A stretch of 61,943 bases of DNA from Natrialba aegyptia DSM 13077 (GTDB lineage Archaea > Halobacteriota > Halobacteria > Halobacteriales > Natrialbaceae), in the NCBI RefSeq assembly GCF_000337535.1, contig NZ_AOIP01000016.1:281911-343853 (forward strand), written 5' to 3'. Below the pieces are notes generated by a model, which did not search any database, was not told where the DNA came from, and worked only from the letters and a program-made list of their open reading frames with translations. Of this stretch, positions 1 through 61,943 are shown one piece after another. The translations under genes and the position numbers were made by a program. Numbering within the stretch: position 1 is the stretch's first letter; the number at the start of each line of letters is the position of its first letter.

Positions 1-2
1 GG

Positions 3-1283
3 CGAACCGAATCGGCACTCGACCCGGCCGCCGCCGAAGTCCTCGGTCGAACGACCACCGACGCGCCGCTCGCCGCCGTCGTCGAAAAGCCGCGCACGGA
101 GACTGCGATCGAATCGCTGCGCGCCGAAGGCGTCTACGACGACTCGCGACGCGTGCGCGAGACCGATGCCGAAAGAATCGCGCTGCCGATCACCGAGCCG
201 CCCACCGAGACTGCCGTGCTCGATGTCGTCCGGCAACTCGATCCCGAACCGCGCACGACCGACCTTTCCGACCTGCTCGCCGAGCGCGGCTGGAGCGAGG
301 CTGCACTCGAGTCGATCCCGAACTCGTGGGCCGTCATCGGCTCGGTGATCCAGGTCACGGTTCCGGATGGATTTCCGGACGACCAAGACGGAACGCGAGA
401 GCGAGAACAGGGACGAGAACGGAAACGGGACCGAGAACGGGAACTCGGCGAAGCCCTCCTCGAACTCCACGGCGAAGCCGACAGCGTGATCGCGGACGAA
501 GGCATCGCCACCGAAGGCGAGGCGGGTCGCATGCGCGAACCGCGAACGCGGCACCTCGCCGGCGAGCGCGATACGGAGACGATCCACACGGAACACGGCA
601 CGAAGTACGGTCTCGATCCGACGGCAGTCATGTTCTCGCCGGGCAACCAGGCCGAGCGCGTTCGGATGGGTGAACGCTGTGCGCCCGACGAGCACGTCTT
701 CGACATGTTCGCCGGGATCGGCTACTTCACGCTGCCGATGGCCCGCGCCGGCGCGCGGGTGACGGCGACCGAGATCAACCCGACCGCGTTTCGCTACCTG
801 GTCGAGAACGCACTCTTGAACGACGTGAGCGAGCACGTCGACGCCTACATGACCGACTGTCGCGACCTGGCCGGCGAGATCGACGCCGATCGCGTCGTTA
901 TGGGCTACTACGGCAGCGGCGGCCGTTCAGACGGGGATACAAAAACGGAACCAACAACGGAATCGGGGACGAACGCGGAATCCATCTCTGAACACGAACC
1001 CCATTCCGAATCCGAGCCCGAACCCGAATCCGACCCCGAGTTCACCGCGAGAACAGACGCCGCCCACACGTTCCTCGACGACGCCCTCGACGCCCTCGTC
1101 CCCGGCGGGACCCTCCACTACCACGAGGCGACTCCCGAAACGCTGCTCTGGGAGCGACCGATCCGGCGCGTCGAAACCGCCATCGACGCCGCCGGCCGAA
1201 CGCTCACTGAACTCGACCACCGCCGCGTCAAGAGCCACAGCGCCGGTGTCGACCACGTCGTTCTCGACGCGACCGTCGAGTGA
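3..1283 (+). CDS. tRNA-wyosine aminocarboxypropyltransferase / Trm5-family methyltransferase, 5'-truncated by window edge
   Basis: The reading frame is open from the first bases, so the true start lies outside the window; 426 residues are visible. A class I SAM-binding domain is clear: motif I DMFAGIGYFTLPMA (about residue 230), then ATEIN (motif II) and VVMGYYG at the motif IV position. Trm5 m1G37 methyltransferases carry an N-P-P-like motif there, whereas archaeal TYW2/Taw2 enzymes carry an MGY-type motif, so I favour Taw2, which transfers the 3-amino-3-carboxypropyl group from SAM onto the modified base at position 37 of tRNA-Phe. A Trm5-like methyltransferase is the alternative. Two low-complexity insertions are odd: an E/R-rich one encoded at about 395-450 and an S/E/P-rich one at about 935-1045, directly after MGYYG and before FLDDALDALVPGG. 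Confidence 0.8.
   Translation, partial: RTESALDPAAAEVLGRTTTDAPLAAVVEKPRTETAIESLRAEGVYDDSRRVRETDAERIALPITEPPTETAVLDVVRQLDPEPRTTDLSDLLAERGWSEAALESIPNSWAVIGSVIQVTVPDGFPDDQDGTREREQGRERKRDRERELGEALLELHGEADSVIADEGIATEGEAGRMREPRTRHLAGERDTETIHTEHGTKYGLDPTAVMFSPGNQAERVRMGERCAPDEHVFDMFAGIGYFTLPMARAGARVTATEINPTAFRYLVENALLNDVSEHVDAYMTDCRDLAGEIDADRVVMGYYGSGGRSDGDTKTEPTTESGTNAESISEHEPHSESEPEPESDPEFTARTDAAHTFLDDALDALVPGGTLHYHEATPETLLWERPIRRVETAIDAAGRTLTELDHRRVKSHSAGVDHVVLDATVE
990..1040 (+). repeat. Hexanucleotide-periodic tract (GARYCC-like) inside Taw2-like gene
   Basis: About eight imperfect hexamers of the form GAACCC/GAATCC/GAGCCC follow each other in frame and encode alternating Glu-Pro and Glu-Ser pairs. 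They lie in an insertion placed after the MGYYG motif of the methyltransferase fold. The same kind of hexamer occurs in the tail of the UPF0200 gene near 60.8 kb. Confidence 0.7.
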
Positions 1284-1586
1284 GGGTCCTGCGGAACGTG
1301 CTGTCGCTTCCGTTGTGAGACTCGCTGTTGACCCTGAGCGGTGCAGTTAGAACCATTACATATCCGAAACTCGAGTTTTCAGAGACTGAGTAGCGGCTTG
1401 AGCGAGGAGAACGGCTGAAAACGAGAGTAGACGGTCGGTAACGCGAATTATTGCGCGCGTTTACCCTTACTACACATATACTTTTTGGCCGATTTCTACC
1501 GTAGAGAATGGTTATTACCATTTAACGAAATATTCATTAGAGTGTGACTGTGTCGCAAAAGAAAACGTTGCGACACAGACAGAGAC
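1284..1586. other. Intergenic leader of the S8 protease gene
   Basis: No gene is visible in these 303 bases. The stretch is AT-richer than its surroundings, with TATA-like sequence around 1470-1480 (ACATATACTTTTT) and a palindrome AATGGT-TATT-ACCATT at about 1507-1522. It ends in a strong hairpin just before the start codon, listed separately. It probably carries the promoter and 5' leader of the protease gene. Confidence 0.5.
1550..1576 (+). promoter_or_regulatory. Perfect 9-bp inverted repeat (hairpin or operator) before protease start
   Basis: GTGTCGCAA (1550-1558) and TTGCGACAC (1568-1576) form a perfect 9-bp inverted repeat with a 9-base loop, ending 10 bases before the ATG at 1587. It could be an RNA hairpin covering the ribosome-binding region, an operator, or both. 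No function can be assigned from sequence alone. Confidence 0.45.
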
Positions 1587-4500
1587 ATGAGTCGACACAC
1601 ATCGAAATCAGCGGTAATACGGAGTATGGCAGTCGTCTTTGCCCTCCTCATGATCACGTCGGTCCCGGCAATGGCGGGGATCAGCGGATCGAGCGGGGCA
1701 ACGGAGACATCACAATCAGCACCGGCGGACGCTATCGAGGAGTCGCTCCGCACAGCGGACGGCACGACCGAGATGATCGTCCGGTTCGAGAGCGCAGACA
1801 CCGCCGCTGCGACGAGTTCAGCCGATGCCGTCGAGATGATGCAATCGCAGGCTGACAAGTCGCAGGTGAAAGCCCAGAATTGGGCGGCAGAGACTGACGG
1901 CGTCGAGTTCGTCGAGAGCTTCTGGATCGCGAACGCGGCGCTGCTGGAGGTCGACACGGACGAAGTGTCGCCGAAGGAAGTGCTTCGGTACACCGGTGGC
2001 GAGCGCGTTCACGAGAACTTCGAGCTGTCGCTCCCGGAGAGCCAGTCCGACGCTGACGAGAGCTACTCGCCGGCCAACGAGAGCGCCAACGTCACGTACG
2101 GCCTCGACATGATCAACGCGACCGAGGTCTGGGACGAACACGACACCCAGGGCGGGGGCGCTGGCGTCGCCGTGCTCGACACCGGCGTCGACGGCGACCA
2201 CCCGGACATCGATATCGCCGACGAGAACTGGCAGGAGTTCGATAGCAACGGCGAGCCCGTCGACTCCGAGCCGAACGACGGCCAGGGTCACGGCACGCAC
2301 GTGAGCGGCACGGTCTCCGGATCGGACGATCCGGCCGGCGACGTGCCCGCCTTCGGCGTCGCACCCAACGCCGAACTCTACCACGGGAAGGTGCTCGACG
2401 ACAGCGGCGGCGGCACGTTCGCCCAGATCATCGCCGGGATGGAGTGGGCCGTCGACGACACCGACGCCGACGTGGTCTCGATGAGTCTCGGCGCGGACGG
2501 CTACGACAGCCAGATGATGGAACCGTCCGAGAACGCCCGCAACGCGGGCGTCGTGCTCGTGACGTCCGCCGGCAACTCCGGCAACGGCATCAGCGGCGTG
2601 CCGGGGAACATCTATCCAAACTTCGCGAGCGGTGCCGTTGACGCGGAGCACAACGTCGCCTCGTTCTCGAGCGGTGAAGAGATCGAGACGGCCGAGGCCT
2701 ATCCCGACGCGCCCGAGTACTGGCCCGACAACTACACGGTGCCGAACGCTGCAGCGCCCGGCGTCGACGTGCTGAGTTCGGTGCCCGGCGGCGGCTACGA
2801 CGACACCTACTCGGGAACGTCGATGTCCGCACCGCACCACGCGGGGGCGTTCGCGCTGATGATCGCCGCCTCCGGCGGCGACGCCGACCGCGAGATGCTC
2901 TACGATGCGATGGAGGAGACCGCCTGGAAACCGGCCGACTGGGACGAACCCGACGACGAGTACGACACCCGCTACGGCATGGGTATCATCGACGTCGCGG
3001 CCGCGACGAACATGGTCGCACTCGACAGCGGAATCGACGGCACCGTCACGGACGCCGCCGGTGAGCCGATCGAGGGCGCAACCGTCGCCATCGAAGACGG
3101 TCTCGAGACCGAAACGGACGCGAACGGTGAGTACAGCCTGGTCGCTCCGGCCGGCACCCACACCGTCACCGTCGACGGCTTCGGCTACGAGTCGACCAGC
3201 GCCGACGTGACCGTCACCGAAGAAAACACCACCGTCCAGGACTTCGAACTCGCCGACGCGCTCGACGCCGAACTGGCCGACGGCCAGCCCGACGGCGTCG
3301 AAGGCGGCGATGCGATCAACGTGACGACGACCGTTGCGAACGCCGAAACGGTCACCGTCGACCTCGCGGGCGACTACGACCCCGCGGACGCGACGCTGTA
3401 CGTCGAGGGTGAGGAAGCCGCCTTCGGCGAACCGATCGACCTCGGCGGACCGATCTCGGGCGACCTGACGATCACCGTCGAAACGACCGAAGACACCGCG
3501 GGTGAACTCTCGCTCGAGCAGACGATCGGCGGCATGGGCGACGAACTGACCGTAAGCACCGGTCCGACGATGGTCTTCGAGGAGTACGTTCCCGTCGCCG
3601 TCGTGGACGACGCCGGTGCCCAGGGAGAGGCCGTCGCCGACACGCTCGACGGTTCGCTTCCGGAAATGTACGATCCCGTCGTGACGACGTCCGAGGACGC
3701 GATGGACGGCTACGACGTGATCGTCGTGCAGAACATCGAGACGGCGAACGCAGACGAGTTCGTCAGCGCGACCGAAGGGGGCGACACCGGCGTCGTCTAC
3801 CTCGATCAGTGGGGCGACGGAAGTAACGGCGTTCCGGCCCACTCCGAAGCGACCGGCGAGCCGGAATCCACGTTCGAGGACGACCTCGTCTCGCCACCGC
3901 TCGGATACGAACTGACCGCCGACCACGAGATCTTCGAGGGCGTCGGTGAGGCCGGCGATACCGTCGACCTCCACAACGCGCTCTTCGGCGATCACACCTG
4001 GTTCGAGGGCACCGAGTACGACGTGCTCGCGGAGACGACCGTCACCGGAGAGTCGGTCGGGTCCGGCTTCGCCGTCGACGACGAGAGTTCGACGATCCTG
4101 GCGTCGAACCTGGGATACACGGCCTTCGTCACCGGCGGTGACTACACGGCGGACGCCGACGCGATCCTGTCGAACTCGGTCGAGTACCTGGTTTCGGGTG
4201 CCGACGAGCAGGAGAGCGCCCTCATGTTCGGCGAGGGCGACTACATGGGATCCATTGGCGAGACGACGACGGTCGAGATCAACACGAGCGCCGAGGCCGT
4301 GGCCGGCTACGAGACGCAAGTCCACTTCGATCCCGACGTCGTGCAGGTAGAGGGCGTCGAAGGCGTCGACTTCGCGGACCCGGTCACGAGTATCGACAAC
4401 GAGAACGGCACGGTCTCGCTCGCACAGGCCCAGAGCAGCACCGAAGCGATGCCGACCCTCGCCGAGATCGACTTCGAGTTCGTCGCCGAGAGCGATACCG

Positions 4501-4799
4501 AAACCGACCTCGTGTTCGACGAGGACAACACCTACCTCAACGACGAAGCGGGCGAGGTCAACGTCACGCTGGTCAACGGAACGATCGCGTCGGCTTGGCC
4601 CGGTGACGTGAACGCCGACGGGACGGTCAACACGCTTGATGCGACGTTCACCCAGCAGTATCTCAGCGGCGAGGAACCGAACGGCACCTTCCACGAGGAA
4701 CTCGCCGACATGAACGATAACGGCGAAGTCGATGCCGGCGACGTGACGAGCATCCTCGAGGAGATCGTCAACACGCACGGTATCCAAGCACTCGCGTAA
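1587..4799 (+). CDS. Secreted subtilisin-like (S8) protease with cohesin and dockerin modules
   Basis: The protein has 1070 residues. An N-terminal signal peptide is followed by an I9-like propeptide (about residues 50-150). The S8 catalytic domain (about 170-470) has Asp in AVLDTGVDGDHPDI, His in GHGTHVSG and Ser in GTSMSAPHHAG. Next are a carboxypeptidase-regulatory-like beta domain (GIDGTVTDAAGEPIEGATV, about 480-550), a glutamine-amidotransferase-like region (VAVVDDAGAQGE onward, about 670-870), a cohesin-like domain (about 880-1000) and a C-terminal dockerin-like domain with two Ca-binding loops (GDVNADGTVN and DMNDNGEVDAGD). It is predicted to be extracellular. The cohesin and dockerin suggest non-covalent assembly with itself or with the anchored cohesin protein next door. 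No membrane anchor is visible at the C-terminus. The ATG at 1587 starts a good signal peptide. Confidence 0.93.
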   Translation: MSRHTSKSAVIRSMAVVFALLMITSVPAMAGISGSSGATETSQSAPADAIEESLRTADGTTEMIVRFESADTAAATSSADAVEMMQSQADKSQVKAQNWAAETDGVEFVESFWIANAALLEVDTDEVSPKEVLRYTGGERVHENFELSLPESQSDADESYSPANESANVTYGLDMINATEVWDEHDTQGGGAGVAVLDTGVDGDHPDIDIADENWQEFDSNGEPVDSEPNDGQGHGTHVSGTVSGSDDPAGDVPAFGVAPNAELYHGKVLDDSGGGTFAQIIAGMEWAVDDTDADVVSMSLGADGYDSQMMEPSENARNAGVVLVTSAGNSGNGISGVPGNIYPNFASGAVDAEHNVASFSSGEEIETAEAYPDAPEYWPDNYTVPNAAAPGVDVLSSVPGGGYDDTYSGTSMSAPHHAGAFALMIAASGGDADREMLYDAMEETAWKPADWDEPDDEYDTRYGMGIIDVAAATNMVALDSGIDGTVTDAAGEPIEGATVAIEDGLETETDANGEYSLVAPAGTHTVTVDGFGYESTSADVTVTEENTTVQDFELADALDAELADGQPDGVEGGDAINVTTTVANAETVTVDLAGDYDPADATLYVEGEEAAFGEPIDLGGPISGDLTITVETTEDTAGELSLEQTIGGMGDELTVSTGPTMVFEEYVPVAVVDDAGAQGEAVADTLDGSLPEMYDPVVTTSEDAMDGYDVIVVQNIETANADEFVSATEGGDTGVVYLDQWGDGSNGVPAHSEATGEPESTFEDDLVSPPLGYELTADHEIFEGVGEAGDTVDLHNALFGDHTWFEGTEYDVLAETTVTGESVGSGFAVDDESSTILASNLGYTAFVTGGDYTADADAILSNSVEYLVSGADEQESALMFGEGDYMGSIGETTTVEINTSAEAVAGYETQVHFDPDVVQVEGVEGVDFADPVTSIDNENGTVSLAQAQSSTEAMPTLAEIDFEFVAESDTETDLVFDEDNTYLNDEAGEVNVTLVNGTIASAWPGDVNADGTVNTLDATFTQQYLSGEEPNGTFHEELADMNDNGEVDAGDVTSILEEIVNTHGIQALA

Positions 4800-4930
4800 G
4801 CGACCGACGGCACAGTCTACGAAACACACCATCGAATCGCCACGTGGCGATTCCGTCTGTACCCGCGGGTCGTACTAGGACCGACCTCGCGGCCGCAGGC
4901 TGCAGAGAACTCACATTATTTCCAGATCCA

Positions 4931-5923
4931 ATGACACGTACGAGATTGACGCCACGACTGTTCGTTCTCACACTGATCGTCGTCCTCGTGACGACAGCGA
5001 TGGCCGCGACGGCAGCGACGGCGGCGACGCCCGTCTCCGAAACGGACGCGGACGCACAGCCGACGATCCACACGACCAGCGACCAGGGCGCACTGCTTAC
5101 GACCAATGCGGACGAGACGCTCACGCTCGAGGTCCTCGAGGAAACCGACGAGACCATCACCGTCGCCATCTCCTCGACGGCCGCCGATACCGCCGGCTTT
5201 CAGGCGAACCTGAGCTACGATCCCGACGCGACGAGCGTCGCTGACTTCGCGTTCGAGGATCTCGACGGGATGGCCGAGGACAACGTCGACCCCGACACCG
5301 GTCACCTCTTCCTGACCGAGTCCGTCGTCGGAGCCGACAGCCTCGACGAACCGACCCTCGCAACGGTGACGTTTACCGTCGGCGAGGACGGCCTGGACGA
5401 ACTCGAGTTCGTCGACGACGACTCGCTCGTGAGCGACAGTGACGGCGAGGTAATCAGTGGCGAAGACGATGGCGACGACGGCGAGTCGCCGCCTGCAAGC
5501 GGTGGCGGTGGTAGTAGCGGTGACGACGATAGCTCCGGGAGCAGCGGTGGGGGCGGCGCTGGAACGAGTGATAACGGCGACGGAAACGGAGACAACACTG
5601 ACGATACCGACGGCGGCAACGAAACGGATGACGGAGCGGCCGACGGCGGGTCGGACGAAACGGGCGACAGCGACGGTGACGGAAGCGCCGGCGACGATGA
5701 CGATGCCGGAGCGACCGATGGCGACGACAGCGACGGCGATGCAGAGAGCGATGGCGACGACGGCGGGGAAAGCGACGACACGGACGGCGAAACGACCGAC
5801 GACGGGAACGGTAGCGACGGCGAGGGAAGCGACGGACTGCCGGGCTTCACCGGTGGCATCACGCTCGGCGTGCTGGTAGCCGTCCTGGCCGTTCTCGGTG
5901 CGACGACGCGCCGGCGGGACTAA
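4931..5923 (+). CDS. Cell-surface cohesin-domain protein with acidic linker and PGF-CTERM-like anchor
   Basis: The protein has 330 residues from the ATG at 4931, chosen because it begins the signal peptide MTRTRLTPRLFVLTLIVVLV; an upstream GTG at 4844 would add unlikely sequence. A cohesin-like beta domain (ITVAISSTAADTAGFQANLS onward, about residues 70-170) is followed by about 120 residues of Gly/Ser/Asp low complexity and a C-terminal LPGFTGGITLGVLVAVLAV segment with a TTRRRD tail. That is the layout of archaeosortase-processed PGF-CTERM proteins, although PGF is followed by TGG here. It lies 131 bp downstream of the cohesin/dockerin protease on the same strand, so it is a plausible cell-surface receptor for that protease (inference). 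Confidence 0.85.
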   Translation: MTRTRLTPRLFVLTLIVVLVTTAMAATAATAATPVSETDADAQPTIHTTSDQGALLTTNADETLTLEVLEETDETITVAISSTAADTAGFQANLSYDPDATSVADFAFEDLDGMAEDNVDPDTGHLFLTESVVGADSLDEPTLATVTFTVGEDGLDELEFVDDDSLVSDSDGEVISGEDDGDDGESPPASGGGGSSGDDDSSGSSGGGGAGTSDNGDGNGDNTDDTDGGNETDDGAADGGSDETGDSDGDGSAGDDDDAGATDGDDSDGDAESDGDDGGESDDTDGETTDDGNGSDGEGSDGLPGFTGGITLGVLVAVLAVLGATTRRRD

Positions 5924-6112
5924 CGGCTCCCGTCTGTGACGGTTTTCGTTGATTTGGCTATTTTGTGGTTTCAACGGGTTTGATTAGTTGACAACACGGA
6001 TACAGACGAGTTCAGTGCAACTCGACGAGCGATTACGGGGGCGTCGGCGACGACGAACGCGACGTCGACGACGGACGTGACATTCATACGATCGGAGCGA
6101 ATCATGGGAACC

Positions 6113-6196
6113 ATGAACCGAAACCAGATCATCGCGCTCGTCTTCGCGTTCCTCATGGTGACCTCGGTGTTCGCGGGCGTTCTCGCTGCATTTTAG
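6113..6196 (+). CDS. 27-residue peptide resembling an isolated surface-protein signal sequence
   Basis: The ATG at 6113 opens a 27-codon frame (MNRNQIIALVFAFLMVTS then VFAGVLAAF, stop TAG). An in-frame ATG at 6104 would add three residues. The hydrophobic core VFAFLMVTSVFAG closely resembles the leader of haloarchaeal S-layer glycoproteins (TIGR04207 type) and the start of the protease at 1587, but no mature protein follows. Short stand-alone peptides of this sort are annotated as surface glycoprotein in some haloarchaea. A weak TATA-like TTCATACGA lies about 26 bp upstream, which would suit a leaderless transcript. A decayed gene start is the alternative. Confidence 0.5.
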   Translation: MNRNQIIALVFAFLMVTSVFAGVLAAF

Positions 6197-6335
6197 CGCG
6201 GGTACCGAGCCGGATTCGAAGACGAAACGCAAACGCCGATCGGATGACGGACGGGATGGGACGTCCGCGCCGGGCAGCGCAGGGCGCATCGCTGGCGGGC
6301 AGCGATAGGTAACACGAGAGGGAGCGTCGGCTTTC

Positions 6336-6449
6336 ATACGGACTGCTGTCAGTGCCGGGACAGCCCCACCCGTCCTGTGGCTTGGCACCCTCCATACTGG
6401 CGTCCTCCGTCCTGCGAGTGTGCCGAGAAATCAGTACAGCAGTCCGTAT
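6336..6449. mobile_element. Palindromic element, copy 1 (long, diverged)
   Basis: The 114-bp segment is bounded by a perfect 14-bp inverted terminal repeat, ATACGGACTGCTGT at 6336 and ACAGCAGTCCGTAT ending at 6449, the same termini as copies 2-4. The interior is diverged but keeps inverted GTGCC/GGCAC arms around CCCGTCCTG, recalling the CGCCCGTCCTGCG core of the other copies, and CGTCCTGCG recurs near 6406. It ends 12 bp from the stop of the helicase gene, so it lies at a gene 3' end. Confidence 0.7.
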
Positions 6450-6461
6450 CAGTAACCCGAG

Positions 6462-8342
6462 TTACGAACCGTCCGTTTCCCAGACATCGGCGAGCGGACT
6501 CGACGACGAACGCGACGAGTTCGATGAACTCGATGAACTCGTCGCGGAGTTCGACGACCGGCCTGATCGGTGCGGTCGGCTCCCGGAACGGCCGCGACGA
6601 CGCGCGTTCGTTTCTCCATTTGTTGAACGCCCCGTACCGCTTCCAGCGCGGGCGGCCTGCGGATCGAACGCCGGGAGGTCAGGGCGGGTCATACGATCGA
6701 CCTGCGCACTGAACCAGTCCGGCGTGTCCGTGCGAGCGCGGTCGAACAGATCGAGGAGACTCGAGTCCGCGAGGTAGGTCGCGCCGTGGTCGTCCGGCGC
6801 GCGGACGACGCGCCCGCAGGCCTGGATGATGGTTCGTAACGCGGTGCGGTAGTACCAGGCCCACTGGCCCTCTTCGAGTCGGTGGGCGACCCGCGAATCG
6901 CCGGTGTTGAGATACGGCGCTTTGCAGAGGACCTGCCAGCGACAGAGGTCGCCCTTCAGATCCAGCGCCTCCTCCATTTTCACCGAGAGAAAGACATCAG
7001 GGTCGTCGCTTGCCTTCCACTCCTCTAAGTCGGCGTCGCGGCCGTCGCGATCGTGAACTCGGATGCGGTCGCCGACGCCGAAATCGCACAGGAGTTCGGC
7101 GAGCCGTTCCTGAATGTCGTAGGAGTGGGCGTGAATCAGCCCCTTTTCGTCGGGGTGGCGCTGCATGAGACGGACGATGGTGCGGGCGATGTCCGGCGTC
7201 GTTTCGTCCCGGTGCTCGTAGGTCATCTTCCCCTGCGTCACGTCGTACAGCGGCCGGTTTTCGACGGGAAAGGTGTGGCCCACGTCGACCAGCGCGACGG
7301 CTTCGGGGTCGAGTCCGACCTGCCGGCAAAAGGCCGCCTTATTGAGGATGGTCGCCGAGAGGAGGGCGAACTTGTTCCCGCGGTCCCAGACGGTGTGTGC
7401 GAGGTACTTCTCGGGGTTCATCGGTTTGATGGTCAGGGGGCCGCCCCGCGCCTCGTCGGTGTCGTCGTCCGTTCCGTCGCCGGTATCGCCCGCGTGCGGC
7501 TCGGATTGATCGACCAGCCACGTCGTCGGACTCTGCGGGTCGCGGTAGTCCGAGACGAACCAGTCGAGTTCGCCGATGAGTTCCTGCAGGCGGTCGCGTT
7601 CGCGAACTTCGCGTGGCGACAGCGACTCCTGGGAGAGGAGGTCGTCCTTCCGGCGGGTGCAGGTCTGTTCGAGGTTTTCGGCGTAGCGGACGGCGCGTTC
7701 GATGCCGTCGATCTGCGGGACGCGCAGGTCGTCCCAGAAGGGGACGGTTCGGGGGCCGAGTTGGATCGTCGCGTACATTTCGGCCCACTCGGCGAGGCCG
7801 TGGGCTTCGTCGATGACGACGACGTCGCGCTTGCGAAAGACCTCGCTGCCGGCGGTCTGCATGAAGTACGCGAGCGTCATCGCCGCGATTTCCCGGTTCG
7901 AGGCGATGGCGCGGTCCGAGAAGTACGGACAGCGGTGTTTGACCGAGCAGTCGTAGCCGCGCTCGCGAACGCAGGGTGCCTGGTTGACCGGCGTGTTGCG
8001 CTCTTCGGGGAGGATGCAGGTGTAGTTCGATTTGCCGCGAATGACGTTCAGGTCGGCGAGCAGGTCGTCGGCCGCAACGTCGTCGAGTTGAGACACCTGC
8101 GGCGTCGTGTAGTAGGCTCCCGTGGCCTCGCTCGGGTCGGCGTCCTCGACGGTCCGGGCACAGCCGGCGACGGCGCGGGCCAGAAGGGACTTGCCGCTGC
8201 CGGTCGGCGCGCGAACGAGCACCACGTCGTTGCCGGCCGCGAAGGCATCGCGAATGTCGCGGAGCGCCTGCTCCTGGTTCCCGCGGTAACTGGGGGCTGG
8301 AAAGGCTTCGAAGAGCCGATCGGGATTCACCGTCTGACTCAC
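6462..8342 (-). CDS. XPD/DinG-type superfamily 2 ATP-dependent helicase
   Basis: The protein has 626 residues. Walker A APTGSGKS is near residue 45, DEAH (VVVIDEAHGLAEW) near 175, and motif VI IIQACGRVVRAPDD near 500. Four cysteines between Walker A and DEAH (YTCILPEE, APCVRERGYDCSVKHRC) are placed like the [4Fe-4S] cluster ligands of XPD, FancJ and DinG. These helicases unwind DNA in 5'-3' direction, in repair or in resolving structured DNA. The C-terminus carries a basic and serine-rich tail (NSATSSSSSSNSS) typical of the low-complexity tails in this window. It is transcribed alone; palindromic element copy 1 follows its stop. Confidence 0.92.
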   Translation of the reverse strand: MSQTVNPDRLFEAFPAPSYRGNQEQALRDIRDAFAAGNDVVLVRAPTGSGKSLLARAVAGCARTVEDADPSEATGAYYTTPQVSQLDDVAADDLLADLNVIRGKSNYTCILPEERNTPVNQAPCVRERGYDCSVKHRCPYFSDRAIASNREIAAMTLAYFMQTAGSEVFRKRDVVVIDEAHGLAEWAEMYATIQLGPRTVPFWDDLRVPQIDGIERAVRYAENLEQTCTRRKDDLLSQESLSPREVRERDRLQELIGELDWFVSDYRDPQSPTTWLVDQSEPHAGDTGDGTDDDTDEARGGPLTIKPMNPEKYLAHTVWDRGNKFALLSATILNKAAFCRQVGLDPEAVALVDVGHTFPVENRPLYDVTQGKMTYEHRDETTPDIARTIVRLMQRHPDEKGLIHAHSYDIQERLAELLCDFGVGDRIRVHDRDGRDADLEEWKASDDPDVFLSVKMEEALDLKGDLCRWQVLCKAPYLNTGDSRVAHRLEEGQWAWYYRTALRTIIQACGRVVRAPDDHGATYLADSSLLDLFDRARTDTPDWFSAQVDRMTRPDLPAFDPQAARAGSGTGRSTNGETNARRRGRSGSRPHRSGRSSNSATSSSSSSNSSRSSSSPLADVWETDGS

Positions 8343-8487
8343 GGACCGGCCGACTCCTAAAGGCTACGGAGCGTCGCTCGCGCTGAACCGTTCGGCTGCA
8401 GTGACCGAGTTCAGGCGAGCGATCGTGAACTCGTCAGTGCGGATCGAATCGGCGGTAGGCGCTGGATACTCGGGGGTAACTGACCGA

Positions 8488-8496
8488 TTACAAATA
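8488..8496 (+). promoter_or_regulatory. TATA-like box upstream of tRNA-like gene
   Basis: TTACAAATA is centred about 31 bp before the predicted 5' end of the tRNA-like gene at 8523, the spacing expected for an archaeal TBP site. It supports real transcription. Confidence 0.5.
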
Positions 8497-8522
8497 CGGA
8501 TTCCGTCCTCGGATTGACGTGC

Positions 8523-8622
8523 GGAAGGGTCGCTCAGCGGTAGAGCACCGCGGTGCCAGCCGACACTGTCCCTGGCCCGCGGCGGCAGCATGCCTCGTGG
8601 CGTTCAAATCCCACCCCTTCCG
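8523..8622 (+). tRNA. Intron-containing tRNA-like gene, identity uncertain (apparent GCC anticodon, Gly)
   Basis: A perfect 7-bp acceptor stem (GGAAGGG 8523-8529, CCCTTCC 8615-8621), a D arm GCTC-AGCGGTA-GAGC and a T loop TTCAAAT are clear, with discriminator G8622 and no encoded CCA. The anticodon stem CCGCG (8548-8552) pairs with CGCGG (8578-8582). The 25 bases between them exceed a 7-base loop by 18, and GCCAG pairs with CTGGC inside, as for an archaeal intron at 37/38. Read that way, the anticodon is GCC. Oddities: the T stem GTGGcG/CCCAC has a bulged C, and the variable region is 14 bases with its own hairpin GGCA-GCA-TGCC. It may be a real unusual tRNA, a tRNA pseudogene or another RNA. 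Confidence 0.6.
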
Positions 8623-8864
8623 TGTACGGTTGCGGGAAACATGACCGTTCCCGTTGCCATTGCCGCCACACGACGGGCGGCTTGCGTGTCCATGGCTCGC
8701 GTTCGGTCCGGCTAACGCGAACGCGGGCGATGACTCATGTCTCTTCCGAGGATCGTTCGGTACTGAGGGGTGTTGCGTTGTACCTCACGTTCACGAGATC
8801 CACGTCCGCTTCTACCGCGTCTTCGTGTTCCCCTTCCTGCTCCGCCGTCGTACTCAGATCAAAG

Positions 8865-9134
8865 CTACGGGTGTTTCGAGGACGAACGTGACGCCGGAGC
8901 CACCCGCGAGTTCTCGTGATCGATCCGTTCGAGCCGAGCGATATCGTCGGCGGTCGGGTTGTCGGGAACGACGTCGAGACAGGGGTGACACAGCAGGTGT
9001 TCCGTCCCGTCCTGCAGTTCGAGCGTGATCGCCGAGCCATCGCTGCCGTCGTTTTCGCCGAAGGTCCAGAGGTTGGCGACGCCGCCGGCAACGGTGACCG
9101 GTCGCCCGCAGCCGTCGCAGGCGTTCGGTGTCAT
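8865..9134 (-). CDS. Small zinc-binding haloarchaeal protein (DUF7561-like)
   Basis: The protein has 89 residues from the ATG at 9134; a longer upstream frame has no coding character. Cys pairs CDGCGR near the N-terminus and CHPCLDVVPDNPTADDI near residue 50 suggest one zinc ribbon. The central segment LWTFGENDGSDGSAITLELQ is characteristic of a small haloarchaeal family that I recall as DUF7561. Function is unknown. It is divergent from the YkgJ-type gene at 9214, and the two share an 80-bp intergenic region. Confidence 0.75.
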   Translation of the reverse strand: MTPNACDGCGRPVTVAGGVANLWTFGENDGSDGSAITLELQDGTEHLLCHPCLDVVPDNPTADDIARLERIDHENSRVAPASRSSSKHP

Positions 9135-9213
9135 ATTCGATGGTTGTTCCGAGCGCTGAAAGTCGTTCCCCCGCGACCGACGAATTATACGGATCGCCGC
9201 GGTACCGTCGACT

Positions 9214-10314
9214 ATGGAGGTGCACTGTGACGGCTGTGCTGGCTGTTGTATGGACTGGACGGCACTCATCGAGCGCGACGGTGACGGGAGCGAGAACGGA
9301 ACCGAACTCGAGTGCAGCACAGATGCCGACAGTGGCAGTTCCGAAGCGGGGCTCTCGGAATCAAATCTGCGCGGTCGGGTCGGCAATTCGGACGCGGACG
9401 CGACGAACCGGCCTCCGTTCGACTCGGACGCCAACTTCGTGCCGCTCACCCGCGAGGAGGTCCGAACCTTTCTGGAGCGAGGGCTGGCCGCCGCGATGAC
9501 GCCCCGGTTCTGGCACGCCCGCGACGAGAGCGAAGCGGTCGAAATCGACGGGCACGCCGTCGCCGCGATCGCGGACCGCCCGGTCTTCTTCGTCGGCCTC
9601 CGAAAACCGCCGAAACCCGTCACCCCCTTCGATCGCACGGAGCCAACGTGGCTCCCAGCCTGCGTCTTCCTCGATCCGACGACGCTCCAGTGTCGCATCC
9701 ACGATGACGACCACTTTCCGACCGAGTGCGGGGCCTATCCCGCCCACAATCTCGAACTCGACCAGGAAACCGAGTGCGAGCGCGTCGAAGCCGCCTTCGG
9801 CGGCGACCGACTGGTCGACGACCGCGTCACCGACGAGGAAATCGCAGACGAACCGCTACTCGGCTTGCAGGCCATCGGCGAGAAACTCTTCTGTCATCCC
9901 CGACCGACTGAACTCGAGGGCGTTATCGATCGTCTCGAGGCCGGTACCCTCCGACCGGCCGACCGCGCGGAGTGTCTCGCGGTCGCAAGCGCCTCGAGTT
10001 CGGGAACGCTGGCGGTCTCCGAATCCCACTACGAACGGGGGAAAGCGCGGGCGCTCGAGGCGATGGACGGCGACACCGGCAATGACAGTGATGACGACCA
10101 CGACGACGATACCGACGATACCGACGGTGACGCCGCGGCGGGCGAGTCGGAGACGCGCTCCTGGGTCGGCCCCGCCATCCGCGAGTGGACCCGGCGCTAC
10201 CGCCACCACCAGCAGTCGACACCGGGGGACGACGCCCCGCCAGCCGAACTCGCAGTCGACATCGAGGAGGCCCGCGGCGCTCCCGAGACGCCGGGCTGGG
10301 ACGCACTCGAGTGA
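9214..10314 (+). CDS. YkgJ-family cysteine-cluster protein
   Basis: The protein has 366 residues. The N-terminal CDGCAGCCMDW and later CVFLDPTTLQCRIHDDD and PTECGAYPAHN form the cysteine cluster typical of YkgJ/UPF0153 proteins, which probably bind zinc or an Fe-S cluster. The exact biochemical role of the family is unknown. Two low-complexity insertions are visible: a polar stretch at residues about 30-60 and an Asp-rich tract (SDDDHDDDTDDTDGD) near residue 295, made of GAC-type repeats. It is monocistronic and divergent from the small zinc protein. Confidence 0.85.
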   Translation: MEVHCDGCAGCCMDWTALIERDGDGSENGTELECSTDADSGSSEAGLSESNLRGRVGNSDADATNRPPFDSDANFVPLTREEVRTFLERGLAAAMTPRFWHARDESEAVEIDGHAVAAIADRPVFFVGLRKPPKPVTPFDRTEPTWLPACVFLDPTTLQCRIHDDDHFPTECGAYPAHNLELDQETECERVEAAFGGDRLVDDRVTDEEIADEPLLGLQAIGEKLFCHPRPTELEGVIDRLEAGTLRPADRAECLAVASASSSGTLAVSESHYERGKARALEAMDGDTGNDSDDDHDDDTDDTDGDAAAGESETRSWVGPAIREWTRRYRHHQQSTPGDDAPPAELAVDIEEARGAPETPGWDALE

Positions 10315-10469
10315 CCGAGGGCCGTCGGATACGATCGTCGCTGAACTCGGCGAGGTCTCTGTGAACGCGCGAGTGCAGGAGCACAGGAGTCAGTACGACA
10401 GTGGAGTGCAGCGGGTAGCCGCGGCTCAGGGGCGTAATTGAGGGGAAAACGGCGATGGATCGATCGCCA

Positions 10470-10643
10470 CTAGTCCGACTTGATCTCCTCGAACTGGTCC
10501 AACAGATCCTCGGCGGATTCGCCGGCGTCGTACTCTACGCGGCCGTGATATATCGTTCGTTCGTCATCGAAGTCGGCATCGACTCTCGACGCCTGTTGTT
10601 CGCGGCGCTCGTGTTCGTCTTCGTCATAGGCACCCATTGACAT
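10470..10643 (-). CDS. DUF5786 family small acidic protein
   Basis: The 57-residue protein MSMGAYDEDEHERREQQAS with C-terminal SAEDLLDQFEEIKSD matches the conserved haloarchaeal DUF5786 family from memory. The start is the ATG at 10643; the frame extends upstream to 10709 but the family begins at MSMGAYDED. It is very acidic with no membrane segment. No function is known. Confidence 0.85.
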   Translation of the reverse strand: MSMGAYDEDEHERREQQASRVDADFDDERTIYHGRVEYDAGESAEDLLDQFEEIKSD

Positions 10644-10773
10644 GGCAAGTATACACATAGTAGGGTCGGTTCGCATATCAATGTAACGGTCGTTCATATC
10701 CGAAGTCACTCACGAGGTCGGGACGGTTGAAACGTCTCGCAAAACGTATGCACGGCCGCCCCGTAACACGAGT

Positions 10774-11781
10774 GTGGCAAAGCCGCTTCGCTTTCGCTAT
10801 TCGCCCACATCCTGGAGCGAGCAGCGAGTTCGACAGAAGATTCTCCAGCCACTTCGATCGAATATCGGTGCACGTGCAGTGACGCCGCAGTTCGAGATCG
10901 GTGCCGACTGGGAAACACACCGCTTCGAGATGCAAAACGACGACGTCGCCCTCTTTGCGCGTACCGACGACGAGGCCTACTGGATGGGCAACACCGAGAC
11001 GCCCTCTTCGCTGTGGCGGACGGACAAGTACGGCTGGGACGAGATTCCCTATCACGTCTCGCGGTGGGCCCAGCGCGAACTCCTCGCGACGCTGCACGAA
11101 GGCGATCCGTGGCTCGCGGACTATCCACACCTCTCGTGGTACTTTCTGCCGGTGTTCATGTCGAAAGACGGGCGCGAATCGACGCGGGCGTTCTTCCGCC
11201 AGCACGCGGCAGGCTTTCCCGACGCGAGTCGGCGGGAGGCGACGCGATTCTTCGAGGAGTTTCTCACGACCGGCGTTCTCGACGAGTATCGACACGTCAT
11301 GTCGGGAAAACTCGGCACCAGCGCCCACGTCGACCGCGTTCGGATGAGCGCCGCGATGGGCGAGTTCATCGCCGCCAAAATCCTCGCCGACGCGGGCTAT
11401 ACGGTCACGCCCGAAATCGAGGTAACGACGGGTCACTCGCTTGATTTCCGGGCGGAGGACGAGGAGACGAACGTGCTCGTCGAGGTGACCCGTCCGCAGC
11501 CGCCGGGAAATCGGGCCGCATCCGGGCCGGTCGCGGCAGTTCGTGATACGGCGGAAACGAAGACCAACGGCCAGCTCGCGGAACACGGCGGCGGCGCGGT
11601 GTTGTTCGTCGACTGCTCGAGTTTCCGCGACGACGCCTGGGCGGCGGTTCGCGGCGAGCAGCCGGACGTTCGCCACCGGCCAGCCGTCGTCTACCGGACC
11701 CGTCCGAACGGCCGCGTCGAGGGCTATCGGAAAGGATCGGTGCCCCTCGAGTTCGGCGACGCGATCGAGTTCATCGACTGA
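10774..11781 (+). CDS. DUF5784 family protein, possible PD-(D/E)XK-like fold
   Basis: The protein has 335 residues starting at GTG 10774 (MAKPLRFRYSPTSW). I recognise it as haloarchaeal DUF5784. In the C-terminal half, EFIAAKILADAGYTVTPEIE followed by HSLDFRAEDEETNVLVEVTR resembles the helix-strand-strand core of PD-(D/E)XK nucleases (acidic residue, then D-x(n)-E-x-T). The usual lysine is replaced by Thr, so activity is doubtful. The role is unknown. The last base of its TGA stop is the first base of palindromic element copy 2. Confidence 0.8.
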   Translation: MAKPLRFRYSPTSWSEQRVRQKILQPLRSNIGARAVTPQFEIGADWETHRFEMQNDDVALFARTDDEAYWMGNTETPSSLWRTDKYGWDEIPYHVSRWAQRELLATLHEGDPWLADYPHLSWYFLPVFMSKDGRESTRAFFRQHAAGFPDASRREATRFFEEFLTTGVLDEYRHVMSGKLGTSAHVDRVRMSAAMGEFIAAKILADAGYTVTPEIEVTTGHSLDFRAEDEETNVLVEVTRPQPPGNRAASGPVAAVRDTAETKTNGQLAEHGGGAVLFVDCSSFRDDAWAAVRGEQPDVRHRPAVVYRTRPNGRVEGYRKGSVPLEFGDAIEFID

Positions 11782-11859
11782 GACGGTCCGCTGTAACGAT
11801 TTACCGGCGCAACCGCAGGGGGCGCGGTTGTGCCGGAAATGACTTACAGCAGTCCGTAT
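11781..11859. mobile_element. Palindromic element, copy 2
   Basis: The 79-bp near-palindrome runs from AGACGGTCCGCTGT through CCGGCGCAACCGC, a short G-rich loop, GCGGTTGTGCCGG and CTTACAGCAGTCCGTAT. It aligns base for base with copy 4 apart from two loop bases and a few substitutions. It fills most of the 99 bp between the convergent DUF5784 and hisG genes, starting on the last base of the DUF5784 stop codon. Confidence 0.85.
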
Positions 11860-11880
11860 GACTCGCGATTCGCCGCGACG

Positions 11881-12735
11881 TTACTCGACCAATCGCTCGA
11901 TTTCCGTCACCAGAATATCGCTCGCACCGGCCTGTTTCACGTCGGTGATCGTCTCGAAGACGGCCCGCTCGTCGACGACCGCGTGGACGGCGACCTTCTC
12001 GCCGCCGCCGTTCGCGATGTCCATCACCGTCGGCCCGCCCAATCCGGGGATCACGTCGCGGACGTCGTCCAGTCGGTCCTCGGGCACGTTCATCATCAGG
12101 TAGCGCTTGCCTTCGGCCTGTTTGACCGACGCCAGCGCGGTCCGCACCTCCTGAATCTTCGGCTCCTCGCGAACGTCCTCGCGGGCGAACAGCCGCACCG
12201 AACTCGAGAGAACCTCCTCGACGACGCCGAGGCGGTTCATCTTCAGCGTCGTGCCGGTGCTCGTGATGTCGACGATGGCGTCGGAAATCTCGACGTGCGG
12301 CGTCAACTCCGTCGCGCCGGAGACCTCCACGACGTTCGGCTCGAGGCCCCGCTCCGCGAAGAACTCGCGGGTGACGTTCGGGAACTCGGTCGCGACGGTT
12401 CCGCCCGCCAGGTCGTCGACCGACGCGATCGACCCGTCTTCGGGCGCGGCGAGGACGAGCCGACAGCGACCGAACTCGAGGTCGAGGAGTTCTGCCACGT
12501 CCGTAACCTGTGCCTCCCGAACCTGGTCGTAGCCGGTGATTCCCATGTCCGCGGCCCCGTCGGCGACGTACTCCGGAATGTCGGCCGCGCGGGCGAAGAG
12601 CACGGACACGTCGGGGTCGACCGTATCGGCGTAGAGCTGGCGGTCCGCACCGTTCTCGAGGTGGAGCCCCGCCCGCTCTAACAGGTCGATCGTCGGCTCG
12701 TGCAGGCGGCCCTTGTTGGGAACGGCGATTCGCAT
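11881..12735 (-). CDS. hisG: ATP phosphoribosyltransferase, long form (histidine step 1)
   Basis: The protein has 284 residues from the ATG at 12735 ([14 protein letters not shown]); a GTG six bases upstream is the alternative start. HisG condenses ATP and PRPP to phosphoribosyl-ATP, the committed step of histidine synthesis. The N-terminal catalytic half includes [10 protein letters not shown] and the PRPP-binding-like [16 protein letters not shown]. The C-terminal about 75 residues ([11 protein letters not shown] onward) form the ACT-like HisG_C domain of the histidine-inhibited long form. No other his genes are adjacent, so it stands alone here. Confidence 0.96.
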
Positions 12736-12802
12736 TGCCACACCCTTCGGTATCGGCGGGCAACTGTCTTTTCATCGAGGCGGGTTTCGCTGGCCGAACC
12801 GG

Positions 12803-13651
12803 TCACGGCGTCGTCGGGACGGGGCCCGGCTGCTGGACTTGCTCCGCAAACAACATCTCGAGCAGCGCCGGCGTCACGTAGGCTTCGACGACGGCGGCGA
12901 GGACCAGCAAGAGCCAGGCGAACCCGACGAGCGCGGCGGTCCGAGCGAGATACGGCCTGGTGAGAAACGCCTCGCGGGACCCGAGGACGCGCTCGCCGAA
13001 CCGAGTCACGAGTCGAAAGCCGACGCCGGCGGCGATGAACAGCGCCGGGAGTTCAAAAATGCCGTGGGGGACCAATCCCGCGACGATGAACTCAACCCCG
13101 ACGAGTTCGCCGACGGCGGCGCCGACGTTACCGACGATAATGCCGTTGGCGACCATGATGAAGGCGGTGAGCAGGCCGAGCGAGAGCGCGCCGCCGATGG
13201 CCAGGAGGAACGGCACGGAGTTGTTCTGGATGAAAAAGGAGGCTGTGAGATCGAGTTCGAGTTGGCCCTGTTCGCTCCCCGGCCCGGAGTCGGGGGCGAG
13301 CCCTTCCTGAAGCAGTTCGGCGAGCAAGTCGAGTAAGTTGACGCCGGCGAGCAGGAGGGCGATACCGAGGAGGACGCCGAACGCGAAGAGGCCGGTCGCC
13401 GCCCAGGTGGCGCGGCGGTGTTCGTCCCACGCGGCGCTCAGGGCGTCGAACAGTCCAGGGACGGCGGTCCGCGAGACGACGGTGAGGGCCACGAAGCCGA
13501 ACCCGAGCGCGGTCGCGCCGATGACGGGGCTGCTATCAGGTTGCGTCCCGGCCGTTATCGCGGCCGACAGGAACGAAGCGAGCGCGAGTCCGAGAACGAG
13601 CACCGTCCAATTTCGCTGCGCGGTCGGACTGGCGGTGGGGCCGTCGGTCAT
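12803..13651 (-). CDS. SpoIIM-like (stage II sporulation protein M domain) integral membrane protein
   Basis: The protein has 282 residues from the ATG at 13651. About six hydrophobic segments are present: two in the first 60 residues, one near 80-105, and three or more after residue 135. The segment FFIQNNSVPFLLAIGGALSLG followed by GIFELPALFIAAGVGFRLV is the SpoIIM/DUF95 signature. Archaea do not sporulate; the family is widespread, with unknown transport or membrane-remodelling roles. A loop near residues 112-135 is polar and low-complexity. It is divergent from the gene at 13827. Confidence 0.85.
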   Translation of the reverse strand: MTDGPTASPTAQRNWTVLVLGLALASFLSAAITAGTQPDSSPVIGATALGFGFVALTVVSRTAVPGLFDALSAAWDEHRRATWAATGLFAFGVLLGIALLLAGVNLLDLLAELLQEGLAPDSGPGSEQGQLELDLTASFFIQNNSVPFLLAIGGALSLGLLTAFIMVANGIIVGNVGAAVGELVGVEFIVAGLVPHGIFELPALFIAAGVGFRLVTRFGERVLGSREAFLTRPYLARTAALVGFAWLLLVLAAVVEAYVTPALLEMLFAEQVQQPGPVPTTP

Positions 13652-13826
13652 AGCAGTACCGTCACGGAAATCGGGGATAAATCCGCCGACTGTGTCCGGG
13701 CGTCCGACCGCGGGGGCCGTCACGAGCGGTGCGGATCGTTGGTTTCGGTGGTGGTTCCCCGCGAGGCGTCGGCGTGTGCGATCGAAAATCAGAAGAAACA
13801 TTGACAACTCGGTGGAACAGCATTAT

Positions 13827-14252
13827 ATGAGCGGTCGAGTTGGGCCGTCGATGTGGTTCCCGGACCGGCCCCCGACGCGGACGGATATCAGCATGATCGG
13901 GGTTGGAGTCGTGCTACTCCTCGTGAACGTGCCGTTTCACCAGCCGTTATCGTGGCGAGCAATCGCTGTCGGATTCGTCGCGGTTCTCTTCGTACTCGGC
14001 CCGGGAGCCAACACGCGGCTCGCAGCGTCCGTCGGTCAGTGGTTCCGAGAGATCGGAGCCGATGGCCGGATGGGCGTCATCCTCCTGTATTGCTGTGCGG
14101 TGGTCCTACTACTCGTAGTCGTTCCGATACGGCTTACGTTCCTTCCGCACGCCTTCATCGGTGGGATACTGGCGAACACGCTGTACGCCGTCGCCTACGT
14201 GGCGTGGGCCAAGAAGGGACGCGGATGGCGGATTAATCAGGGTACTAACTAA
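13827..14252 (+). CDS. Hypothetical membrane protein, 141 aa
   Basis: Four hydrophobic segments are visible (IGVGVVLLLVNV, AIAVGFVAVLFVLG, MGVILLYCCAVVLLLVVV, FIGGILANTLYAVAYV) with a basic C-terminus KKGRGWRINQGTN. I do not recognise the family. The ATG at 13827 follows a TATA-like CATTATATGA and is probably close to the transcript 5' end. The last base of its TAA stop is the first base of palindromic element copy 3. Confidence 0.6.
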   Translation: MSGRVGPSMWFPDRPPTRTDISMIGVGVVLLLVNVPFHQPLSWRAIAVGFVAVLFVLGPGANTRLAASVGQWFREIGADGRMGVILLYCCAVVLLLVVVPIRLTFLPHAFIGGILANTLYAVAYVAWAKKGRGWRINQGTN

Positions 14253-14332
14253 TACGGACTGCTGTAAGTCATTTCCGGCGCAACCGCAGGACGGGCGCGG
14301 TTGCGCCGGTAAATCGTCACAGCAGACCGTAT
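14252..14332. mobile_element. Palindromic element, copy 3 (arms swapped)
   Basis: The 81-bp near-palindrome runs from ATACGGACTGCTGTAAGTC to CGTCACAGCAGACCGTAT around CCGGCGCAACCGC and GCGGTTGCGCCGG. Its arms match the reverse complement of copies 2 and 4, yet the loop AGGACGGGC is on the same strand as in those copies. It starts on the last base of the preceding gene's TAA stop and ends in CCGTAT followed by GAGAG, as copy 4 does. Confidence 0.88.
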
Positions 14333-14709
14333 GAGAGGGGCAGTGGCTGCCGTGGGAGTAGAAAGTGGTGTGACAGAGCACTCCCGCCGACAGATTCGCG
14401 AGTTCACTGTACCGATCACTAGTGAGCGGAGTCGAGATCTGGGCCGAGACAGGCGACCTCCAAGGGGCGAGCGAAGCCAGCGAGCAGATCAGGGCCCACC
14501 GTGGAGACTGCTGAGACGGAGAGGACCACGAGAGGAACCCGCCTCGAGTTCGCACTCAAATACGGCGGGAGTGGACCGGCGGTGCTCTCGAACGGGAACA
14601 CCAGTTCCAGTGGAAATGAAGGGGCACAAGCGGCGGGACCAAACGCGACTGGCCACTACCGCGGCGGCGCACTCGTAACCGTTACGCTAACACGGCCGAC
14701 CGCGAAACG
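14333..14709. other. Unassigned 377-bp intergenic stretch after element copy 3
   Basis: Frames are open on both strands, but none looks like a protein I recognise and none has a good start. The sequence is purine-rich on the + strand (repeated GAGCG and GCCAGCGAG-type words) and unlike the genes around it. It may be the remnant of a larger insertion next to copy 3, plus the promoter region of the deaminase gene. Confidence 0.4.
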
Positions 14710-16014
14710 ATGCGTATGGCGACACTCGCGATTACCGGCGGACAACTCCTTCGCCCGGACGGCACGATTTCCCGCGCGGACGTCCTCGTCGATCAAGACG
14801 AGGGGACGATCCTCGAACTCGGCGACGACCTCGCCGGTACCGGCGAGACGATCCTCGACGCCTCGAACGCGCTCGTCACGCCCGGCTTCGTCAACGGCCA
14901 CTCCCACGTCGCGATGACTCTCCTCCGTGGCCATGCCGACGACAAGCCGCTCGACACCTGGCTCCAGGAGGACATCTGGCCCGCCGAGGGCGAACTGACG
15001 CCCGAGGACATCCGCGCCGGCGCCGAACTCGGACTGCTCGAGATGATCAAGTCCGGCACCACCGCGTTCGCGGACATGTACTTCGAAGTCCCCGAAATCG
15101 CGGCTGCGGTCGACACGGCGGGGCTTCGCGCCCGCCTCGGCCACGGCGTCGTCACCGTCGCAGCCGACGAGGCGGCCGCCCGCGAGGACGCCCAGACGAG
15201 CATCGACGTCGCTCGTGAACTCGACGGCGCGGCGGACGGACGCATTTCGACGGCCTTCATGCCCCACTCGCTGACGACGGTCGGCGAGGAATACTTAGAC
15301 GAGTTCGTTCCGAAGGCTCGCGAGATCGGGGTGCCGATCCACTACCACGCAAACGAGACGACAGACGAGGTCGCGCCGATCGTCGAGGAACGCGGGGTGC
15401 GACCGCTCGCGTACGCGGCCGAGAAAGGGATGCTCGAACCCGAGGACTTCGTCGCACACGGCGTCCACGTCGACGAAAGCGAGATCGAACTGCTCGCCGA
15501 GGCGGGGACCGGCGTCATCCACTGTCCGGGTTCGAACATGAAACTGGCGAGCGGCATGGCTCCGGTTCAACGGCTGCTCGACGCGGGCGTCACGGTCGGC
15601 CTCGGCACCGACGGCGCGGCCTCGAACAACGACCTCTCCTTGCTCGACGAGGCGCGCGATGCGGCCATGGTCGGCAAACTCGAGACGGGCGACGCGAGCG
15701 CGGTTCCCGCCGAGGCCGTCGCCGAGTTCCTCACGCACGGCACCGCCGACGCGATCGGTCTCGATACCGGCCGACTGGAGCCGGGCGCGGCCGCCGATCT
15801 CGCCGTGATCGACCTCGACGCGCCGCATCTGACGCCGCCCCACGACCTCGTGAGCCACCTCGCGTACGCGGCCGCGGCGGCCGACGTGAAACACACGATC
15901 TGCGACGGGCAGGTGCTCATGCGCGACCGCGAGGTGCAGACGCTCGACGAGCGTGCAGTGTGCGACCGGGCGAGCGAACGCGCCGCGGCACTGGTTGATC
16001 GCGTCGCGGAGTGA
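14710..16014 (+). CDS. 5-methylthioadenosine/S-adenosylhomocysteine deaminase-type amidohydrolase
   Basis: The protein has 434 residues. The start is ATG 14710, or ATG 14716 two codons in. It is a metal-dependent amidohydrolase: metal ligands HSH in TPGFVNGHSHVAMTLLRGH, His in IHYHANET, His in VAHGVHVDE, and Asp in GLGTDGAASNNDLS. This arrangement and MIKSGTTAFADMYF are typical of the MtaD/DadD group, which deaminates S-adenosylhomocysteine, methylthioadenosine or 5'-deoxyadenosine to inosine derivatives. Adenosylhomocysteinase lies 1.1 kb downstream on the same strand, which supports a role in SAM-cycle salvage. The exact substrate cannot be read from sequence. Confidence 0.9.
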   Translation: MRMATLAITGGQLLRPDGTISRADVLVDQDEGTILELGDDLAGTGETILDASNALVTPGFVNGHSHVAMTLLRGHADDKPLDTWLQEDIWPAEGELTPEDIRAGAELGLLEMIKSGTTAFADMYFEVPEIAAAVDTAGLRARLGHGVVTVAADEAAAREDAQTSIDVARELDGAADGRISTAFMPHSLTTVGEEYLDEFVPKAREIGVPIHYHANETTDEVAPIVEERGVRPLAYAAEKGMLEPEDFVAHGVHVDESEIELLAEAGTGVIHCPGSNMKLASGMAPVQRLLDAGVTVGLGTDGAASNNDLSLLDEARDAAMVGKLETGDASAVPAEAVAEFLTHGTADAIGLDTGRLEPGAAADLAVIDLDAPHLTPPHDLVSHLAYAAAAADVKHTICDGQVLMRDREVQTLDERAVCDRASERAAALVDRVAE

Positions 16015-16174
16015 GGCGACCAACCGTCTCGGCGTGAACGAAATCCGAACGCTCAGAGACACCAATAAACAGTATACTCGTCTTTTGGACGGTCTCGCTG
16101 ATTCGAAAACCGACCGAACGCCCCCGAACCGCCGGCGGGCTTTATTCACAAAACTCGAACTATCGTGACTTGCA

Positions 16175-16909
16175 ATGAGTCGCCACAACCACGTTGCAAT
16201 CGCAATCGCTGCACTGGTCGTCCTCTCCGTGGCCGCCTTTCCCGGCGCGGTCGCCGCGGACGAATCAACCGACGAATCGGCGCTCGAAATCGACGTTGCA
16301 CAGGACGAGACGGTGGCCGTTACCGTCACGGAAAACGACACCGTCGTCGACGAGATGAACCTGACCGTCACCGCAGTCGATGACAACGAAACGTACGCGG
16401 ACGCCGGCACCTACACCGGCGTCGACGGCGAGTTCACTCTTTCGCCCCCGGACGGAAACGAGTCGGTTGAACTCGCGTTCGACGCGACGGTCGACAATGC
16501 GACGGTCGAAACGACCGAGACGATCGACGGAGCCGCCGCCGAGAACGAGACCCCCTTCGGCGAACTCGTCTCGCAGTTCGTCGCGGACAACAAGAACGAA
16601 ACCGACGGGCCGTTCGGCCTCGCGGTGGCCAACTTCGTCGTCGAGAACAACCCGGGTAACGCGCCCGATCACGCCGGACCGCCCGCACACGCGGGTCCGG
16701 GCAATGACGGCGACGCAACCGACCGGCAGGGCCCGCCGGCTCACGCCGGACCGGGCGGCGATGACGATAGTGAGAATTCGACGGCCGAACTCGACGACGA
16801 AGGCGCAGAGACGGTCGACGAGGTGCAGAACGGCGACGACGACACCGAAGACGAATCCAACGGCGGCGGTCCGCCATCACACGCCGGAGCGAACGGTAAC
16901 AACCGCTAA
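16175..16909 (+). CDS. Secreted protein with repeated GPPxHAG motifs
   Basis: The protein has 244 residues. A signal peptide (VAIAIAALVVLSVAAFPGAVAA) is followed by a beta-rich, Asn-x-Thr-rich region (about 30-120) and an acidic C-terminus with three copies of the motif GPPxHAG (two as GPPAHAGPG, one as GPPSHAG). The regularly spaced His residues could bind metal (inference). No transmembrane anchor is present at the C-terminus. I do not recognise a named family. It is transcribed alone between the deaminase and adenosylhomocysteinase genes. Confidence 0.75.
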   Translation: MSRHNHVAIAIAALVVLSVAAFPGAVAADESTDESALEIDVAQDETVAVTVTENDTVVDEMNLTVTAVDDNETYADAGTYTGVDGEFTLSPPDGNESVELAFDATVDNATVETTETIDGAAAENETPFGELVSQFVADNKNETDGPFGLAVANFVVENNPGNAPDHAGPPAHAGPGNDGDATDRQGPPAHAGPGGDDDSENSTAELDDEGAETVDEVQNGDDDTEDESNGGGPPSHAGANGNNR

Positions 16910-17162
16910 CGACACCGACCGTACGCAATACCACATCCGCCATCGGACGACGGCTCTCCCATCCAGAGGCACCACCCACCACATCGCTCGTTCCCGTCGC
17001 CGATGCCGGTCTCGACCGCGGCGGTCATCGCCACCGGCCGTCCACGCCGCTGGCACACCGCCGACGTCCGCCGGCCTGGACTTGATCGATATTCGCAGGC
17101 AGCGCTCGTTTTGACTGGTTGCCTTCGGTAGCGTTTTGGCCCCCGTCGCACTCACTCGATGT

Positions 17163-18446
17163 ATGAGTGACTACCAGCGGATCAGCGAACAGCTGGACGA
17201 CGTCGCCGACGCTCGCGAGGAGGGGCGTCGGAAGATGGACTGGGCCGCCCAACACATGCCCATTCTCGAACACGTCCGCGACGAGTTCACCGCGGACCGT
17301 CCGTTCGAGGGCGAGCGGATCGGGATGGCGATGCACGTCGAGGCGAAGACGGCGATGCTGGTCGAAACGCTCGCCGAAGGCGGCGCGGAGGTGGCCATTA
17401 CGGGCTGCAACCCGCTCTCGACGCACGACGATGTCAGCGCGGCCTTGGACAGCCACGACAACATCACGAGCTACGCGAAACGCGGCGTCGACGACGATGG
17501 GTACTACGCCGCCATCGAGGCCGTCATCGACCACAAGCCGACGATCACCGTCGACGACGGAATGGACCTCGTCGCCGCCATCCACGAGGACTATCCCGAA
17601 CTGATCGAGACCATCATCGGCGGGGCCGAGGAGACGACCACGGGCGTCCACCGCCTGCGCGCGATGGACGAGGACGGTGCACTCGAGTACCCGGTGTTCG
17701 CGGTCAACGACACGCCCATGAAGCGCCTGTTCGACAACGTCCACGGCACCGGCGAATCCTCCCTCGCCTCCATCGCCATGACCACGAACCTCTCGTGGGC
17801 CGGCAAGAACGTCGTCGTCGCCGGCTACGGCTACTGCGGCAAGGGCGTCGCGAAGAAAGCATCGGGCCAGAACGCGAACGTCATCGTCACCGAAGTCGAG
17901 CCCCGGCGCGCCCTCGAAGCCCACATGGAGGGCTACGAGGTCATGCCGATGGCCGAGGCCGCCGAGGTCGGCGACGTCTTCCTCACGACGACCGGCAACC
18001 GCGACGTCATCGTCGACGAGCACTTCGAGAAGATGCAAGACGGCGTCCTGCTCGCTAACGCCGGCCACTTCGACATCGAGATCGACCTCGACGCGCTCGC
18101 CGAGCGCTCCGTCGACCACTACGAAGCCCGCGACGGCGTCGACGCCTACGAGATGGCAGACGGCCGCCGGCTGAACGTCATCGCCAAGGGTCGCCTCGTC
18201 AACCTCGCCGCCCCCATTTCGCTCGGCCACCCCGTCGAAGTTATGGACCAGTCCTTCGGCGTCCAGGCCGCCTGCGTCCGCGAACTCGTCGACAACGGCG
18301 ACGACTACGACGCCGGCGTCCACGACGTACCAGACGAACTCGATACGGAAATCGCCGAGATCAAACTCGAGGCCGAGGGCGTCGAGTTCGACTCGCTGAC
18401 GGACACCCAGCGCGAGTACATGGACAGCTGGGACCAGGGAACGTAA
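17163..18446 (+). CDS. ahcY: Adenosylhomocysteinase (or S-inosylhomocysteine hydrolase)
   Basis: The protein has 427 residues from the ATG at 17163. It hydrolyses S-adenosylhomocysteine, relieving product inhibition of methyltransferases. The substrate segment GGAEETTTGVHRL, the catalytic FAVNDTPMKRLFDNVHGTGE (Lys and Asp-Asn) and the NAD-binding VVVAGYGYCGKGVAKKA are all intact. In Methanocaldococcus the homologous enzyme acts on S-inosylhomocysteine after deamination by DadD. A deaminase of that family lies just upstream here, so the inosyl substrate is possible. Length is normal. Confidence 0.95.
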   Translation: MSDYQRISEQLDDVADAREEGRRKMDWAAQHMPILEHVRDEFTADRPFEGERIGMAMHVEAKTAMLVETLAEGGAEVAITGCNPLSTHDDVSAALDSHDNITSYAKRGVDDDGYYAAIEAVIDHKPTITVDDGMDLVAAIHEDYPELIETIIGGAEETTTGVHRLRAMDEDGALEYPVFAVNDTPMKRLFDNVHGTGESSLASIAMTTNLSWAGKNVVVAGYGYCGKGVAKKASGQNANVIVTEVEPRRALEAHMEGYEVMPMAEAAEVGDVFLTTTGNRDVIVDEHFEKMQDGVLLANAGHFDIEIDLDALAERSVDHYEARDGVDAYEMADGRRLNVIAKGRLVNLAAPISLGHPVEVMDQSFGVQAACVRELVDNGDDYDAGVHDVPDELDTEIAEIKLEAEGVEFDSLTDTQREYMDSWDQGT

Positions 18447-18613
18447 CTGCCACACAACGCGTTCGTTCGGAACGCGGGCCTTCGGATCGGGCGTGCTGGG
18501 TCCGGATGCTCGGGCGTTCCGGTGTTCGTACTCCCTCTGTTGACTCTCGCGAAGTCGTTCGAGCGGAACGGCCATCACCCTGAACTGGGTCGGGTGTGAG
18601 AATCACCTATCGA

Positions 18614-19474
18614 ATGCCAGAGACGCCGTCAGCGTCCGACGAAAGACCGACCGATTCCGCCGAAGCGACCGCTGACGAGAACGCGGGGAAAAGCGACGGC
18701 AGTCGCACGGAGGGAAAGAAGGAACGCAGCGGGGAAGAACCGCCAACGGATCCGCGGTCGTACTCGATCGGGCCGCTGCTCAAACGCTCGCACATCGACT
18801 CGGACGGCCACCTGGAGGTCAGCATCTACGTCGAGGGCACCGGCTCCCTCGACGACATCGACCTCGACGTGTTTCTCAAACGCCCGCGGATCGACCCCGG
18901 CGAGCGAATCGAACTCGGCGTCTTCGTCTCGGGCTGTGACTCCGTCGCCGAGGAAACGATCAGCGTCTTTCACGACCACGACGACGTGCTCGATCTGACC
19001 GATCCGGGAACGGTGCGTCGAAACCGCGTCGATTCGAGCGAGACCGCGGGACCAGCGAACGGGGCATCGAGCGGCGAGGCGAACGTGACCGCGGCCGACG
19101 ACGAAACTGCACCCGAAACGGTGGCCTCTCCCTCGACGCTGTTTCAGCACGGAACGGCGACCGACGATCGAGAACTCCGACAGAAGCCGCTCGACGGCAA
19201 CAGCCGCGATGATCCCGCCTACATCCTCGAGTTCAATACGCGAGCGAGTGCGACGCCCGGGCGATACCGGCTGCCGGTCGTGCTCACGTATCGGTCCGAG
19301 GCGGGAATTAAACAGGAGAAACACGTCCGGACCGTTCGCGTGAATACCTGGCGCGAACGGTGGGAGCCGTGGGTGACTCGCGGTGTGCTTCTGGGCGGCG
19401 TTCTCGGCGTCTGTAGCGCGGTCTATGGTGGCGGTTCCGTGCCAATTCCTGGGGCGCTGGGAGTGGGGTTGTGA
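18614..19474 (+). CDS. Hypothetical membrane-anchored protein, 286 aa
   Basis: The protein has 286 residues from the ATG at 18614; an upstream GTG at 18596 is possible. An acidic, disordered N-terminus (about 50 residues) is followed by a region that looks like one or two immunoglobulin-like beta domains split by an acidic Ser/Ala linker (LEVSIYVEGTGSLDDIDLDV; later GRYRLPVVLTYRSE). A single hydrophobic segment near the C-terminus (GVLLGGVLGVCSAVYGGG) is likely a tail anchor. No signal peptide and no recognised family. Confidence 0.65.
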   Translation: MPETPSASDERPTDSAEATADENAGKSDGSRTEGKKERSGEEPPTDPRSYSIGPLLKRSHIDSDGHLEVSIYVEGTGSLDDIDLDVFLKRPRIDPGERIELGVFVSGCDSVAEETISVFHDHDDVLDLTDPGTVRRNRVDSSETAGPANGASSGEANVTAADDETAPETVASPSTLFQHGTATDDRELRQKPLDGNSRDDPAYILEFNTRASATPGRYRLPVVLTYRSEAGIKQEKHVRTVRVNTWRERWEPWVTRGVLLGGVLGVCSAVYGGGSVPIPGALGVGL

Positions 19475-19547
19475 AAACTGCGATCGCGACCGGTGTGGCG
19501 GACAGGAGAGAGGAACGCCCAAGAGGGCAGCCCGCAAACGTCCGGAC

Positions 19548-20378
19548 ATGGAAACGTCCACACGACAGCGGACGGATGGCCCGGTTCGGTCGACGCTCGT
19601 CGGCATCGGGCTGGCGGTGCTCGGACTGGTCGCCTCGCAGTTCACGTCGCTTCCGGCCGCGCTTCTCGACTCGACGTTGCTCACCAACCCGGGTGGCGCA
19701 TCCAACCTCGCGACGTTCGTCTTTCTCACCCTGAACTTCGCCGGCTTCGTCCTCGTCGGCGGGGCCTACCTCTGGTGGACGGACCGCGGCTGGGGATGGC
19801 TGGATCTCGAGGTGCCGACGCGGCGCGGCTGGAGCTACATCGGCCTCGGCATCGTCGCCAGTATCGCGTTCGTCATGGTCGTCAACACGGTCGCGACGGT
19901 CCTCGAACTGCCCTCGTCCGAGAATCAAGTCATCACGCTGGTCGGGGACGATCCGACCATGGTCCTGCTCATGATCGTCATCGTCTTCCTCTTTAACGCC
20001 CCCGCCGAAGAGTTCCTGTTCCGGAACGTCATTCAAAAGCGCCTGTACGCCGCGTTCAGCCGCATGGGCGCGGTCGTGGCGACGAGCCTCATCTTCGCGG
20101 TGCTTCACATTCCCTCGTACGCCATCGCCATGGACGACGGCACCTTCGCCCCGCCCGGCGCGATCGCCGTCTCGCTCGCCGTCGTCTTCGGCGGCGCGCT
20201 CATCTTCGGCACCCTCTACGCGAAGACCGACAACCTCTTCGTCCCGATCGCGGCCCACGCCGCGTTCAACGCGATCCAGTTCGGCATCCTCTATCTCGTG
20301 CTGCGGTACGCCCCCGACGAACTCGAGACCGCGACGGCTGTGTCGCTCGAAACCGGCCTGGCACTCCTGCCGCTGTAG
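19548..20378 (+). CDS. CPBP-family intramembrane glutamic protease (CAAX-protease-like)
   Basis: The protein has 276 residues from the ATG at 19548. About seven or eight hydrophobic segments carry the catalytic signature PAEEFLFRNVIQ (EExxxR), then FAVLHIPSY (His) and HAAFNAIQFG (HxxxN). These intramembrane proteases cleave prenylated or bacteriocin-like substrates in other organisms; the archaeal substrate is unknown. It starts 73 bp after the preceding gene and lies 57 bp before hjc. Confidence 0.92.
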   Translation: METSTRQRTDGPVRSTLVGIGLAVLGLVASQFTSLPAALLDSTLLTNPGGASNLATFVFLTLNFAGFVLVGGAYLWWTDRGWGWLDLEVPTRRGWSYIGLGIVASIAFVMVVNTVATVLELPSSENQVITLVGDDPTMVLLMIVIVFLFNAPAEEFLFRNVIQKRLYAAFSRMGAVVATSLIFAVLHIPSYAIAMDDGTFAPPGAIAVSLAVVFGGALIFGTLYAKTDNLFVPIAAHAAFNAIQFGILYLVLRYAPDELETATAVSLETGLALLPL

Positions 20379-20435
20379 GCCGTCGCCGACCGCGGTCCCG
20401 CCCCGTTTATTAGCTCCCGCCGGTGATCCTTCCGT

Positions 20436-20957
20436 ATGTCTCAGGCGAAGGGCGACCGCCGCGAACGCGAACTCGTCAACGAACTCGACGAGGCCGGCTT
20501 CGCGGTGATGCGTGCGCCCGCAAGCGGCTCGGCGACGGAACGCGAACTTCCCGACGTACTCGCCGGCGATAGCGAACAGTTCTACGCGATCGAGGCCAAG
20601 TCGAGTTCAGGAGATCCGATCTATCTCACCGGGGAAGAGGTCGAGGCGCTGATCTACTTCGCCCAGAATTTCGGCGCGAAGCCCCGCATCGGGGTTCGAT
20701 TCGACCGCGAGGACTGGTACTTCTTCCACCCCGCGGACCTCCACGTCACCGACGGCGGGAACTATCGGGTCAAAAAAGAGACAGCGCTGGCCGAGGGCAC
20801 CGACTTCGCCGAGTTCGTCGGCGCGTCCGAGAAGGTGACCCTCGACGAGGTCGGCGCGGCGGAAGACGACGGGCCGGACGAGGACGTGCTTCGGGTACTC
20901 AACGCGGTCGAGCAGGGCGTGATGGGAGTCGAGGAGGCAGCAGACGCGCTCGAGTAG
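20436..20957 (+). CDS. hjc: Holliday junction resolvase Hjc
   Basis: The protein has 173 residues. The N-terminal core is of PD-(D/E)XK type: [15 protein letters not shown] (catalytic Glu), [16 protein letters not shown] (Asp) and [10 protein letters not shown] (E-x-K). Hjc cuts four-way DNA junctions in recombination and repair. It is longer than the usual 120-140 residues because of an acidic C-terminal extension after [13 protein letters not shown] that looks like a small helical hairpin ([20 protein letters not shown]). Confidence 0.95.
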
Positions 20958-20986
20958 AGTGCGTCAACATCCAACTCTCAACGCTG

Positions 20987-22825
20987 CTAGTCCGATTCCG
21001 CCGCGATTTCGCGTACTCGGTCGGGATCGATCGGTTCGTAGCGAACGATGGGATCGAACGCCTCGAGGGCGAATCGATCGCCGCTCGTGATACCGCGCGC
21101 CTCCCGGTCCGCGAGTTCGGTCGCGACGAACCGCCGGGCGACGAGCGCCAGCCGGCCGTTTCCGTCGTCGAGTTCTCGCTGGGCGCTCTCGAGCAACAGC
21201 GCCGCCGTGAAGACGTCGAACACGTAGTGCGCCAGCCGTTTGGCCGACAGTTGTGCGTACTCGTCGTCCGCGCCGGCGAGCGTCGCGAGCGCGGTTAGCA
21301 GGTCGTGGTACTCGTCCTCGACTGTCGCCGCGGTGTCCGCGAGCGCCGGGTGCGAGACGGTTTCGAGTCGCGCCTCGATCGCCGCCTGGAGCGGTTCGTG
21401 GGCCTCCTCGCGGGAGAGCGCCCGGAGCACGTCGAGCGAGAGGACGTTCTCGGTGCCCTCCCAGATCGGCAGGACCTGCGCGTCCCGAAGCAGGCGGTTG
21501 GTGACGAAATCGTTCACGTAGCCGTTGCCGCCGTGGATCTCCATCCCGTAGGAAGCCGTCTCGACGGCCATCCGAGCGGTTCGGGCCTTGGCGATGGGGA
21601 TCAACAGCCGCATGAGCCGATAGGCGTCGTCGGCTGTCTCACCGGCGCGCTCGGCACGCTCGCGTTCGGAAAGCAACCGTGCCGCCTCGAAGACGTAGGT
21701 CGTCGCGGCCTCGTGGGTGACGGCCATGTCGACGAGATCAGCCCGCATCAGCGGGTACTGATCGATCGTCTCGCCGAAGGCCTCGCGGTTCGCGGCGTAG
21801 ATCTTGCTCTCCAGCAGCACCCGGCCAATGATTCCGCAAGAAGCCGCCGCGTTCGACAGGCGCTCGAGATTGAGCATCTCGGCCATCTGCCGGAAGCCGT
21901 TCTCCGACTCTCCGACGAGGAACGCCTTTGCGCCGGTGAACTCGACCTCGCCGGTCGGCACCGAGATGGTGCCGAGTTTGTCCTTCAGCCGCCGGTAGAG
22001 CTGATCGTTGACCGCCTCGGAAGAGAGCGGGCCGTCCTCGAGCCGCTGTCCCTTGGTCAGCGGGCCGTTCTGACCCGAACGATCGGGGTCGGCGTGGGGA
22101 ACGAGAAACATCGAGAGTCCGGCGGTTCCGTCGGGTGCGTCCGCGGTTCGGGCGAGCGCGAGCGTCCCCTCGGCGTCGATATTCGAACAGAACCACTTCT
22201 CGCCGAAGAGTCGCCAGCAATCCGCTTCATCGTCCCACTCGGCGCGGGTTTCGTTCGCGCCGACGTCGCTGCCGCCCTGTTTCTCGGTGAGGAACATCGC
22301 CCCCTCGACCAGACCGTCGTACTCGCGGCTCGTCAGCGCCTCGTAGAACGGCGCGTGCTCGTCGCCGCCGAACTTCTCGAGGACGAGCGCGGCACCGGCG
22401 GTCATCGCGACCGGGCAGTCGAATCCCGGATCGGCGTAGCTAAGCAGGCACTGCATGGCGAGGTTGTGCGCCAGTCCCATCGGCTCGTCGCGCCCCGGCG
22501 GCGCTTCGAACGCGTCCGCGACGATCCCCCGCTCGTAGGCCAGCCGCTCGTTCTCGTACTGGCGTTCCGGGTAGCGGACCAGGTTCTGTACCTCGCCGTC
22601 CCTGTCGTAGGGCTCGAGTTCGGGTCCGTGATCGTCGATGTCGTCGGCGTTGGCTGCGATGGTGTGCCCGACGGTCTCGCCGAAGTCGGCGAGACGGGAC
22701 TCGGCCCAGGTGAACTCGTCGTCGGTATAGACCCGCCGCACTTCGCGTCTGAGCGTTCGGTCGAGGGTCCAGTAGTTGACGCCCCGCCCGTCGCTGAACT
22801 CGGCGTAGTCGATCCCCGTGTCCAT
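20987..22825 (-). CDS. AidB-like acyl-CoA dehydrogenase family flavoprotein
   Basis: The protein has 612 residues. The acyl-CoA dehydrogenase fold is marked by MFLTEKQGGSDVGANETRAE, ALFGEKW-type WRLFGEKWFCSNIDAEGTLA, and IHGGNGYVNDFVTNRLLRDA followed by IWEGTENVLSLDVLRAL. The TEKQGGSD segment, the KLGTISVPTGEVEF region and overall size match E. coli AidB more than fatty-acid beta-oxidation enzymes. AidB binds FAD and DNA and is induced by alkylation. Whether this copy binds DNA or oxidises an acyl-CoA cannot be decided here. It is convergent with hjc. Confidence 0.85.
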   Translation of the reverse strand: MDTGIDYAEFSDGRGVNYWTLDRTLRREVRRVYTDDEFTWAESRLADFGETVGHTIAANADDIDDHGPELEPYDRDGEVQNLVRYPERQYENERLAYERGIVADAFEAPPGRDEPMGLAHNLAMQCLLSYADPGFDCPVAMTAGAALVLEKFGGDEHAPFYEALTSREYDGLVEGAMFLTEKQGGSDVGANETRAEWDDEADCWRLFGEKWFCSNIDAEGTLALARTADAPDGTAGLSMFLVPHADPDRSGQNGPLTKGQRLEDGPLSSEAVNDQLYRRLKDKLGTISVPTGEVEFTGAKAFLVGESENGFRQMAEMLNLERLSNAAASCGIIGRVLLESKIYAANREAFGETIDQYPLMRADLVDMAVTHEAATTYVFEAARLLSERERAERAGETADDAYRLMRLLIPIAKARTARMAVETASYGMEIHGGNGYVNDFVTNRLLRDAQVLPIWEGTENVLSLDVLRALSREEAHEPLQAAIEARLETVSHPALADTAATVEDEYHDLLTALATLAGADDEYAQLSAKRLAHYVFDVFTAALLLESAQRELDDGNGRLALVARRFVATELADREARGITSGDRFALEAFDPIVRYEPIDPDRVREIAAESD

Positions 22826-22914
22826 ACTCGCAATTGTTACCGTGACTCAATAAAATGGGCGTAACAAAACGGGGTGTGCGTTTCGTCGCGTTTGCGCTAG
22901 ACGGGGTTCGCTCG

Positions 22915-23547
22915 CTACTGGGATCGCTTCTCGAGGCGTGTTCGCGGGAAGACGTACACCTGTAGCGAGGCGGGGACGACGCCGTTCGCCTTCACGCTCG
23001 CGTGTGGATAGATCGCGCCGACGACGGGGACGTCCGGGTCGTACGTCTCGTTCGTCCCGTACTCGGCGACGGTGCGGCCGGTCGTCTCGATCCGAACGGC
23101 GTCGGCGCGTCGGTCGGAAACGTCGACGACGGTGAGCCGGTCGCCCGTTTCGCGGTCGACGACCGTGTCACCCGGCCAGATCGCGTGGTCATCGCAGTAA
23201 ACCGGACTGCCGTCGGCGTCGTCTTCGTCGACGAAGACCGCGGTTTCGCAGTCGTGACACTGGACGGCGAGTTCACCCGGCGGCGGGGTGCGCCCGTCCG
23301 TAATCTCGATCGCAACGCGGCGGATGTGCTTACAGCGGACGCCGCGGAAGACGTGATCGGGACAGGTGCATCGACCGCCGGTGAGATCGACGAGGTAGGT
23401 GTGATCGCTGGCGGATTCGACCTCGTAGAGGCCGTCCCCGAGCGGGAGGACGGACATCGGCTCGGTTCGTGCGCGGCGCGAGCGCTGCTCGAGCGTGTCG
23501 GTGGACGGTGCTGGAAGTGTCGCTTTCGGTGACGCTGTTGTTTTCAT
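22915..23547 (-). CDS. SWIM zinc-finger protein
   Basis: The protein has 210 residues from the ATG at 23547; the frame extends further upstream without coding character. The SWIM motif CxCxnCxH is intact: GGRCTCPDHVFRGVRCKHIRRV (residues about 57-78). A second cysteine set CHDCETAVF and YCDDHAIWPGD looks like a zinc ribbon. The C-terminal half is beta-rich. SWIM domains bind DNA or proteins; the partner is not evident. It is transcribed alone and divergent from the pspAB-like gene. Confidence 0.85.
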   Translation of the reverse strand: MKTTASPKATLPAPSTDTLEQRSRRARTEPMSVLPLGDGLYEVESASDHTYLVDLTGGRCTCPDHVFRGVRCKHIRRVAIEITDGRTPPPGELAVQCHDCETAVFVDEDDADGSPVYCDDHAIWPGDTVVDRETGDRLTVVDVSDRRADAVRIETTGRTVAEYGTNETYDPDVPVVGAIYPHASVKANGVVPASLQVYVFPRTRLEKRSQ

Positions 23548-23780
23548 GGGTGCGTCGAGAGTGGTGCTGATGGTCGGGTTGCTATTCAACGAGTGTAGGG
23601 GCTCGAGGCCTATAACGGGTGTGTTCGTTCGAATTGCTGACTTTCGAACGCGGCTGACCATCGAGGTTCGTGATAGTATTCGCGACTCTCCGCGGTCATA
23701 ACTGACAACCGGGCGGCGCGAGCATCGACCGGCGGCGCACAATAGGTGAGTTCTAAGAGGATGGCACCGTTCTCCTCGAT

Positions 23781-24386
23781 ATGGGACTGCTGGACGGACT
23801 CCGTGCCGCCCTCGGATTGCGCGCCGAGACCGACGCCAGACGCGACGCCGACCCCGAAGACCTCTTCGGGATGAGCACCGCCTACCTGACGATGGAAGCG
23901 GAGTTGGGCTACCGGTCGCTCGACGTCGGCGCGCTCTGTTTCTCCGGCGTCGACTCGCGAAGCTTTCGCGACACCGTCGCGGAGGTCGAGTCCATTCTCG
24001 AGGCCGGCCAGAAAGACACCGGCACCGAGTTCACCGTCACGGACGACGACCACGGCTATCACTGGGTCGTGCTCAGAGACACCGATCCGGAGGATCTGAT
24101 CACGAGTATGCACTTCGCGGCGGACACGTTCATCGAACGCGACTACGGGTCTCGCCTGCTCGCAGCCGTGTTCGCGTACGAAAACAGCGACGGGCCGGCG
24201 TACTGGATCTACTCGTTCCGTCGCGGCGCGTACTATCCGTTCGCTCCACGCGCCGGCCGAGAGCGCGATTCGAGTACCGAGTTCAAACTCGAGTCGACGC
24301 TGGACGGCGAATTAGAGATCGAAGGCGAGAAGGAATACTGGTATCCGCTCTGGCCGAGCCAGCAGGGAACCCACCCCTGGGAGTAG
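23781..24386 (+). CDS. PspA-associated protein PspAB-like
   Basis: The protein has 201 residues: MGLLDGLRAALGLRAETDA, then DPEDLFGMSTAYLTMEAELG, HFAADTFIERDYGSRLLAAV and the C-terminal YWYPLWPSQQGTHPWE. This matches, from memory, the conserved haloarchaeal/actinobacterial family named PspA-associated protein PspAB, linked to the envelope-stress PspA system. No pspA gene is in the window. It is soluble with no signal peptide. It is on the same strand as sufS but 290 bp upstream, so not obviously one operon. Confidence 0.75.
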   Translation: MGLLDGLRAALGLRAETDARRDADPEDLFGMSTAYLTMEAELGYRSLDVGALCFSGVDSRSFRDTVAEVESILEAGQKDTGTEFTVTDDDHGYHWVVLRDTDPEDLITSMHFAADTFIERDYGSRLLAAVFAYENSDGPAYWIYSFRRGAYYPFAPRAGRERDSSTEFKLESTLDGELEIEGEKEYWYPLWPSQQGTHPWE

Positions 24387-24410
24387 GCGAACGTGTTGAA
24401 CGAGGTCGCA

Positions 24411-24424
24411 CCAAATATATTTGG
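24411..24424. promoter_or_regulatory. 14-bp AT-rich palindrome CCAAATATATTTGG, probable TATA element
   Basis: This perfect 14-bp palindrome stands out in GC-rich DNA. Its centre is about 26 bp before the first strong stem (from 24443), the normal distance from a TATA box to an archaeal transcription start. It could be a promoter, an operator for a dimeric regulator, or both. Confidence 0.5.
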
Positions 24425-24442
24425 CATCACGCACTTGTCACA

Positions 24443-24540
24443 CAAGCCCATACGAAATGATACGGCAGGCTTGCCACATCATCCCCACCACACCACTTCA
24501 CATCCGAACTGCGCCATACACAGTTCGTCGCCTGCCGCAT
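24443..24540 (+). ncRNA. Candidate structured RNA upstream of sufS
   Basis: Three stems are visible: CAAGCC (24443-24448) with GGCTTG (24468-24473); CGGCAGGC (24463-24470) with GCCTGCCG (24530-24537), 8 perfect bp; and CGAACTG (24505-24511) with CAGTTCG (24521-24527). The first two share bases 24468-24470 and cannot form together, as in an RNA switch. A TATA-like palindrome lies 26 bp upstream. sufS has its own TATA-like box at 24649, so this could be a separate small RNA or a long leader. No known family is recognised. Confidence 0.4.
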
Positions 24541-24648
24541 ACCACTTCCTTTCCATCCCCTTCGATACCTGACGCCTGACTCGATAGTCAGTAGTGACTC
24601 ATCGAGCCGTCTCTCGTGACCGGTTCCCTATCGCGGACCGAAGGAGTG

Positions 24649-24656
24649 TTTTACAT
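24649..24656 (+). promoter_or_regulatory. TATA-like box for leaderless sufS
   Basis: TTTTACAT is centred about 25 bp before the sufS ATG, the spacing of a leaderless haloarchaeal transcript. Confidence 0.5.
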
Positions 24657-24676
24657 CGAAGACTTCCTAGAGAGCA

Positions 24677-25921
24677 ATGAGTCACCAGCATCTCGAGGCG
24701 CTCGACGTCGCGGCTATCCGCGAGGAGTTCCCGATCCTCCAGCGCGAGTTCGACGGCCAGCAGGTCGTCTACCTCGACAACGCGGCGACGACCCAGACGC
24801 CGGACCCGGTCGTCGACGCGATCAGCGACTACTACCGGCGGTACAACGCGAACGTCCACCGCGGGATCCACCACCTGAGCCAGGAGGCCTCGATCGCCTA
24901 CGAGGAGGCCCACGACCGCGTGGCCGAGTTCATCAACGCGGACGGCCGCGAGGAGATCGTCTTCACCAAGAACACGACTGAGGCGGAGAACCTCGTCGCG
25001 TACTCGTGGGGACTGAACGAACTCGGCCCCGAAGACGAGATCGTCCTCACGGAGATGGAACACCACGCCTCGCTGGTCACCTGGCAACAGATCGGCAAGC
25101 GAACCGGAGCCGACGTGAAGTACATCCGGGTGCAAGAGGATGGCCGTCTGGACGCGGAGCACGCCCGCGAACTGATCACCGACGACACCGCGATGCTCTC
25201 GGCGGTCCACGTCTCGAACACGCTCGGCACCGTCAACCCCGTCTCCGAACTCGTCGACATCGCCCACGAGCACGACGCGCTCGCGTTCATCGACGGCGCG
25301 CAGGCCGTTCCCACCCGGCCGGTCGACGTCGAGGATATCGGTGCGGACTTCTACGCGTTCTCCGGACACAAGATGTGCGGTCCGACCGGTATCGGCGTCC
25401 TCTACGGCAAGGAGCACCTGCTTGCCGAGATGGAGCCGTACCTCTACGGCGGCGACATGATCAAGAAGGTGACCTTCGAGGATGCAAAGTGGAACGACCT
25501 CCCCTGGAAGTTCGAGGCCGGCACCCCACTCATCGCGCAGGGAATCGCGCTCGCCGCCGCCATCGACTACGTCGAGGAGATCGGCATGGACCGCATCCGG
25601 GCCCACGAGGAAGCCCTCGCGGAGTACGCCTACGAGCGACTCGCCGAATTCGACGACATCGAAATTTACGGCCCCGAGCCCGGACCGGACCGAGGCGGCC
25701 TCGTCGCCTTCAACCTCGACGACGTCCACGCCCACGACCTCGCCTCGATCATGAACGACTACGCCGTCGCGATCCGGGCGGGCGACCACTGCACCCAGCC
25801 GCTCCACGACAAACTCGGCGTCGCCGCCTCGGCTCGCGCCTCGTTCTACATCTACAACACCCGCGAGGAGATCGACAAACTGGTCACCGCGTTGGACGAC
25901 GCCCGGCAGCTGTTCGCCTGA
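24677..25921 (+). CDS. sufS: Cysteine desulfurase SufS
   Basis: The protein has 414 residues. It is a PLP-dependent class V aminotransferase fold: YLDNAATTQTP near the N-terminus, the PLP lysine in FSGHKMCGPTGIGVLYG, and the active-site cysteine in RAGDHCTQPLH near residue 373. It mobilises sulfur from cysteine for Fe-S cluster assembly. The scaffold gene sufU lies 1.3 kb downstream on the same strand, separated by an HD hydrolase and a small membrane protein. Length is normal for group II desulfurases. Confidence 0.96.
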   Translation: MSHQHLEALDVAAIREEFPILQREFDGQQVVYLDNAATTQTPDPVVDAISDYYRRYNANVHRGIHHLSQEASIAYEEAHDRVAEFINADGREEIVFTKNTTEAENLVAYSWGLNELGPEDEIVLTEMEHHASLVTWQQIGKRTGADVKYIRVQEDGRLDAEHARELITDDTAMLSAVHVSNTLGTVNPVSELVDIAHEHDALAFIDGAQAVPTRPVDVEDIGADFYAFSGHKMCGPTGIGVLYGKEHLLAEMEPYLYGGDMIKKVTFEDAKWNDLPWKFEAGTPLIAQGIALAAAIDYVEEIGMDRIRAHEEALAEYAYERLAEFDDIEIYGPEPGPDRGGLVAFNLDDVHAHDLASIMNDYAVAIRAGDHCTQPLHDKLGVAASARASFYIYNTREEIDKLVTALDDARQLFA

Positions 25922-26104
25922 CGAACACTGCTCCCACCGAACCGTCCGGTTCTGTTGGTGAGAGTCACCGTCTATCGAATACGCCGTCCTCAACGAGTCA
26001 ATACGCTGGCGATTGCGCGGGTTGGCTCTGCCACCGATCCGAGCACGACCGATCAGCATCCAGCAGCGGAGCGCTTATCGGAGTCCCCCGAAAACGCGAC
26101 CGAC

Positions 26105-26749
26105 ATGATAGAACTCGAGACCGTCCGTAATCGCGCCAAACCGTACTTCGAGGACGCGCCGCCGGCCCACGACTGGCACCACGTCCAGCGCGTCGAGGAA
26201 CTCGCGGAAACGCTCGTCGAACGCCACCCCGAGCCGGAGACGGTCGACGAACGCGTCGTCTCCCTCGCCGTCCTCCTCCACGACATCGGCCGCGAACGCG
26301 AAGACCGCGGCGAGATCGACGACCACGCGACCTGGGGCGCACGGGAAGCGGGCGAGATCCTCCGCGAGTTCAGCGCGACCGACGAGACGGTGTCGCGGGT
26401 CAAACACTGCATCCGCGCCCATCGATACTCGAACGATGTCGACCCCGAAACGGTCGAAGCCGAACTCGTCTCCGACGCGGACAACCTCGATGCGCTCGGG
26501 GCGGTCGGCATCGGCCGCGTCTTCGCCCACGGCATCGCGATCGACTCGCCGATGTACGATCCGGCCCTCCCGGTGGCCGACGATGAGACGGCCGCCGGGA
26601 CGAGTCAGTACAACCACCTCCACAAGAAGATCCTCGACCTGCCGGCGCGCATGTACACCGACGCCGGCCGCGAACTCGCCGCGGCGCGCGCGGCGTTCGT
26701 CCGCGAGTTCATCGCGCAGTTCGATGCGGAAGTCGCCGGCGAGCGGTAG
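26105..26749 (+). CDS. HD-domain phosphohydrolase
   Basis: The protein has 214 residues from the ATG at 26105. HD motifs in order are DWHHVQRV, LAVLLHDIGRERED, CIRAHRYSND and VSDADNLDALGAVGIGRV, giving the full metal-ligand set of the YedJ/YpgQ-like HD family. These hydrolyse nucleotides or phosphate esters; the substrate is unknown. It sits between sufS and sufU, but 183 bp from sufS, so a link to Fe-S biogenesis is only positional. Confidence 0.9.
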   Translation: MIELETVRNRAKPYFEDAPPAHDWHHVQRVEELAETLVERHPEPETVDERVVSLAVLLHDIGREREDRGEIDDHATWGAREAGEILREFSATDETVSRVKHCIRAHRYSNDVDPETVEAELVSDADNLDALGAVGIGRVFAHGIAIDSPMYDPALPVADDETAAGTSQYNHLHKKILDLPARMYTDAGRELAAARAAFVREFIAQFDAEVAGER

Positions 26750-26852
26750 CGTGATCGGCCGGTCGTTCACGGACCTGTCAGGCACTATTCTAGAACTGGC
26801 ACAGCGTTTTTGATTCTCAGGCCGGTACGTACCGGTGCCGAGGTGAGAACCA

Positions 26853-27101
26853 ATGTACGAGAAACGTATCGGGAGTCCGCAACGCGATCCGTTCGATGCC
26901 CTGGTCGACGGTCTCGCCGCGGCCGATCGGTACGATTTCGTCCTCGGAATCATTCCGATCGCATTCGCGGTTGCACTGGTCGTCGCGACCGTCACGAACG
27001 CGCCGGTGACGCAGCCACTGGCCGTCGCCGCTCTCGTCGGCATCGTCGCCATCGTCGATGCCTGTTATCGCAACCCGCCGATCGACCAGGGATCGACGTA
27101 A
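26853..27101 (+). CDS. Small membrane protein, 82 aa
   Basis: The 82-residue protein MYEKRIGSPQRDPFDALVDG has two hydrophobic helices (FVLGIIPIAFAVALVVATV and PLAVAALVGIVAIVDACY). No family name is recalled. The start is ATG 26853, 103 bp after the HD gene. Codon use resembles the neighbours, and it ends 116 bp before sufU. Confidence 0.65.
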   Translation: MYEKRIGSPQRDPFDALVDGLAAADRYDFVLGIIPIAFAVALVVATVTNAPVTQPLAVAALVGIVAIVDACYRNPPIDQGST

Positions 27102-27217
27102 CGGCGTGATATCGACCGCCAACATGCAACCGTTTTCCGGCGCGCGACCGCCGGTCTCGTCCGGCGAGCGTCGCCCCGGAACCCTTTTACAGGGCACTGG
27201 CATATCCGTACACACCG

Positions 27218-27637
27218 ATGGGACTGGGTTCGGATATGTACCGACAGCAGATCCTCGACCACTACAAGAATCCCCGCAACTACGGGGAACTCGAGGATCC
27301 AACGTTTACCCACGTCGGCGAGAACCCGATGTGCGGCGACGAGATTCGTATGGATGTCAAACTCGATGACGACGAGGAAACCATCGAGCGAGTCGCCTTC
27401 TCCGGCGACGGCTGTGCCATCAGCCAGGCCTCCGCGAGCATGCTCTCGGGTGAACTCCACGGCAAAACCGTCGACGAACTCCTCGAGATGGACCGTGACG
27501 ACATCATCGACATGCTCGGCGTCGATATCTCGCCGATGCGCGTCAAATGTGCCGTCCTCGCGGAGAAAGTCGCCCAGGACGGTGCCGAAATCTACCAGGG
27601 TGAACTCGACGTGGAGAAGACGACGACCGAGGACTAA
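27218..27637 (+). CDS. sufU: Iron-sulfur cluster scaffold SufU/IscU-like
   Basis: The protein has 139 residues. MYRQQILDHYKNPRNYG is the standard opening of the NifU-N/IscU family. Cluster or zinc ligands are Cys in NPMCGDEI, Cys in FSGDGCAISQASASML and Cys in RVKCAVLAEKV. The extra insertion before the last Cys (KTVDELLEMDRDDIIDMLG) is typical of SufU rather than IscU. It would receive sulfur from SufS, encoded upstream. Confidence 0.93.
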   Translation: MGLGSDMYRQQILDHYKNPRNYGELEDPTFTHVGENPMCGDEIRMDVKLDDDEETIERVAFSGDGCAISQASASMLSGELHGKTVDELLEMDRDDIIDMLGVDISPMRVKCAVLAEKVAQDGAEIYQGELDVEKTTTED

Positions 27638-27922
27638 GAACTGAGGATTGCGGATTGCGAATTTCGGACTGACCGCCACACTCGTTCTACCGCCGTTTCG
27701 ATTTCGATTCGAACCGTAAGAACTCGAGAGTTCGGGTTCGGTTCACCAGACCCTGCCGCGTGATCCCGAGTTGGAAGTGTTGTGTAGCGAGTGCGCTCAA
27801 TCGGTGATTTCGGACGGTGGTGGCCGAACGGCAGTCACTCGCCGCTGGGGATACCGAAGCACGAATGCACAACGCGCGAAACGACTGCAATGAGAGAGAT
27901 GGCCGAAACGGCGGTACAGTAG
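27638..27922. other. Intergenic region between convergent sufU and radA
   Basis: I see no gene in these 285 bases. A minus-strand frame of 67 codons (27687-27890) has no convincing composition or start. A short imperfect direct repeat, GGATTGCGGATTGCGAATTTCGG, lies just after the sufU stop. Confidence 0.4.
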
Positions 27923-28954
27923 TTACTCTGCTTTCAGCCCGCCGTCTTGGACACGCATGACCGCCTCGCCGTCGGCGAGGTTCGGCGCGTCGACCAGGCG
28001 GACGATCCGCTTGTCGCCCTTGGACTTGCGGAGGTACATCCGGAAGGTCGACTTGTGGCCGAGGATGTTGCCGCCGATCGGCTGCGTCGGGTCGCCGAAG
28101 AACGAGTCCGGGTTCGAGGCAACCTGGTTCGTCACGATGACGGCCGCGTTGTAGAGGTTGCCGACCTTATCCAGGTCGTGGAGGTGCTTGTTGAGTTTCT
28201 GCTGGCGCTCTGCGAGTTCACCGCGGCCGACGTACTCGGCGCGGAAGTGGGCGGTCAGCGAGTCGACACAGAGGAGGCGAATCGGGTACTCGGCCTCTTC
28301 GTGCTCGCTGGCCAGTTCCTTTGCCTTCTCGGCCAGCAGCATCTGGTGGTTGGAGTTGAACGCCTTCGCGACGTGAATCTTGTCGAGGATGTCCTCGACG
28401 AGTTCGTCGACGGCGGCCTCGTCGGCGGCCGAGCCTTCGATGTCACGGTCTTCGAGCGTCGCGTTGATAACGTCGTCCGAGAGACCGCGGACCATGTCGT
28501 CGATGCGCTCGGGGCGGAACGTGTCCTCCGAGTCGACGAACATCGCAGCACCGTGGAGGCCGCCGACCTCCTTGGGAAGCTGGACGTTGACGGCCATCTG
28601 GTGGGTGACCTGGGATTTCCCCGCACCGAACTCGCCGTAGACTTCGGTGATCGACTGGGTTTCGATGCCGCCGCCGAGGAGGTCGTCGACCTCGTCGACC
28701 TGCCAGCTCAGTTTGCCGATTTTGTTCCGTCGTTCGAGCACCGTCGAGCCGGTTTCGAAGCCGCCGACGTCGGCGGCGTCGCGGGCGGCATTGACGATAT
28801 CGGCCGCGGTGGAGTCACCGACATCGGCGGTGTTCGAGAGTTCAGCGGGGGCGGCGACGGCGAGGCTCTGGAAGGAGTCAAAGCCCGCGTCGTGGAGTTT
28901 GTCTGCGGTTGCCGGTCCAACGCCGGGGAGTTCCTCGAGGTCTGCGTCTGCCAT
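27923..28954 (-). CDS. radA: DNA repair and recombination protein RadA (RecA/Rad51 family)
   Basis: The protein has 343 residues from the ATG at 28954. It begins with the helix-hairpin-helix domain ([20 protein letters not shown]) of archaeal RadA, followed by the polymerisation and ATPase core with Walker [10 protein letters not shown], Walker [13 protein letters not shown] and the DNA-binding L2 region [18 protein letters not shown]. It forms the recombinase filament on single-stranded DNA. TATA-like TTTAT 28 bp upstream fits a leaderless transcript. No intein. Confidence 0.98.
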
Positions 28955-28979
28955 ACTCCGTCGTTGTCCCGGCGACCCC

Positions 28980-28986
28980 ATAAACC
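28980..28986 (-). promoter_or_regulatory. TATA-like box of radA
   Basis: On the minus strand GGTTTAT lies about 28 bp before the radA ATG at 28954, the spacing for a leaderless transcript. Confidence 0.45.
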
Positions 28987-29085
28987 CTCGTTAACAGGGA
29001 AGTGAAAGTGAAAGTGAGGGCAAGCGGCGGGGTAGGCAACGATGAGACTAGAGGTTAAAGAGTGAAGGCGGCGAGAACGAGACGA

Positions 29086-30288
29086 TCAACTTGTCGACGC
29101 GTCGGCGGGTGACCACTCGAAGCAGGTGAGACGGTCGCCGCTGGCGACGTAGAGGCGCTGTTCGGCGAGTGCGGGCGTGTTCGTGATCGCCCCCTCGAGT
29201 TGGGTGTGCCACCGGTGGCTCCAGTCGTCGGCGAGGTCGATACCGTAGAGCGAGCCGGTCGTATCCCCGACACAGAGGATGGTTCCGGCGACGACGGGGC
29301 TCGCACTGACGGTGCCGTCCAGCGCGACGCCCTTTTTCGAGAACAGCCAGCCGCGACGCTTTCGCCGGCCGACGGTCGTATCGGTGACGTGGGCGTAGCC
29401 GTCGGCAGCGCCGACGATCGTTGCCTCATCCTGTGTGAGTACCGTGACGCCGGAGGTGAACTCGTCGGAGATGGAATAAGTGAACCAGGTCTGGCCGGTG
29501 TCGGCGTTCAACGCGAGGAGGGTGCCGCCGTCGTCGGCGACGTAGACGCGTCCGCCGGCTATCGTGGGCCCGGCGGGAACGTCGCCGTTCGTGGGGGCAG
29601 ACCAGAGTTCGGTCCCAGTTCGTGCCTCGAGACACTCGACCGTGCCGCCCTCAGTGGCAGCGTAGAGCCGGGGGCCATCCCAGGAACGTCGTTCTCGTTC
29701 CGAGGGCAGCGGGCTGGTATCTGCGTTATTTCGGTCGAGTTGGTCCAGTCCCAGGTCCTGTATTTGCCGGTCGCGTTCCAACTCCCCGTCGTCGGCGATT
29801 GCGGGCGAACCCGTCACAGCTGTCTCGGTTTCGGTGGTCCAGCGTTCCCGTCCGGAGGTACCGTCGAGAGCGGTGAGGCCGTCCTCGTGACCAACGGAGA
29901 GATCGCCGGTTTCGCCCGAATAGACGGGTGCAGCCGTGAGTTGTGCGGGTACTGTCGTCGCCCAGTGTTGCTCTCCCGTTGCTGGGTCGAGGGCGTAGAT
30001 CGTGCCATCGTCGGTGCCGAGATAGAGGTGTTCGCGAGTGACGATCGGCGCCGGCTCGGTTGCCGCGGTCGTCTCGAAAACCCAGCGCCGATGTCCCGTC
30101 TCGCGGTCGAACGCGTAGCAGTTGCCACGGCGTGTGCCCACGAAGACGGTGTCGCGGTCGAGAACCGGTGAGCCGACGTGGCCGACGAGATCGGCCGTCC
30201 AGGCCACTGTAACCCAGCGTGGATCGGTCACGTCGCGTCGAACGCCGGCGTGGCGATGATCTCCCTCGAACTGTGTCCACGAAGTCAC
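29086..30288 (-). CDS. PQQ-like beta-propeller repeat protein
   Basis: The protein has 400 residues. Repeated blades of the pattern AFDRETGHRRWVFET, ALDPATGEQHWATTV, CLEARTGTELWSA and ALNADTGQTWFTY mark the PQQ/quinoprotein-alcohol-dehydrogenase-like propeller (about seven blades). No signal peptide is visible, so it is likely cytoplasmic or membrane-associated through partners. No catalytic residues of PQQ dehydrogenases can be claimed. Blade 4 holds a polar insertion (ELERDRQIQDLGLDQLDRNN). Its role is probably scaffold-like. Confidence 0.85.
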   Translation of the reverse strand: MTSWTQFEGDHRHAGVRRDVTDPRWVTVAWTADLVGHVGSPVLDRDTVFVGTRRGNCYAFDRETGHRRWVFETTAATEPAPIVTREHLYLGTDDGTIYALDPATGEQHWATTVPAQLTAAPVYSGETGDLSVGHEDGLTALDGTSGRERWTTETETAVTGSPAIADDGELERDRQIQDLGLDQLDRNNADTSPLPSERERRSWDGPRLYAATEGGTVECLEARTGTELWSAPTNGDVPAGPTIAGGRVYVADDGGTLLALNADTGQTWFTYSISDEFTSGVTVLTQDEATIVGAADGYAHVTDTTVGRRKRRGWLFSKKGVALDGTVSASPVVAGTILCVGDTTGSLYGIDLADDWSHRWHTQLEGAITNTPALAEQRLYVASGDRLTCFEWSPADASTS

Positions 30289-30578
30289 TGCCAGTGACTA
30301 CTGAGCGAGCCGGGATAATGCATGCGGCCCGGTGTCGCAGACTAACGCCGCCGCTGGAACGACGAGAGAACGACAAGCAGAACCCGGCAGCTGAGAGCGG
30401 AACCGGAATACGGCACCGTTCGCGATCGTGATCCCCCGTTAGATGACGACTGATCGCCTGCCGTATCCGCTACTGGTAAGGCGACTCGATAGGCGCAGTG
30501 TCTACAGAATGTGGAACGGCCTGCGAATCGAAGATGCTGGTACCGATACGTCTCACAGTCCGCGCCGGTCGTCGGTCT
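30289..30578. other. Intergenic region, no gene seen
   Basis: In these 290 bases between two minus-strand genes I see no convincing frame, RNA signature or repeat. It contains the upstream region of the propeller gene, which is the likely promoter location. Confidence 0.4.
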
Positions 30579-31460
30579 CTACTGTCTCACTTCGAGAATC
30601 CGCGCATCACACTCGTTACAGGTAATTGCGTAGACCTGATACGACCGACAGCAGGATTCGACGGTCTCCTCATCGAGCGAAATCGTCCCGTCACAGCCCG
30701 GACACTGCTCGACGAACGCCCGGAGTCCGTTCGCCAACTGACTCCGTTGCTCGAGTGACAGTTGCTCCCACTCCGGAACCTCCTCCGAGAGCGCGCGTGA
30801 ACTCGCGAGATCGGCGACGAGAGCAGCGTCTGACTCCCACTGGGCGGCGACCCTGTCCTCCACGCGAGCACGAACCGGCGACGTTGCGTCGTCGGGGTGG
30901 TCGATCGATACCGACGCCGGCTCCGTTTCGAGAAACGCCGCAACCTGGCTCGCTCGCTCGCCGTCCCGAATCTCGTCGATCGCCCCCTGCCAGGTCGCCT
31001 CGAGGTCGTCCGCAAGACAGAGGTCTTCCTGCTCTTGCTCGCCATCGTCCGCCGCTCGCGTGCACGGAACGACGAGTTCGTGTTCGAGGAACCACCGTTC
31101 GGGTTCGATCGGTTCGCCGGCTGCTTGAGAGCGAGTGGTATCGGCCCCCGTTTCGGCGGCATCGGTTTCGAGCGTCGAACCGCCCGGTTCGGGTGCCTTG
31201 TCGAACTTCGCGAGGAGCCAGTCGGGAAAGTATCGCTTCGTCAGTGCCGGCGTTCCCGGAACGAGGTACCCGCGGAGGCCGATGGCAGCAACGGAGAGAA
31301 CGAACACGGCGACCGCAGCGATGGGTGATACGATCGCAACCGCAACGGTCAGGACACCTGCGATAACGAGATTGACGGCAGTACAGGGGATACAGCGATT
31401 CTCACCGGTGTATTCGGGGTTGTGTACCTGCGCGAGGATCGGAAGCTTCGTGAGTTCCAT
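30579..31460 (-). CDS. Membrane protein with C-terminal zinc-ribbon-like cysteines
   Basis: The protein has 293 residues. It opens with MELTKLPILAQVHNPEYTG, a Cys pair (RCIPCTAVN), two hydrophobic helices (LVIAGVLTVAVAIVSPIAAV and AVFVLSVAAIGLRGYLVPG), and a long acidic cytoplasmic-like region. It closes with a putative zinc ribbon, CPGCDGTISL and CCRSYQVYAITCNECDARI. The zinc ribbon suggests nucleic acid or protein binding. I recall such proteins only as uncharacterised in haloarchaea. Confidence 0.75.
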   Translation of the reverse strand: MELTKLPILAQVHNPEYTGENRCIPCTAVNLVIAGVLTVAVAIVSPIAAVAVFVLSVAAIGLRGYLVPGTPALTKRYFPDWLLAKFDKAPEPGGSTLETDAAETGADTTRSQAAGEPIEPERWFLEHELVVPCTRAADDGEQEQEDLCLADDLEATWQGAIDEIRDGERASQVAAFLETEPASVSIDHPDDATSPVRARVEDRVAAQWESDAALVADLASSRALSEEVPEWEQLSLEQRSQLANGLRAFVEQCPGCDGTISLDEETVESCCRSYQVYAITCNECDARILEVRQ

Positions 31461-31542
31461 ATTTCACCCATTGTATGAAATTACAAAAACGTTTTCCCGC
31501 CGGTAATTGCCGGTACTATATCGGGCTCACGACGGCGATTCC

Positions 31543-31569
31543 GCAGTACACGCAGTACACTCAGTACAT
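31543..31569. repeat. Three tandem 9-bp repeats (GCAGTACAC) at DUF424 3' end
   Basis: GCAGTACAC occurs twice in tandem from 31543, followed by TCAGTACAT. The array spans the stop codon of the DUF424 gene at 31561-31563, so it could alter the gene's last codons or the 3' untranslated region if it varies in copy number. Confidence 0.6.
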
Positions 31570-31854
31570 CCGCAGCAACTGCGCATGGCGCGTCTCCCCG
31601 ACATCGAGGACGTTCGCCTCGTCAACAAACCCCTCCTCGATCGCGAGGGAAACAGCACGGGTGCCGACGATATTGGCCACATCCGCCCGCGCGAGGCTAT
31701 CGATGACCGTCTCCTCGTCGACTTCGTCGCCGCCGTAGAACTCGTCGGTGACCGTCAGGGAGAGGTCCTCGGCTTCGAACGTTTCGCCGAGGATGTCGCT
31801 GTCGCACACGGCGACGAGCAGTCCTTCCGGAGTCTGTCGTTCAGTCACGCGCAT
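31561..31854 (-). CDS. DUF424 family protein
   Basis: The protein has 97 residues: MRVTERQTPEGLLVAVCDSD, then DLSLTVTDEFYGGDEVDEE and a C-terminal NIVGTRAVSLAIEEGFV. This is the archaeal DUF424 family, thought from its conservation to be linked to translation, with no proven activity. It is complete and without extensions. It is followed by the TPR gene upstream on the same strand, 121 bp apart. Confidence 0.88.
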   Translation of the reverse strand: MRVTERQTPEGLLVAVCDSDILGETFEAEDLSLTVTDEFYGGDEVDEETVIDSLARADVANIVGTRAVSLAIEEGFVDEANVLDVGETRHAQLLRMY

Positions 31855-31975
31855 GATCGTATCCGCATCTCGTACGTACTGTGGAGTCGTGACCGTATTT
31901 GTGTTTATGGGTGTCCGGTCACGGGCGCTGGAGTTCGTTCGTCCCTCGGGTCACCGGAACACCGGGTCACCGTCG

Positions 31976-32815
31976 TCACTCGAGTTCCCACTCGCGATCG
32001 CGGTCGGCTTCGCGACCCGGGTCGCTGAGGTCGTCCACACCGGTCGGCTGGCCTTCCATCTCCCGGCGGTCTTCCATGATCTCCTGTTCGGCCTGCTCGC
32101 GCATCTCGTTTGCCTCCTCCGCGATTTCCTCGGCCTCGTCGTACTCGCCGAGTTCTTCGAGAATCTCGGCTTTCTCTTCTAAGACCTTGGCGTTTCGCAG
32201 GCCGAGTCGGATCGCGTTGTCGATACACTGCAGGGCTTCTTCGGCCAGGCCGCGCTCCGAGAGGAAGAACGCGCGGTTGAACCAGCCCTCGGCGAAGCGC
32301 TCGTCTATCTCGATGGCGCGTTCGGCGTGCTCTAAGGCCTGGGCCGTCTCGCCGAACTCCCAGAGGGCGTAGGCGAGATTCGTCTCGGCCGTCGCGGCGT
32401 GTTCGCTCTGGTCGTCGATGTCGAGCGCCTCGCGGTGGGCACCGATCGCCGCGTCCCACTCCTCGAGTTCGGCGTGGGCGACGCCCTTGTTGACCCAGGC
32501 TTCCTGTTCGAGTCGCTCGTCGTCGGCGAAGCGGGCGGTCCGCTCGAAGGCGTCGGTCGCCTGCTCGTAGCGGTTGATCTGCATGTAGTTCAGCCCGACA
32601 TCGAGCAACTCGCTGGCGTCGACATCGTCGCTCGCGATCTGCTGGCTATCGAGCGTATCGGTGACGACCCGAGAGTCCACCGGGTCGACCTTCGAGGGGT
32701 CGATATCCAGTTCCGGCGGATCGAGATCGAACTCGTCGTAGGGGTCGTCGAACCCCTCGCCTTCGGAGAAACGGTGGTCGCGGGGCTCGTCTCCATCGCC
32801 CTCTCGGTCAGTCAT
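31976..32815 (-). CDS. Tetratricopeptide repeat protein
   Basis: The protein has 279 residues from the ATG at 32815. An acidic N-terminus (about 75 residues with DPPELDIDPSKVDPVDSR) precedes four or five TPR units (ELLDVGLNYMQINRYEQATD; AWVNKGVAHAELEEWDAAIG; TNLAYALWEFGETAQALEHA; GWFNRAFFLSERGLAEEALQ). The tail is a charged helix with EEIAEEANEMREQAEQEI. TPRs mediate protein contacts; the partner is unknown. It is divergent from thpR. Confidence 0.88.
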   Translation of the reverse strand: MTDREGDGDEPRDHRFSEGEGFDDPYDEFDLDPPELDIDPSKVDPVDSRVVTDTLDSQQIASDDVDASELLDVGLNYMQINRYEQATDAFERTARFADDERLEQEAWVNKGVAHAELEEWDAAIGAHREALDIDDQSEHAATAETNLAYALWEFGETAQALEHAERAIEIDERFAEGWFNRAFFLSERGLAEEALQCIDNAIRLGLRNAKVLEEKAEILEELGEYDEAEEIAEEANEMREQAEQEIMEDRREMEGQPTGVDDLSDPGREADRDREWELE

Positions 32816-32995
32816 TACCAGAATTTGGCGTCGCGGACTGTTAAGGGCTGCGACCCGGCTACCGACGCCGTGCACGCAGCTGCGGTTCGGAACCACCGTT
32901 CGTCCGCCGACTTCACGACCTTGCGGCCCCGAAACGAGCCATCGTTCGACGGATCGTCCGTTACCGTTGAGTACCGCGGCCGCGAGTGCACACGT

Positions 32996-33556
32996 ATGCG
33001 TCTCTTCGTCAGCGTCGACCTGCCCGACGACCTCGCGGAACCGGTCGCCGATCTCCAGGACGAGTTCAGCGACGCGAGCGGCCTCACTGTCACCGACCCC
33101 GAGCAGGCCCACGTGACGCTGAAATTCCTCGGCGACGTCGACGGCGAGCGGGTGCCCGACCTCGAATCCGAACTCGAGGCTGCGGTCGCCGACGCCGGCG
33201 TCGACCCCTTCACGGTTCGCTACGGCGGCCTGGGCGTCTTCCCGAGTCTCGAGTACATCAGCGTGGTCTGGTTCGGCACCGAAACCGGCGGCGAGGAACT
33301 TACTGCGCTCCACGAGGCCATCGAGGAGCGAACGACGGAGATGGGATTCGAGGCGGAATCGCACGAGTTCACGCCGCACGTGACGCTCGCGCGGATGGAG
33401 CACGCAGGTGGGAAAGAGTTAGTGCAAGAACTCGTCCGCGAGCGGGAGCCGACGGTCGGCGAGACGCGCGTCGAGGAGGTTCGGTTGACCGAGAGCACGC
33501 TCACCGAGGAGGGGCCGGTGTACTCGACGGTGGCGCGGTTCCCGCTCGACGAGTGA
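32996..33556 (+). CDS. thpR: RNA 2',3'-cyclic phosphodiesterase (2H family, LigT-like)
   Basis: The protein has 186 residues from ATG 32996 (MRLFVSVDLPDDLAEPVADL). Both 2H motifs are present: HVTLKFLGDV near residue 40 and HVTLARMEHAG near residue 125. The family opens 2',3'-cyclic phosphates at RNA ends and can ligate tRNA halves in vitro. It is complete and short-spaced (180 bp) from the divergent TPR gene. Confidence 0.95.
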   Translation: MRLFVSVDLPDDLAEPVADLQDEFSDASGLTVTDPEQAHVTLKFLGDVDGERVPDLESELEAAVADAGVDPFTVRYGGLGVFPSLEYISVVWFGTETGGEELTALHEAIEERTTEMGFEAESHEFTPHVTLARMEHAGGKELVQELVREREPTVGETRVEEVRLTESTLTEEGPVYSTVARFPLDE

Positions 33557-33705
33557 CCGACTCCACCCGGCTGTGGCCGCCAGTATGCGTCGTTGTGAGT
33601 GCGCTATCGGTCGCCTACAGCCACTGTAGCGCCCGCATACGGCACGATAGCCGAACGATACAGCACCGGGAGTGATAGGGACCGATCCCGTAGCCGGACC
33701 GGTCG

Positions 33706-34755
33706 ATGGGGAACTCGTCCACGGCGGATCACGGTCCCGACCACCCCGACCACCCTGACCGCACCACCGCGACCGGCAAGCGTCGCTCTCGCATCGGGCG
33801 AACCGCCTCGGTCAGCCGCCGCGAGTTCATCGCCGCGGTCGGCGGCGTCGGCGCAGTTTCGATCGTCGGTACGAGCGGAGGTGGCGATGCGGCCGACACC
33901 GAGACGCTCCGGATACGTGTCTCTCCGGGGCCCATTCCGCCGACCGTCTGGATCCGATACGGGATTTCGGGCCTGCGACGCGACTGGCCGGTCCCCTTTC
34001 GGGAGTGTTTCGCTGCGATCGAAGACGCCATGGCACAGCTCCAAACCTACGCCGTCTCCAACTCCGACCGCATCGACGCCGATTTCGACATTCGCGTCGA
34101 GCGCGGCCCATCCGTCCGGTTTCCCCCGCTCGCGACGCCGCGACCATCCGAACTCGTCCTTCCCTCGCTGTCGACCGTCCTCGACGTCTTTCGCGACCGG
34201 CTTCGGGACCGGGGTGAACTCGGCGGGCCGGCCTGTCACGTGCTGTTTTGCTGGTCCCCGCTCAACTACCGGGTCGGCTACGGCGGGACGATGTCGCCGA
34301 ACGATCTGGTCGGTGCAACGGGTTCCGACGGCGCCGCCGCGGACGGCGCACAGACCGTCGCCAACGTCGGGGCGACCGAAGTCTGGGACTCGCGAGCCAT
34401 CAGCCGGAACATCGCCATTCACGAGGTCTTTCACACGTTGCTCCCGCCGGAACTCGTCGAGGCGGTCGGTGGAACGGACTGTGACCACGACCTCGGAGCC
34501 GCGGCTCGAGTTCAGACCGGCGGGGACGACCAAGCACTTCGCGTGACGCCGATGGCGACCGCCTACGCCGGCCCGGACGAACTCGGCGGCGGAACGCGCT
34601 TTCACGGCACCGGCTGCTACGATCACGACGAGTTCACCCGTCACGACGGCTACGAAGGCGTCGACCGATTCGAGTACACGACGAGGATGAGCGAGGCGAC
34701 GCTCGCGGTGGCGACGCGGTACCTAGAACGGATTCGGGAGCGACGGCGAGCGTGA
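33706..34755 (+). CDS. Tat-exported protein with HEXXH zinc-metallopeptidase motif
   Basis: The protein has 349 residues. The Tat signal SRREFIAAVGGVGAVSIVG lies at residues 36-55, after an unusually long hydrophilic His/Asp/Pro-rich N-terminus. The mature part contains IAIHEVFHTLLPPELVEAVG, i.e. HEVFH, the zinc-binding HEXXH helix, with CDHDLGAAARV downstream as a possible third ligand region. It is probably an extracellular or periplasmic-face metalloprotease (inference). I do not recognise the family. It lies upstream of the ribosomal operon but 109 bp away. Confidence 0.7.
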   Translation: MGNSSTADHGPDHPDHPDRTTATGKRRSRIGRTASVSRREFIAAVGGVGAVSIVGTSGGGDAADTETLRIRVSPGPIPPTVWIRYGISGLRRDWPVPFRECFAAIEDAMAQLQTYAVSNSDRIDADFDIRVERGPSVRFPPLATPRPSELVLPSLSTVLDVFRDRLRDRGELGGPACHVLFCWSPLNYRVGYGGTMSPNDLVGATGSDGAAADGAQTVANVGATEVWDSRAISRNIAIHEVFHTLLPPELVEAVGGTDCDHDLGAAARVQTGGDDQALRVTPMATAYAGPDELGGGTRFHGTGCYDHDEFTRHDGYEGVDRFEYTTRMSEATLAVATRYLERIRERRRA

Positions 34756-34830
34756 GAGCGGAGAGACGATGAGGTGAACTCGTACCGTCCACGGACCTCC
34801 GTTTTTCGACCGGTCCCGAAAGATGGACAA

Positions 34831-34840
34831 GATTTTAAGC
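34831..34840 (+). promoter_or_regulatory. TATA-like box of the rpl39e operon
   Basis: GATTTTAAGC is centred about 29 bp before the rpl39e ATG at 34865, as for a leaderless transcript covering rpl39e, rpl31e and eif6. Confidence 0.5.
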
Positions 34841-34864
34841 CAGCACGGGCTACGTCCGGCTACT

Positions 34865-35017
34865 ATGGGTAAGAAGTCGAAGGGCAAGAAAAAGCGACTT
34901 GCCAAACTCGAGAACCAGAACAGCCGCGTTCCGGCCTGGGTCATGATGAAGACTGACATGGAAGTCCAGCGGAACCCGAAACGACGCAACTGGCGGCGTA
35001 ACGACACTGACGAGTAA
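34865..35017 (+). CDS. rpl39e: 50S ribosomal protein L39e
   Basis: The 50-residue protein [20 protein letters not shown], ending [14 protein letters not shown], is the standard archaeal L39e, located at the ribosomal exit tunnel. It is basic, unlike most haloarchaeal proteins. It is followed after 4 bp by rpl31e, so the two are co-transcribed. Confidence 0.98.
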
Positions 35018-35021
35018 CACA

Positions 35022-35300
35022 ATGAGTGCAAGTGATTTCGAAGAACGCGTCGTAACCGTCCCGCTGCGGGACGTCAAGAAGGGAGCCAACCACGAGGCCG
35101 CGGATCTCGCCATGCGACTCGTCCGTGACCACCTCGCGAAACACTTTGCGGTCGACGGGGACGCCATCCGACTGGACCCCTCGATCAACGAGGCAGTCTG
35201 GTCGAACGGGCGCTCGAACCCGCCACGAAAACTTCGCGTCCGCGCGGCCCGTTTCGACGAAGAGGGTGACGCCGTCGTCGAAGCCGAGGTCGCCGACTAA
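35022..35300 (+). CDS. rpl31e: 50S ribosomal protein L31e
   Basis: The protein has 92 residues. EERVVTVPLRDVKKGANHEA and SINEAVWSNGRSNPPRKLRV are diagnostic of L31e. It is second in the rpl39e-rpl31e-eif6 operon, with 9 bp to the next start. Confidence 0.98.
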   Translation: MSASDFEERVVTVPLRDVKKGANHEAADLAMRLVRDHLAKHFAVDGDAIRLDPSINEAVWSNGRSNPPRKLRVRAARFDEEGDAVVEAEVAD

Positions 35301-35309
35301 CCACTACAC

Positions 35310-35975
35310 TTGCAACGCCTCGCCTTCGCCGGGTCGGCCTACGTCGGCGTCTTCGCCCGCGCGACCGACTCGTGCGTGCTCGTTCGTCCCGACATCGACG
35401 ACGACGCCGTCGCCGACCTGACCGACGAACTCGAGGTGCCCGCAATCGAAACGACCGTCGGCGGCTCCTCGACGGTCGGCGCATTAGCGACGGGTAACGA
35501 AAACGGCCTGCTCGTCAGCTCTCGCGTCCTCGAGTACGAACGCGAGACGCTCGCCGAGGAAGTCGACGTTCCCGTGGCCGAACTGCCGGGCAGTATCAAC
35601 GCCGCCGGGAACGTCGTCCTCGCGAACGACTACGGGGCCTACGTCCATCCGGACCTGCCCCGGGAGGCAATTCAGATCGTCACGGACACGCTCGATGTAC
35701 CCGTCGAACGCGGCGATCTCGCGGGCGTCCGAACCGTCGGCACCGCCGCCGTCGCGACGAACGACGGCGTCCTCTGTCACCCCAAGGCGACCGACGAAGA
35801 ACTCGACGTCTTGGAGGACGTTCTCGACGTCCGCGCCGACGTCGGGACGATCAACTACGGTGCACCCCTCGTCGGCTCCGGCCTGCTGGCAAACGAGTTC
35901 GGCTACGTCGTCGGCCAGGATACGACCGGCCCTGAACTCGGCCGAATCGAAGATGCACTCGGGTATCTCGACTGA
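35310..35975 (+). CDS. eif6: Translation initiation factor aIF6
   Basis: The protein has 221 residues starting at TTG 35310, the only start giving the family N-terminus [20 protein letters not shown]. The fivefold pseudo-symmetric anti-association-factor repeats are visible ([76 protein letters not shown]). It binds the large subunit and blocks premature joining. It is the last gene of this operon segment. In many haloarchaea the LX gene follows directly; here about 2 kb of other DNA intervenes. Confidence 0.97.
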
Positions 35976-36222
35976 TCCGTCACGCCACGGCTCGAGTTGT
36001 TTGACGCGGACCCGGACACTGGGAACCGGACGGCTCGTATTCGTTTCTGATAGCGTTTCCGTGACTGTATCGTGTTCGTAACGTGGCTCGCAGTGACGGG
36101 TAACCTCGGTGCGTATCTAACGATGGAACAACTACTCGGACTCAGCGACGCGGTTCCGGGTGCGCTTGCACTGCTCGGATCGGTAGCTCGCGGTCTCCGG
36201 TGACCGTCGCCCGCGCTGATTG
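35976..36222. other. Intergenic stretch after eif6, before element copy 4
   Basis: No clear gene is visible. A 43-codon plus-strand frame (GTG 36072 to TGA 36203) is too short and unfamiliar to call. The stretch begins the 2 kb interruption between eif6 and LX. Confidence 0.4.
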
Positions 36223-36303
36223 ATACGGTCTGCTGTAACGATTTACCGGCGCAACCGCAGGACGGGCGCGGTTGCGCCAAAAATGACTTACAGCAGTCCG
36301 TAT
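36223..36303. mobile_element. Palindromic element, copy 4
   Basis: The 81-bp near-palindrome runs from ATACGGTCTGCTGTAACG through CCGGCGCAACCGC, AGGACGGGC, GCGGTTGCGCC to CTTACAGCAGTCCGTAT, then GAGAG. It has the same orientation as copy 2. It lies in the segment between eif6 and the minus-strand ASCH gene, consistent with this segment being an insertion-prone spot. Confidence 0.88.
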
Positions 36304-36433
36304 GAGAGCGTTCGAACCGACGAAACGGAACTCGGCGTGCAGACAGTGGCGGGTGCTAGAGAAGACGTCGACACCTCGGGGTCCGTCGAAGAACGATCAC
36401 ACCCGGTTCGCGGGCGCAGTCGGAATCGCAACG

Positions 36434-36745
36434 CTACTGTCGTTCGAATCGGTGGCGGACGACCTCGCTGTCGTCGTCCCACTCGAAGTCATCATGAGTG
36501 CGGGAGAGCAGTTGCCGATACGCCTCGAGATCGGCCATCCCCTCCGCTCGTGCGTCTTCGTCGGTTAGCTCGCCGAGCGTACGCTCGGTGACATCGGTCA
36601 CTTCGAACGTCGTCTCGCCGATGGTAAACGTATCGCCCGCCGACGCGTACTGGTGGCCGCGGTGGATCTGGGTGACATCACCTTCGAGTACCTGCGTTTG
36701 CAGTCGGTCGCTGGGGAGTAACTCGCTCGGATCGAGTTCGCTCAT
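36434..36745 (-). CDS. ASCH-domain protein
   Basis: The protein has 103 residues from the ATG at 36745; the frame extends to 36784 without support. VLEGDVTQIHRGHQYASAGD, TTFEVTDVTERTLGELTDED and EAYRQLLSRTHDDFEWDDDS follow the ASCH/PUA-like pattern seen in small archaeal proteins that may bind RNA. It is on the opposite strand from the ribosomal operon segments on either side. Confidence 0.8.
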   Translation of the reverse strand: MSELDPSELLPSDRLQTQVLEGDVTQIHRGHQYASAGDTFTIGETTFEVTDVTERTLGELTDEDARAEGMADLEAYRQLLSRTHDDFEWDDDSEVVRHRFERQ

Positions 36746-36849
36746 ACCCGTGCGTACGCGGCCCCGGGCAAAATCGGTTGGCACGCAGCGGACGCCCCGC
36801 GCTGTTCATATAGTCAATATTTATACTGTCTTCCAACGATACGTTTCGT

Positions 36850-37800
36850 ATGGTCCTCCAATCGGTATTCGCCCGGTTTCGAACCGGGTTCGAGATCGCG
36901 AAGGCATCCTTCGGAGTCTTGCGGCGCGAGAAGTGGTTACTCGCGTTCCCAGTGTTGTACGGAACGGCCTGGCTCGTCGGGTTGATCGGCCTCGTCGGCG
37001 GGATCGTTGCGGCGCTCTTCGGCGTCGGCTACGGGATGGCGCTCCTAGAGCAGGTCACGAACGTCTCTCCCGGAACCGCCGATGCGGCTGTAACCGTCAC
37101 GCTGGTCGTCGCCGCGGTCGGGTTCATGTTCGTCGCAACGTCGATTGCGACGTTTTTCAGCGCGGCGCTCGTCCACGCCGTCGGGACCCTCTTTACGGAC
37201 GAACCGACGGGGATCCGGGCCGGACTCGGAGGTGCCTGGGAATCGCGCCGGACGATTCTCGCGTGGGGCGTCGTCGGCGCGGCGGTCGGCCTGCTCTTTC
37301 GGGCGCTCGAGAGTCAGGACGGACTCCCGGCCCAGATCATCAGATCGGTTGCCGGCTTTGCCTGGTTCGCGATGACGTTTTTCATCGTTCCCGTAATCGT
37401 CTTCCAGGACGGGAGCGTTCGCGAGTCGATGCGCGAAAGCGTCGGCCTGTTCCGCGAGACGTGGGGGCAGGTTGGCGGCATCAACCTCGGCGTCGGACTC
37501 GTACTGCTGCCGCCGATGATCCTCACCGGACTCGCTGGAATCGGCTTGCCGGTGTTCGTTCTCGACGACCCATGGTCGGTTCTCACGTTCACGCTCGTAC
37601 CGACGCTGCTGGTGCTCGGTGCGCTCATGGTCGTCTACCAGGCCGCAACCGGAGTCGCAAAGACGGCGCTGTACCAGTACGCACGCGAGGGGACGCTGCC
37701 GCCGGAGTTCGACGGTATCGATCCCGATACTCTGACGCGGTCTTCCGGACCGACCGGTGCGCTGAACCAGCCACCGAATCAGAAGCCCGGCCAGATATAG
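36850..37800 (+). CDS. DUF6159 family membrane protein
   Basis: The protein has 316 residues and about six hydrophobic segments (LIGLVGGIVAALFGVGYGMA; VTVTLVVAAVGFMFVATSIA; LAWGVVGAAVGLLF; FAWFAMTFFIVPVIVFQDG; LVPTLLVLGALMVVYQAATG). The opening RFRTGFEIAKASFGVLRREKWLL and VPVIVFQDGSVRESMRESVG match the DUF6159 family as I recall it. Function is unknown. The C-terminal 25 residues are polar and disordered. Confidence 0.8.
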   Translation: MVLQSVFARFRTGFEIAKASFGVLRREKWLLAFPVLYGTAWLVGLIGLVGGIVAALFGVGYGMALLEQVTNVSPGTADAAVTVTLVVAAVGFMFVATSIATFFSAALVHAVGTLFTDEPTGIRAGLGGAWESRRTILAWGVVGAAVGLLFRALESQDGLPAQIIRSVAGFAWFAMTFFIVPVIVFQDGSVRESMRESVGLFRETWGQVGGINLGVGLVLLPPMILTGLAGIGLPVFVLDDPWSVLTFTLVPTLLVLGALMVVYQAATGVAKTALYQYAREGTLPPEFDGIDPDTLTRSSGPTGALNQPPNQKPGQI

Positions 37801-38027
37801 ACGGTAGTAGCCGCTGAAAGTCGGTGCATACCTGGTCGCGCGGCCACCGTGCGATCAGTGTGCAAACGGTTCAGTTGTGTTACAGAGGAACCCCCTCGGA
37901 ACCCGACTCACACAGTCCGTCTCCCCCGGAGACGATCGGTCGCGTTGTGACGATCGAGACGCCAGTGCCGACCCGGAAATGGCTATGGAAGGGAAGATTC
38001 TTCCGACTGCCTGCCGGAGTGATAGCC
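37801..38027. other. Upstream region of the broken LX gene
   Basis: In these 227 bases no gene is evident; open frames run through from the LX region without family resemblance. It probably holds the promoter of the LX-pfdA-ftsY segment. Confidence 0.4.
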
Positions 38028-38206
38028 ATGAGTCAGTTTGCGGTCACCGGCCGGTTCACCGTTCGCGACGGCTACGCGGCGGGTGGAACTCGGCTACGGC
38101 CGGAAACGAGGCTGTTGCCCGCGAGTACTCCGAGACTCGTTTCGGCAGCCAGCGTGGACTCACGCGCACGGAAATCGAAGACGACGACTACGACAACGGA
38201 GGTTGA
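38028..38206 (+). pseudogene. rplX: 50S ribosomal protein LX (L18Ae/L20e), apparently frameshifted
   Basis: From ATG 38028 the frame reads MSQFAVTGRFTVRDGYAA, the usual start of archaeal LX, then loses similarity. From about 38105 a different frame reads NEAVAREYSETRFGSQRGLT then RTEIE, the usual second half, ending at TGA 38206. Total length is 179 bases, one short of 60 codons, so a net one-base loss between 38082 and 38104 would explain it. The stop and the GGAGG before pfdA are in the normal place. It is either a sequencing error, a real inactivation, or less likely a programmed frameshift. LX binds the archaeal large subunit and is not always essential. Confidence 0.75.
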
Positions 38207-38212
38207 TGCAGA

Positions 38213-38665
38213 ATGAGCCAACAGCAACTTCAGCAGCTCTCCCAGGAACTGCAAGAGATCGAAGAACAGATCGACGCACTCGAAGCGAACGTCGAAGAAA
38301 TCCAGCAAGAGCAGACCGAAGTCGACGAGGCCATCGACGCGCTCGACACCCTCGAGAGCGACTCGACGGTACAGGTCCCGCTCGGCGGCGGTGCCTATCT
38401 GCGTGCGACCATCGACGATATCGACGAAGCGATCGTCGAACTCGGATCGGACTACGCCGCAGAGTTCGAACAAGACGACGCGGTCGAGGTCCTCGAACGC
38501 AAGAAAGAGACCCTCGACGACCAGATCGACGACCTCAACGACGAGATCGGCGATCTCGAAAGCGAAAGTGACGACCTCGAATCGCAGGCCCAGCAACTCC
38601 AACAGCAGGCGATGCAACAGCAGATGCAGCAACTTGGCGGGCAGGGCCAGGAGCCCGACGAATAG
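38213..38665 (+). CDS. pfdA: Prefoldin subunit alpha
   Basis: The protein has 150 residues: an N-terminal coiled coil (LQQLSQELQEIEEQIDALEA, EEIQQEQTEVDEAIDALDTL), a central beta hairpin (VQVPLGGGAYLRATIDD) and a C-terminal coiled coil ending in Gln-rich sequence. This is the prefoldin alpha layout, a chaperone that holds nascent proteins. The start has GGAGG at 38199 about 10 bp upstream, inside the end of LX. Confidence 0.96.
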   Translation: MSQQQLQQLSQELQEIEEQIDALEANVEEIQQEQTEVDEAIDALDTLESDSTVQVPLGGGAYLRATIDDIDEAIVELGSDYAAEFEQDDAVEVLERKKETLDDQIDDLNDEIGDLESESDDLESQAQQLQQQAMQQQMQQLGGQGQEPDE

Positions 38666-38805
38666 TCGATACGCAGTAGTCAGTCCGCAGTTCGACGACC
38701 GATCGATTCCGTTCCCTGTTACGAACGCAGTACGCAGTTACCGGGTCCAAGTCACCACCGACCGATCACAGCCACCAACAGTTCCAGTCACAGTTACCGT
38801 TACCA

Positions 38806-40245
38806 ATGTTCGATAACCTGAAGGAGAAACTCGGAAGCTTCCGCAAGGACGCCGAGGAAGCAGCCGAAGAGAACGTGGAGGAAGTCGACGAGACAGCAGC
38901 CGAAGCTGAAGCTGAAGCCGAAGCCGAAGCCGAAGCCGAGGGAGAGCGGGAAGGCGAAGAAGGAGACGAAATCGACCCCGACACTCCCGAAAGCACTGTC
39001 GCAGAGGCTCCCCCCAGCCAGGACGCTGCCGCTCACGCAACGGACGAGCCCGCCACGCCAGACGACGCTGCGACCGCCGCTTCGAGTTCAGCGTCGGACC
39101 CCAGCGACGGTGGCGAGGAGACCCGGGCCGACTCTCGGTCGGAGCAAGCGCCGGCAACCGACGCGACACCCGGCTCTTCGCCGGGTTCCGAATCAGCATC
39201 ACAACACGACAACGAGACGACGACACCGGAAGCTGCCACTGACGCCGACGCTGAACTCGAAGCAGACACTGCGTCGGTAGCCGACGAGACTGAGGCCGGA
39301 GGCGAGGGAGAGGACGAAGACGAAGACGAGGCAGAAGCCGACGACGCCACCAGTACCGGCTTCGGTCGCAAAGCCAAATCCTTCGTCAAGGGCAAGTTCG
39401 TCATCGAAGAAGAGGACCTCGAGGACCCGCTTTACGAACTCGAGATGGCGCTGCTTTCGAGCGACGTCGAGATGGGCGTCGCCGAGGAGATCCTCGACAC
39501 CATCCGCGATGAACTCGTCGGAGAGACGCGTACGTTTACGACTTCGACCGGAGACGTCGTCGAAAACGCGCTTCGAGAGGCGATCCACGACGTGATCAGC
39601 GTCGGTCAGTTCGACTTCGACGAGCACATCGCGGTCGAAGACAAGCCGGTCACGATCGTCTTCACCGGCGTCAACGGCGTCGGGAAGACGACCTCGATCG
39701 CAAAGCTCAGCCGCTACTTCGAGGACCGTGGCTACTCGACGGTGATGGCGAACGGAGACACCTACCGTGCGGGTGCCAACGAGCAGATTCAGGAACACGC
39801 CGACGCGCTCGACACGAAGCTCATCGCCCACGAACAGGGCGGGGACCCAGCCGCGGTGTTGTACGACGCCGTCGAGTACGCCGAAGCCAACGACATCGAT
39901 GTCGTCCTCGGCGATACGGCGGGGCGACTGCACACGAACGAGGGGCTGATGGACCAACTGGAGAAAATCGACCGCGTCGTCGATCCCGACATGACGCTGT
40001 TCGTCGACGAAGCCGTCGCCGGGCAGGACGCGGTCAACCGCGCCCGCGAGTTCAACGACGCGGCCGAAGTCGATGGCGCAATTTTGACGAAGGCGGATGC
40101 GGACTCGAACGGCGGGGCGGCGATTTCGATCGCACACGTGACCGGCAAGCCGATTCTGTTCCTCGGTGTCGGTCAGGGATACGACGATATCGAGCAGTTC
40201 GATCCGGACGAGATGGTCGATCGATTGCTCGAGGAAGACGCGTAG
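38806..40245 (+). CDS. ftsY: Signal recognition particle receptor FtsY
   Basis: The protein has 479 residues. The N-terminal about 190 residues are a very acidic Ala/Glu/Asp/Ser region (AEAEAEAEAEAEGEREGEEG), longer than in most archaeal FtsY. The NG domain follows: TGVNGVGKTTSIAKLSRYF (P-loop), GDTYRAGANEQIQEHA, LGDTAGRLHTNEGLMDQLEK and ILTKADADSNGGAAISI, ending VGQGYDDIEQFDPDEMVDRL. It pairs with SRP54 (encoded at 57.5 kb) to dock ribosomes at the membrane. Confidence 0.97.
   Translation: MFDNLKEKLGSFRKDAEEAAEENVEEVDETAAEAEAEAEAEAEAEGEREGEEGDEIDPDTPESTVAEAPPSQDAAAHATDEPATPDDAATAASSSASDPSDGGEETRADSRSEQAPATDATPGSSPGSESASQHDNETTTPEAATDADAELEADTASVADETEAGGEGEDEDEDEAEADDATSTGFGRKAKSFVKGKFVIEEEDLEDPLYELEMALLSSDVEMGVAEEILDTIRDELVGETRTFTTSTGDVVENALREAIHDVISVGQFDFDEHIAVEDKPVTIVFTGVNGVGKTTSIAKLSRYFEDRGYSTVMANGDTYRAGANEQIQEHADALDTKLIAHEQGGDPAAVLYDAVEYAEANDIDVVLGDTAGRLHTNEGLMDQLEKIDRVVDPDMTLFVDEAVAGQDAVNRAREFNDAAEVDGAILTKADADSNGGAAISIAHVTGKPILFLGVGQGYDDIEQFDPDEMVDRLLEEDA
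38902..38940 (+). repeat. GAAGCY hexamer tract in ftsY
   Basis: Six or more tandem GAAGCT/GAAGCC hexamers encode Glu-Ala pairs in the acidic N-terminal region of FtsY. It is one of several hexamer tracts in this window. Confidence 0.7.
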
Positions 40246-40397
40246 CGGGTAGCGGGCCGCTCGTTTTGGACCGAAGAGGTGCCGCAAAACGGCGACGGAT
40301 GGCGACCGTGGCTGCACTCGGAATCGGCGGCTCGATTACCGCAGGAAACAGCGATCGAAGACGAAATGTATATTGATGTTGTGGCTGACAGAAAAGT

Positions 40398-41105
40398 ATG
40401 CGCCCTCCTCGATCTCGGCGGTCCCTTCTTGCGACGGTTGCGGCGATAGTTCCATTTACGGCCGGCTGTTCGGAAGCGTGGTTTGACGACCCCGAAACGC
40501 CAGCAGAGACGTCGACGACGGTTACTCCCGAATCGTACGACTGTACCGATCTCTCCCGTCCGGCGCCCCGTCCCGAGGCCACGTCGTCCGCGTCGACGTT
40601 TGAAGACGGTTCGGCGGAGCAGTCGCTCGAACCGCTCGAGTATCCGTCGACGCTCCCGGATGCCGAAACGACGACCGGGGCAGCCACACAGTACGCGATC
40701 GAGTTCGAGCAGGCGTATCGACAGAACGCACTGCTCGTCGAATACGGGGACCAGACGCGCACGTTCGATCTCTCAGTCACCGATCGGCAGTCGTCACCGG
40801 TCGGGGCGGACGGAGAGACGAATGGCAATGTGACCGAAGCGAACGCAGCAGAAACGGAGGAGCCAGCAACGAACGAGACCGGGTCGGCAACGGGATCGGG
40901 ATCGAACGGCACCCTCGTCTCGCTCGTCTACAACCTGACAACTGAAACAACCGACGGTAACAACACGAAGTGGGGTGTACGAGCGGTTTATTACGTTGGC
41001 GAGGTCGTCCTGCGAGCCGTCTACGACGGTATCGCCAACGACCCGACGTTCGATCCCGACCCCCGAGAGCGAGCCCACAGCGAACTCGTCGCCTGCCTCC
41101 GATGA
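40398..41105 (+). CDS. Putative lipoprotein, 235 aa
   Basis: The N-terminus MRPPRSRRSLLATVAAIVPF then TAGC has a twin-Arg-like motif and a lipobox with Cys at residue 23, as in haloarchaeal Tat lipoproteins. The mature protein is polar with a low-complexity Thr/Glu/Asn linker (about residues 135-165) and a beta-like C-terminal domain (VSLVYNLTTETTDGNNTKWG, YYVGEVVLRAVYDG). Family not recognised. Its stop overlaps the next start (ATGA at 41102). Confidence 0.75.
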   Translation: MRPPRSRRSLLATVAAIVPFTAGCSEAWFDDPETPAETSTTVTPESYDCTDLSRPAPRPEATSSASTFEDGSAEQSLEPLEYPSTLPDAETTTGAATQYAIEFEQAYRQNALLVEYGDQTRTFDLSVTDRQSSPVGADGETNGNVTEANAAETEEPATNETGSATGSGSNGTLVSLVYNLTTETTDGNNTKWGVRAVYYVGEVVLRAVYDGIANDPTFDPDPRERAHSELVACLR

Positions 41106-41242
41106 ACGAGAACAAGACCGAGAGCGAGAGTGAGAATGAGAGTGAGAACAAGACCGAGAGCGAGAGTGAGAATGAGAGTGAGAACAAGACCAAAATCAAT
41201 AGCCACTGCCCCATCGGCCCACCGGCGGCAAAACACCAGTAG
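41102..41242 (+). CDS. Possible small repeat peptide, 46 aa, ATGA-overlapped
   Basis: The ATG at 41102 overlaps the preceding stop in ATGA, allowing translational coupling. The predicted product begins MNENKTESESENESENKTES and is built from 12-residue units (NKTESESENESE) encoded by the 36-bp tandem repeat. No family is known. It may simply be a chance frame through a repeat that follows a gene. Confidence 0.35.
   Translation: MNENKTESESENESENKTESESENESENKTKINSHCPIGPPAAKHQ
41108..41191 (+). repeat. 36-bp tandem repeat, 2.3 copies
   Basis: Two identical 36-bp units (41108-41143 and 41144-41179) begin GAGAACAAGACCGAGAGCGA, followed by a 12-bp partial unit. Within the unit the sequence is itself built from GAGAGY/GAGAAY hexamers. 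Confidence 0.9.
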
Positions 41243-41272
41243 CTTATGCGCACACCCTCCATAGCCCTCGAT

Positions 41273-41995
41273 ATGTCCCGCGGTATCGGCGTGTTCGATC
41301 CGATTCAAGAAACCATCCCCGAGTGGGCCGCCATCGTCGTCGCGCTCGTGACGCAACTCGGCGATATCTGGTTTCTCGCGGTCCTCCTCGGCGTGCTCTA
41401 CTGGCGTCGCCCGCGCGAGCGAGGGGAAGTCCTCACCGTTGCCGGCCTCGGCCTGGCCGGATTCGCCCTGATTACGACGCTCAAGTACACCTTCGCGCTG
41501 CCGCGGCCGGCACACGCGCTCGTCGAACTCGAGACGCTTTCGCCGACGGTCCGCCCGTTGTACGAGTTCACCGGGACGGCGAGCGGCTACGGCTTTCCGA
41601 GCGGGCACGCGCTGGTGACGACGGTCGTCTACGGGAGTCTGGCGGTGCGGCTGTCGCTCTGGACGCTGCGACGGCGAGTGCTCGCGGCGGGAACGCTCGT
41701 CACGGTGGTCTGTCTCTCCCGGGTCGCCCTCGGCGTGCACTTCGTCGTGGATGTGGTCGCCGGAATCGGGATCGGGCTGGCGTTCCTACTCGCGGTCACG
41801 GGCCTGCTGACGCGGTATCCGGACGACGAACAGACGGTCGTCTTCGCGATCGCGGCCGCTCTGAGCGTCGCCGCGGTGGTCGCGAGCAGCGCCACCCTCG
41901 ATTCGATGCTCGTTCTCCTCGGGTCGCTCGGTGCGGTCGTCGGCTGGCGGCTCGTCGGCCGGGAGCGGCTGACAGCGGTTCCGGGAAGCCGGTGA
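41273..41995 (+). CDS. PAP2-superfamily membrane phosphatase
   Basis: The protein has 240 residues from the ATG at 41273; ATG 41246 would add nine. Acid-phosphatase motifs: KYTFALPRP (KxxxxxxRP), GYGFPSGHALVTTVVYG (PSGH) and LSRVALGVHFVVDVVAG (SRxxxxxHxxxD). About six hydrophobic helices surround them. It probably dephosphorylates lipid or isoprenoid phosphates. It is encoded just after the tandem repeat, on the same strand as the next gene. Confidence 0.93.
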   Translation: MSRGIGVFDPIQETIPEWAAIVVALVTQLGDIWFLAVLLGVLYWRRPRERGEVLTVAGLGLAGFALITTLKYTFALPRPAHALVELETLSPTVRPLYEFTGTASGYGFPSGHALVTTVVYGSLAVRLSLWTLRRRVLAAGTLVTVVCLSRVALGVHFVVDVVAGIGIGLAFLLAVTGLLTRYPDDEQTVVFAIAAALSVAAVVASSATLDSMLVLLGSLGAVVGWRLVGRERLTAVPGSR

Positions 41996-42065
41996 CGACG
42001 ATGCGGTGACGGCGACGCGGTGACGGTGACGGCGCGTTTATCACACCCGACCGAAAACGGAGGGT

Positions 42066-42683
42066 ATGGAAACCATCCGCGTCGCAACCCGCTCGGACGC
42101 GGCCGCCGTCCGGGAAATCTACGCGCCGTTCTGTACGTCCTCGTCGGTCACGTTCGAAGAGACGCCGCCGACCGAGTCCGAAATGGCCGACCGCATCGAG
42201 TCGACGCTCGAACGGTATCCGTGGCTCGTCGCCGAAACCGATGCAGGCGTCGCTGGCTACGCCTACGCGGGGCCGCTGCGCAAGCGTCAGGCTTACGAGT
42301 GGCTCGTCGAACTCTCGGTCTACGTGGCCGAGGACGCCCGCCGGTCGGGCGTCGGTCGCGCGCTGTACGAGGCGTTATTTGCGGTTCTCGAGCGGCAGGG
42401 CTACTGCGACGCCTACGCAGTGACGACGCTGCCGAATCCGGACACGGTCCGGTTCCACGAGCGACTGGGCTTCGAACGGCTCGGCGACTTTCCCGCGATG
42501 GGCTACACGCAGGACGCCTGGCACGACGTCTGCTGGTGGCGACGCCCGCTCGCCGAGAAGGAGGACGACCCGGATCGACCCACACCGTTCCAAGCGTTCA
42601 GCGAGGCGGGCGACGTGGGCTCGTTGCTCGCAGCCGAAACGGACGAGGTATTCGACACAGCGGGGTCGACCGAAGTCTCTTAG
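42066..42683 (+). CDS. GNAT acetyltransferase (phosphinothricin acetyltransferase-like)
   Basis: The protein has 205 residues. METIRVATRSDAAAVREIYA opens the GNAT fold; ELSVYVAEDARRSGVGRALY carries the acetyl-CoA motif (R/Q-x-x-G-x-G/A); FHERLGFERLGDFPAMGYT is the C-terminal beta bulge typical of Pat-like enzymes. The substrate is unknown; amino-acid analogues are acetylated by the family. A polar tail of about 35 residues follows WWRRPL. It is spaced 24 bp from thiE. Confidence 0.9.
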   Translation: METIRVATRSDAAAVREIYAPFCTSSSVTFEETPPTESEMADRIESTLERYPWLVAETDAGVAGYAYAGPLRKRQAYEWLVELSVYVAEDARRSGVGRALYEALFAVLERQGYCDAYAVTTLPNPDTVRFHERLGFERLGDFPAMGYTQDAWHDVCWWRRPLAEKEDDPDRPTPFQAFSEAGDVGSLLAAETDEVFDTAGSTEVS

Positions 42684-42707
42684 TGACCACCGACTGACAC
42701 GGTCGCT

Positions 42708-43376
42708 ATGGCACCCTCGAACTGGCGCACCTACCTCGTGACGCAGGCCTCGCTTTCGGCGGGCCTGTCGACGGCGGAGATCGCCCGCAAGGCCATTGCA
42801 GGCGGCGTCGACGCGATTCAGCTTCGGGAGAAAGACACCGATGCGCGAACTCGATACGAACTCGGGCGCGAACTCCGCGAGTTCACGGCCGAGGCGGACG
42901 TCGCGCTCATCGTCAACGACCGGGTGGATCTCGCACAGGCGATCGACGCCGACGGCGTCCACGTGGGACAGTCCGATCTCCCGGTCGCAGTCGCGCGCGA
43001 CCTGCTCGGTCCCGACGCGATCGTCGGCTGCTCGACCTCGACGGTTGCCGAGGCACGGCGGGCCGAAGCCGACGGTGCGGACTACCTCGGCGTCGGCTCG
43101 ATCTACGGAACGACATCGAAGGCTGTCGCCGAACACAAAGACGGCATCGGCCCCGAGCGCGTCGCCGAGATCACCGACGCCGTCTCGATCCCGGTCGTCG
43201 GCATCGGCGGCATCACCGCCGACAACGCCGGCCTCGTCGCCGACGCTGGCGCTACCGGCGTCGCCGTCATCTCCGAAATCACCGCCGCCGACGATCCACG
43301 GGCTGCGACCGAAGCGCTCTCGGCGGCTCTCGAAGCGCCAACGCAAAGCCCCTCGAGAACGGAGGGACAGCCATGA
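42708..43376 (+). CDS. thiE: Thiamine phosphate synthase
   Basis: The protein has 222 residues in a TIM-barrel fold: IQLREKDTDARTRYELGREL, DVALIVNDRVDLAQAIDADG, VHVGQSDLPVAVARDLLGPD and YLGVGSIYGTTSKAVAEHKD. It joins the pyrimidine and thiazole moieties to thiamine monophosphate. Its TGA stop overlaps the thiM start (ATGA at 43373), so the two are co-translated. Confidence 0.96.
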   Translation: MAPSNWRTYLVTQASLSAGLSTAEIARKAIAGGVDAIQLREKDTDARTRYELGRELREFTAEADVALIVNDRVDLAQAIDADGVHVGQSDLPVAVARDLLGPDAIVGCSTSTVAEARRAEADGADYLGVGSIYGTTSKAVAEHKDGIGPERVAEITDAVSIPVVGIGGITADNAGLVADAGATGVAVISEITAADDPRAATEALSAALEAPTQSPSRTEGQP

Positions 43377-44212
43377 CTGACTCGATCGACGTACCCAGCG
43401 CTGAACTCGCGAATTCCTTACGGGCGATCGACGAGTCAGCGCCGCTCGTCCAGGCACTGACGAACGAGGTGACGATGAACGACGTGGCGAACCTTATCCT
43501 GCACTGGGACGGGTTGCCGGTGATGGCGGACTCGCCCGGCGATGCCGGCGAGATGGCCCACGGCGCGGACGCGCTCTTGCTCAACACCGGCCAGGTTCCG
43601 GCGACGAAAGTCGACGCCATGCGCGAGGCCGCACAGACGGCGACCGAGCGCGGAATCCCGATCGTCCTCGATCCCGTCGGCGTCGGGTCGACGCCGACGC
43701 GCAAGGACGTTGCACAGACGCTACTCACAGACACGACGTTCACCGTGATCAAGGGCAATTACGGCGAGATCAGCGCGCTCGCCGGGGTCGAGGCGGACGT
43801 GAAAGGCGTCGAATCGGTCGGCGACTACGAGGAAATCGAGGAGACGGCGCGGTCGCTCGCGGACTCGACCGGGTCGATCGTCGTCGCCTCCGGCGTCGAA
43901 GATATCGTCGCCGACGCCGACAGCACCTATCGACTCACCGCGGGCCACGAAATGCTCGGCGAAGTCGTCGGCACCGGCTGCATGCTCGGCGCGACGCTTG
44001 CGGCGTTCAACGGCGCACTCGAGGACAAACACGCCGCCGCACTCCACGGCACGCTCGCCTTCGGCATCGCCGGCGAACGCGCCGCCGAACTCCACTACGA
44101 GGGACCGGCGAGCTACCGGACGAACTTCCACGATGCAGTCGCCGGGCTGACAGCCGATGTCGTCTCCGAACTCGACCTCGAGTTCAGCGGCCGCGTCGAG
44201 CGGGTCGCGTGA
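43373..44212 (+). CDS. thiM: Hydroxyethylthiazole kinase
   Basis: The protein has 279 residues. NEVTMNDVANLILHWDGLPV and MADSPGDAGEM at the N-terminus, VIKGNYGEISALAG in the middle and GTGCMLGATLAAFNGAL as the anion-hole/catalytic-Cys segment are typical ThiM. It phosphorylates the thiazole alcohol used by ThiE. The pair supports thiazole salvage for vitamin B1. Confidence 0.96.
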   Translation: MTDSIDVPSAELANSLRAIDESAPLVQALTNEVTMNDVANLILHWDGLPVMADSPGDAGEMAHGADALLLNTGQVPATKVDAMREAAQTATERGIPIVLDPVGVGSTPTRKDVAQTLLTDTTFTVIKGNYGEISALAGVEADVKGVESVGDYEEIEETARSLADSTGSIVVASGVEDIVADADSTYRLTAGHEMLGEVVGTGCMLGATLAAFNGALEDKHAAALHGTLAFGIAGERAAELHYEGPASYRTNFHDAVAGLTADVVSELDLEFSGRVERVA

Positions 44213-44271
44213 GGCGGGTGTGCGGGTATGGCGGATGCGGCGGTGAAGATGAAGGTGAAGATGAAGAGCGC

Positions 44272-44928
44272 TTAGCAGACCGGCTTCGGGTTCGCACCCA
44301 TCGCTTCCATATTCTCGACGTACTCGGCGTAGGCGGCCTCGATAGCGCCCGTCGCGGCGTCCATCGCACGCTCCTGATCCGCCTCGGACTGGCAGACGGC
44401 CGCGAATACCTCGCCGGTGCGTTCGAGTTGGGCATCTAGGTCGTCGCCGAACTCGCGGAAGACGGCGGCGGTCTGGGGGTCGGCGTCGCCGACGAAGTAG
44501 CCGACGACCTGTTCTTTCGAGCGCTTGCTCGCGAGGATGCGACCGGCGAGTGCACCGACGCGTTCGACCGTCTCGTCGATTCCGCGCAGGTGGTCGTGGA
44601 GGGCCGGGATCGCGTCCGGTTCGTACTCGTCATCGCCGAGTTCGTCGCGGACGGTCTCGAAGTGTCCTTCTTCCTCCGCGGCCGTCGCTTCGAACGCCTC
44701 GCGTGCACCGTCGTGGGATTCGTCGTCGGCCCAGGCGCTGAAGGTCTGCCAGGCGGCGTACTCGGCGTCGGCGGTCGCCTCGAGCACGGGTTCGGTGTCG
44801 ATGTCCCCGCCAGTCTCGGCGTAGAGCGATTTCGAGGAGCCGAGTCGCGAGAGTTCGGTCTGGGCGGTTTCGCGGACGGTGTCGAGGAAGGCGTCGAAGT
44901 CGGCGGCAGTGTCGCTATCGTCAGCCAT
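44272..44928 (-). CDS. Rubrerythrin/ferritin-like protein
   Basis: The protein has 218 residues. Helices with YAAWQTFSAWADDE and AREAFEATAAEEEGHFETVR carry Glu/His residues spaced as in ferritin-like diiron proteins (ExxH in EEEGHF). No rubredoxin domain is visible, so it is rubrerythrin-like only in the four-helix part. It ends PKPVC with a lone terminal Cys. It likely has a role in oxidative stress or iron handling (inference). Confidence 0.8.
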   Translation of the reverse strand: MADDSDTAADFDAFLDTVRETAQTELSRLGSSKSLYAETGGDIDTEPVLEATADAEYAAWQTFSAWADDESHDGAREAFEATAAEEEGHFETVRDELGDDEYEPDAIPALHDHLRGIDETVERVGALAGRILASKRSKEQVVGYFVGDADPQTAAVFREFGDDLDAQLERTGEVFAAVCQSEADQERAMDAATGAIEAAYAEYVENMEAMGANPKPVC

Positions 44929-44977
44929 ACCGGTGCTTTGGGAACCCGATAGTTAGACCTATCGTCAGCCGCCGACG

Positions 44978-45187
44978 CTACGAGTCGTCGGTTCGGGCCA
45001 GGAGCGCGAGAAAGAGCGCGATCGAACAGACGAGTATCACGACGAGGAGCGTCTCCGCGACGAACCGGATCGACGCGGGGCCGATCTCGCCGACGCTGAC
45101 GAATCCGGCAGCGAGAACGACGATCCCGAAGGCGAGCAACTGGTTCGTCGTTTTACGGCTCCTGAGCCAGTCGGTGTCGTCGGTCAT
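44978..45187 (-). CDS. Small membrane protein, 69 aa
   Basis: The 69-residue protein MTDDTDWLRSRKTTNQLLAF has two hydrophobic helices (LLAFGIVVLAAGFVSVGEIG and VAETLLVVILVCSIALFLAL). The start is ATG 45187. No family known. It is on the same strand as its ferritin-like neighbour, 49 bp upstream of it. Confidence 0.65.
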   Translation of the reverse strand: MTDDTDWLRSRKTTNQLLAFGIVVLAAGFVSVGEIGPASIRFVAETLLVVILVCSIALFLALLARTDDS

Positions 45188-45355
45188 CGGAGTGGAGTCA
45201 CGGTCGCAGCATCTCCTGTCGGGGAGATAGCAGTTTCGATCGCACGCGGCTCGAAAAAGAATCGGTACGAATCGGCGGAGCCGACGGTCGAGACAGCCAT
45301 CGCGAGCGGTGCCGGTCACCGCATGAGCGCGACCGCGAGCGGTCTCGTGGTCCCG

Positions 45356-46222
45356 TTAGTTCGCGTCGCCGGTTTCGACGGGCGCGTTGACCAGGTTACC
45401 CCACTCGGTCCAGGAGCCGTCGTAGTTGACGGCGTCCTCGTAGCCGAGCAGTTCGTGCAGGGCGAACCAGGCGACCGAGGAGCGCTCGCCGATGCGGCAG
45501 TAAGCGACGGTCGTCTCGCCGCCCGTAATGCCCTTCTCGGCGTAGAGTTCTTCGAGTTCGTCGCGGCTCTTGAACTTGCCCTCGTCGTCCGTAACGGCCG
45601 CCCAGGAGATGTTCTGCGCACCCGGGATGTGGCCGCCGCGCTGGGCCGTCTCCTGCAGTCCCGGCGGGGCGAGCACCTCGCCGCTGAACTCTTCCGGCGA
45701 GCGGACGTCGACCAGCGGAACGCCGCGCTCGATCGCCTTCTCGACGTCGTCGCGGTAGGCGCGGATGTTCTCGCGCGGGCCGTCGGCGTCGTACTCGACG
45801 GCCGAAAAGTCCGGTACCTCCTCGGTCGTCGGGTAGTCGTTCTCGAGCCAGTACTCGCGGCCGCCGTCGAGCAGGTAGACTTCGTCGTGGCCGTAGTACT
45901 TCAGTTGCCAGTAGGTGTAGGCGGCGAACCAGTTCGAGTTGTCGCCGTAGAGGACGATCGTCGAGTCGTCGCTGATCCCGTGAGACCCGAACAACTCCTC
46001 GAGATCCTCCTTCTCGAGGATGTCGCGGCGAGTCTGGTCCTGCAGTTGCGTCTCCCAGTTGAACCCGACCGCGCCGGGTGCGTGTTCCTCGTCGTAGGCC
46101 TCCGTGTCCACGTCGACCTCGACCAGCCGATGTCCGGGATCGTCGCTCTTGAACTCGTCGAGACGGTCCTCGACCCAGTCGGCCGTGACCAGCACGTCGT
46201 TGGCGTACTCGTTCGTTGCCAT
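45356..46222 (-). CDS. Sulfurtransferase with tandem rhodanese domains
   Basis: The protein has 288 residues from the ATG at 46222. Domain 1 (about 1-135) lacks the catalytic Cys; domain 2 (about 150-280) has the active-site loop VAYCRIGERSSVAWFAL. DLVDVRSPEEFSGE-like (VPLVDVRSPEEFSGE) and AQRGGHIPGAQNISW are rhodanese hallmarks. It transfers sulfane sulfur, from thiosulfate or 3-mercaptopyruvate. It is divergent from a second sulfurtransferase at 46504. Confidence 0.95.
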   Translation of the reverse strand: MATNEYANDVLVTADWVEDRLDEFKSDDPGHRLVEVDVDTEAYDEEHAPGAVGFNWETQLQDQTRRDILEKEDLEELFGSHGISDDSTIVLYGDNSNWFAAYTYWQLKYYGHDEVYLLDGGREYWLENDYPTTEEVPDFSAVEYDADGPRENIRAYRDDVEKAIERGVPLVDVRSPEEFSGEVLAPPGLQETAQRGGHIPGAQNISWAAVTDDEGKFKSRDELEELYAEKGITGGETTVAYCRIGERSSVAWFALHELLGYEDAVNYDGSWTEWGNLVNAPVETGDAN

Positions 46223-46503
46223 ACCCGAGCCCAGGCACCCCAGGGTCATAGTGGCTCATGAACCGGACAATTCGGTCGCCGATCAACTGTTCCGGATGGT
46301 ATTGCCGGTAGATGTGCGCCGGGATTGCCGATTGACACCAGCACCACCGCAAGGAAGTGAAAGCCGGCGAACGCCGCCGGTTTCCGGCCCCACACCGAGT
46401 TCAGTCCGCCACAATCGCGGATCATGTTGCCGCTATTCCGGTATCGAGGGGAGACGTGCCGGGATCGGTGTCCTCTCCGTGCTGGACCGAGTTCGAGCAC
46501 GCA

Positions 46504-47304
46504 ATGGACGAATCCGTCGTCGTCGATCTCGACTGGCTCGCAGACGCTCGTGAGGACCCGGAGGTACGCCTCGTCGACGTGAGGGACGCGTGGGAGTACG
46601 ACGGGATCGGTCACATTCCCGGGGCCGTCAACATCCCGTTCGACAGCTATCGGGACGACACCGATATCGACCGGGGAACCCTCCCCGGGGCCGACCCGTT
46701 CGCCGACTTACTCTCGACGGCCGGAATCAGCCCCGAGGATACCATCGTCGCCTACGACGACACCCACGGCGTCTTCGCCGCCCGCTTGTATCTCACCGCG
46801 CTCGAGTACGGCCACGACGACGTGCGACTGCTCGACGGCGACTTCAGCGCCTGGAACCTGGAGTACGAGACGACATCGAACGAACCCGAGTTCGAGCCGA
46901 CGACCTACGACCCCGAACCGCTCGACCCGGACGAAAGCCCGCTGGTCGACCTGTCGGCCGTCGAAGACGCCATCGAGCGCGACGCGCTGCTGGTCGACAC
47001 CCGCGAACGCGACGAGTTCGAGGAGGCCCGCCTCCCCGGTGCCGTCCGGTTCGACTGGCGCGAGGCCGTCGACGACGAGACGCGGAGCCTCCTGCCGGCG
47101 GACGAACTCGAGGCGCTTCTCGAGGATCACGACATTACGCGCGACCGCGAGATCGTTCTCTACTGTAACACGGCGCGGCGGATCAGCCACACCTACGTCG
47201 TCCTCCGGGCGCTCGGCTACGAGGACGTGTCGGTCTACGAGGGCAGCCTCACGGAGTGGCTGGCGATGGACGGCGAGGTCGAAAGCGGACCGGTCGAACG
47301 GTAG
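46504..47304 (+). CDS. Second tandem-rhodanese sulfurtransferase
   Basis: The protein has 266 residues. It has two rhodanese domains; the second carries a catalytic Cys in IVLYCNTARRISHTYVVLRA. The loop CNTARRIS differs from the canonical CxGxx and from the partner's CRIGERS, suggesting different sulfur donors or acceptors. Domain 1 (LVDVRDAWEYDGIGHIPGAV) is inactive. The start is ATG 46504; the intergenic 281 bp contains both promoters. Confidence 0.92.
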   Translation: MDESVVVDLDWLADAREDPEVRLVDVRDAWEYDGIGHIPGAVNIPFDSYRDDTDIDRGTLPGADPFADLLSTAGISPEDTIVAYDDTHGVFAARLYLTALEYGHDDVRLLDGDFSAWNLEYETTSNEPEFEPTTYDPEPLDPDESPLVDLSAVEDAIERDALLVDTRERDEFEEARLPGAVRFDWREAVDDETRSLLPADELEALLEDHDITRDREIVLYCNTARRISHTYVVLRALGYEDVSVYEGSLTEWLAMDGEVESGPVER

Positions 47305-47424
47305 CGAGTTCGCGAGTTCCGTCTCGGCGACCCTGGGAAGCGGGCGTTGATAGGGACGAGAACGTCGAGTATCACTTCGTTCCCTCGAGAGCGAACGCGT
47401 GCGAGAGGACGCCCGAGAACGGGA

Positions 47425-47607
47425 TTACTGCTCAAACCGACTTCGAATCGCGTCGAGCGGAATCATAATCACAAAAAATAGCGCAGCGACGGACACGAGA
47501 TACCCCCACTCGATCGAGTTCTGGACGTACTGAATGACCAGGAGCGTGAGAAACACGACGAGAGCCTGCACGATCCGGTCTCGAAGCGTCCGGCCGACGA
47601 GTTCCAT
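47425..47607 (-). CDS. Small membrane protein, 60 aa
   Basis: The 60-residue protein MELVGRTLRDRIVQALVVFL has two hydrophobic segments and a basic C-terminus (LDAIRSRFEQ). No family recalled. It is convergent with the sulfurtransferase gene. Composition is typical of real haloarchaeal small membrane proteins. Confidence 0.6.
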   Translation of the reverse strand: MELVGRTLRDRIVQALVVFLTLLVIQYVQNSIEWGYLVSVAALFFVIMIPLDAIRSRFEQ

Positions 47608-47893
47608 AGCGAGAGTCCATCGGGAGATGACAATATGGTTTTGTTTTGAATCGCGTTCAGAACTCGTTCGGACGGTACGGGTTCCGAATCACTAGCGCGG
47701 ACTTCGAACGCCGCCGCTCGCGCCGCGGTTTCGGGCCAAGTTCACCGCCGGGTGCGAGCGTGGTGGTTCGATGGATGTGGTTGGATCGTGATGGTGGTCC
47801 GATCGTCTCGAACACCCGGTGGCAACTCGGCTGCCCGCCGCGACGCGAGTTCACCCGCGGTGGAACCGCGTTACTGAACTCGGTTCGCGGGGG

Positions 47894-48235
47894 TTAGTTC
47901 GGTTTGGATCGGTCGGTGTCGGGTGCGGTATTGGGACCGGATCGGTTGGTGTCGGTGTCGGTGCTGGGGGCGGTATCGGCATCGGTACCAGTACCGGCAT
48001 CGGCAGCGGTGCCGGGGTCGGGGTCGGAGCCGGTGGAGGGGTCCGGCGGAGCGACGCGACAGCCGCAGGGGCCGGCGATGGCTTCGCCGGGGCCGATCAT
48101 GGTTCGCTGTGCAATTGGCCTCCCACAGCGGGGACAGCGCGGGAGTTCACACTGGGCGAGTCGGTCGGGTTGGTCGGTGTCGTCTTCGTTCCCGCCGTCG
48201 CCACTCTGGGCGCTGTCGTCGGCGTCGTCGCTCAT
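47894..48235 (-). CDS. Small zinc-finger protein with low-complexity tail
   Basis: The protein has 113 residues from the ATG at 48235. CELPRCPRCGRPIAQRTMIG and GPCGCRV supply five or six cysteines, likely one zinc site. The last about 45 residues are Asp/Thr/Ala/Pro repeats (TGTDADTAPSTDTDTNRSG) made of GGTRYC-type hexamers on the + strand. The zinc part looks genuine; the tail looks like an expansion. Function unknown. Confidence 0.65.
   Translation of the reverse strand: MSDDADDSAQSGDGGNEDDTDQPDRLAQCELPRCPRCGRPIAQRTMIGPGEAIAGPCGCRVAPPDPSTGSDPDPGTAADAGTGTDADTAPSTDTDTNRSGPNTAPDTDRSKPN
47921..48040. repeat. GGTRYC-type hexamer tract at the 3' end of the small zinc-finger gene
   Basis: About 120 bp of imperfect GGTATC/GGTGTC/GGCATC/GGTACC hexamers encode the tail of the zinc-finger protein in the minus direction. 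Confidence 0.65.
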
Positions 48236-48321
48236 CCCAACCGACACCTCGTTGTGCTCGTAATTCGCCAGGAGATACCTGCTGCTGATCGAATAGTGCG
48301 ATGCATCAGTCGTGCGGGATG

Positions 48322-48329
48322 TTTATATC
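48322..48329 (+). promoter_or_regulatory. TATA-like box before candidate RNA
   Basis: TTTATATC within the palindromic context GGGAT-GTTTAT-ATCCC is about 26 bp before 48351, where the structured segment starts. Confidence 0.45.
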
Positions 48330-48349
48330 CCGTGAGAATGTACGCAAAC

Positions 48350-48434
48350 ATGGCTACAAACCCTCGTAGGTTTGGAAGCCACGTCTCGGATGTTCCTGCA
48401 TCCGGGGCATTTCAATGCCCGTTTAATGGCTTCC
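48350..48434 (+). ncRNA. Candidate structured RNA (or leaderless 32-aa peptide gene)
   Basis: Stems: CAAACC (48357-48362) with GGTTTG (48369-48374); CGGATG (48387-48392) with CATCCG (48399-48404); GGGCAT (48405-48410) with ATGCCC (48415-48420), loop TTCA; and GGAAGCCA (48374-48381) with TGGCTTCC (48427-48434) closing a three-way junction. AGCCA can pair instead with TGGCT at 48351-48355, giving an exclusive alternative. An ATG at 48350 also opens a 32-residue frame. No known RNA family is recognised. Confidence 0.4.
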
Positions 48435-48522
48435 GTCCTAATTGTTGACTGGTAGTGACTTATATCTACCGCTGAACGCCGGGAAGGAGCAGAATCCAGA
48501 ACGCGACCGCGATCCACTGCCG

Positions 48523-49986
48523 TCAAGCGCCGTCGGTATCTCGCCAATCCGGTGCCGTCGAATACCGCCGCGACGAGAGTTCATCGAACGCCGCGTAGAC
48601 CGCCTCCGACAGCGCCGGGTGCACGTGAACCGGTTCCGCAACGTCGTCGACGGTCCCCTCCCCGCGGTCCATCGCGGTGACGACCTCCTGGATCAGCGTC
48701 GAGGCGTGGGGCCCCACGATGTGACAGCCCAGAATCTCGCCGTCCGGGGCTGCAAGCACCTTGACGAACCCGTCGTCGGCGTGGAGGATCATCCCCAGCG
48801 GCGCGGCGTCCACCGGCACCGTCGCCACACTGAACTCGCGGCCCGCGTCCTCGAGTTCACCTTCGGTCCGCCCGACGCTCGCGACCTGCGGGGACGTGAA
48901 AACCGCGTGGGGCATCGCGCCGTAGTCGACCGTCTCGCCGGCGTCCTCGAGGACGTTCGCGGTGACGACGCGAGTCTCGTAGTCCGCCGCGTGCTTGTAG
49001 GGTTGCTCGCCGAGCACGTCGCCGAGCGCCCAGATCCCGTCGACGCTCGTTTCGAGCCGGTCGTCGGTTTCGACGTGGCCCGACTCGTCCGTTTCGACGC
49101 CAGTCGCCTCCAGGTTGAGGGTGTCGGTGTTCGGCCGCCGACCGGCCGCGAGCAGGAGGTCGTCGGCTTCGCGGTCGATCGCGTCGCCGCCGTCACCCTC
49201 GTCGCCGCTCGGCTCGGCCGTCACGGCGATACCGCCGTCGGCCTCCTCGACGGCCGTCGCTTCGTACCCTGTCCGAACGTCACAGTACTCGCCGAGTGAA
49301 TCGGTCACGACGTCGCTGACGGCGTCGTCCTCCCGCGGCACCAACCGGTCGCTTCGCCCGACGATCGTGACCTCGGTCCCGAGCGCGCCGAAGAAGTAGC
49401 CCAGCTCCGCGCCGATGTAGCCGCCGCCGACGATCACGAGCGAATCGGGCTGGGAGTCGAGGAAGAGCGCGTCCTCGCTCGTCAGGAACTCGACGGATTC
49501 GAGCCCGTCGATCGGCGGCACGACCGGACGACCGCCGACGGCGATGACGACGGTGTCGCCGCGGATCCGCTCGCCGTCCGTGTCGCCCGAATCAGCGTCA
49601 TCGCCGTCGCTGGCATCGATCTCGATCGTCCGCTCGTCCACGAACCGCCCCGTACCGCGGTAGCGGTCGACGTTCTCGGCCGCCTCGATCGATTTCGCCT
49701 GCCGATCCGCCTTCTCGTAGACCGCGTCGTGGATCGCCGCGGTGAACTCGCCGTAGTCGACGGCCTCGAGTTCGGCGTCGATGCCGAACTCCGAAGCGCG
49801 GCGGAGTTCAGCGACGATGTCCGCCCGGTGAATGAGCGCTTTCGAGGGAACGCAGCCGCGAGTGACGCAGGCCCCGCCGAGCGGTCCGGGTTCGACGATG
49901 GCGGCGGAGAGCCCGTCGCCGGCTGCTGCGGTCGCGACCTGACTCCCCGATCCGCCGCCGAGAACGACCAGATCGTACGCGTCCAT
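48523..49986 (-). CDS. Pyridine nucleotide-disulfide oxidoreductase (dihydrolipoyl dehydrogenase/mercuric reductase family)
   Basis: The protein has 487 residues from the ATG at 49986; upstream ATGs add up to five. FAD motif VVLGGGSGSQVATAAAGDG, redox-active disulfide in GGACVTRGCVPSKALIHRAD, NAD motif VIVGGGYIGAELGYFFGALG, and the catalytic His-Glu segment HVHPALSEAVYAAF are intact. No lipoyl or 2-oxoacid dehydrogenase genes lie nearby, so the substrate is uncertain. Two acidic low-complexity insertions (DASDGDDADSGDTDGERI and PSGDEGDGGDAIDREADD) are present. Confidence 0.93.
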   Translation of the reverse strand: MDAYDLVVLGGGSGSQVATAAAGDGLSAAIVEPGPLGGACVTRGCVPSKALIHRADIVAELRRASEFGIDAELEAVDYGEFTAAIHDAVYEKADRQAKSIEAAENVDRYRGTGRFVDERTIEIDASDGDDADSGDTDGERIRGDTVVIAVGGRPVVPPIDGLESVEFLTSEDALFLDSQPDSLVIVGGGYIGAELGYFFGALGTEVTIVGRSDRLVPREDDAVSDVVTDSLGEYCDVRTGYEATAVEEADGGIAVTAEPSGDEGDGGDAIDREADDLLLAAGRRPNTDTLNLEATGVETDESGHVETDDRLETSVDGIWALGDVLGEQPYKHAADYETRVVTANVLEDAGETVDYGAMPHAVFTSPQVASVGRTEGELEDAGREFSVATVPVDAAPLGMILHADDGFVKVLAAPDGEILGCHIVGPHASTLIQEVVTAMDRGEGTVDDVAEPVHVHPALSEAVYAAFDELSSRRYSTAPDWRDTDGA

Positions 49987-50076
49987 ACACGCCATAATCA
50001 CGGACGGCCGCGTAAAACTGAAGCCTGCTATCCGAACGGACGGTGTCCGCCGCGGCTCCGTCCCGATCAGTCCCGG

Positions 50077-50628
50077 TCAGTCCCGGCCGGGATCCTGGCA
50101 GCCGACGATCGTCACCGCCCCCGTTCCGGCGAGCCCGTGGTTTCCGTCCTCACTGCGTTCCCACTCGAGTCGACCGCTCGATTCGTCGCCGTCGAACCCG
50201 GTTTCGTCGACCGGAAAGTGCAATTGGAGCGCCGTTCGCCCGTCCCCGTTCACATCGACTTCGTGACCGCCGTGCACCGGCCGCGCACCGCCGCCGTCGC
50301 CGACGACATCGGGTGCTCCGAACCGATACCGAACGGGCTCGCTCGTCGGATCGAACTCGTCCGTCTGCAAGACGACGACCGGAACGACGCCCTGGCTCCG
50401 CGGATTGATCGGGGCCGGATCGCTTCCGCTCCCCGGTTTGATCTCGATCTCGAGATCCGGCGGGAAGTGGGCGGCCGCCTGCCCGCCGAGCGCCGCGATT
50501 CCGAGCGTCGTCGCCGCAAGTCCCGTCCCCGCCCGGAGAACTCGGCGTCGGTCGACTCCAGTCTCTTCGTTCGTCGCTTCGTTCCGTTGCGATGAATCGC
50601 GTCGTGGTCCGTCCATACTACGGGCCAT
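50077..50628 (-). CDS. Tat-exported protein of unknown function
   Basis: The protein has 183 residues; ATG 50616 is an alternative start. A twin-arginine signal (DRRRVLRAGTGLAATTLGIA) precedes a beta-rich mature part with IEIKPGSGSDPAPINPRSQG, VVPVVVLQTDEFDPTS and EVDVNGDGRTALQLHF, the last Asp-rich loop possibly binding calcium. This repeat domain occurs in secreted archaeal and bacterial proteins. Function unknown. Confidence 0.75.
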   Translation of the reverse strand: MARSMDGPRRDSSQRNEATNEETGVDRRRVLRAGTGLAATTLGIAALGGQAAAHFPPDLEIEIKPGSGSDPAPINPRSQGVVPVVVLQTDEFDPTSEPVRYRFGAPDVVGDGGGARPVHGGHEVDVNGDGRTALQLHFPVDETGFDGDESSGRLEWERSEDGNHGLAGTGAVTIVGCQDPGRD

Positions 50629-50709
50629 ACCTCACGGTCCCCGGTGGTATTCGCTCTGGTCCGAACGTAGAACCAACCGCGTCGACAGCGAGGAGAACTC
50701 GGTCAGTCG

Positions 50710-50931
50710 TTAGAGCCAGTCGTCACCTGGGTCGTCAGCAGTCGCTTCCTCGTACGATTCGACTGCGGCCGCGAGGTTTTCGAGGGCCTCCTCCGGGGTC
50801 TGTCCCTGGCTCGAGACGCCAGTCGCCTCGTCGTCGGCAATGTGAAGTCCGTGATCGTTGACTCGCAGCGTCACGTCCGCATCCTCGAGCGCGTCGTACT
50901 CCGAGGGATCAACGTCTGCATCGGAGCTCAT
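50710..50931 (-). CDS. HicB-like antitoxin-family protein
   Basis: The protein has 73 residues. GVSSQGQTPEEALENLAAAV and ESYEEA match the HicB antitoxin fold (strand then helix after a Gly-rich turn), here with an acidic N-terminus and without the usual C-terminal DNA-binding domain. No hicA-like gene is adjacent on either side, so it is an orphan. It may act as a small regulator or be a relic. Confidence 0.7.
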   Translation of the reverse strand: MSSDADVDPSEYDALEDADVTLRVNDHGLHIADDEATGVSSQGQTPEEALENLAAAVESYEEATADDPGDDWL

Positions 50932-51000
50932 ACGCGAGTATTGTCGGGGTCGAGTGAAATACTCACCGACGTGCCGACGTGTGGTCCGTGTGCCCTCTCA

Positions 51001-53100
51001 TTACAGTTCGGACCGTTTAACCAACGCGTACACGAGCAGTGCTGCAAGGACCGTACTGAGATACGCCTCGGACCCGGCGAGCAGTCGGGCGAGCGGGCCG
51101 ATCGGCCCGATATCTCCGTATCCGATCGTCGTGTAACTGATGTAGCTGAAGTAGAGATTCTCGTAGAACCCCTCCGCCCCGGTTTCGAAGAGCGGGCCGC
51201 CAAACGCATACGGTATTGCGAAAAACAGCGGCGCGATGGCGAAGACGATGCCGATCCGCATCGGCCGCATCCCGTGCCCACAGGTGAGCCCGAGAAAACA
51301 GTTCTCCACCACTCGACCCAGATTCTTCAACCGAGTCCACAGTCCCGCATCCGGATCGGAAACAGCCTCGAGCGTCTTGTGACGGCTGTACCGCTGGCGC
51401 TTGACGCGGAACTCGCCGGCAGTCTTCATATCGCCGATCTCGCTTGCGCTCTGTTTGGCCTTCAGATACGTCGTCTCGACGACTTCCGGCGTCATCTCGA
51501 GAGCGTAGTCGGGATCGAACTCGTCCGTCCGTGGCTCGTCGAAGCCGTGAATCGTCCAGCCGTTTCGGTCGAGATACTCGCGATGTCCGCTGAAGTCGAA
51601 CGTATGGCCATCGAACTCGTCGAACTCGGTCCGGCAGAACCGGAAGTAATCGAGGAGTTGGCGGCGGTCCGTTGTCCGTTCGGCCTCGAGTTCAACGTCG
51701 CCGACGCTCGCGAGTGTCAAATCGTACCGGATCCAGCCCTCGGCGGGTTGAACGATCCGTCCACTTCGGATCTTACCGCGCGTGAAATCGACGAACGCAT
51801 CGTCGTCGATTCCGTGCGCCTCGATATCGATCCGTTCTGAGACGAGACAGCGACTGAAATCGACCGTGCCGCCGAACGCCACGTTTCGAACGTTCGCGGA
51901 TGCGATTTCGGCGTCGTGAAAGTCGACGTCGTCGGCGAATCGCGCCTGCTCGAAGGACACGTCGTCTTTGAGGTGATTCGCCCCACCGACGAACTCACAG
52001 CCGCGGAAGGCACACGGCCCGTCGAACTGACCGCCCGAGAAGTCGGCGTCTTCGCGAAATCGACCCTCGTCGAAGTTGACCGCGCGGGCGAACGAGACGT
52101 TGGGAAAGTCCGCATCCCCGTCGAAGGTCGCCGATTCGAAGCGTGCAGTCCCGCGGAATTCGGCGTCGGCGAACGTGACGTAGCGAAACGACGCCCGGCG
52201 AAACGTAACTGCGTCGTGAAAGACTGCTTCGGCGAAACTGGCATCGTCGATCAGCGTTCGAGCGCCGCCGGCGAACGAGGCCCCACGGAACGTCGCCTGC
52301 TGCTGAAACGTCGCGTTGGTGAACGCAGTATCATCCCTGAACTCGACTTCGTCGAAATCAGCGTCTGCACCGAATTCAGCGCCGTGAAACTCCGCGTCGC
52401 CGGTGAACGTCGCCTCCTGAAAAACGGCCGTCTCGCAGCACGTGAGATCATCGAACATCGTGAAGCCGAACTCGGTCTCACGAAAGGAAACCGTCGAGCG
52501 GAAGGTCGCTCCGGAAAACGTCGTGTTGTCATCGAGGTGATTCGAGTCACCGTGACACTCCGCCGCCCGGAAGGTCACCTCGTCATCGAACGTGGCCTCG
52601 TCGAACCGAACGTCATCGCGAAAGGTAGCTTCATCACAGTCGACCGGCCCCTCGAATGTCGCGCCGTCGAACGCAACATCGTTGTCGAACTGCGCTTCGA
52701 AGAGGCTGGTCTCTCCGGTGACGGTCACGTCCGAACACGAAACCGGTGTCTCGACGTGTGCCTCGGTCACTCGAAGCGATCCGAGAGTCGCCCCGTCCAG
52801 AACGACCGGAACTGTCACCCGAGAGTGCGACAGCGAGAGCGCTTCGATGGTCGCCCCGCTGAGATCGACCGGATAGCGATCGACGCTCTCCAGGGTGGTC
52901 CGATCCAACGCGAGTGCAGGTAGCGTGACGCCGCTGAGATCCTTCTGGTCTTCGGTACCGCGTTCGAGGACCGTCCGAAACGTCTCGCGAACGTCGTCGT
53001 CCGTGATCCCTCGTGCCTCCCGTTCGGCCGGCGAAAGATGGAGAATGGAGGGATCAACGGTCGCGGGATCGTCAGCCGCATCCCCTCGTGTATCTTCCAT
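51001..53100 (-). CDS. Pentapeptide-repeat/K+-channel fusion membrane protein
   Basis: The protein has 699 residues. After a short acidic N-terminus, residues about 60-430 are pentapeptide-like repeats (FDGATFEGPVDCDEATFRDD, VSFRETEFGFTMFDDLTCCE, NATFQQQATFRGASFAGGAR), a right-handed beta-helix. A helical linker (about 430-590) leads to a hydrophobic helix (IGIVFAIAPLFFAIPYAFGG) and a pore loop with selectivity filter SYTTIGYGDIGPIG, then a second helix (AYLSTVLAALLVYALVK). It is thus a two-TM potassium-channel pore with a large soluble repeat domain. Gating is unknown. Confidence 0.9.
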   Translation of the reverse strand: MEDTRGDAADDPATVDPSILHLSPAEREARGITDDDVRETFRTVLERGTEDQKDLSGVTLPALALDRTTLESVDRYPVDLSGATIEALSLSHSRVTVPVVLDGATLGSLRVTEAHVETPVSCSDVTVTGETSLFEAQFDNDVAFDGATFEGPVDCDEATFRDDVRFDEATFDDEVTFRAAECHGDSNHLDDNTTFSGATFRSTVSFRETEFGFTMFDDLTCCETAVFQEATFTGDAEFHGAEFGADADFDEVEFRDDTAFTNATFQQQATFRGASFAGGARTLIDDASFAEAVFHDAVTFRRASFRYVTFADAEFRGTARFESATFDGDADFPNVSFARAVNFDEGRFREDADFSGGQFDGPCAFRGCEFVGGANHLKDDVSFEQARFADDVDFHDAEIASANVRNVAFGGTVDFSRCLVSERIDIEAHGIDDDAFVDFTRGKIRSGRIVQPAEGWIRYDLTLASVGDVELEAERTTDRRQLLDYFRFCRTEFDEFDGHTFDFSGHREYLDRNGWTIHGFDEPRTDEFDPDYALEMTPEVVETTYLKAKQSASEIGDMKTAGEFRVKRQRYSRHKTLEAVSDPDAGLWTRLKNLGRVVENCFLGLTCGHGMRPMRIGIVFAIAPLFFAIPYAFGGPLFETGAEGFYENLYFSYISYTTIGYGDIGPIGPLARLLAGSEAYLSTVLAALLVYALVKRSEL

Positions 53101-53196
53101 GGTGGATCAGTAGGTAAATCGGAATCATATAAGTTTAGAAGACAACTCGTCCGCCGGCCACTACCGCGAGAACGGTTCACCGCAGGTGTCGACGAG

Positions 53197-53682
53197 TCAC
53201 TTCCTCGTAAGGGCAGTCCGCGTGTACAACGCGAGTTCGAACTCGGGATACGTGTGATAGGTCTCGTAGCCGCCCTCGTCGAGTTCGATCGTCGTGACGG
53301 CTTCCGACTCCCCGTCGAACGAGTACGCGAGGTCGAACGAATCGGGTTGTGACAGATATCGGTCGCGGGGAAACGCCGAAAGCGGACGGTGATCGACGAC
53401 CGTCACACACCGCAGCGCGTCGGTCTCGAAGACAAGCCGGCGGGAGGGCTGGTCCGGATTGAGCGAGATCGCTGTTCCATCGCGGCCAACTACCGAGGTG
53501 GGATTGCAGGTCGAGAGTTCATAGAACTCATAGGTGGGTGCGCTGATGTAGTGAGAGCTGCCGATGATCCGAAACGTGAACTCGGTTCCCAGCAGTGGTC
53601 GTGTGAGCGAGTCGAACACGCGGACGCCGTCGGTCGCCGGCGGAGAGTCGGCGTGAACGAACTGAAGGGTATCCTGTGTCAT
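53197..53682 (-). CDS. DUF2617 family protein
   Basis: The protein has 161 residues from the ATG at 53682. GVRVFDSLTRPLLGTEFTFR and IIGSSHYISAPTYEFYELST are characteristic of DUF2617. It starts 2 bp after the stop of the spermidine-synthase-like gene (TGA-CA-ATG), so it is translationally coupled. It may assist that membrane enzyme (inference). Confidence 0.88.
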   Translation of the reverse strand: MTQDTLQFVHADSPPATDGVRVFDSLTRPLLGTEFTFRIIGSSHYISAPTYEFYELSTCNPTSVVGRDGTAISLNPDQPSRRLVFETDALRCVTVVDHRPLSAFPRDRYLSQPDSFDLAYSFDGESEAVTTIELDEGGYETYHTYPEFELALYTRTALTRK

Positions 53683-53684
53683 TG

Positions 53685-55439
53685 TCAATCGACGATAATA
53701 TCGTAGTTAGGGCGGAAGACGTTGTTCGGTTCGACGCCCCGATAGGACGGAAGCGATCGCCACTGCCACGTCTCGAACGTCTCGGCATTCTTATGAATAT
53801 AGTCGCTCTCGGCGCGCTGGAGAGCAGGTTCCGGTGTCGGCCCGTCCGAGAGCACGTAAAATCGTTCACCGGGTTCGAGTTCCGTATCCCCATCGAGGTC
53901 GTCGTAGACGTAGTACGGAAGGTACCGGTCAAAACCGGCCTCACGAACCGTGTTGGCGTAGACTTTGCTGTGGGTGGGGTGGTCGCCGCTCGTATAGACC
54001 CAGGAGACGACGAGGCCCTCGTCGCTCAGGTGGTCGCGAAGCAGCGAGTAGAACTCCGTCGAGTACAGAGACAGCGTCTCGTCGCTTCGGACACCCGGAA
54101 TATCGAGGAGGATGAGGTCGTACGTCTCATCAGTTGCCTCCAGATAGGTGAACGCGTCCTCGGTGGTCGTGTTCAGTCGATCGTACTCGTACGCCTCGTC
54201 GTTATACTGCCGGAAGAACTCTCGCTCCCGCGCCATCTCGAGGAACTCGCCATCGATATCGACCTGATCGACCGACGCATTGTACTGGCGGAGATGGTCG
54301 ACGGCGATATAGTCGCCACCGCCGACGAGCAACACGTCGACCGAGGACGGATCGTCGAAGGTCGTCATGGGAACGTCGACGAGTCCGCTGTGATAGGAGT
54401 CGACCCAGGTGTCACAGAACTGGATCGCCCGATCGAGATGCAGACACGTCTCCGTTCCGGCGTGTCCCTCGAGTTCACGTTCGTAGGTGAGGACGGTCTG
54501 ATACGGCGTGGTATCGTAGCTCCGGGTATCCACGCTTGCCACGCCCTCGGGGAACTCGCGTTCGATAGTTCGTTCGAGATAGGTCGTCGTCACCGCGCGG
54601 TCAACCGCGTTCGGGTGGCCGATGAGACCGCCGTAGGTGCCGGTCAGGAGGAGGCCGACGAGCAGGAGGGCGCGCCACTTCCCGGCGGTTGGACGCGAGA
54701 GCGTGCGGGTTGCTCCCGAGAACGTCCACGCGGCAAACCCCAGTGCGGCGAGTGCGTTCAACAGGCCCAGTGCGAAGACGCTCACGACGAGCCCGAACCG
54801 GGGGTACAACACGAGCGCATAGACGACCGTCCCGGCAAGCCCTCCGAGATAGTCGACGCCGAGCACCTCGGAGAACGACCGCTCGTCGGGCTTGCCGACC
54901 GTGAAGAAGACGGTGAGGATCCCGCGGACGATTCGTCGCGGGTAGAGCCGGCCGAGCGACGCAAAGACCGTATCCTCTCGATCCTCGACGAGATCAGTCA
55001 GCAGCGGCACCTCGAACCCCGATAGCACGCCGACGACGAGGATCGGGACGTGTGAGAGGCCGAGGATCAGTGCACCCGCGCCGGGAACGCTGACCGGCGG
55101 GAGCGAGTTGATCCCGATGATCGCCATCGCCCCGACAGGGCCAGCGATTGCGAGATACACCTCGGTCCGGAGGAAATTCGACTCGGGCTCGCCGAGCTGC
55201 GCCGAGAGGACGGACCCGATTCCGAGCGAGAACATGTAGAGGCCGATCGTGATCGAGTACCTGAGGACGGTCCCGCCAAAAAACACCGTCAGCAACTCCG
55301 AGTAGACGAGTTCGTACGCGATCGAACAGAAGGCGACGACGAACGTCACCGCGAGCGTTACGCGCCGATCGGTCACGAACCCGCGAGCCGGGGCTGGGGT
55401 CCGAGATCCGGTGGCGGTAGTCATTCCATCATCTGACAT
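53685..55439 (-). CDS. Membrane spermidine-synthase-like protein (polyamine aminopropyltransferase family)
   Basis: The protein has 584 residues. The N-terminal about 270 residues hold seven to eight hydrophobic segments (VTLAVTFVVAFCSIAYELVY onward). The C-terminal domain (about 300-560) is Rossmann-like with LLVGGGDYIAVDHLRQYNA, SVDQVDIDGEFLEMARE and LLDIPGVRSDETLSLYSTEF. In soluble SpeE the motif is GGGDG; here it is GGGDY, and the gatekeeping loop looks different, so it may not make spermidine. It is coupled to DUF2617. Confidence 0.9.
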   Translation of the reverse strand: MSDDGMTTATGSRTPAPARGFVTDRRVTLAVTFVVAFCSIAYELVYSELLTVFFGGTVLRYSITIGLYMFSLGIGSVLSAQLGEPESNFLRTEVYLAIAGPVGAMAIIGINSLPPVSVPGAGALILGLSHVPILVVGVLSGFEVPLLTDLVEDREDTVFASLGRLYPRRIVRGILTVFFTVGKPDERSFSEVLGVDYLGGLAGTVVYALVLYPRFGLVVSVFALGLLNALAALGFAAWTFSGATRTLSRPTAGKWRALLLVGLLLTGTYGGLIGHPNAVDRAVTTTYLERTIEREFPEGVASVDTRSYDTTPYQTVLTYERELEGHAGTETCLHLDRAIQFCDTWVDSYHSGLVDVPMTTFDDPSSVDVLLVGGGDYIAVDHLRQYNASVDQVDIDGEFLEMAREREFFRQYNDEAYEYDRLNTTTEDAFTYLEATDETYDLILLDIPGVRSDETLSLYSTEFYSLLRDHLSDEGLVVSWVYTSGDHPTHSKVYANTVREAGFDRYLPYYVYDDLDGDTELEPGERFYVLSDGPTPEPALQRAESDYIHKNAETFETWQWRSLPSYRGVEPNNVFRPNYDIIVD

Positions 55440-55564
55440 AGTGTCTGAAGGTTCCTTCGTCGAACGTCACAGCGCCGTCTCAGCCGCTCGTGAGAGCGAT
55501 GAACGACAACGCTGACGGCAGCGATGGCGACAGCACGACGGTCCGACGACCCTACCGGCGACGC

Positions 55565-56314
55565 CTACACTCGCGGTCGCACGTGCCAGGCCTCGTCGAT
55601 GGTCCACCCACTGGTTGCCTGCTCAAGCTTGAAGTCCGCAGCCTGCCACCCGAAATCGGTATCGCCATCCGGCGATTCGAGATGTGTCCCGACGCGGTAC
55701 CACCCCGCATCGATCTCCGATTCGGTTTCTGTCTCCCCCTGTCCGTCCGCAGAGAGGCCGGGGAGGTCGACTTCGAACATCGATCCGAGTTCGGGGTCGG
55801 ACCATTCCTCGTCCCAGTCAGCCGGCTCCGGCCCTGGAGACTCCGCCTGATACGCGTCGTTCGAACCCATGTAGGAGACGCCGAGGGTAGCAATGGTGGC
55901 CCGATACGTCTCGAGTTCATCGTCGTGGTTATCGCGCCAGTGGCTGCCGGAACTCGCACCGTAGATGGCCCAGCCGTGGCGACCCGTGGGTGCCGACGAG
56001 GGGACGCCGTTCCCGCGACTCGTCGCACCGCTTGATCCCGATCCTGAACTCGATGATCTCGATCCGGCGCGTGCGAGACCGATCGGAACGAGCGGCGTGG
56101 CAACTGGGGCGTCGACGTTGTCGGCGCGCGACTCGACTTCCGGTTCCGAGACGAGGGCAATTTCCATCGTCCCCTCCACGATCGAGATGTCATCGAATAC
56201 CGTGGACTCGCGCGGCGGCGGGGTCTCGTCGCTGCTCCCCAGACAGCCGGCGAGTCCTCCGACTGCAATCGCCAGCCCGCTTCCGGAAACGCGGAGGAGA
56301 CGCCGTCGATTCAT
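55565..56314 (-). CDS. Putative lipoprotein, 249 aa
   Basis: MNRRRLLRVSGSGLAIAVGG then LAGC is a twin-Arg signal with lipobox Cys at residue 24. The mature part has a Ser/Gly-rich low-complexity stretch (SRSSSSGSGSSGATSRG, about residues 80-96). Later segments are TLGVSYMGSNDAYQAESPGP and the C-terminal TSGWTIDEAWHVRPRV. Family not recognised. The start is ATG 56314. Confidence 0.7.
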   Translation of the reverse strand: MNRRRLLRVSGSGLAIAVGGLAGCLGSSDETPPPRESTVFDDISIVEGTMEIALVSEPEVESRADNVDAPVATPLVPIGLARAGSRSSSSGSGSSGATSRGNGVPSSAPTGRHGWAIYGASSGSHWRDNHDDELETYRATIATLGVSYMGSNDAYQAESPGPEPADWDEEWSDPELGSMFEVDLPGLSADGQGETETESEIDAGWYRVGTHLESPDGDTDFGWQAADFKLEQATSGWTIDEAWHVRPRV

Positions 56315-56421
56315 ACGCTCCTGTGATCGTTCTATCACAAAGTGCTTTGCGTTTTGATGAATCGCCGATTGTTCACTGTTCGAACAGTTGAAGTGAACGC
56401 GGTGAGTACGTCACGAGTACT

Positions 56422-57387
56422 ATGGCCGGTAACGAGAACGCAGTACAACGGTCTCTCACGGGTGATGTTCGGCTGGACGGCGGCGAGGCGACGCCCATCG
56501 AACTCCGCGGTGCTGACGATGTGTACGTGCGCGCCGATGCCGTCGACGGACGGCTCACGATCTTCGATCCAGAATACGTCTTCACGGATGTGCCGACCGA
56601 GGGTGAGCACGTCGACAGGGACGACGTTCGAACGGTGATGGCGGGCGATATCGAGGACGGCTATGTCGATCGCGTCGACGGCGACGTTCTCGTCACCGAG
56701 GCCGAAGACGTCTTTGTCGAACACGGGGCGGCCGAACACGTCTCGACCGTCGGCGCCGAGCAGGTCTTCTTCGACGACGCGGCCGCACCGACCCGGTCAC
56801 CGGACGACTACGAGGTCTCGGTATCGGGCTGGCAGCAACGCCACAGCGTCCGGGACCCGCGCGATGGCGTCTCGATCCGAGGCGGGAAGAACGAGCTAAC
56901 CGTCACCGACGCGCGCCACGATCTCACCGTCTACGTGACCGGCTGGGGGAACGACGTTCGCATTGAGGGCCAGGCGATCGACGCGACGGTCTATGTCGTC
57001 GGCCGAGAGAACCGCGTCAGCGTCGGCCCGTACGTCACGGCGACGATCGGGGCCGAAAGCGGCTACGATAACGAACTCGAAGCTGATCCGCTTCCGCCGG
57101 AAGCCCTTATCGAGACGACCCGGGAGGACGCCTACGGGGAGGCGTTCTTCGGCCGTCACAAGATCACCTATCAGGAGCCGGCACCTGACAAAGAGTGGTG
57201 TCCCAACTGCGGCGAGAGCGCAGACGCCGTCATCACGCGCAAACAGCGCGACGCCTTCTTCCTGTGCAGTCGGCCGATTCGCACCTACGATAGCGGCGAC
57301 GGGGCGTTCGAGTGCGAACATTGTACGCCGTTTGCAACTGGGCAAGTCGAACTCTCGCCCGACGAACGAAAGCGGATTCTCGGCTAG
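56422..57387 (+). CDS. Hypothetical protein with beta-solenoid-like region and C-terminal zinc ribbon
   Basis: The protein has 321 residues. The first about 230 residues are short beta repeats (GGEATPIELRGADDVYVRAD; RDGVSIRGGKNELTVTDARH; DATVYVVGRENRVSVGPYVT), consistent with a beta-helix. The C-terminal 80 residues hold WCPNCGESADAVITRKQRDA, FFLCSRPIRTYDSGD and FECEHCTPFATGQVELSPDE, a four-to-five Cys zinc ribbon. No signal peptide. Function unknown. Confidence 0.75.
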   Translation: MAGNENAVQRSLTGDVRLDGGEATPIELRGADDVYVRADAVDGRLTIFDPEYVFTDVPTEGEHVDRDDVRTVMAGDIEDGYVDRVDGDVLVTEAEDVFVEHGAAEHVSTVGAEQVFFDDAAAPTRSPDDYEVSVSGWQQRHSVRDPRDGVSIRGGKNELTVTDARHDLTVYVTGWGNDVRIEGQAIDATVYVVGRENRVSVGPYVTATIGAESGYDNELEADPLPPEALIETTREDAYGEAFFGRHKITYQEPAPDKEWCPNCGESADAVITRKQRDAFFLCSRPIRTYDSGDGAFECEHCTPFATGQVELSPDERKRILG

Positions 57388-57497
57388 GACGACTCACAGT
57401 CCAGCTCAACGCGCCACCGATGCGCGACCGTCGCGTTCGTTGCCACCAGCCGCTCGTCGGCCAGACACCGTTTTGGGACGGCTGTCGTCTAGATAAA

Positions 57498-57507
57498 ACC
57501 TTTAACA
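57498..57507 (+). promoter_or_regulatory. TATA-like box of srp54
   Basis: ACCTTTAACA is centred about 28 bp before the srp54 ATG at 57531, as for a leaderless or very short-leader transcript. Confidence 0.45.
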
Positions 57508-57530
57508 CCGTCGTCCCGTAGACCGAGCAA

Positions 57531-58916
57531 ATGGTACTCGACGATCTCGGGAGTTCTCTGCGGAGCAGTCTCGATAAACTCCGCGGGAAGTCACGAATCA
57601 GCGAGGAGGACGTCGAGGAGATCGTCAAGGAGATCCAACGCTCCTTGCTCTCCGCCGACGTCGACGTGTCGCTCGTGATGGAGCTGTCGGACAACATCAA
57701 AGAACGCGCCCTCGAGGAGGAACCGCCGGCCGGCACGCCGGCACGGGACTTCGTCCTCCGCATCGTCTACGAAGAACTCGTCGGTCTCATCGGTGACTCG
57801 ACGGAACTGCCGCTCGAGGAACAGACGATTCTCCTGGCGGGGCTACAGGGGTCGGGGAAAACGACGTCCGCCGCGAAGATGGCCTGGTGGTTCTCGACGA
57901 AGGGGCTCCGTCCGGCGGTCATCCAGACCGACACCTTCCGGCCAGGTGCCTACGACCAGGCAAAGGAGATGGCAAGCCGTGCCGAGGTCGACTTCTACGG
58001 CAATCCGGACAACGACGACCCGGTCGAAATCGCCCGCAAGGGACTCGAAGAAACCAGCGAGGCCGACGTGCACATCGTGGACACGGCGGGTCGCCACGCG
58101 CTGGAGGACGACCTGATCGACGAGATCGAGCAGATCGAGGGCGTCGTCGATCCCGACACCTCGCTGCTCGTGCTCGACGCGGCGATCGGCCAGGGAGCCA
58201 AGGAACAGGCCCAGCAGTTCGACGAGTCGATCGGCATCGACGGCGTCGTCATCACGAAATTAGACGGGACCGCAAAGGGTGGCGGTGCCCTGACGGCCGT
58301 CGACCAGACCGATTCCTCGATCGCCTTCCTCGGCACCGGCGAGGAGGTCCAGGACGTCGAACGCTTCGAACCCGACGGCTTCATCTCCCGCCTGCTCGGG
58401 ATGGGAGACCTCGGCCAGCTCGCAGAGCGCGTCGAGCGCGCGATGGAGCAGACCGAGATCGAAGAAGACGACTGGGATCCCGAGGACATGCTCCAGGGCC
58501 AGTTCACCCTGAACGACATGCAAAAACAGATGGAGGCGATGAACAACATGGGGCCGCTCGACCAGGTCATGGACATGATCCCCGGCTTCGGCGGCGGGAT
58601 CAAAGACCAGCTCCCCGACGACGCGATGGACGTCACTCAGGAGCGCATGCACACCTTCAGCGTCATCATGGACTCCATGACCGAGGCCGAAAAGGAGTAC
58701 CCCAAAGCCATCGGCGCGAGCCAGATCGAACGCATCGCCCGCGGCTCCGGGACGAACGAGGACCAGGTTCGTGAACTCCTCCAGCAGTACAAGATGATGG
58801 AGAAGACGATCAAGCAGTTCCAGGGCATGGGCTCCGAACAGGAGATGCAGCGCATGATGAAACAGATGCAACAGGGCGGCGGTGGCGGCGGCATGGGCGG
58901 TCTGGGGCCGTTTTAA
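57531..58916 (+). CDS. srp54: Signal recognition particle protein Srp54 (Ffh)
   Basis: The protein has 461 residues. NG domain: [18 protein letters not shown] (P-loop), [40 protein letters not shown] and [20 protein letters not shown]. The C-terminal M domain is Met-rich ([40 protein letters not shown]). It binds signal sequences and 7S RNA and docks with FtsY. It is encoded far (17 kb) from ftsY here. Confidence 0.98.
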
Positions 58917-59173
58917 GGGATCCTTCTCGGTCCTCTCCCGTCTCTCGCTCTTCGTCCTCGTATCGAGTTCAGCTTGGGAGTTGCAAAGAGCACGTATCGT
59001 GACTGTCTCTCCTGTCTCACAGGTACTGAAAACCAAGTGACCACTCGATAGTTGTGAGTGTCATCAGTGGGGCAATTTCGGACACAGAACACTTGGTGCG
59101 GACACTCACTGGCTCACTCGATATGACATATCTACCAGCATGTTAATACAGGAGGACACACATTCTCGATTCG
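58917..59173. other. Intergenic region with interleaved inverted repeats
   Basis: No gene is visible in the 257 bases. ACCAAGTG (59032-59039) matches CACTTGGT (59090-59097), and GTGAGTGTC (59054-59062) matches GACACTCAC (59101-59109); they interleave, as in a pseudoknot. The word CACTCGATA is repeated directly at 59042 and 59115. It may be the leader of the following lipoprotein gene. Confidence 0.35.
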
Positions 59174-60184
59174 ATGAACCGACGGCAGCAACTCGCACAG
59201 CTCGGCGGCGTTGGGCTCGCCGCTCTCGCAGGCTGTCTGGACACGTTTCGCAGCGACGACGCAACGGTCGTCGTCGCGGACCGTACCGGCCAGCGCGCGC
59301 TCGATCGTGCGATCGGACGCCTCAACGAGGTCGCGATCGAACTCGGAACGCAGACCGACGAGACCTTCGACCGTGGCGTACAGGAATCGACAGAGACTGC
59401 GTTCGATCCGACCCCTTATTATGAGACGATCGACACCGCTCGCTCGGCACTCGATACGGCCGCCACCGAACTCGAAGCCGACCGACAACCCGACGTTAAA
59501 ACCGGTCGGGAGTACGCCGATAGCCTCGAAGAATTAGTTTCGGTAACTGCAACTGTTAGCGATGACGAACTGTCGGCGGAAATCGAGGAAGTCGGCACCG
59601 TCTTCGAGGGGGCCGGCGAAGAAACCGACGACACCGAAACGGATCTCGAGCAGGCCACTACGACCATCGAGGACCGAACCGCGCTCCTCGACGAGGCACA
59701 GACGACCCACGAGACCGCTCGGACGAGTATCGACGGCCTCGATGAGGACCGGTTCGAGGCCCTGCCGACCATCGATCTCGACCGGCTCACGGACGGCCTC
59801 TCGACCCTCGGAACCATTCTCGACGCCCAAACCGCTCTCGCGGGCAGCTACGGCGATCTTCTCGACGGTTACGCTGCACTCGAGGCCGGCCGCGAGTTCA
59901 TAGACGACGGTGGCTACCAGGAGGCCGAAGCTTCGTTTGTCGATGCCGAGTCGGCGTTCACGGCGGGACGGAAAACGGTCGCGGAGAGTCGCGACGAGGC
60001 ACCCACCGAACTCGCAGCGTCGTTCGAAACGGCACACTGTCAGAGTAGTCACTTGCAGTCGGCAGCGGCGGCGTTCACCGAGGCGGCAGCGGCTGCTGAT
60101 AACGGAAACTATCTCACCGCCCGGGAATATCAAGACGAGGCCGACGAAGCGCTTGCGGCGGCGGGAGACTGCGGGGATCAGTAG
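59174..60184 (+). CDS. Putative lipoprotein with helical mature domain
   Basis: The protein has 336 residues. MNRRQQLAQLGGVGLAALAG then C is a twin-Arg-like signal with lipobox Cys at residue 21. The mature part is Ala/Glu/Thr-rich and helical, with long amphipathic stretches (EVGTVFEGAGEETDDTETDL; YQEAEASFVDAESAFTAGRK). It could form a coiled-coil bundle on the membrane outer face. Family not recognised. Confidence 0.75.
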   Translation: MNRRQQLAQLGGVGLAALAGCLDTFRSDDATVVVADRTGQRALDRAIGRLNEVAIELGTQTDETFDRGVQESTETAFDPTPYYETIDTARSALDTAATELEADRQPDVKTGREYADSLEELVSVTATVSDDELSAEIEEVGTVFEGAGEETDDTETDLEQATTTIEDRTALLDEAQTTHETARTSIDGLDEDRFEALPTIDLDRLTDGLSTLGTILDAQTALAGSYGDLLDGYAALEAGREFIDDGGYQEAEASFVDAESAFTAGRKTVAESRDEAPTELAASFETAHCQSSHLQSAAAAFTEAAAAADNGNYLTAREYQDEADEALAAAGDCGDQ

Positions 60185-60216
60185 ACCAGTAGACGAGTAG
60201 ACCAGAAGGAGTCGCC

Positions 60217-60630
60217 TCACCCCTCGACCGGTTGTCCGTCTTCCGTCGGCGGCGCGATGTGATCGATATACTCCTCGACCGTCGGCTCCTCGACGCGGAC
60301 GCGGACACTGATCTCGCCGAGTTCGTCCGGTTCGCCGACCGAGAAGGTGATCCGGTCCTCGAAGGCGGCCTGCTTTTTGAGCGCGAACGAGAACGTCTCG
60401 CCCTCGCGCGTCGAGAAGAACTCGCCGCGAGCGGTGTCGAGGATTTCCTGTCTGTGGAGCAGTTCGGAGAGGTGTTCCATCGAGTGTGTTTCCCCTCGGA
60501 TTTCGCCGACTGATTCCTCGAGATCGGCGTTCGGGAAGATATTGGCGACGGCGTCGGCGACCCGACTCGTCACCTCGGTATCGTAGATCGGTGCCGTAAT
60601 TTCGACGGTGACGCGGTAGATGTCGGTCAT
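60217..60630 (-). CDS. UPF0201/COG1325 RNA-binding-like protein
   Basis: The protein has 137 residues: MTDIYRVTVEITAPIYDTEV, ADAVANIFPNADLEESVGEI, RGETHSMEHLSELLHRQEIL and FALKKQAAFEDRITFSVGEP. This is the archaeal UPF0201 family, an RNA-binding-like fold of the RL5 type. It is often encoded next to the UPF0200 kinase-like protein, as here, on the same strand. Confidence 0.85.
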   Translation of the reverse strand: MTDIYRVTVEITAPIYDTEVTSRVADAVANIFPNADLEESVGEIRGETHSMEHLSELLHRQEILDTARGEFFSTREGETFSFALKKQAAFEDRITFSVGEPDELGEISVRVRVEEPTVEEYIDHIAPPTEDGQPVEG

Positions 60631-60650
60631 GTGTATCAGGGTCTCAGTGT

Positions 60651-60702
60651 CTCAGTAACGGAATCAGTATTGGTATCGATATCGGTGTTGGGATCGATGT
60701 CA
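60651..60702. repeat. Hexamer-like repeat tract beyond the UPF0200 stop codon
   Basis: Imperfect GGTATC/GATATC/GGTGTT/GGATCG hexamers fill most of the spacer between the UPF0201 and UPF0200 genes. They continue the pattern of the UPF0200 tail although they are outside its reading frame. Confidence 0.5.
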
Positions 60703-60728
60703 GTCGTGGTAGCGGGTTAGTTCGATAG

Positions 60729-61445
60729 CTACGGCTGCGGTTCCTCTGTCTCGGCCTCAGTCTCGGTCGTCGTGTCGGCCCCGAGTTCAGATTCAGATTC
60801 AGATTCGGGTTCGGGTTCGGCTTCGGAGTTGTCACCACCACTCCCGTTATTGTCACTATCGCGATCGCCATCACGATCGCTATCACGGTCATCACCAGTC
60901 GATCCCGTACGGATGATCGACCGGATGCGCTCGTGAAACGCCTCGAGCGAGTCGGTGTTTTCGACGACGACATCGGCGCGATCCATCGCATCGTCCATGC
61001 CGAAGCCGCGTTCACGTTCGTCGCGGGCGGCCAGCCCCTCCCCGCCGTCGGCTTCGCGGACGTCACGGCCGCGGGCATCGATGCGGTCGGCACGAACCTC
61101 GAACGGGGCTTCGATACTGATCAGCGTGAACGACTCGCCGAATCGCTCCTCGAACGCGTCGACTTCGGTATCCGAACGAATGCCATCGACCAGGACCGTC
61201 TCGTGGTTTTGCAAGCGGTCTTCGATCATGGGGAGCGAGCGCTCGGCGATGGCCGCCGGGCCGTTCTCCTCGCGCAACGCCTGTGCGACCGTGCCGTGGT
61301 CTTTCGTCGGATCGAGACCGCGATCCGCCGTCTCCTGGCGGACGACATCGCCCATTGTCACGACCGGAATCCCATCCTCGCGTGCGACGGTGGCTGCCTC
61401 GCCCTTGCCACTGCCGGGAAGTCCCACCGTTCCGATGACGTGCAT
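60729..61445 (-). CDS. UPF0200 nucleotide kinase-like ATPase with acidic tail
   Basis: The protein has 238 residues from the ATG at 61445. MHVIGTVGLPGSGKGEAATV carries the P-loop (GLPGSGKGE), followed by DGIPVVTMGDVVRQETADRG and VLVDGIRSDTEVDAFEERFG, which mark the dephospho-CoA-kinase-like UPF0200 family. The family is normally about 185 residues; the last about 55 are an acidic tail (EAEPEPESESESELGADTT) encoded by hexamer repeats. It is paired with UPF0201. Confidence 0.9.
   Translation of the reverse strand: MHVIGTVGLPGSGKGEAATVAREDGIPVVTMGDVVRQETADRGLDPTKDHGTVAQALREENGPAAIAERSLPMIEDRLQNHETVLVDGIRSDTEVDAFEERFGESFTLISIEAPFEVRADRIDARGRDVREADGGEGLAARDERERGFGMDDAMDRADVVVENTDSLEAFHERIRSIIRTGSTGDDRDSDRDGDRDSDNNGSGGDNSEAEPEPESESESELGADTTTETEAETEEPQP
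60784..60828 (-). repeat. Hexamer tract (GAATCT/GAACCC on the coding strand) in UPF0200 tail
   Basis: Tandem hexamers encode Glu-Ser and Glu-Pro pairs in the C-terminal tail. They are of the same family as the tract in the Taw2-like gene at 990. Confidence 0.7.
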
Positions 61446-61761
61446 CGAGGAAACGTACCGGCGAGACGTGCATAAGGGCTGTGTTCGCCGACGCAAGATA
61501 GCCCGTGTCCGACGCCATCCCGAAGTTGTAGCTGCCGAAACTCGTTAGGACCGCGATAGTTTGTCCCCTACGGACTCGTTTCTTCCTCCTGAACTCGATC
61601 GACAGCGGTAGGGAATTCGTTGCGTGAGTGAGAACAACACGCGCTGGGAAAACGAGTCGTTCTCATGGATGGGACCATCGGTAATTCGTCTGAATCGGCA
61701 TTGTTCGTCCAAACGGACGGTACGCATTATTTATCACTCCATCATCGGTTCAGGTGCTGAT
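61446..61761. other. Intergenic region between UPF0200 and a lipoprotein gene
   Basis: I see no convincing gene in 316 bases; a 60-codon minus frame (61545-61727) lacks features. GACTCGTTT (61573-61581) is inverted at 61650-61658 and TGAGAAC (61629-61635) at 61659-61665, again interleaved. TTATTTAT near 61727-61734 is a probable TATA box for the downstream gene. Confidence 0.4.
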
Positions 61762-61943
61762 ATGACAGCACCAACCCTCAACAGGCGTCGGTTCACGGCG
61801 GCTCTTGGAGCCGGCATAGTTACAGCGGTCGCGGGCTGTAGCGACGACCAACAGGAAGACGATACCGGCGGTGACGACGGTATGGGCGGCGATGGCGGCG
61901 GAGACGACGGTATGGACGGCGGAAATGGCGGCGGAGACGACGG
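61762..61943 (+). CDS. Tat lipoprotein, 3'-truncated by window edge
   Basis: The first 60 residues are visible: MTAPTLNRRRFTAALGAGIV then TAVAGC, a twin-Arg signal with lipobox Cys at residue 26, followed by an Asp/Gly/Met-rich linker (DDTGGDDGMGGDGGGDDGM). The functional domain lies beyond the window. A TATA-like TTATTTAT about 30 bp upstream suits a short leader. Confidence 0.75.
   Translation, partial: MTAPTLNRRRFTAALGAGIVTAVAGCSDDQQEDDTGGDDGMGGDGGGDDGMDGGNGGGDD

Follow-up and report, generated by a model that had tools for sequence, protein, structure and literature searches.

The window, by which we mean the whole stretch of 61,943 nt from Natrialba aegyptia DSM 13077 that was analysed, contains the remains of a gene for the ribosomal protein LX (eL20/L18Ae), with its start at ATG 38028, followed by intact pfdA and ftsY genes. 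The features of the locus, all on the forward (+) strand, are the following.

37991–38005, + strand: GGGAAGATTCTTCCG element, 37 nt upstream of the LX start, recognized from its conservation across loci.
38028–38216, + strand: relic LX ORF of 62 codons, open in the start frame to its end; the TGA at 38214–38216 gives a 4 nt overlap with the pfdA ATG at 38213.
38028–38081, + strand: LX residues 1–18 in the start frame (profile match).
Between 38089 and 38090, + strand: site of a 1 nt deletion (DNA alignment), common to N. taiwanensis and N. asiatica.
38096–38182, + strand: LX residues 24–52 in another frame (profile match), with no visible purifying selection.
38185–38197, + strand: 13 nt insertion that brings the start frame back (DNA alignment).
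38198–38203, + strand: GGAGGT in the 3'-terminal part of the relic and 9 nt upstream of the pfdA ATG, a putative Shine–Dalgarno (SD)-like motif judged by its sequence.
38213–38665, + strand: pfdA, prefoldin subunit alpha, intact (TIGR00293, E = 1.2e-33; pN/pS 0.20 among three Natrialba species).
38806–40245, + strand: ftsY, signal recognition particle receptor, intact (TIGR00064, E = 8.7e-90).

Compared with intact relatives, the LX gene thus carries two indels, -1 nt and +13 nt, with a net change of +12 nt. The preliminary description of this DNA correctly recognized both halves of LX in different frames and a length one base short of 60 codons (179 nt, counted from ATG 38028 through TGA 38206 in the shifted frame), while its net one-base frameshift gives way to the two indels; it also missed the ORF that stays open in the start frame up to the start of pfdA. 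Nor does the gene end at TGA 38206. By homology its final codons are GAG GTT GAT GCA GAA TGA (EVDAE and stop), which have returned to the start frame and line up with the ends of LX in relatives. Both indels are present in the separate assemblies of N. taiwanensis (L109; a close relation of the window genome, with 97% identity in pfdA) and N. asiatica (L110), and a sequencing error is therefore excluded; although the window genome is a draft assembly of 65 contigs, an assembly error within an intact LX gene, as had been proposed, can be set aside with near certainty, given that conserved LX-frame residues are altered too and that other members of the genus lack the gene altogether.

A profile built from 15 intact haloarchaeal LX proteins was searched against the whole genome and matches were considered up to E = 1; in a control, two intact genomes scored E below 1e-32. 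Just two matches were obtained, both at the 38028–38182 locus and in different frames. Joined across the shift, the two pieces reach E = 7e-6 and 25.9 bits against the NCBIfam L18Ae family, under the cut-off of 40, and the best single-frame score at the locus is 16.1 bits against the same cut-off, so that no LX family member is encoded here in one frame. The position, directly before pfdA with a short overlap, is nevertheless that of a former LX gene. Two Pfam families were discarded as detectors: PF01929 (L14e) is the wrong family for LX and PF01775 is insensitive here. The search for a second LX gene that had been suggested earlier found none elsewhere in the genome up to E = 1, in agreement with the family search. 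Since there is no other match and the genome is 99% complete, the organism very probably has no functional LX. This supports the earlier suggestion that the organism lacks a large-subunit protein, as does the absence of an intact LX from all seven genomes of the genus Natrialba. The other four of these have no LX, and in them the pfdA ATG occupies the place, relative to the upstream element, where the LX ATG would otherwise stand.

The alternative offered at the same time, that programmed frameshifting joins both frames into a working LX, draws on the recognizability of the two halves and on an arrangement that is common to three species. Selection on LX across the shift and retention of the gene in close relatives would be expected, but the LX frame of the shifted segment has a pN/pS of 1.49 (three species, few sites), Phe19 and His43, which are invariant in intact LX, are missing from the Natrialba relic, and the remaining species of Natrialba have lost the gene by deletion. 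Because there is no sign of constraint on the middle frame, which encodes LX residues, it is unlikely that LX is still made via recoding, and a programmed frameshift at this site is hardly credible. LX in this Natrialba lineage is a genuine pseudogene.

LX scores above the cut-off in 82 of 125 Natrialbaceae genomes, 122 of which contain pfdA, and in an order-wide sample it is present in 216 of 293 genomes. We compared the pfdA regions of 41 LX-less or LX-eroded Natrialbaceae, 50 further LX-less genomes and 39 intact Natrialbaceae. On a tree derived from pfdA and part of FtsY, which is short and has several weak nodes, the LX-less genomes form 17 separate groups (genome G034 not counted). LX was thus independently lost approximately 17 times on the haloarchaeal tree; about a dozen is the safer number because of the weak nodes. 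Repeated loss is also supported by the group codes (f for family, g for genus): both LX states occur within genera g3, g8 and g40, and in families f5, f6, f10, f14 and f17, which otherwise hold LX, the losses are limited to one genus. At loci L115–L119 (g40) and L127 and L148 (g18) LX is full-length or almost so and eroded, with conserved residues lost; here the gene is apparently in the course of decay. The available part of PMC3353972 reports L18ae/LX in 78 of 87 archaeal genomes and infers several independent losses. Both data sets point to multiple losses, which for the haloarchaea are resolved here to genus level, unlike in that part of the source, where remnants or a coupling to pfdA are not described.

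The manner of loss is restricted. Each region was read without bias by fixing the ATG through its distance from the upstream element and following the ORF to the first stop. In 54 of the 91 genomes without an intact LX this gives a relic or eroded ORF of 12–62 codons that starts 36–37 nt after the element. All 54, and the ORF of the window, stop on the pfdA start with an overlap of 4 or 1 nt. In another 36 genomes LX is cleanly deleted, and in each of these the pfdA ATG is found at the LX start position (+37, or +38 to +40 in three). The one genome without the upstream element, G034, was left unclassified; at its LX-less locus (L241, f11 g29) pfdA lies 26 nt past an aIF6-like ORF and AGGAG precedes the pfdA ATG.

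At least ten independent groups of relics (the tree shows 13) have changed in length, in every case in phase. Because indels in a dead gene should preserve the phase one third of the time, ten or more such groups are very unlikely to arise by chance (for ten, a probability of (1/3)^10, or roughly 2e-5). The relic in the window carries an SD-like motif (GGAGGT) at its 3' end, and a loose criterion for such a motif is satisfied by most relics. A comparison with ATGs in other frames (0 of 43) was discarded as evidence because it is trivial, the phase being set already by the overlap.

In relic and eroded LX loci the element GGGAAGATTCTTCCG or a variant is located 36–37 nt upstream of the first ATG; in loci from which LX has been deleted it is 37 nt (38–40 nt in three) upstream of the pfdA ATG. 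Its exact sequence occurs once in this genome. A role as a genome-wide regulatory motif was rejected, as allowing two mismatches gives one forward and five reverse sites compared with two and one for the reversed control, and no clear family of sites. Judged by its conserved distance, GGGAAGATTCTTCCG is a putative basal promoter of a leaderless mRNA, and the LX–pfdA transcript is predicted to start at or next to the first ATG. The palindromic GGGAAGATTCTTCC (37991–38005) is kept upstream of LX/pfdA throughout the family and could do more than serve as a basal promoter.

Whether the relics are kept for their peptide or for their architecture can be judged from pN/pS. In the codons ahead of the last six, the relic ORFs give 0.89 in g6, 0.80 in g12 and 0.93 in f6 g24, compared with 0.18–0.36 for pfdA in the same genomes. 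Groups with an intact LX range from 0.09 to 0.51, and the eroded full-length LX of g40 is intermediate at 0.52. The relic peptides of g6, g12 and f6 g24 therefore drift almost neutrally, while start, phase and overlap persist. ORFs of 12–13 codons that are nearly invariant in nucleotides, unlike the other relics, precede pfdA at two sets of loci:

f17 g51 (mini-ORF peptide MSTITRGTESEER): L222, L227, L228, L230, L233–L236 and L238.
f14 g32 (mini-ORF peptide MTFVSLNTVIAR): L197, L200–L202, L205 and L210.

In the pN/pS calculation for f17 g51, and only there, L234 was entered from an upstream in-frame ATG; its correct start was used when ORFs were read from the element. These mini-ORFs may carry an additional constraint, either an RNA or a peptide signal. 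Their near-invariance would suit the idea that relics encode new short peptides with a function of their own, for example in pfdA regulation, although it fits a role of the RNA equally well. With near-neutral drift in g6, g12 and f6 g24, and with sequences that are wholly different between clades, we regard such peptides as very unlikely.

A better case can be made for passive decay, in which the ORF persists simply through the short time elapsed and the tendency of GC-rich frames to stay open. The three Natrialba species are closely related, and 40 of 46 intact LX genes are likewise open when shifted by -1, for which reason we rejected an open shifted frame by itself as a sign of selection. 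In the clade of the window the relic is young and little diverged, and since the shifted frame would be open anyway its retention there could be due to chance. What passive decay leaves unexplained is the equal phase, start and overlap in at least ten independent and mostly shrunken relics from several families, and as a general account it is unlikely.

It is instead probable that the dead LX frame is retained as a fore-cistron, in which a leaderless first ATG loads ribosomes that are handed to pfdA by termination–reinitiation at the ATGA overlap. In this model LX and pfdA would share one leaderless mRNA, with ribosomes loading at the first ATG, terminating on the ATGA overlap and reinitiating at pfdA. 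pfdA could then be reached only through an ORF at the 5' end that stops on its ATG, or as the first ORF itself. If the first ATG is indeed leaderless and pfdA is reached by reinitiation, decay of LX would have only two outcomes, and these are the two observed: an ORF with the same start and the right phase, whose stop falls on the pfdA ATG, which in most cases has an SD-like motif and which may encode any peptide, or a precise deletion that places the pfdA ATG at the former position of the LX ATG. Selection would presumably act on the supply of PfdA, and the data suggest that the remnant survives only to pass ribosomes to pfdA.

The window has the two hallmarks of termination–reinitiation, a 4 nt stop/start overlap and the SD-like GGAGGT in the 3'-terminal part of the upstream ORF. 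Leaderless transcripts make up 72% of the total in Haloferax, and the overlapping pairs tested were found to be coupled, with SD motifs in the upstream gene contributing (PMC6728339). A gap of 22 nt abolishes reinitiation in Haloferax (PMC10666635), and for E. coli it is enough to have the final 15 nt of the upstream gene. By analogy, translation of pfdA would depend on translation of the relic. The H. volcanii pairs (PMC6728339, PMC10666635) resemble the present one in their haloarchaeal origin, the ATGA or TGATG overlap and the SD-like motif with which the upstream ORF ends on its 3' side. They are native pairs with working upstream genes, for which coupling was measured, whereas here the upstream gene is dead, often reduced to 12–26 codons, and the architecture alone is kept.

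That short upstream ORFs may merely deliver ribosomes to the next gene is an accepted idea, reviewed in PMC12548453, which cites mycobacterial work (PMC4633059). In contrast to the ORFs considered there, the origin is visible here as the decay of a ribosomal protein gene, repeated, convergent and archaeal. A leaderless promoter and a fore-cistron with an SD motif, from which the downstream gene is translated, were also combined in a leaderless bicistronic design for Corynebacterium glutamicum (PMC10367133); that system is engineered, while the LX–pfdA arrangement is apparently natural. The literature searched, which covered few subscription papers, yielded no description of ribosomal gene remnants kept as a relay. 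The loss of LX itself is ordinary and partly known, and what appears new is the constrained manner of its decay.

A protein of the ribosome has been discarded many times within one archaeal class. On balance we favour the wider reading that ribosomal protein genes were repeatedly and convergently converted to coding-agnostic relay ORFs, with the sole role of loading ribosomes at a leaderless start and handing them on, and that coupling dictates how such a gene may die. The haloarchaea would then offer a natural replicated experiment on translational coupling, in which the peptide is free to change and start, phase and stop are not, and the preservation of a reading frame by coupling alone after the protein is lost becomes directly testable. 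Such a conversion would also account for the unusual LX ORFs, short or frameshifted, that precede pfdA in genomes of haloarchaea.

Further downstream in the window, the N-terminal part of FtsY (38866–39345) is a long run of acidic, repetitive sequence (of the type EAEAEAEAE).
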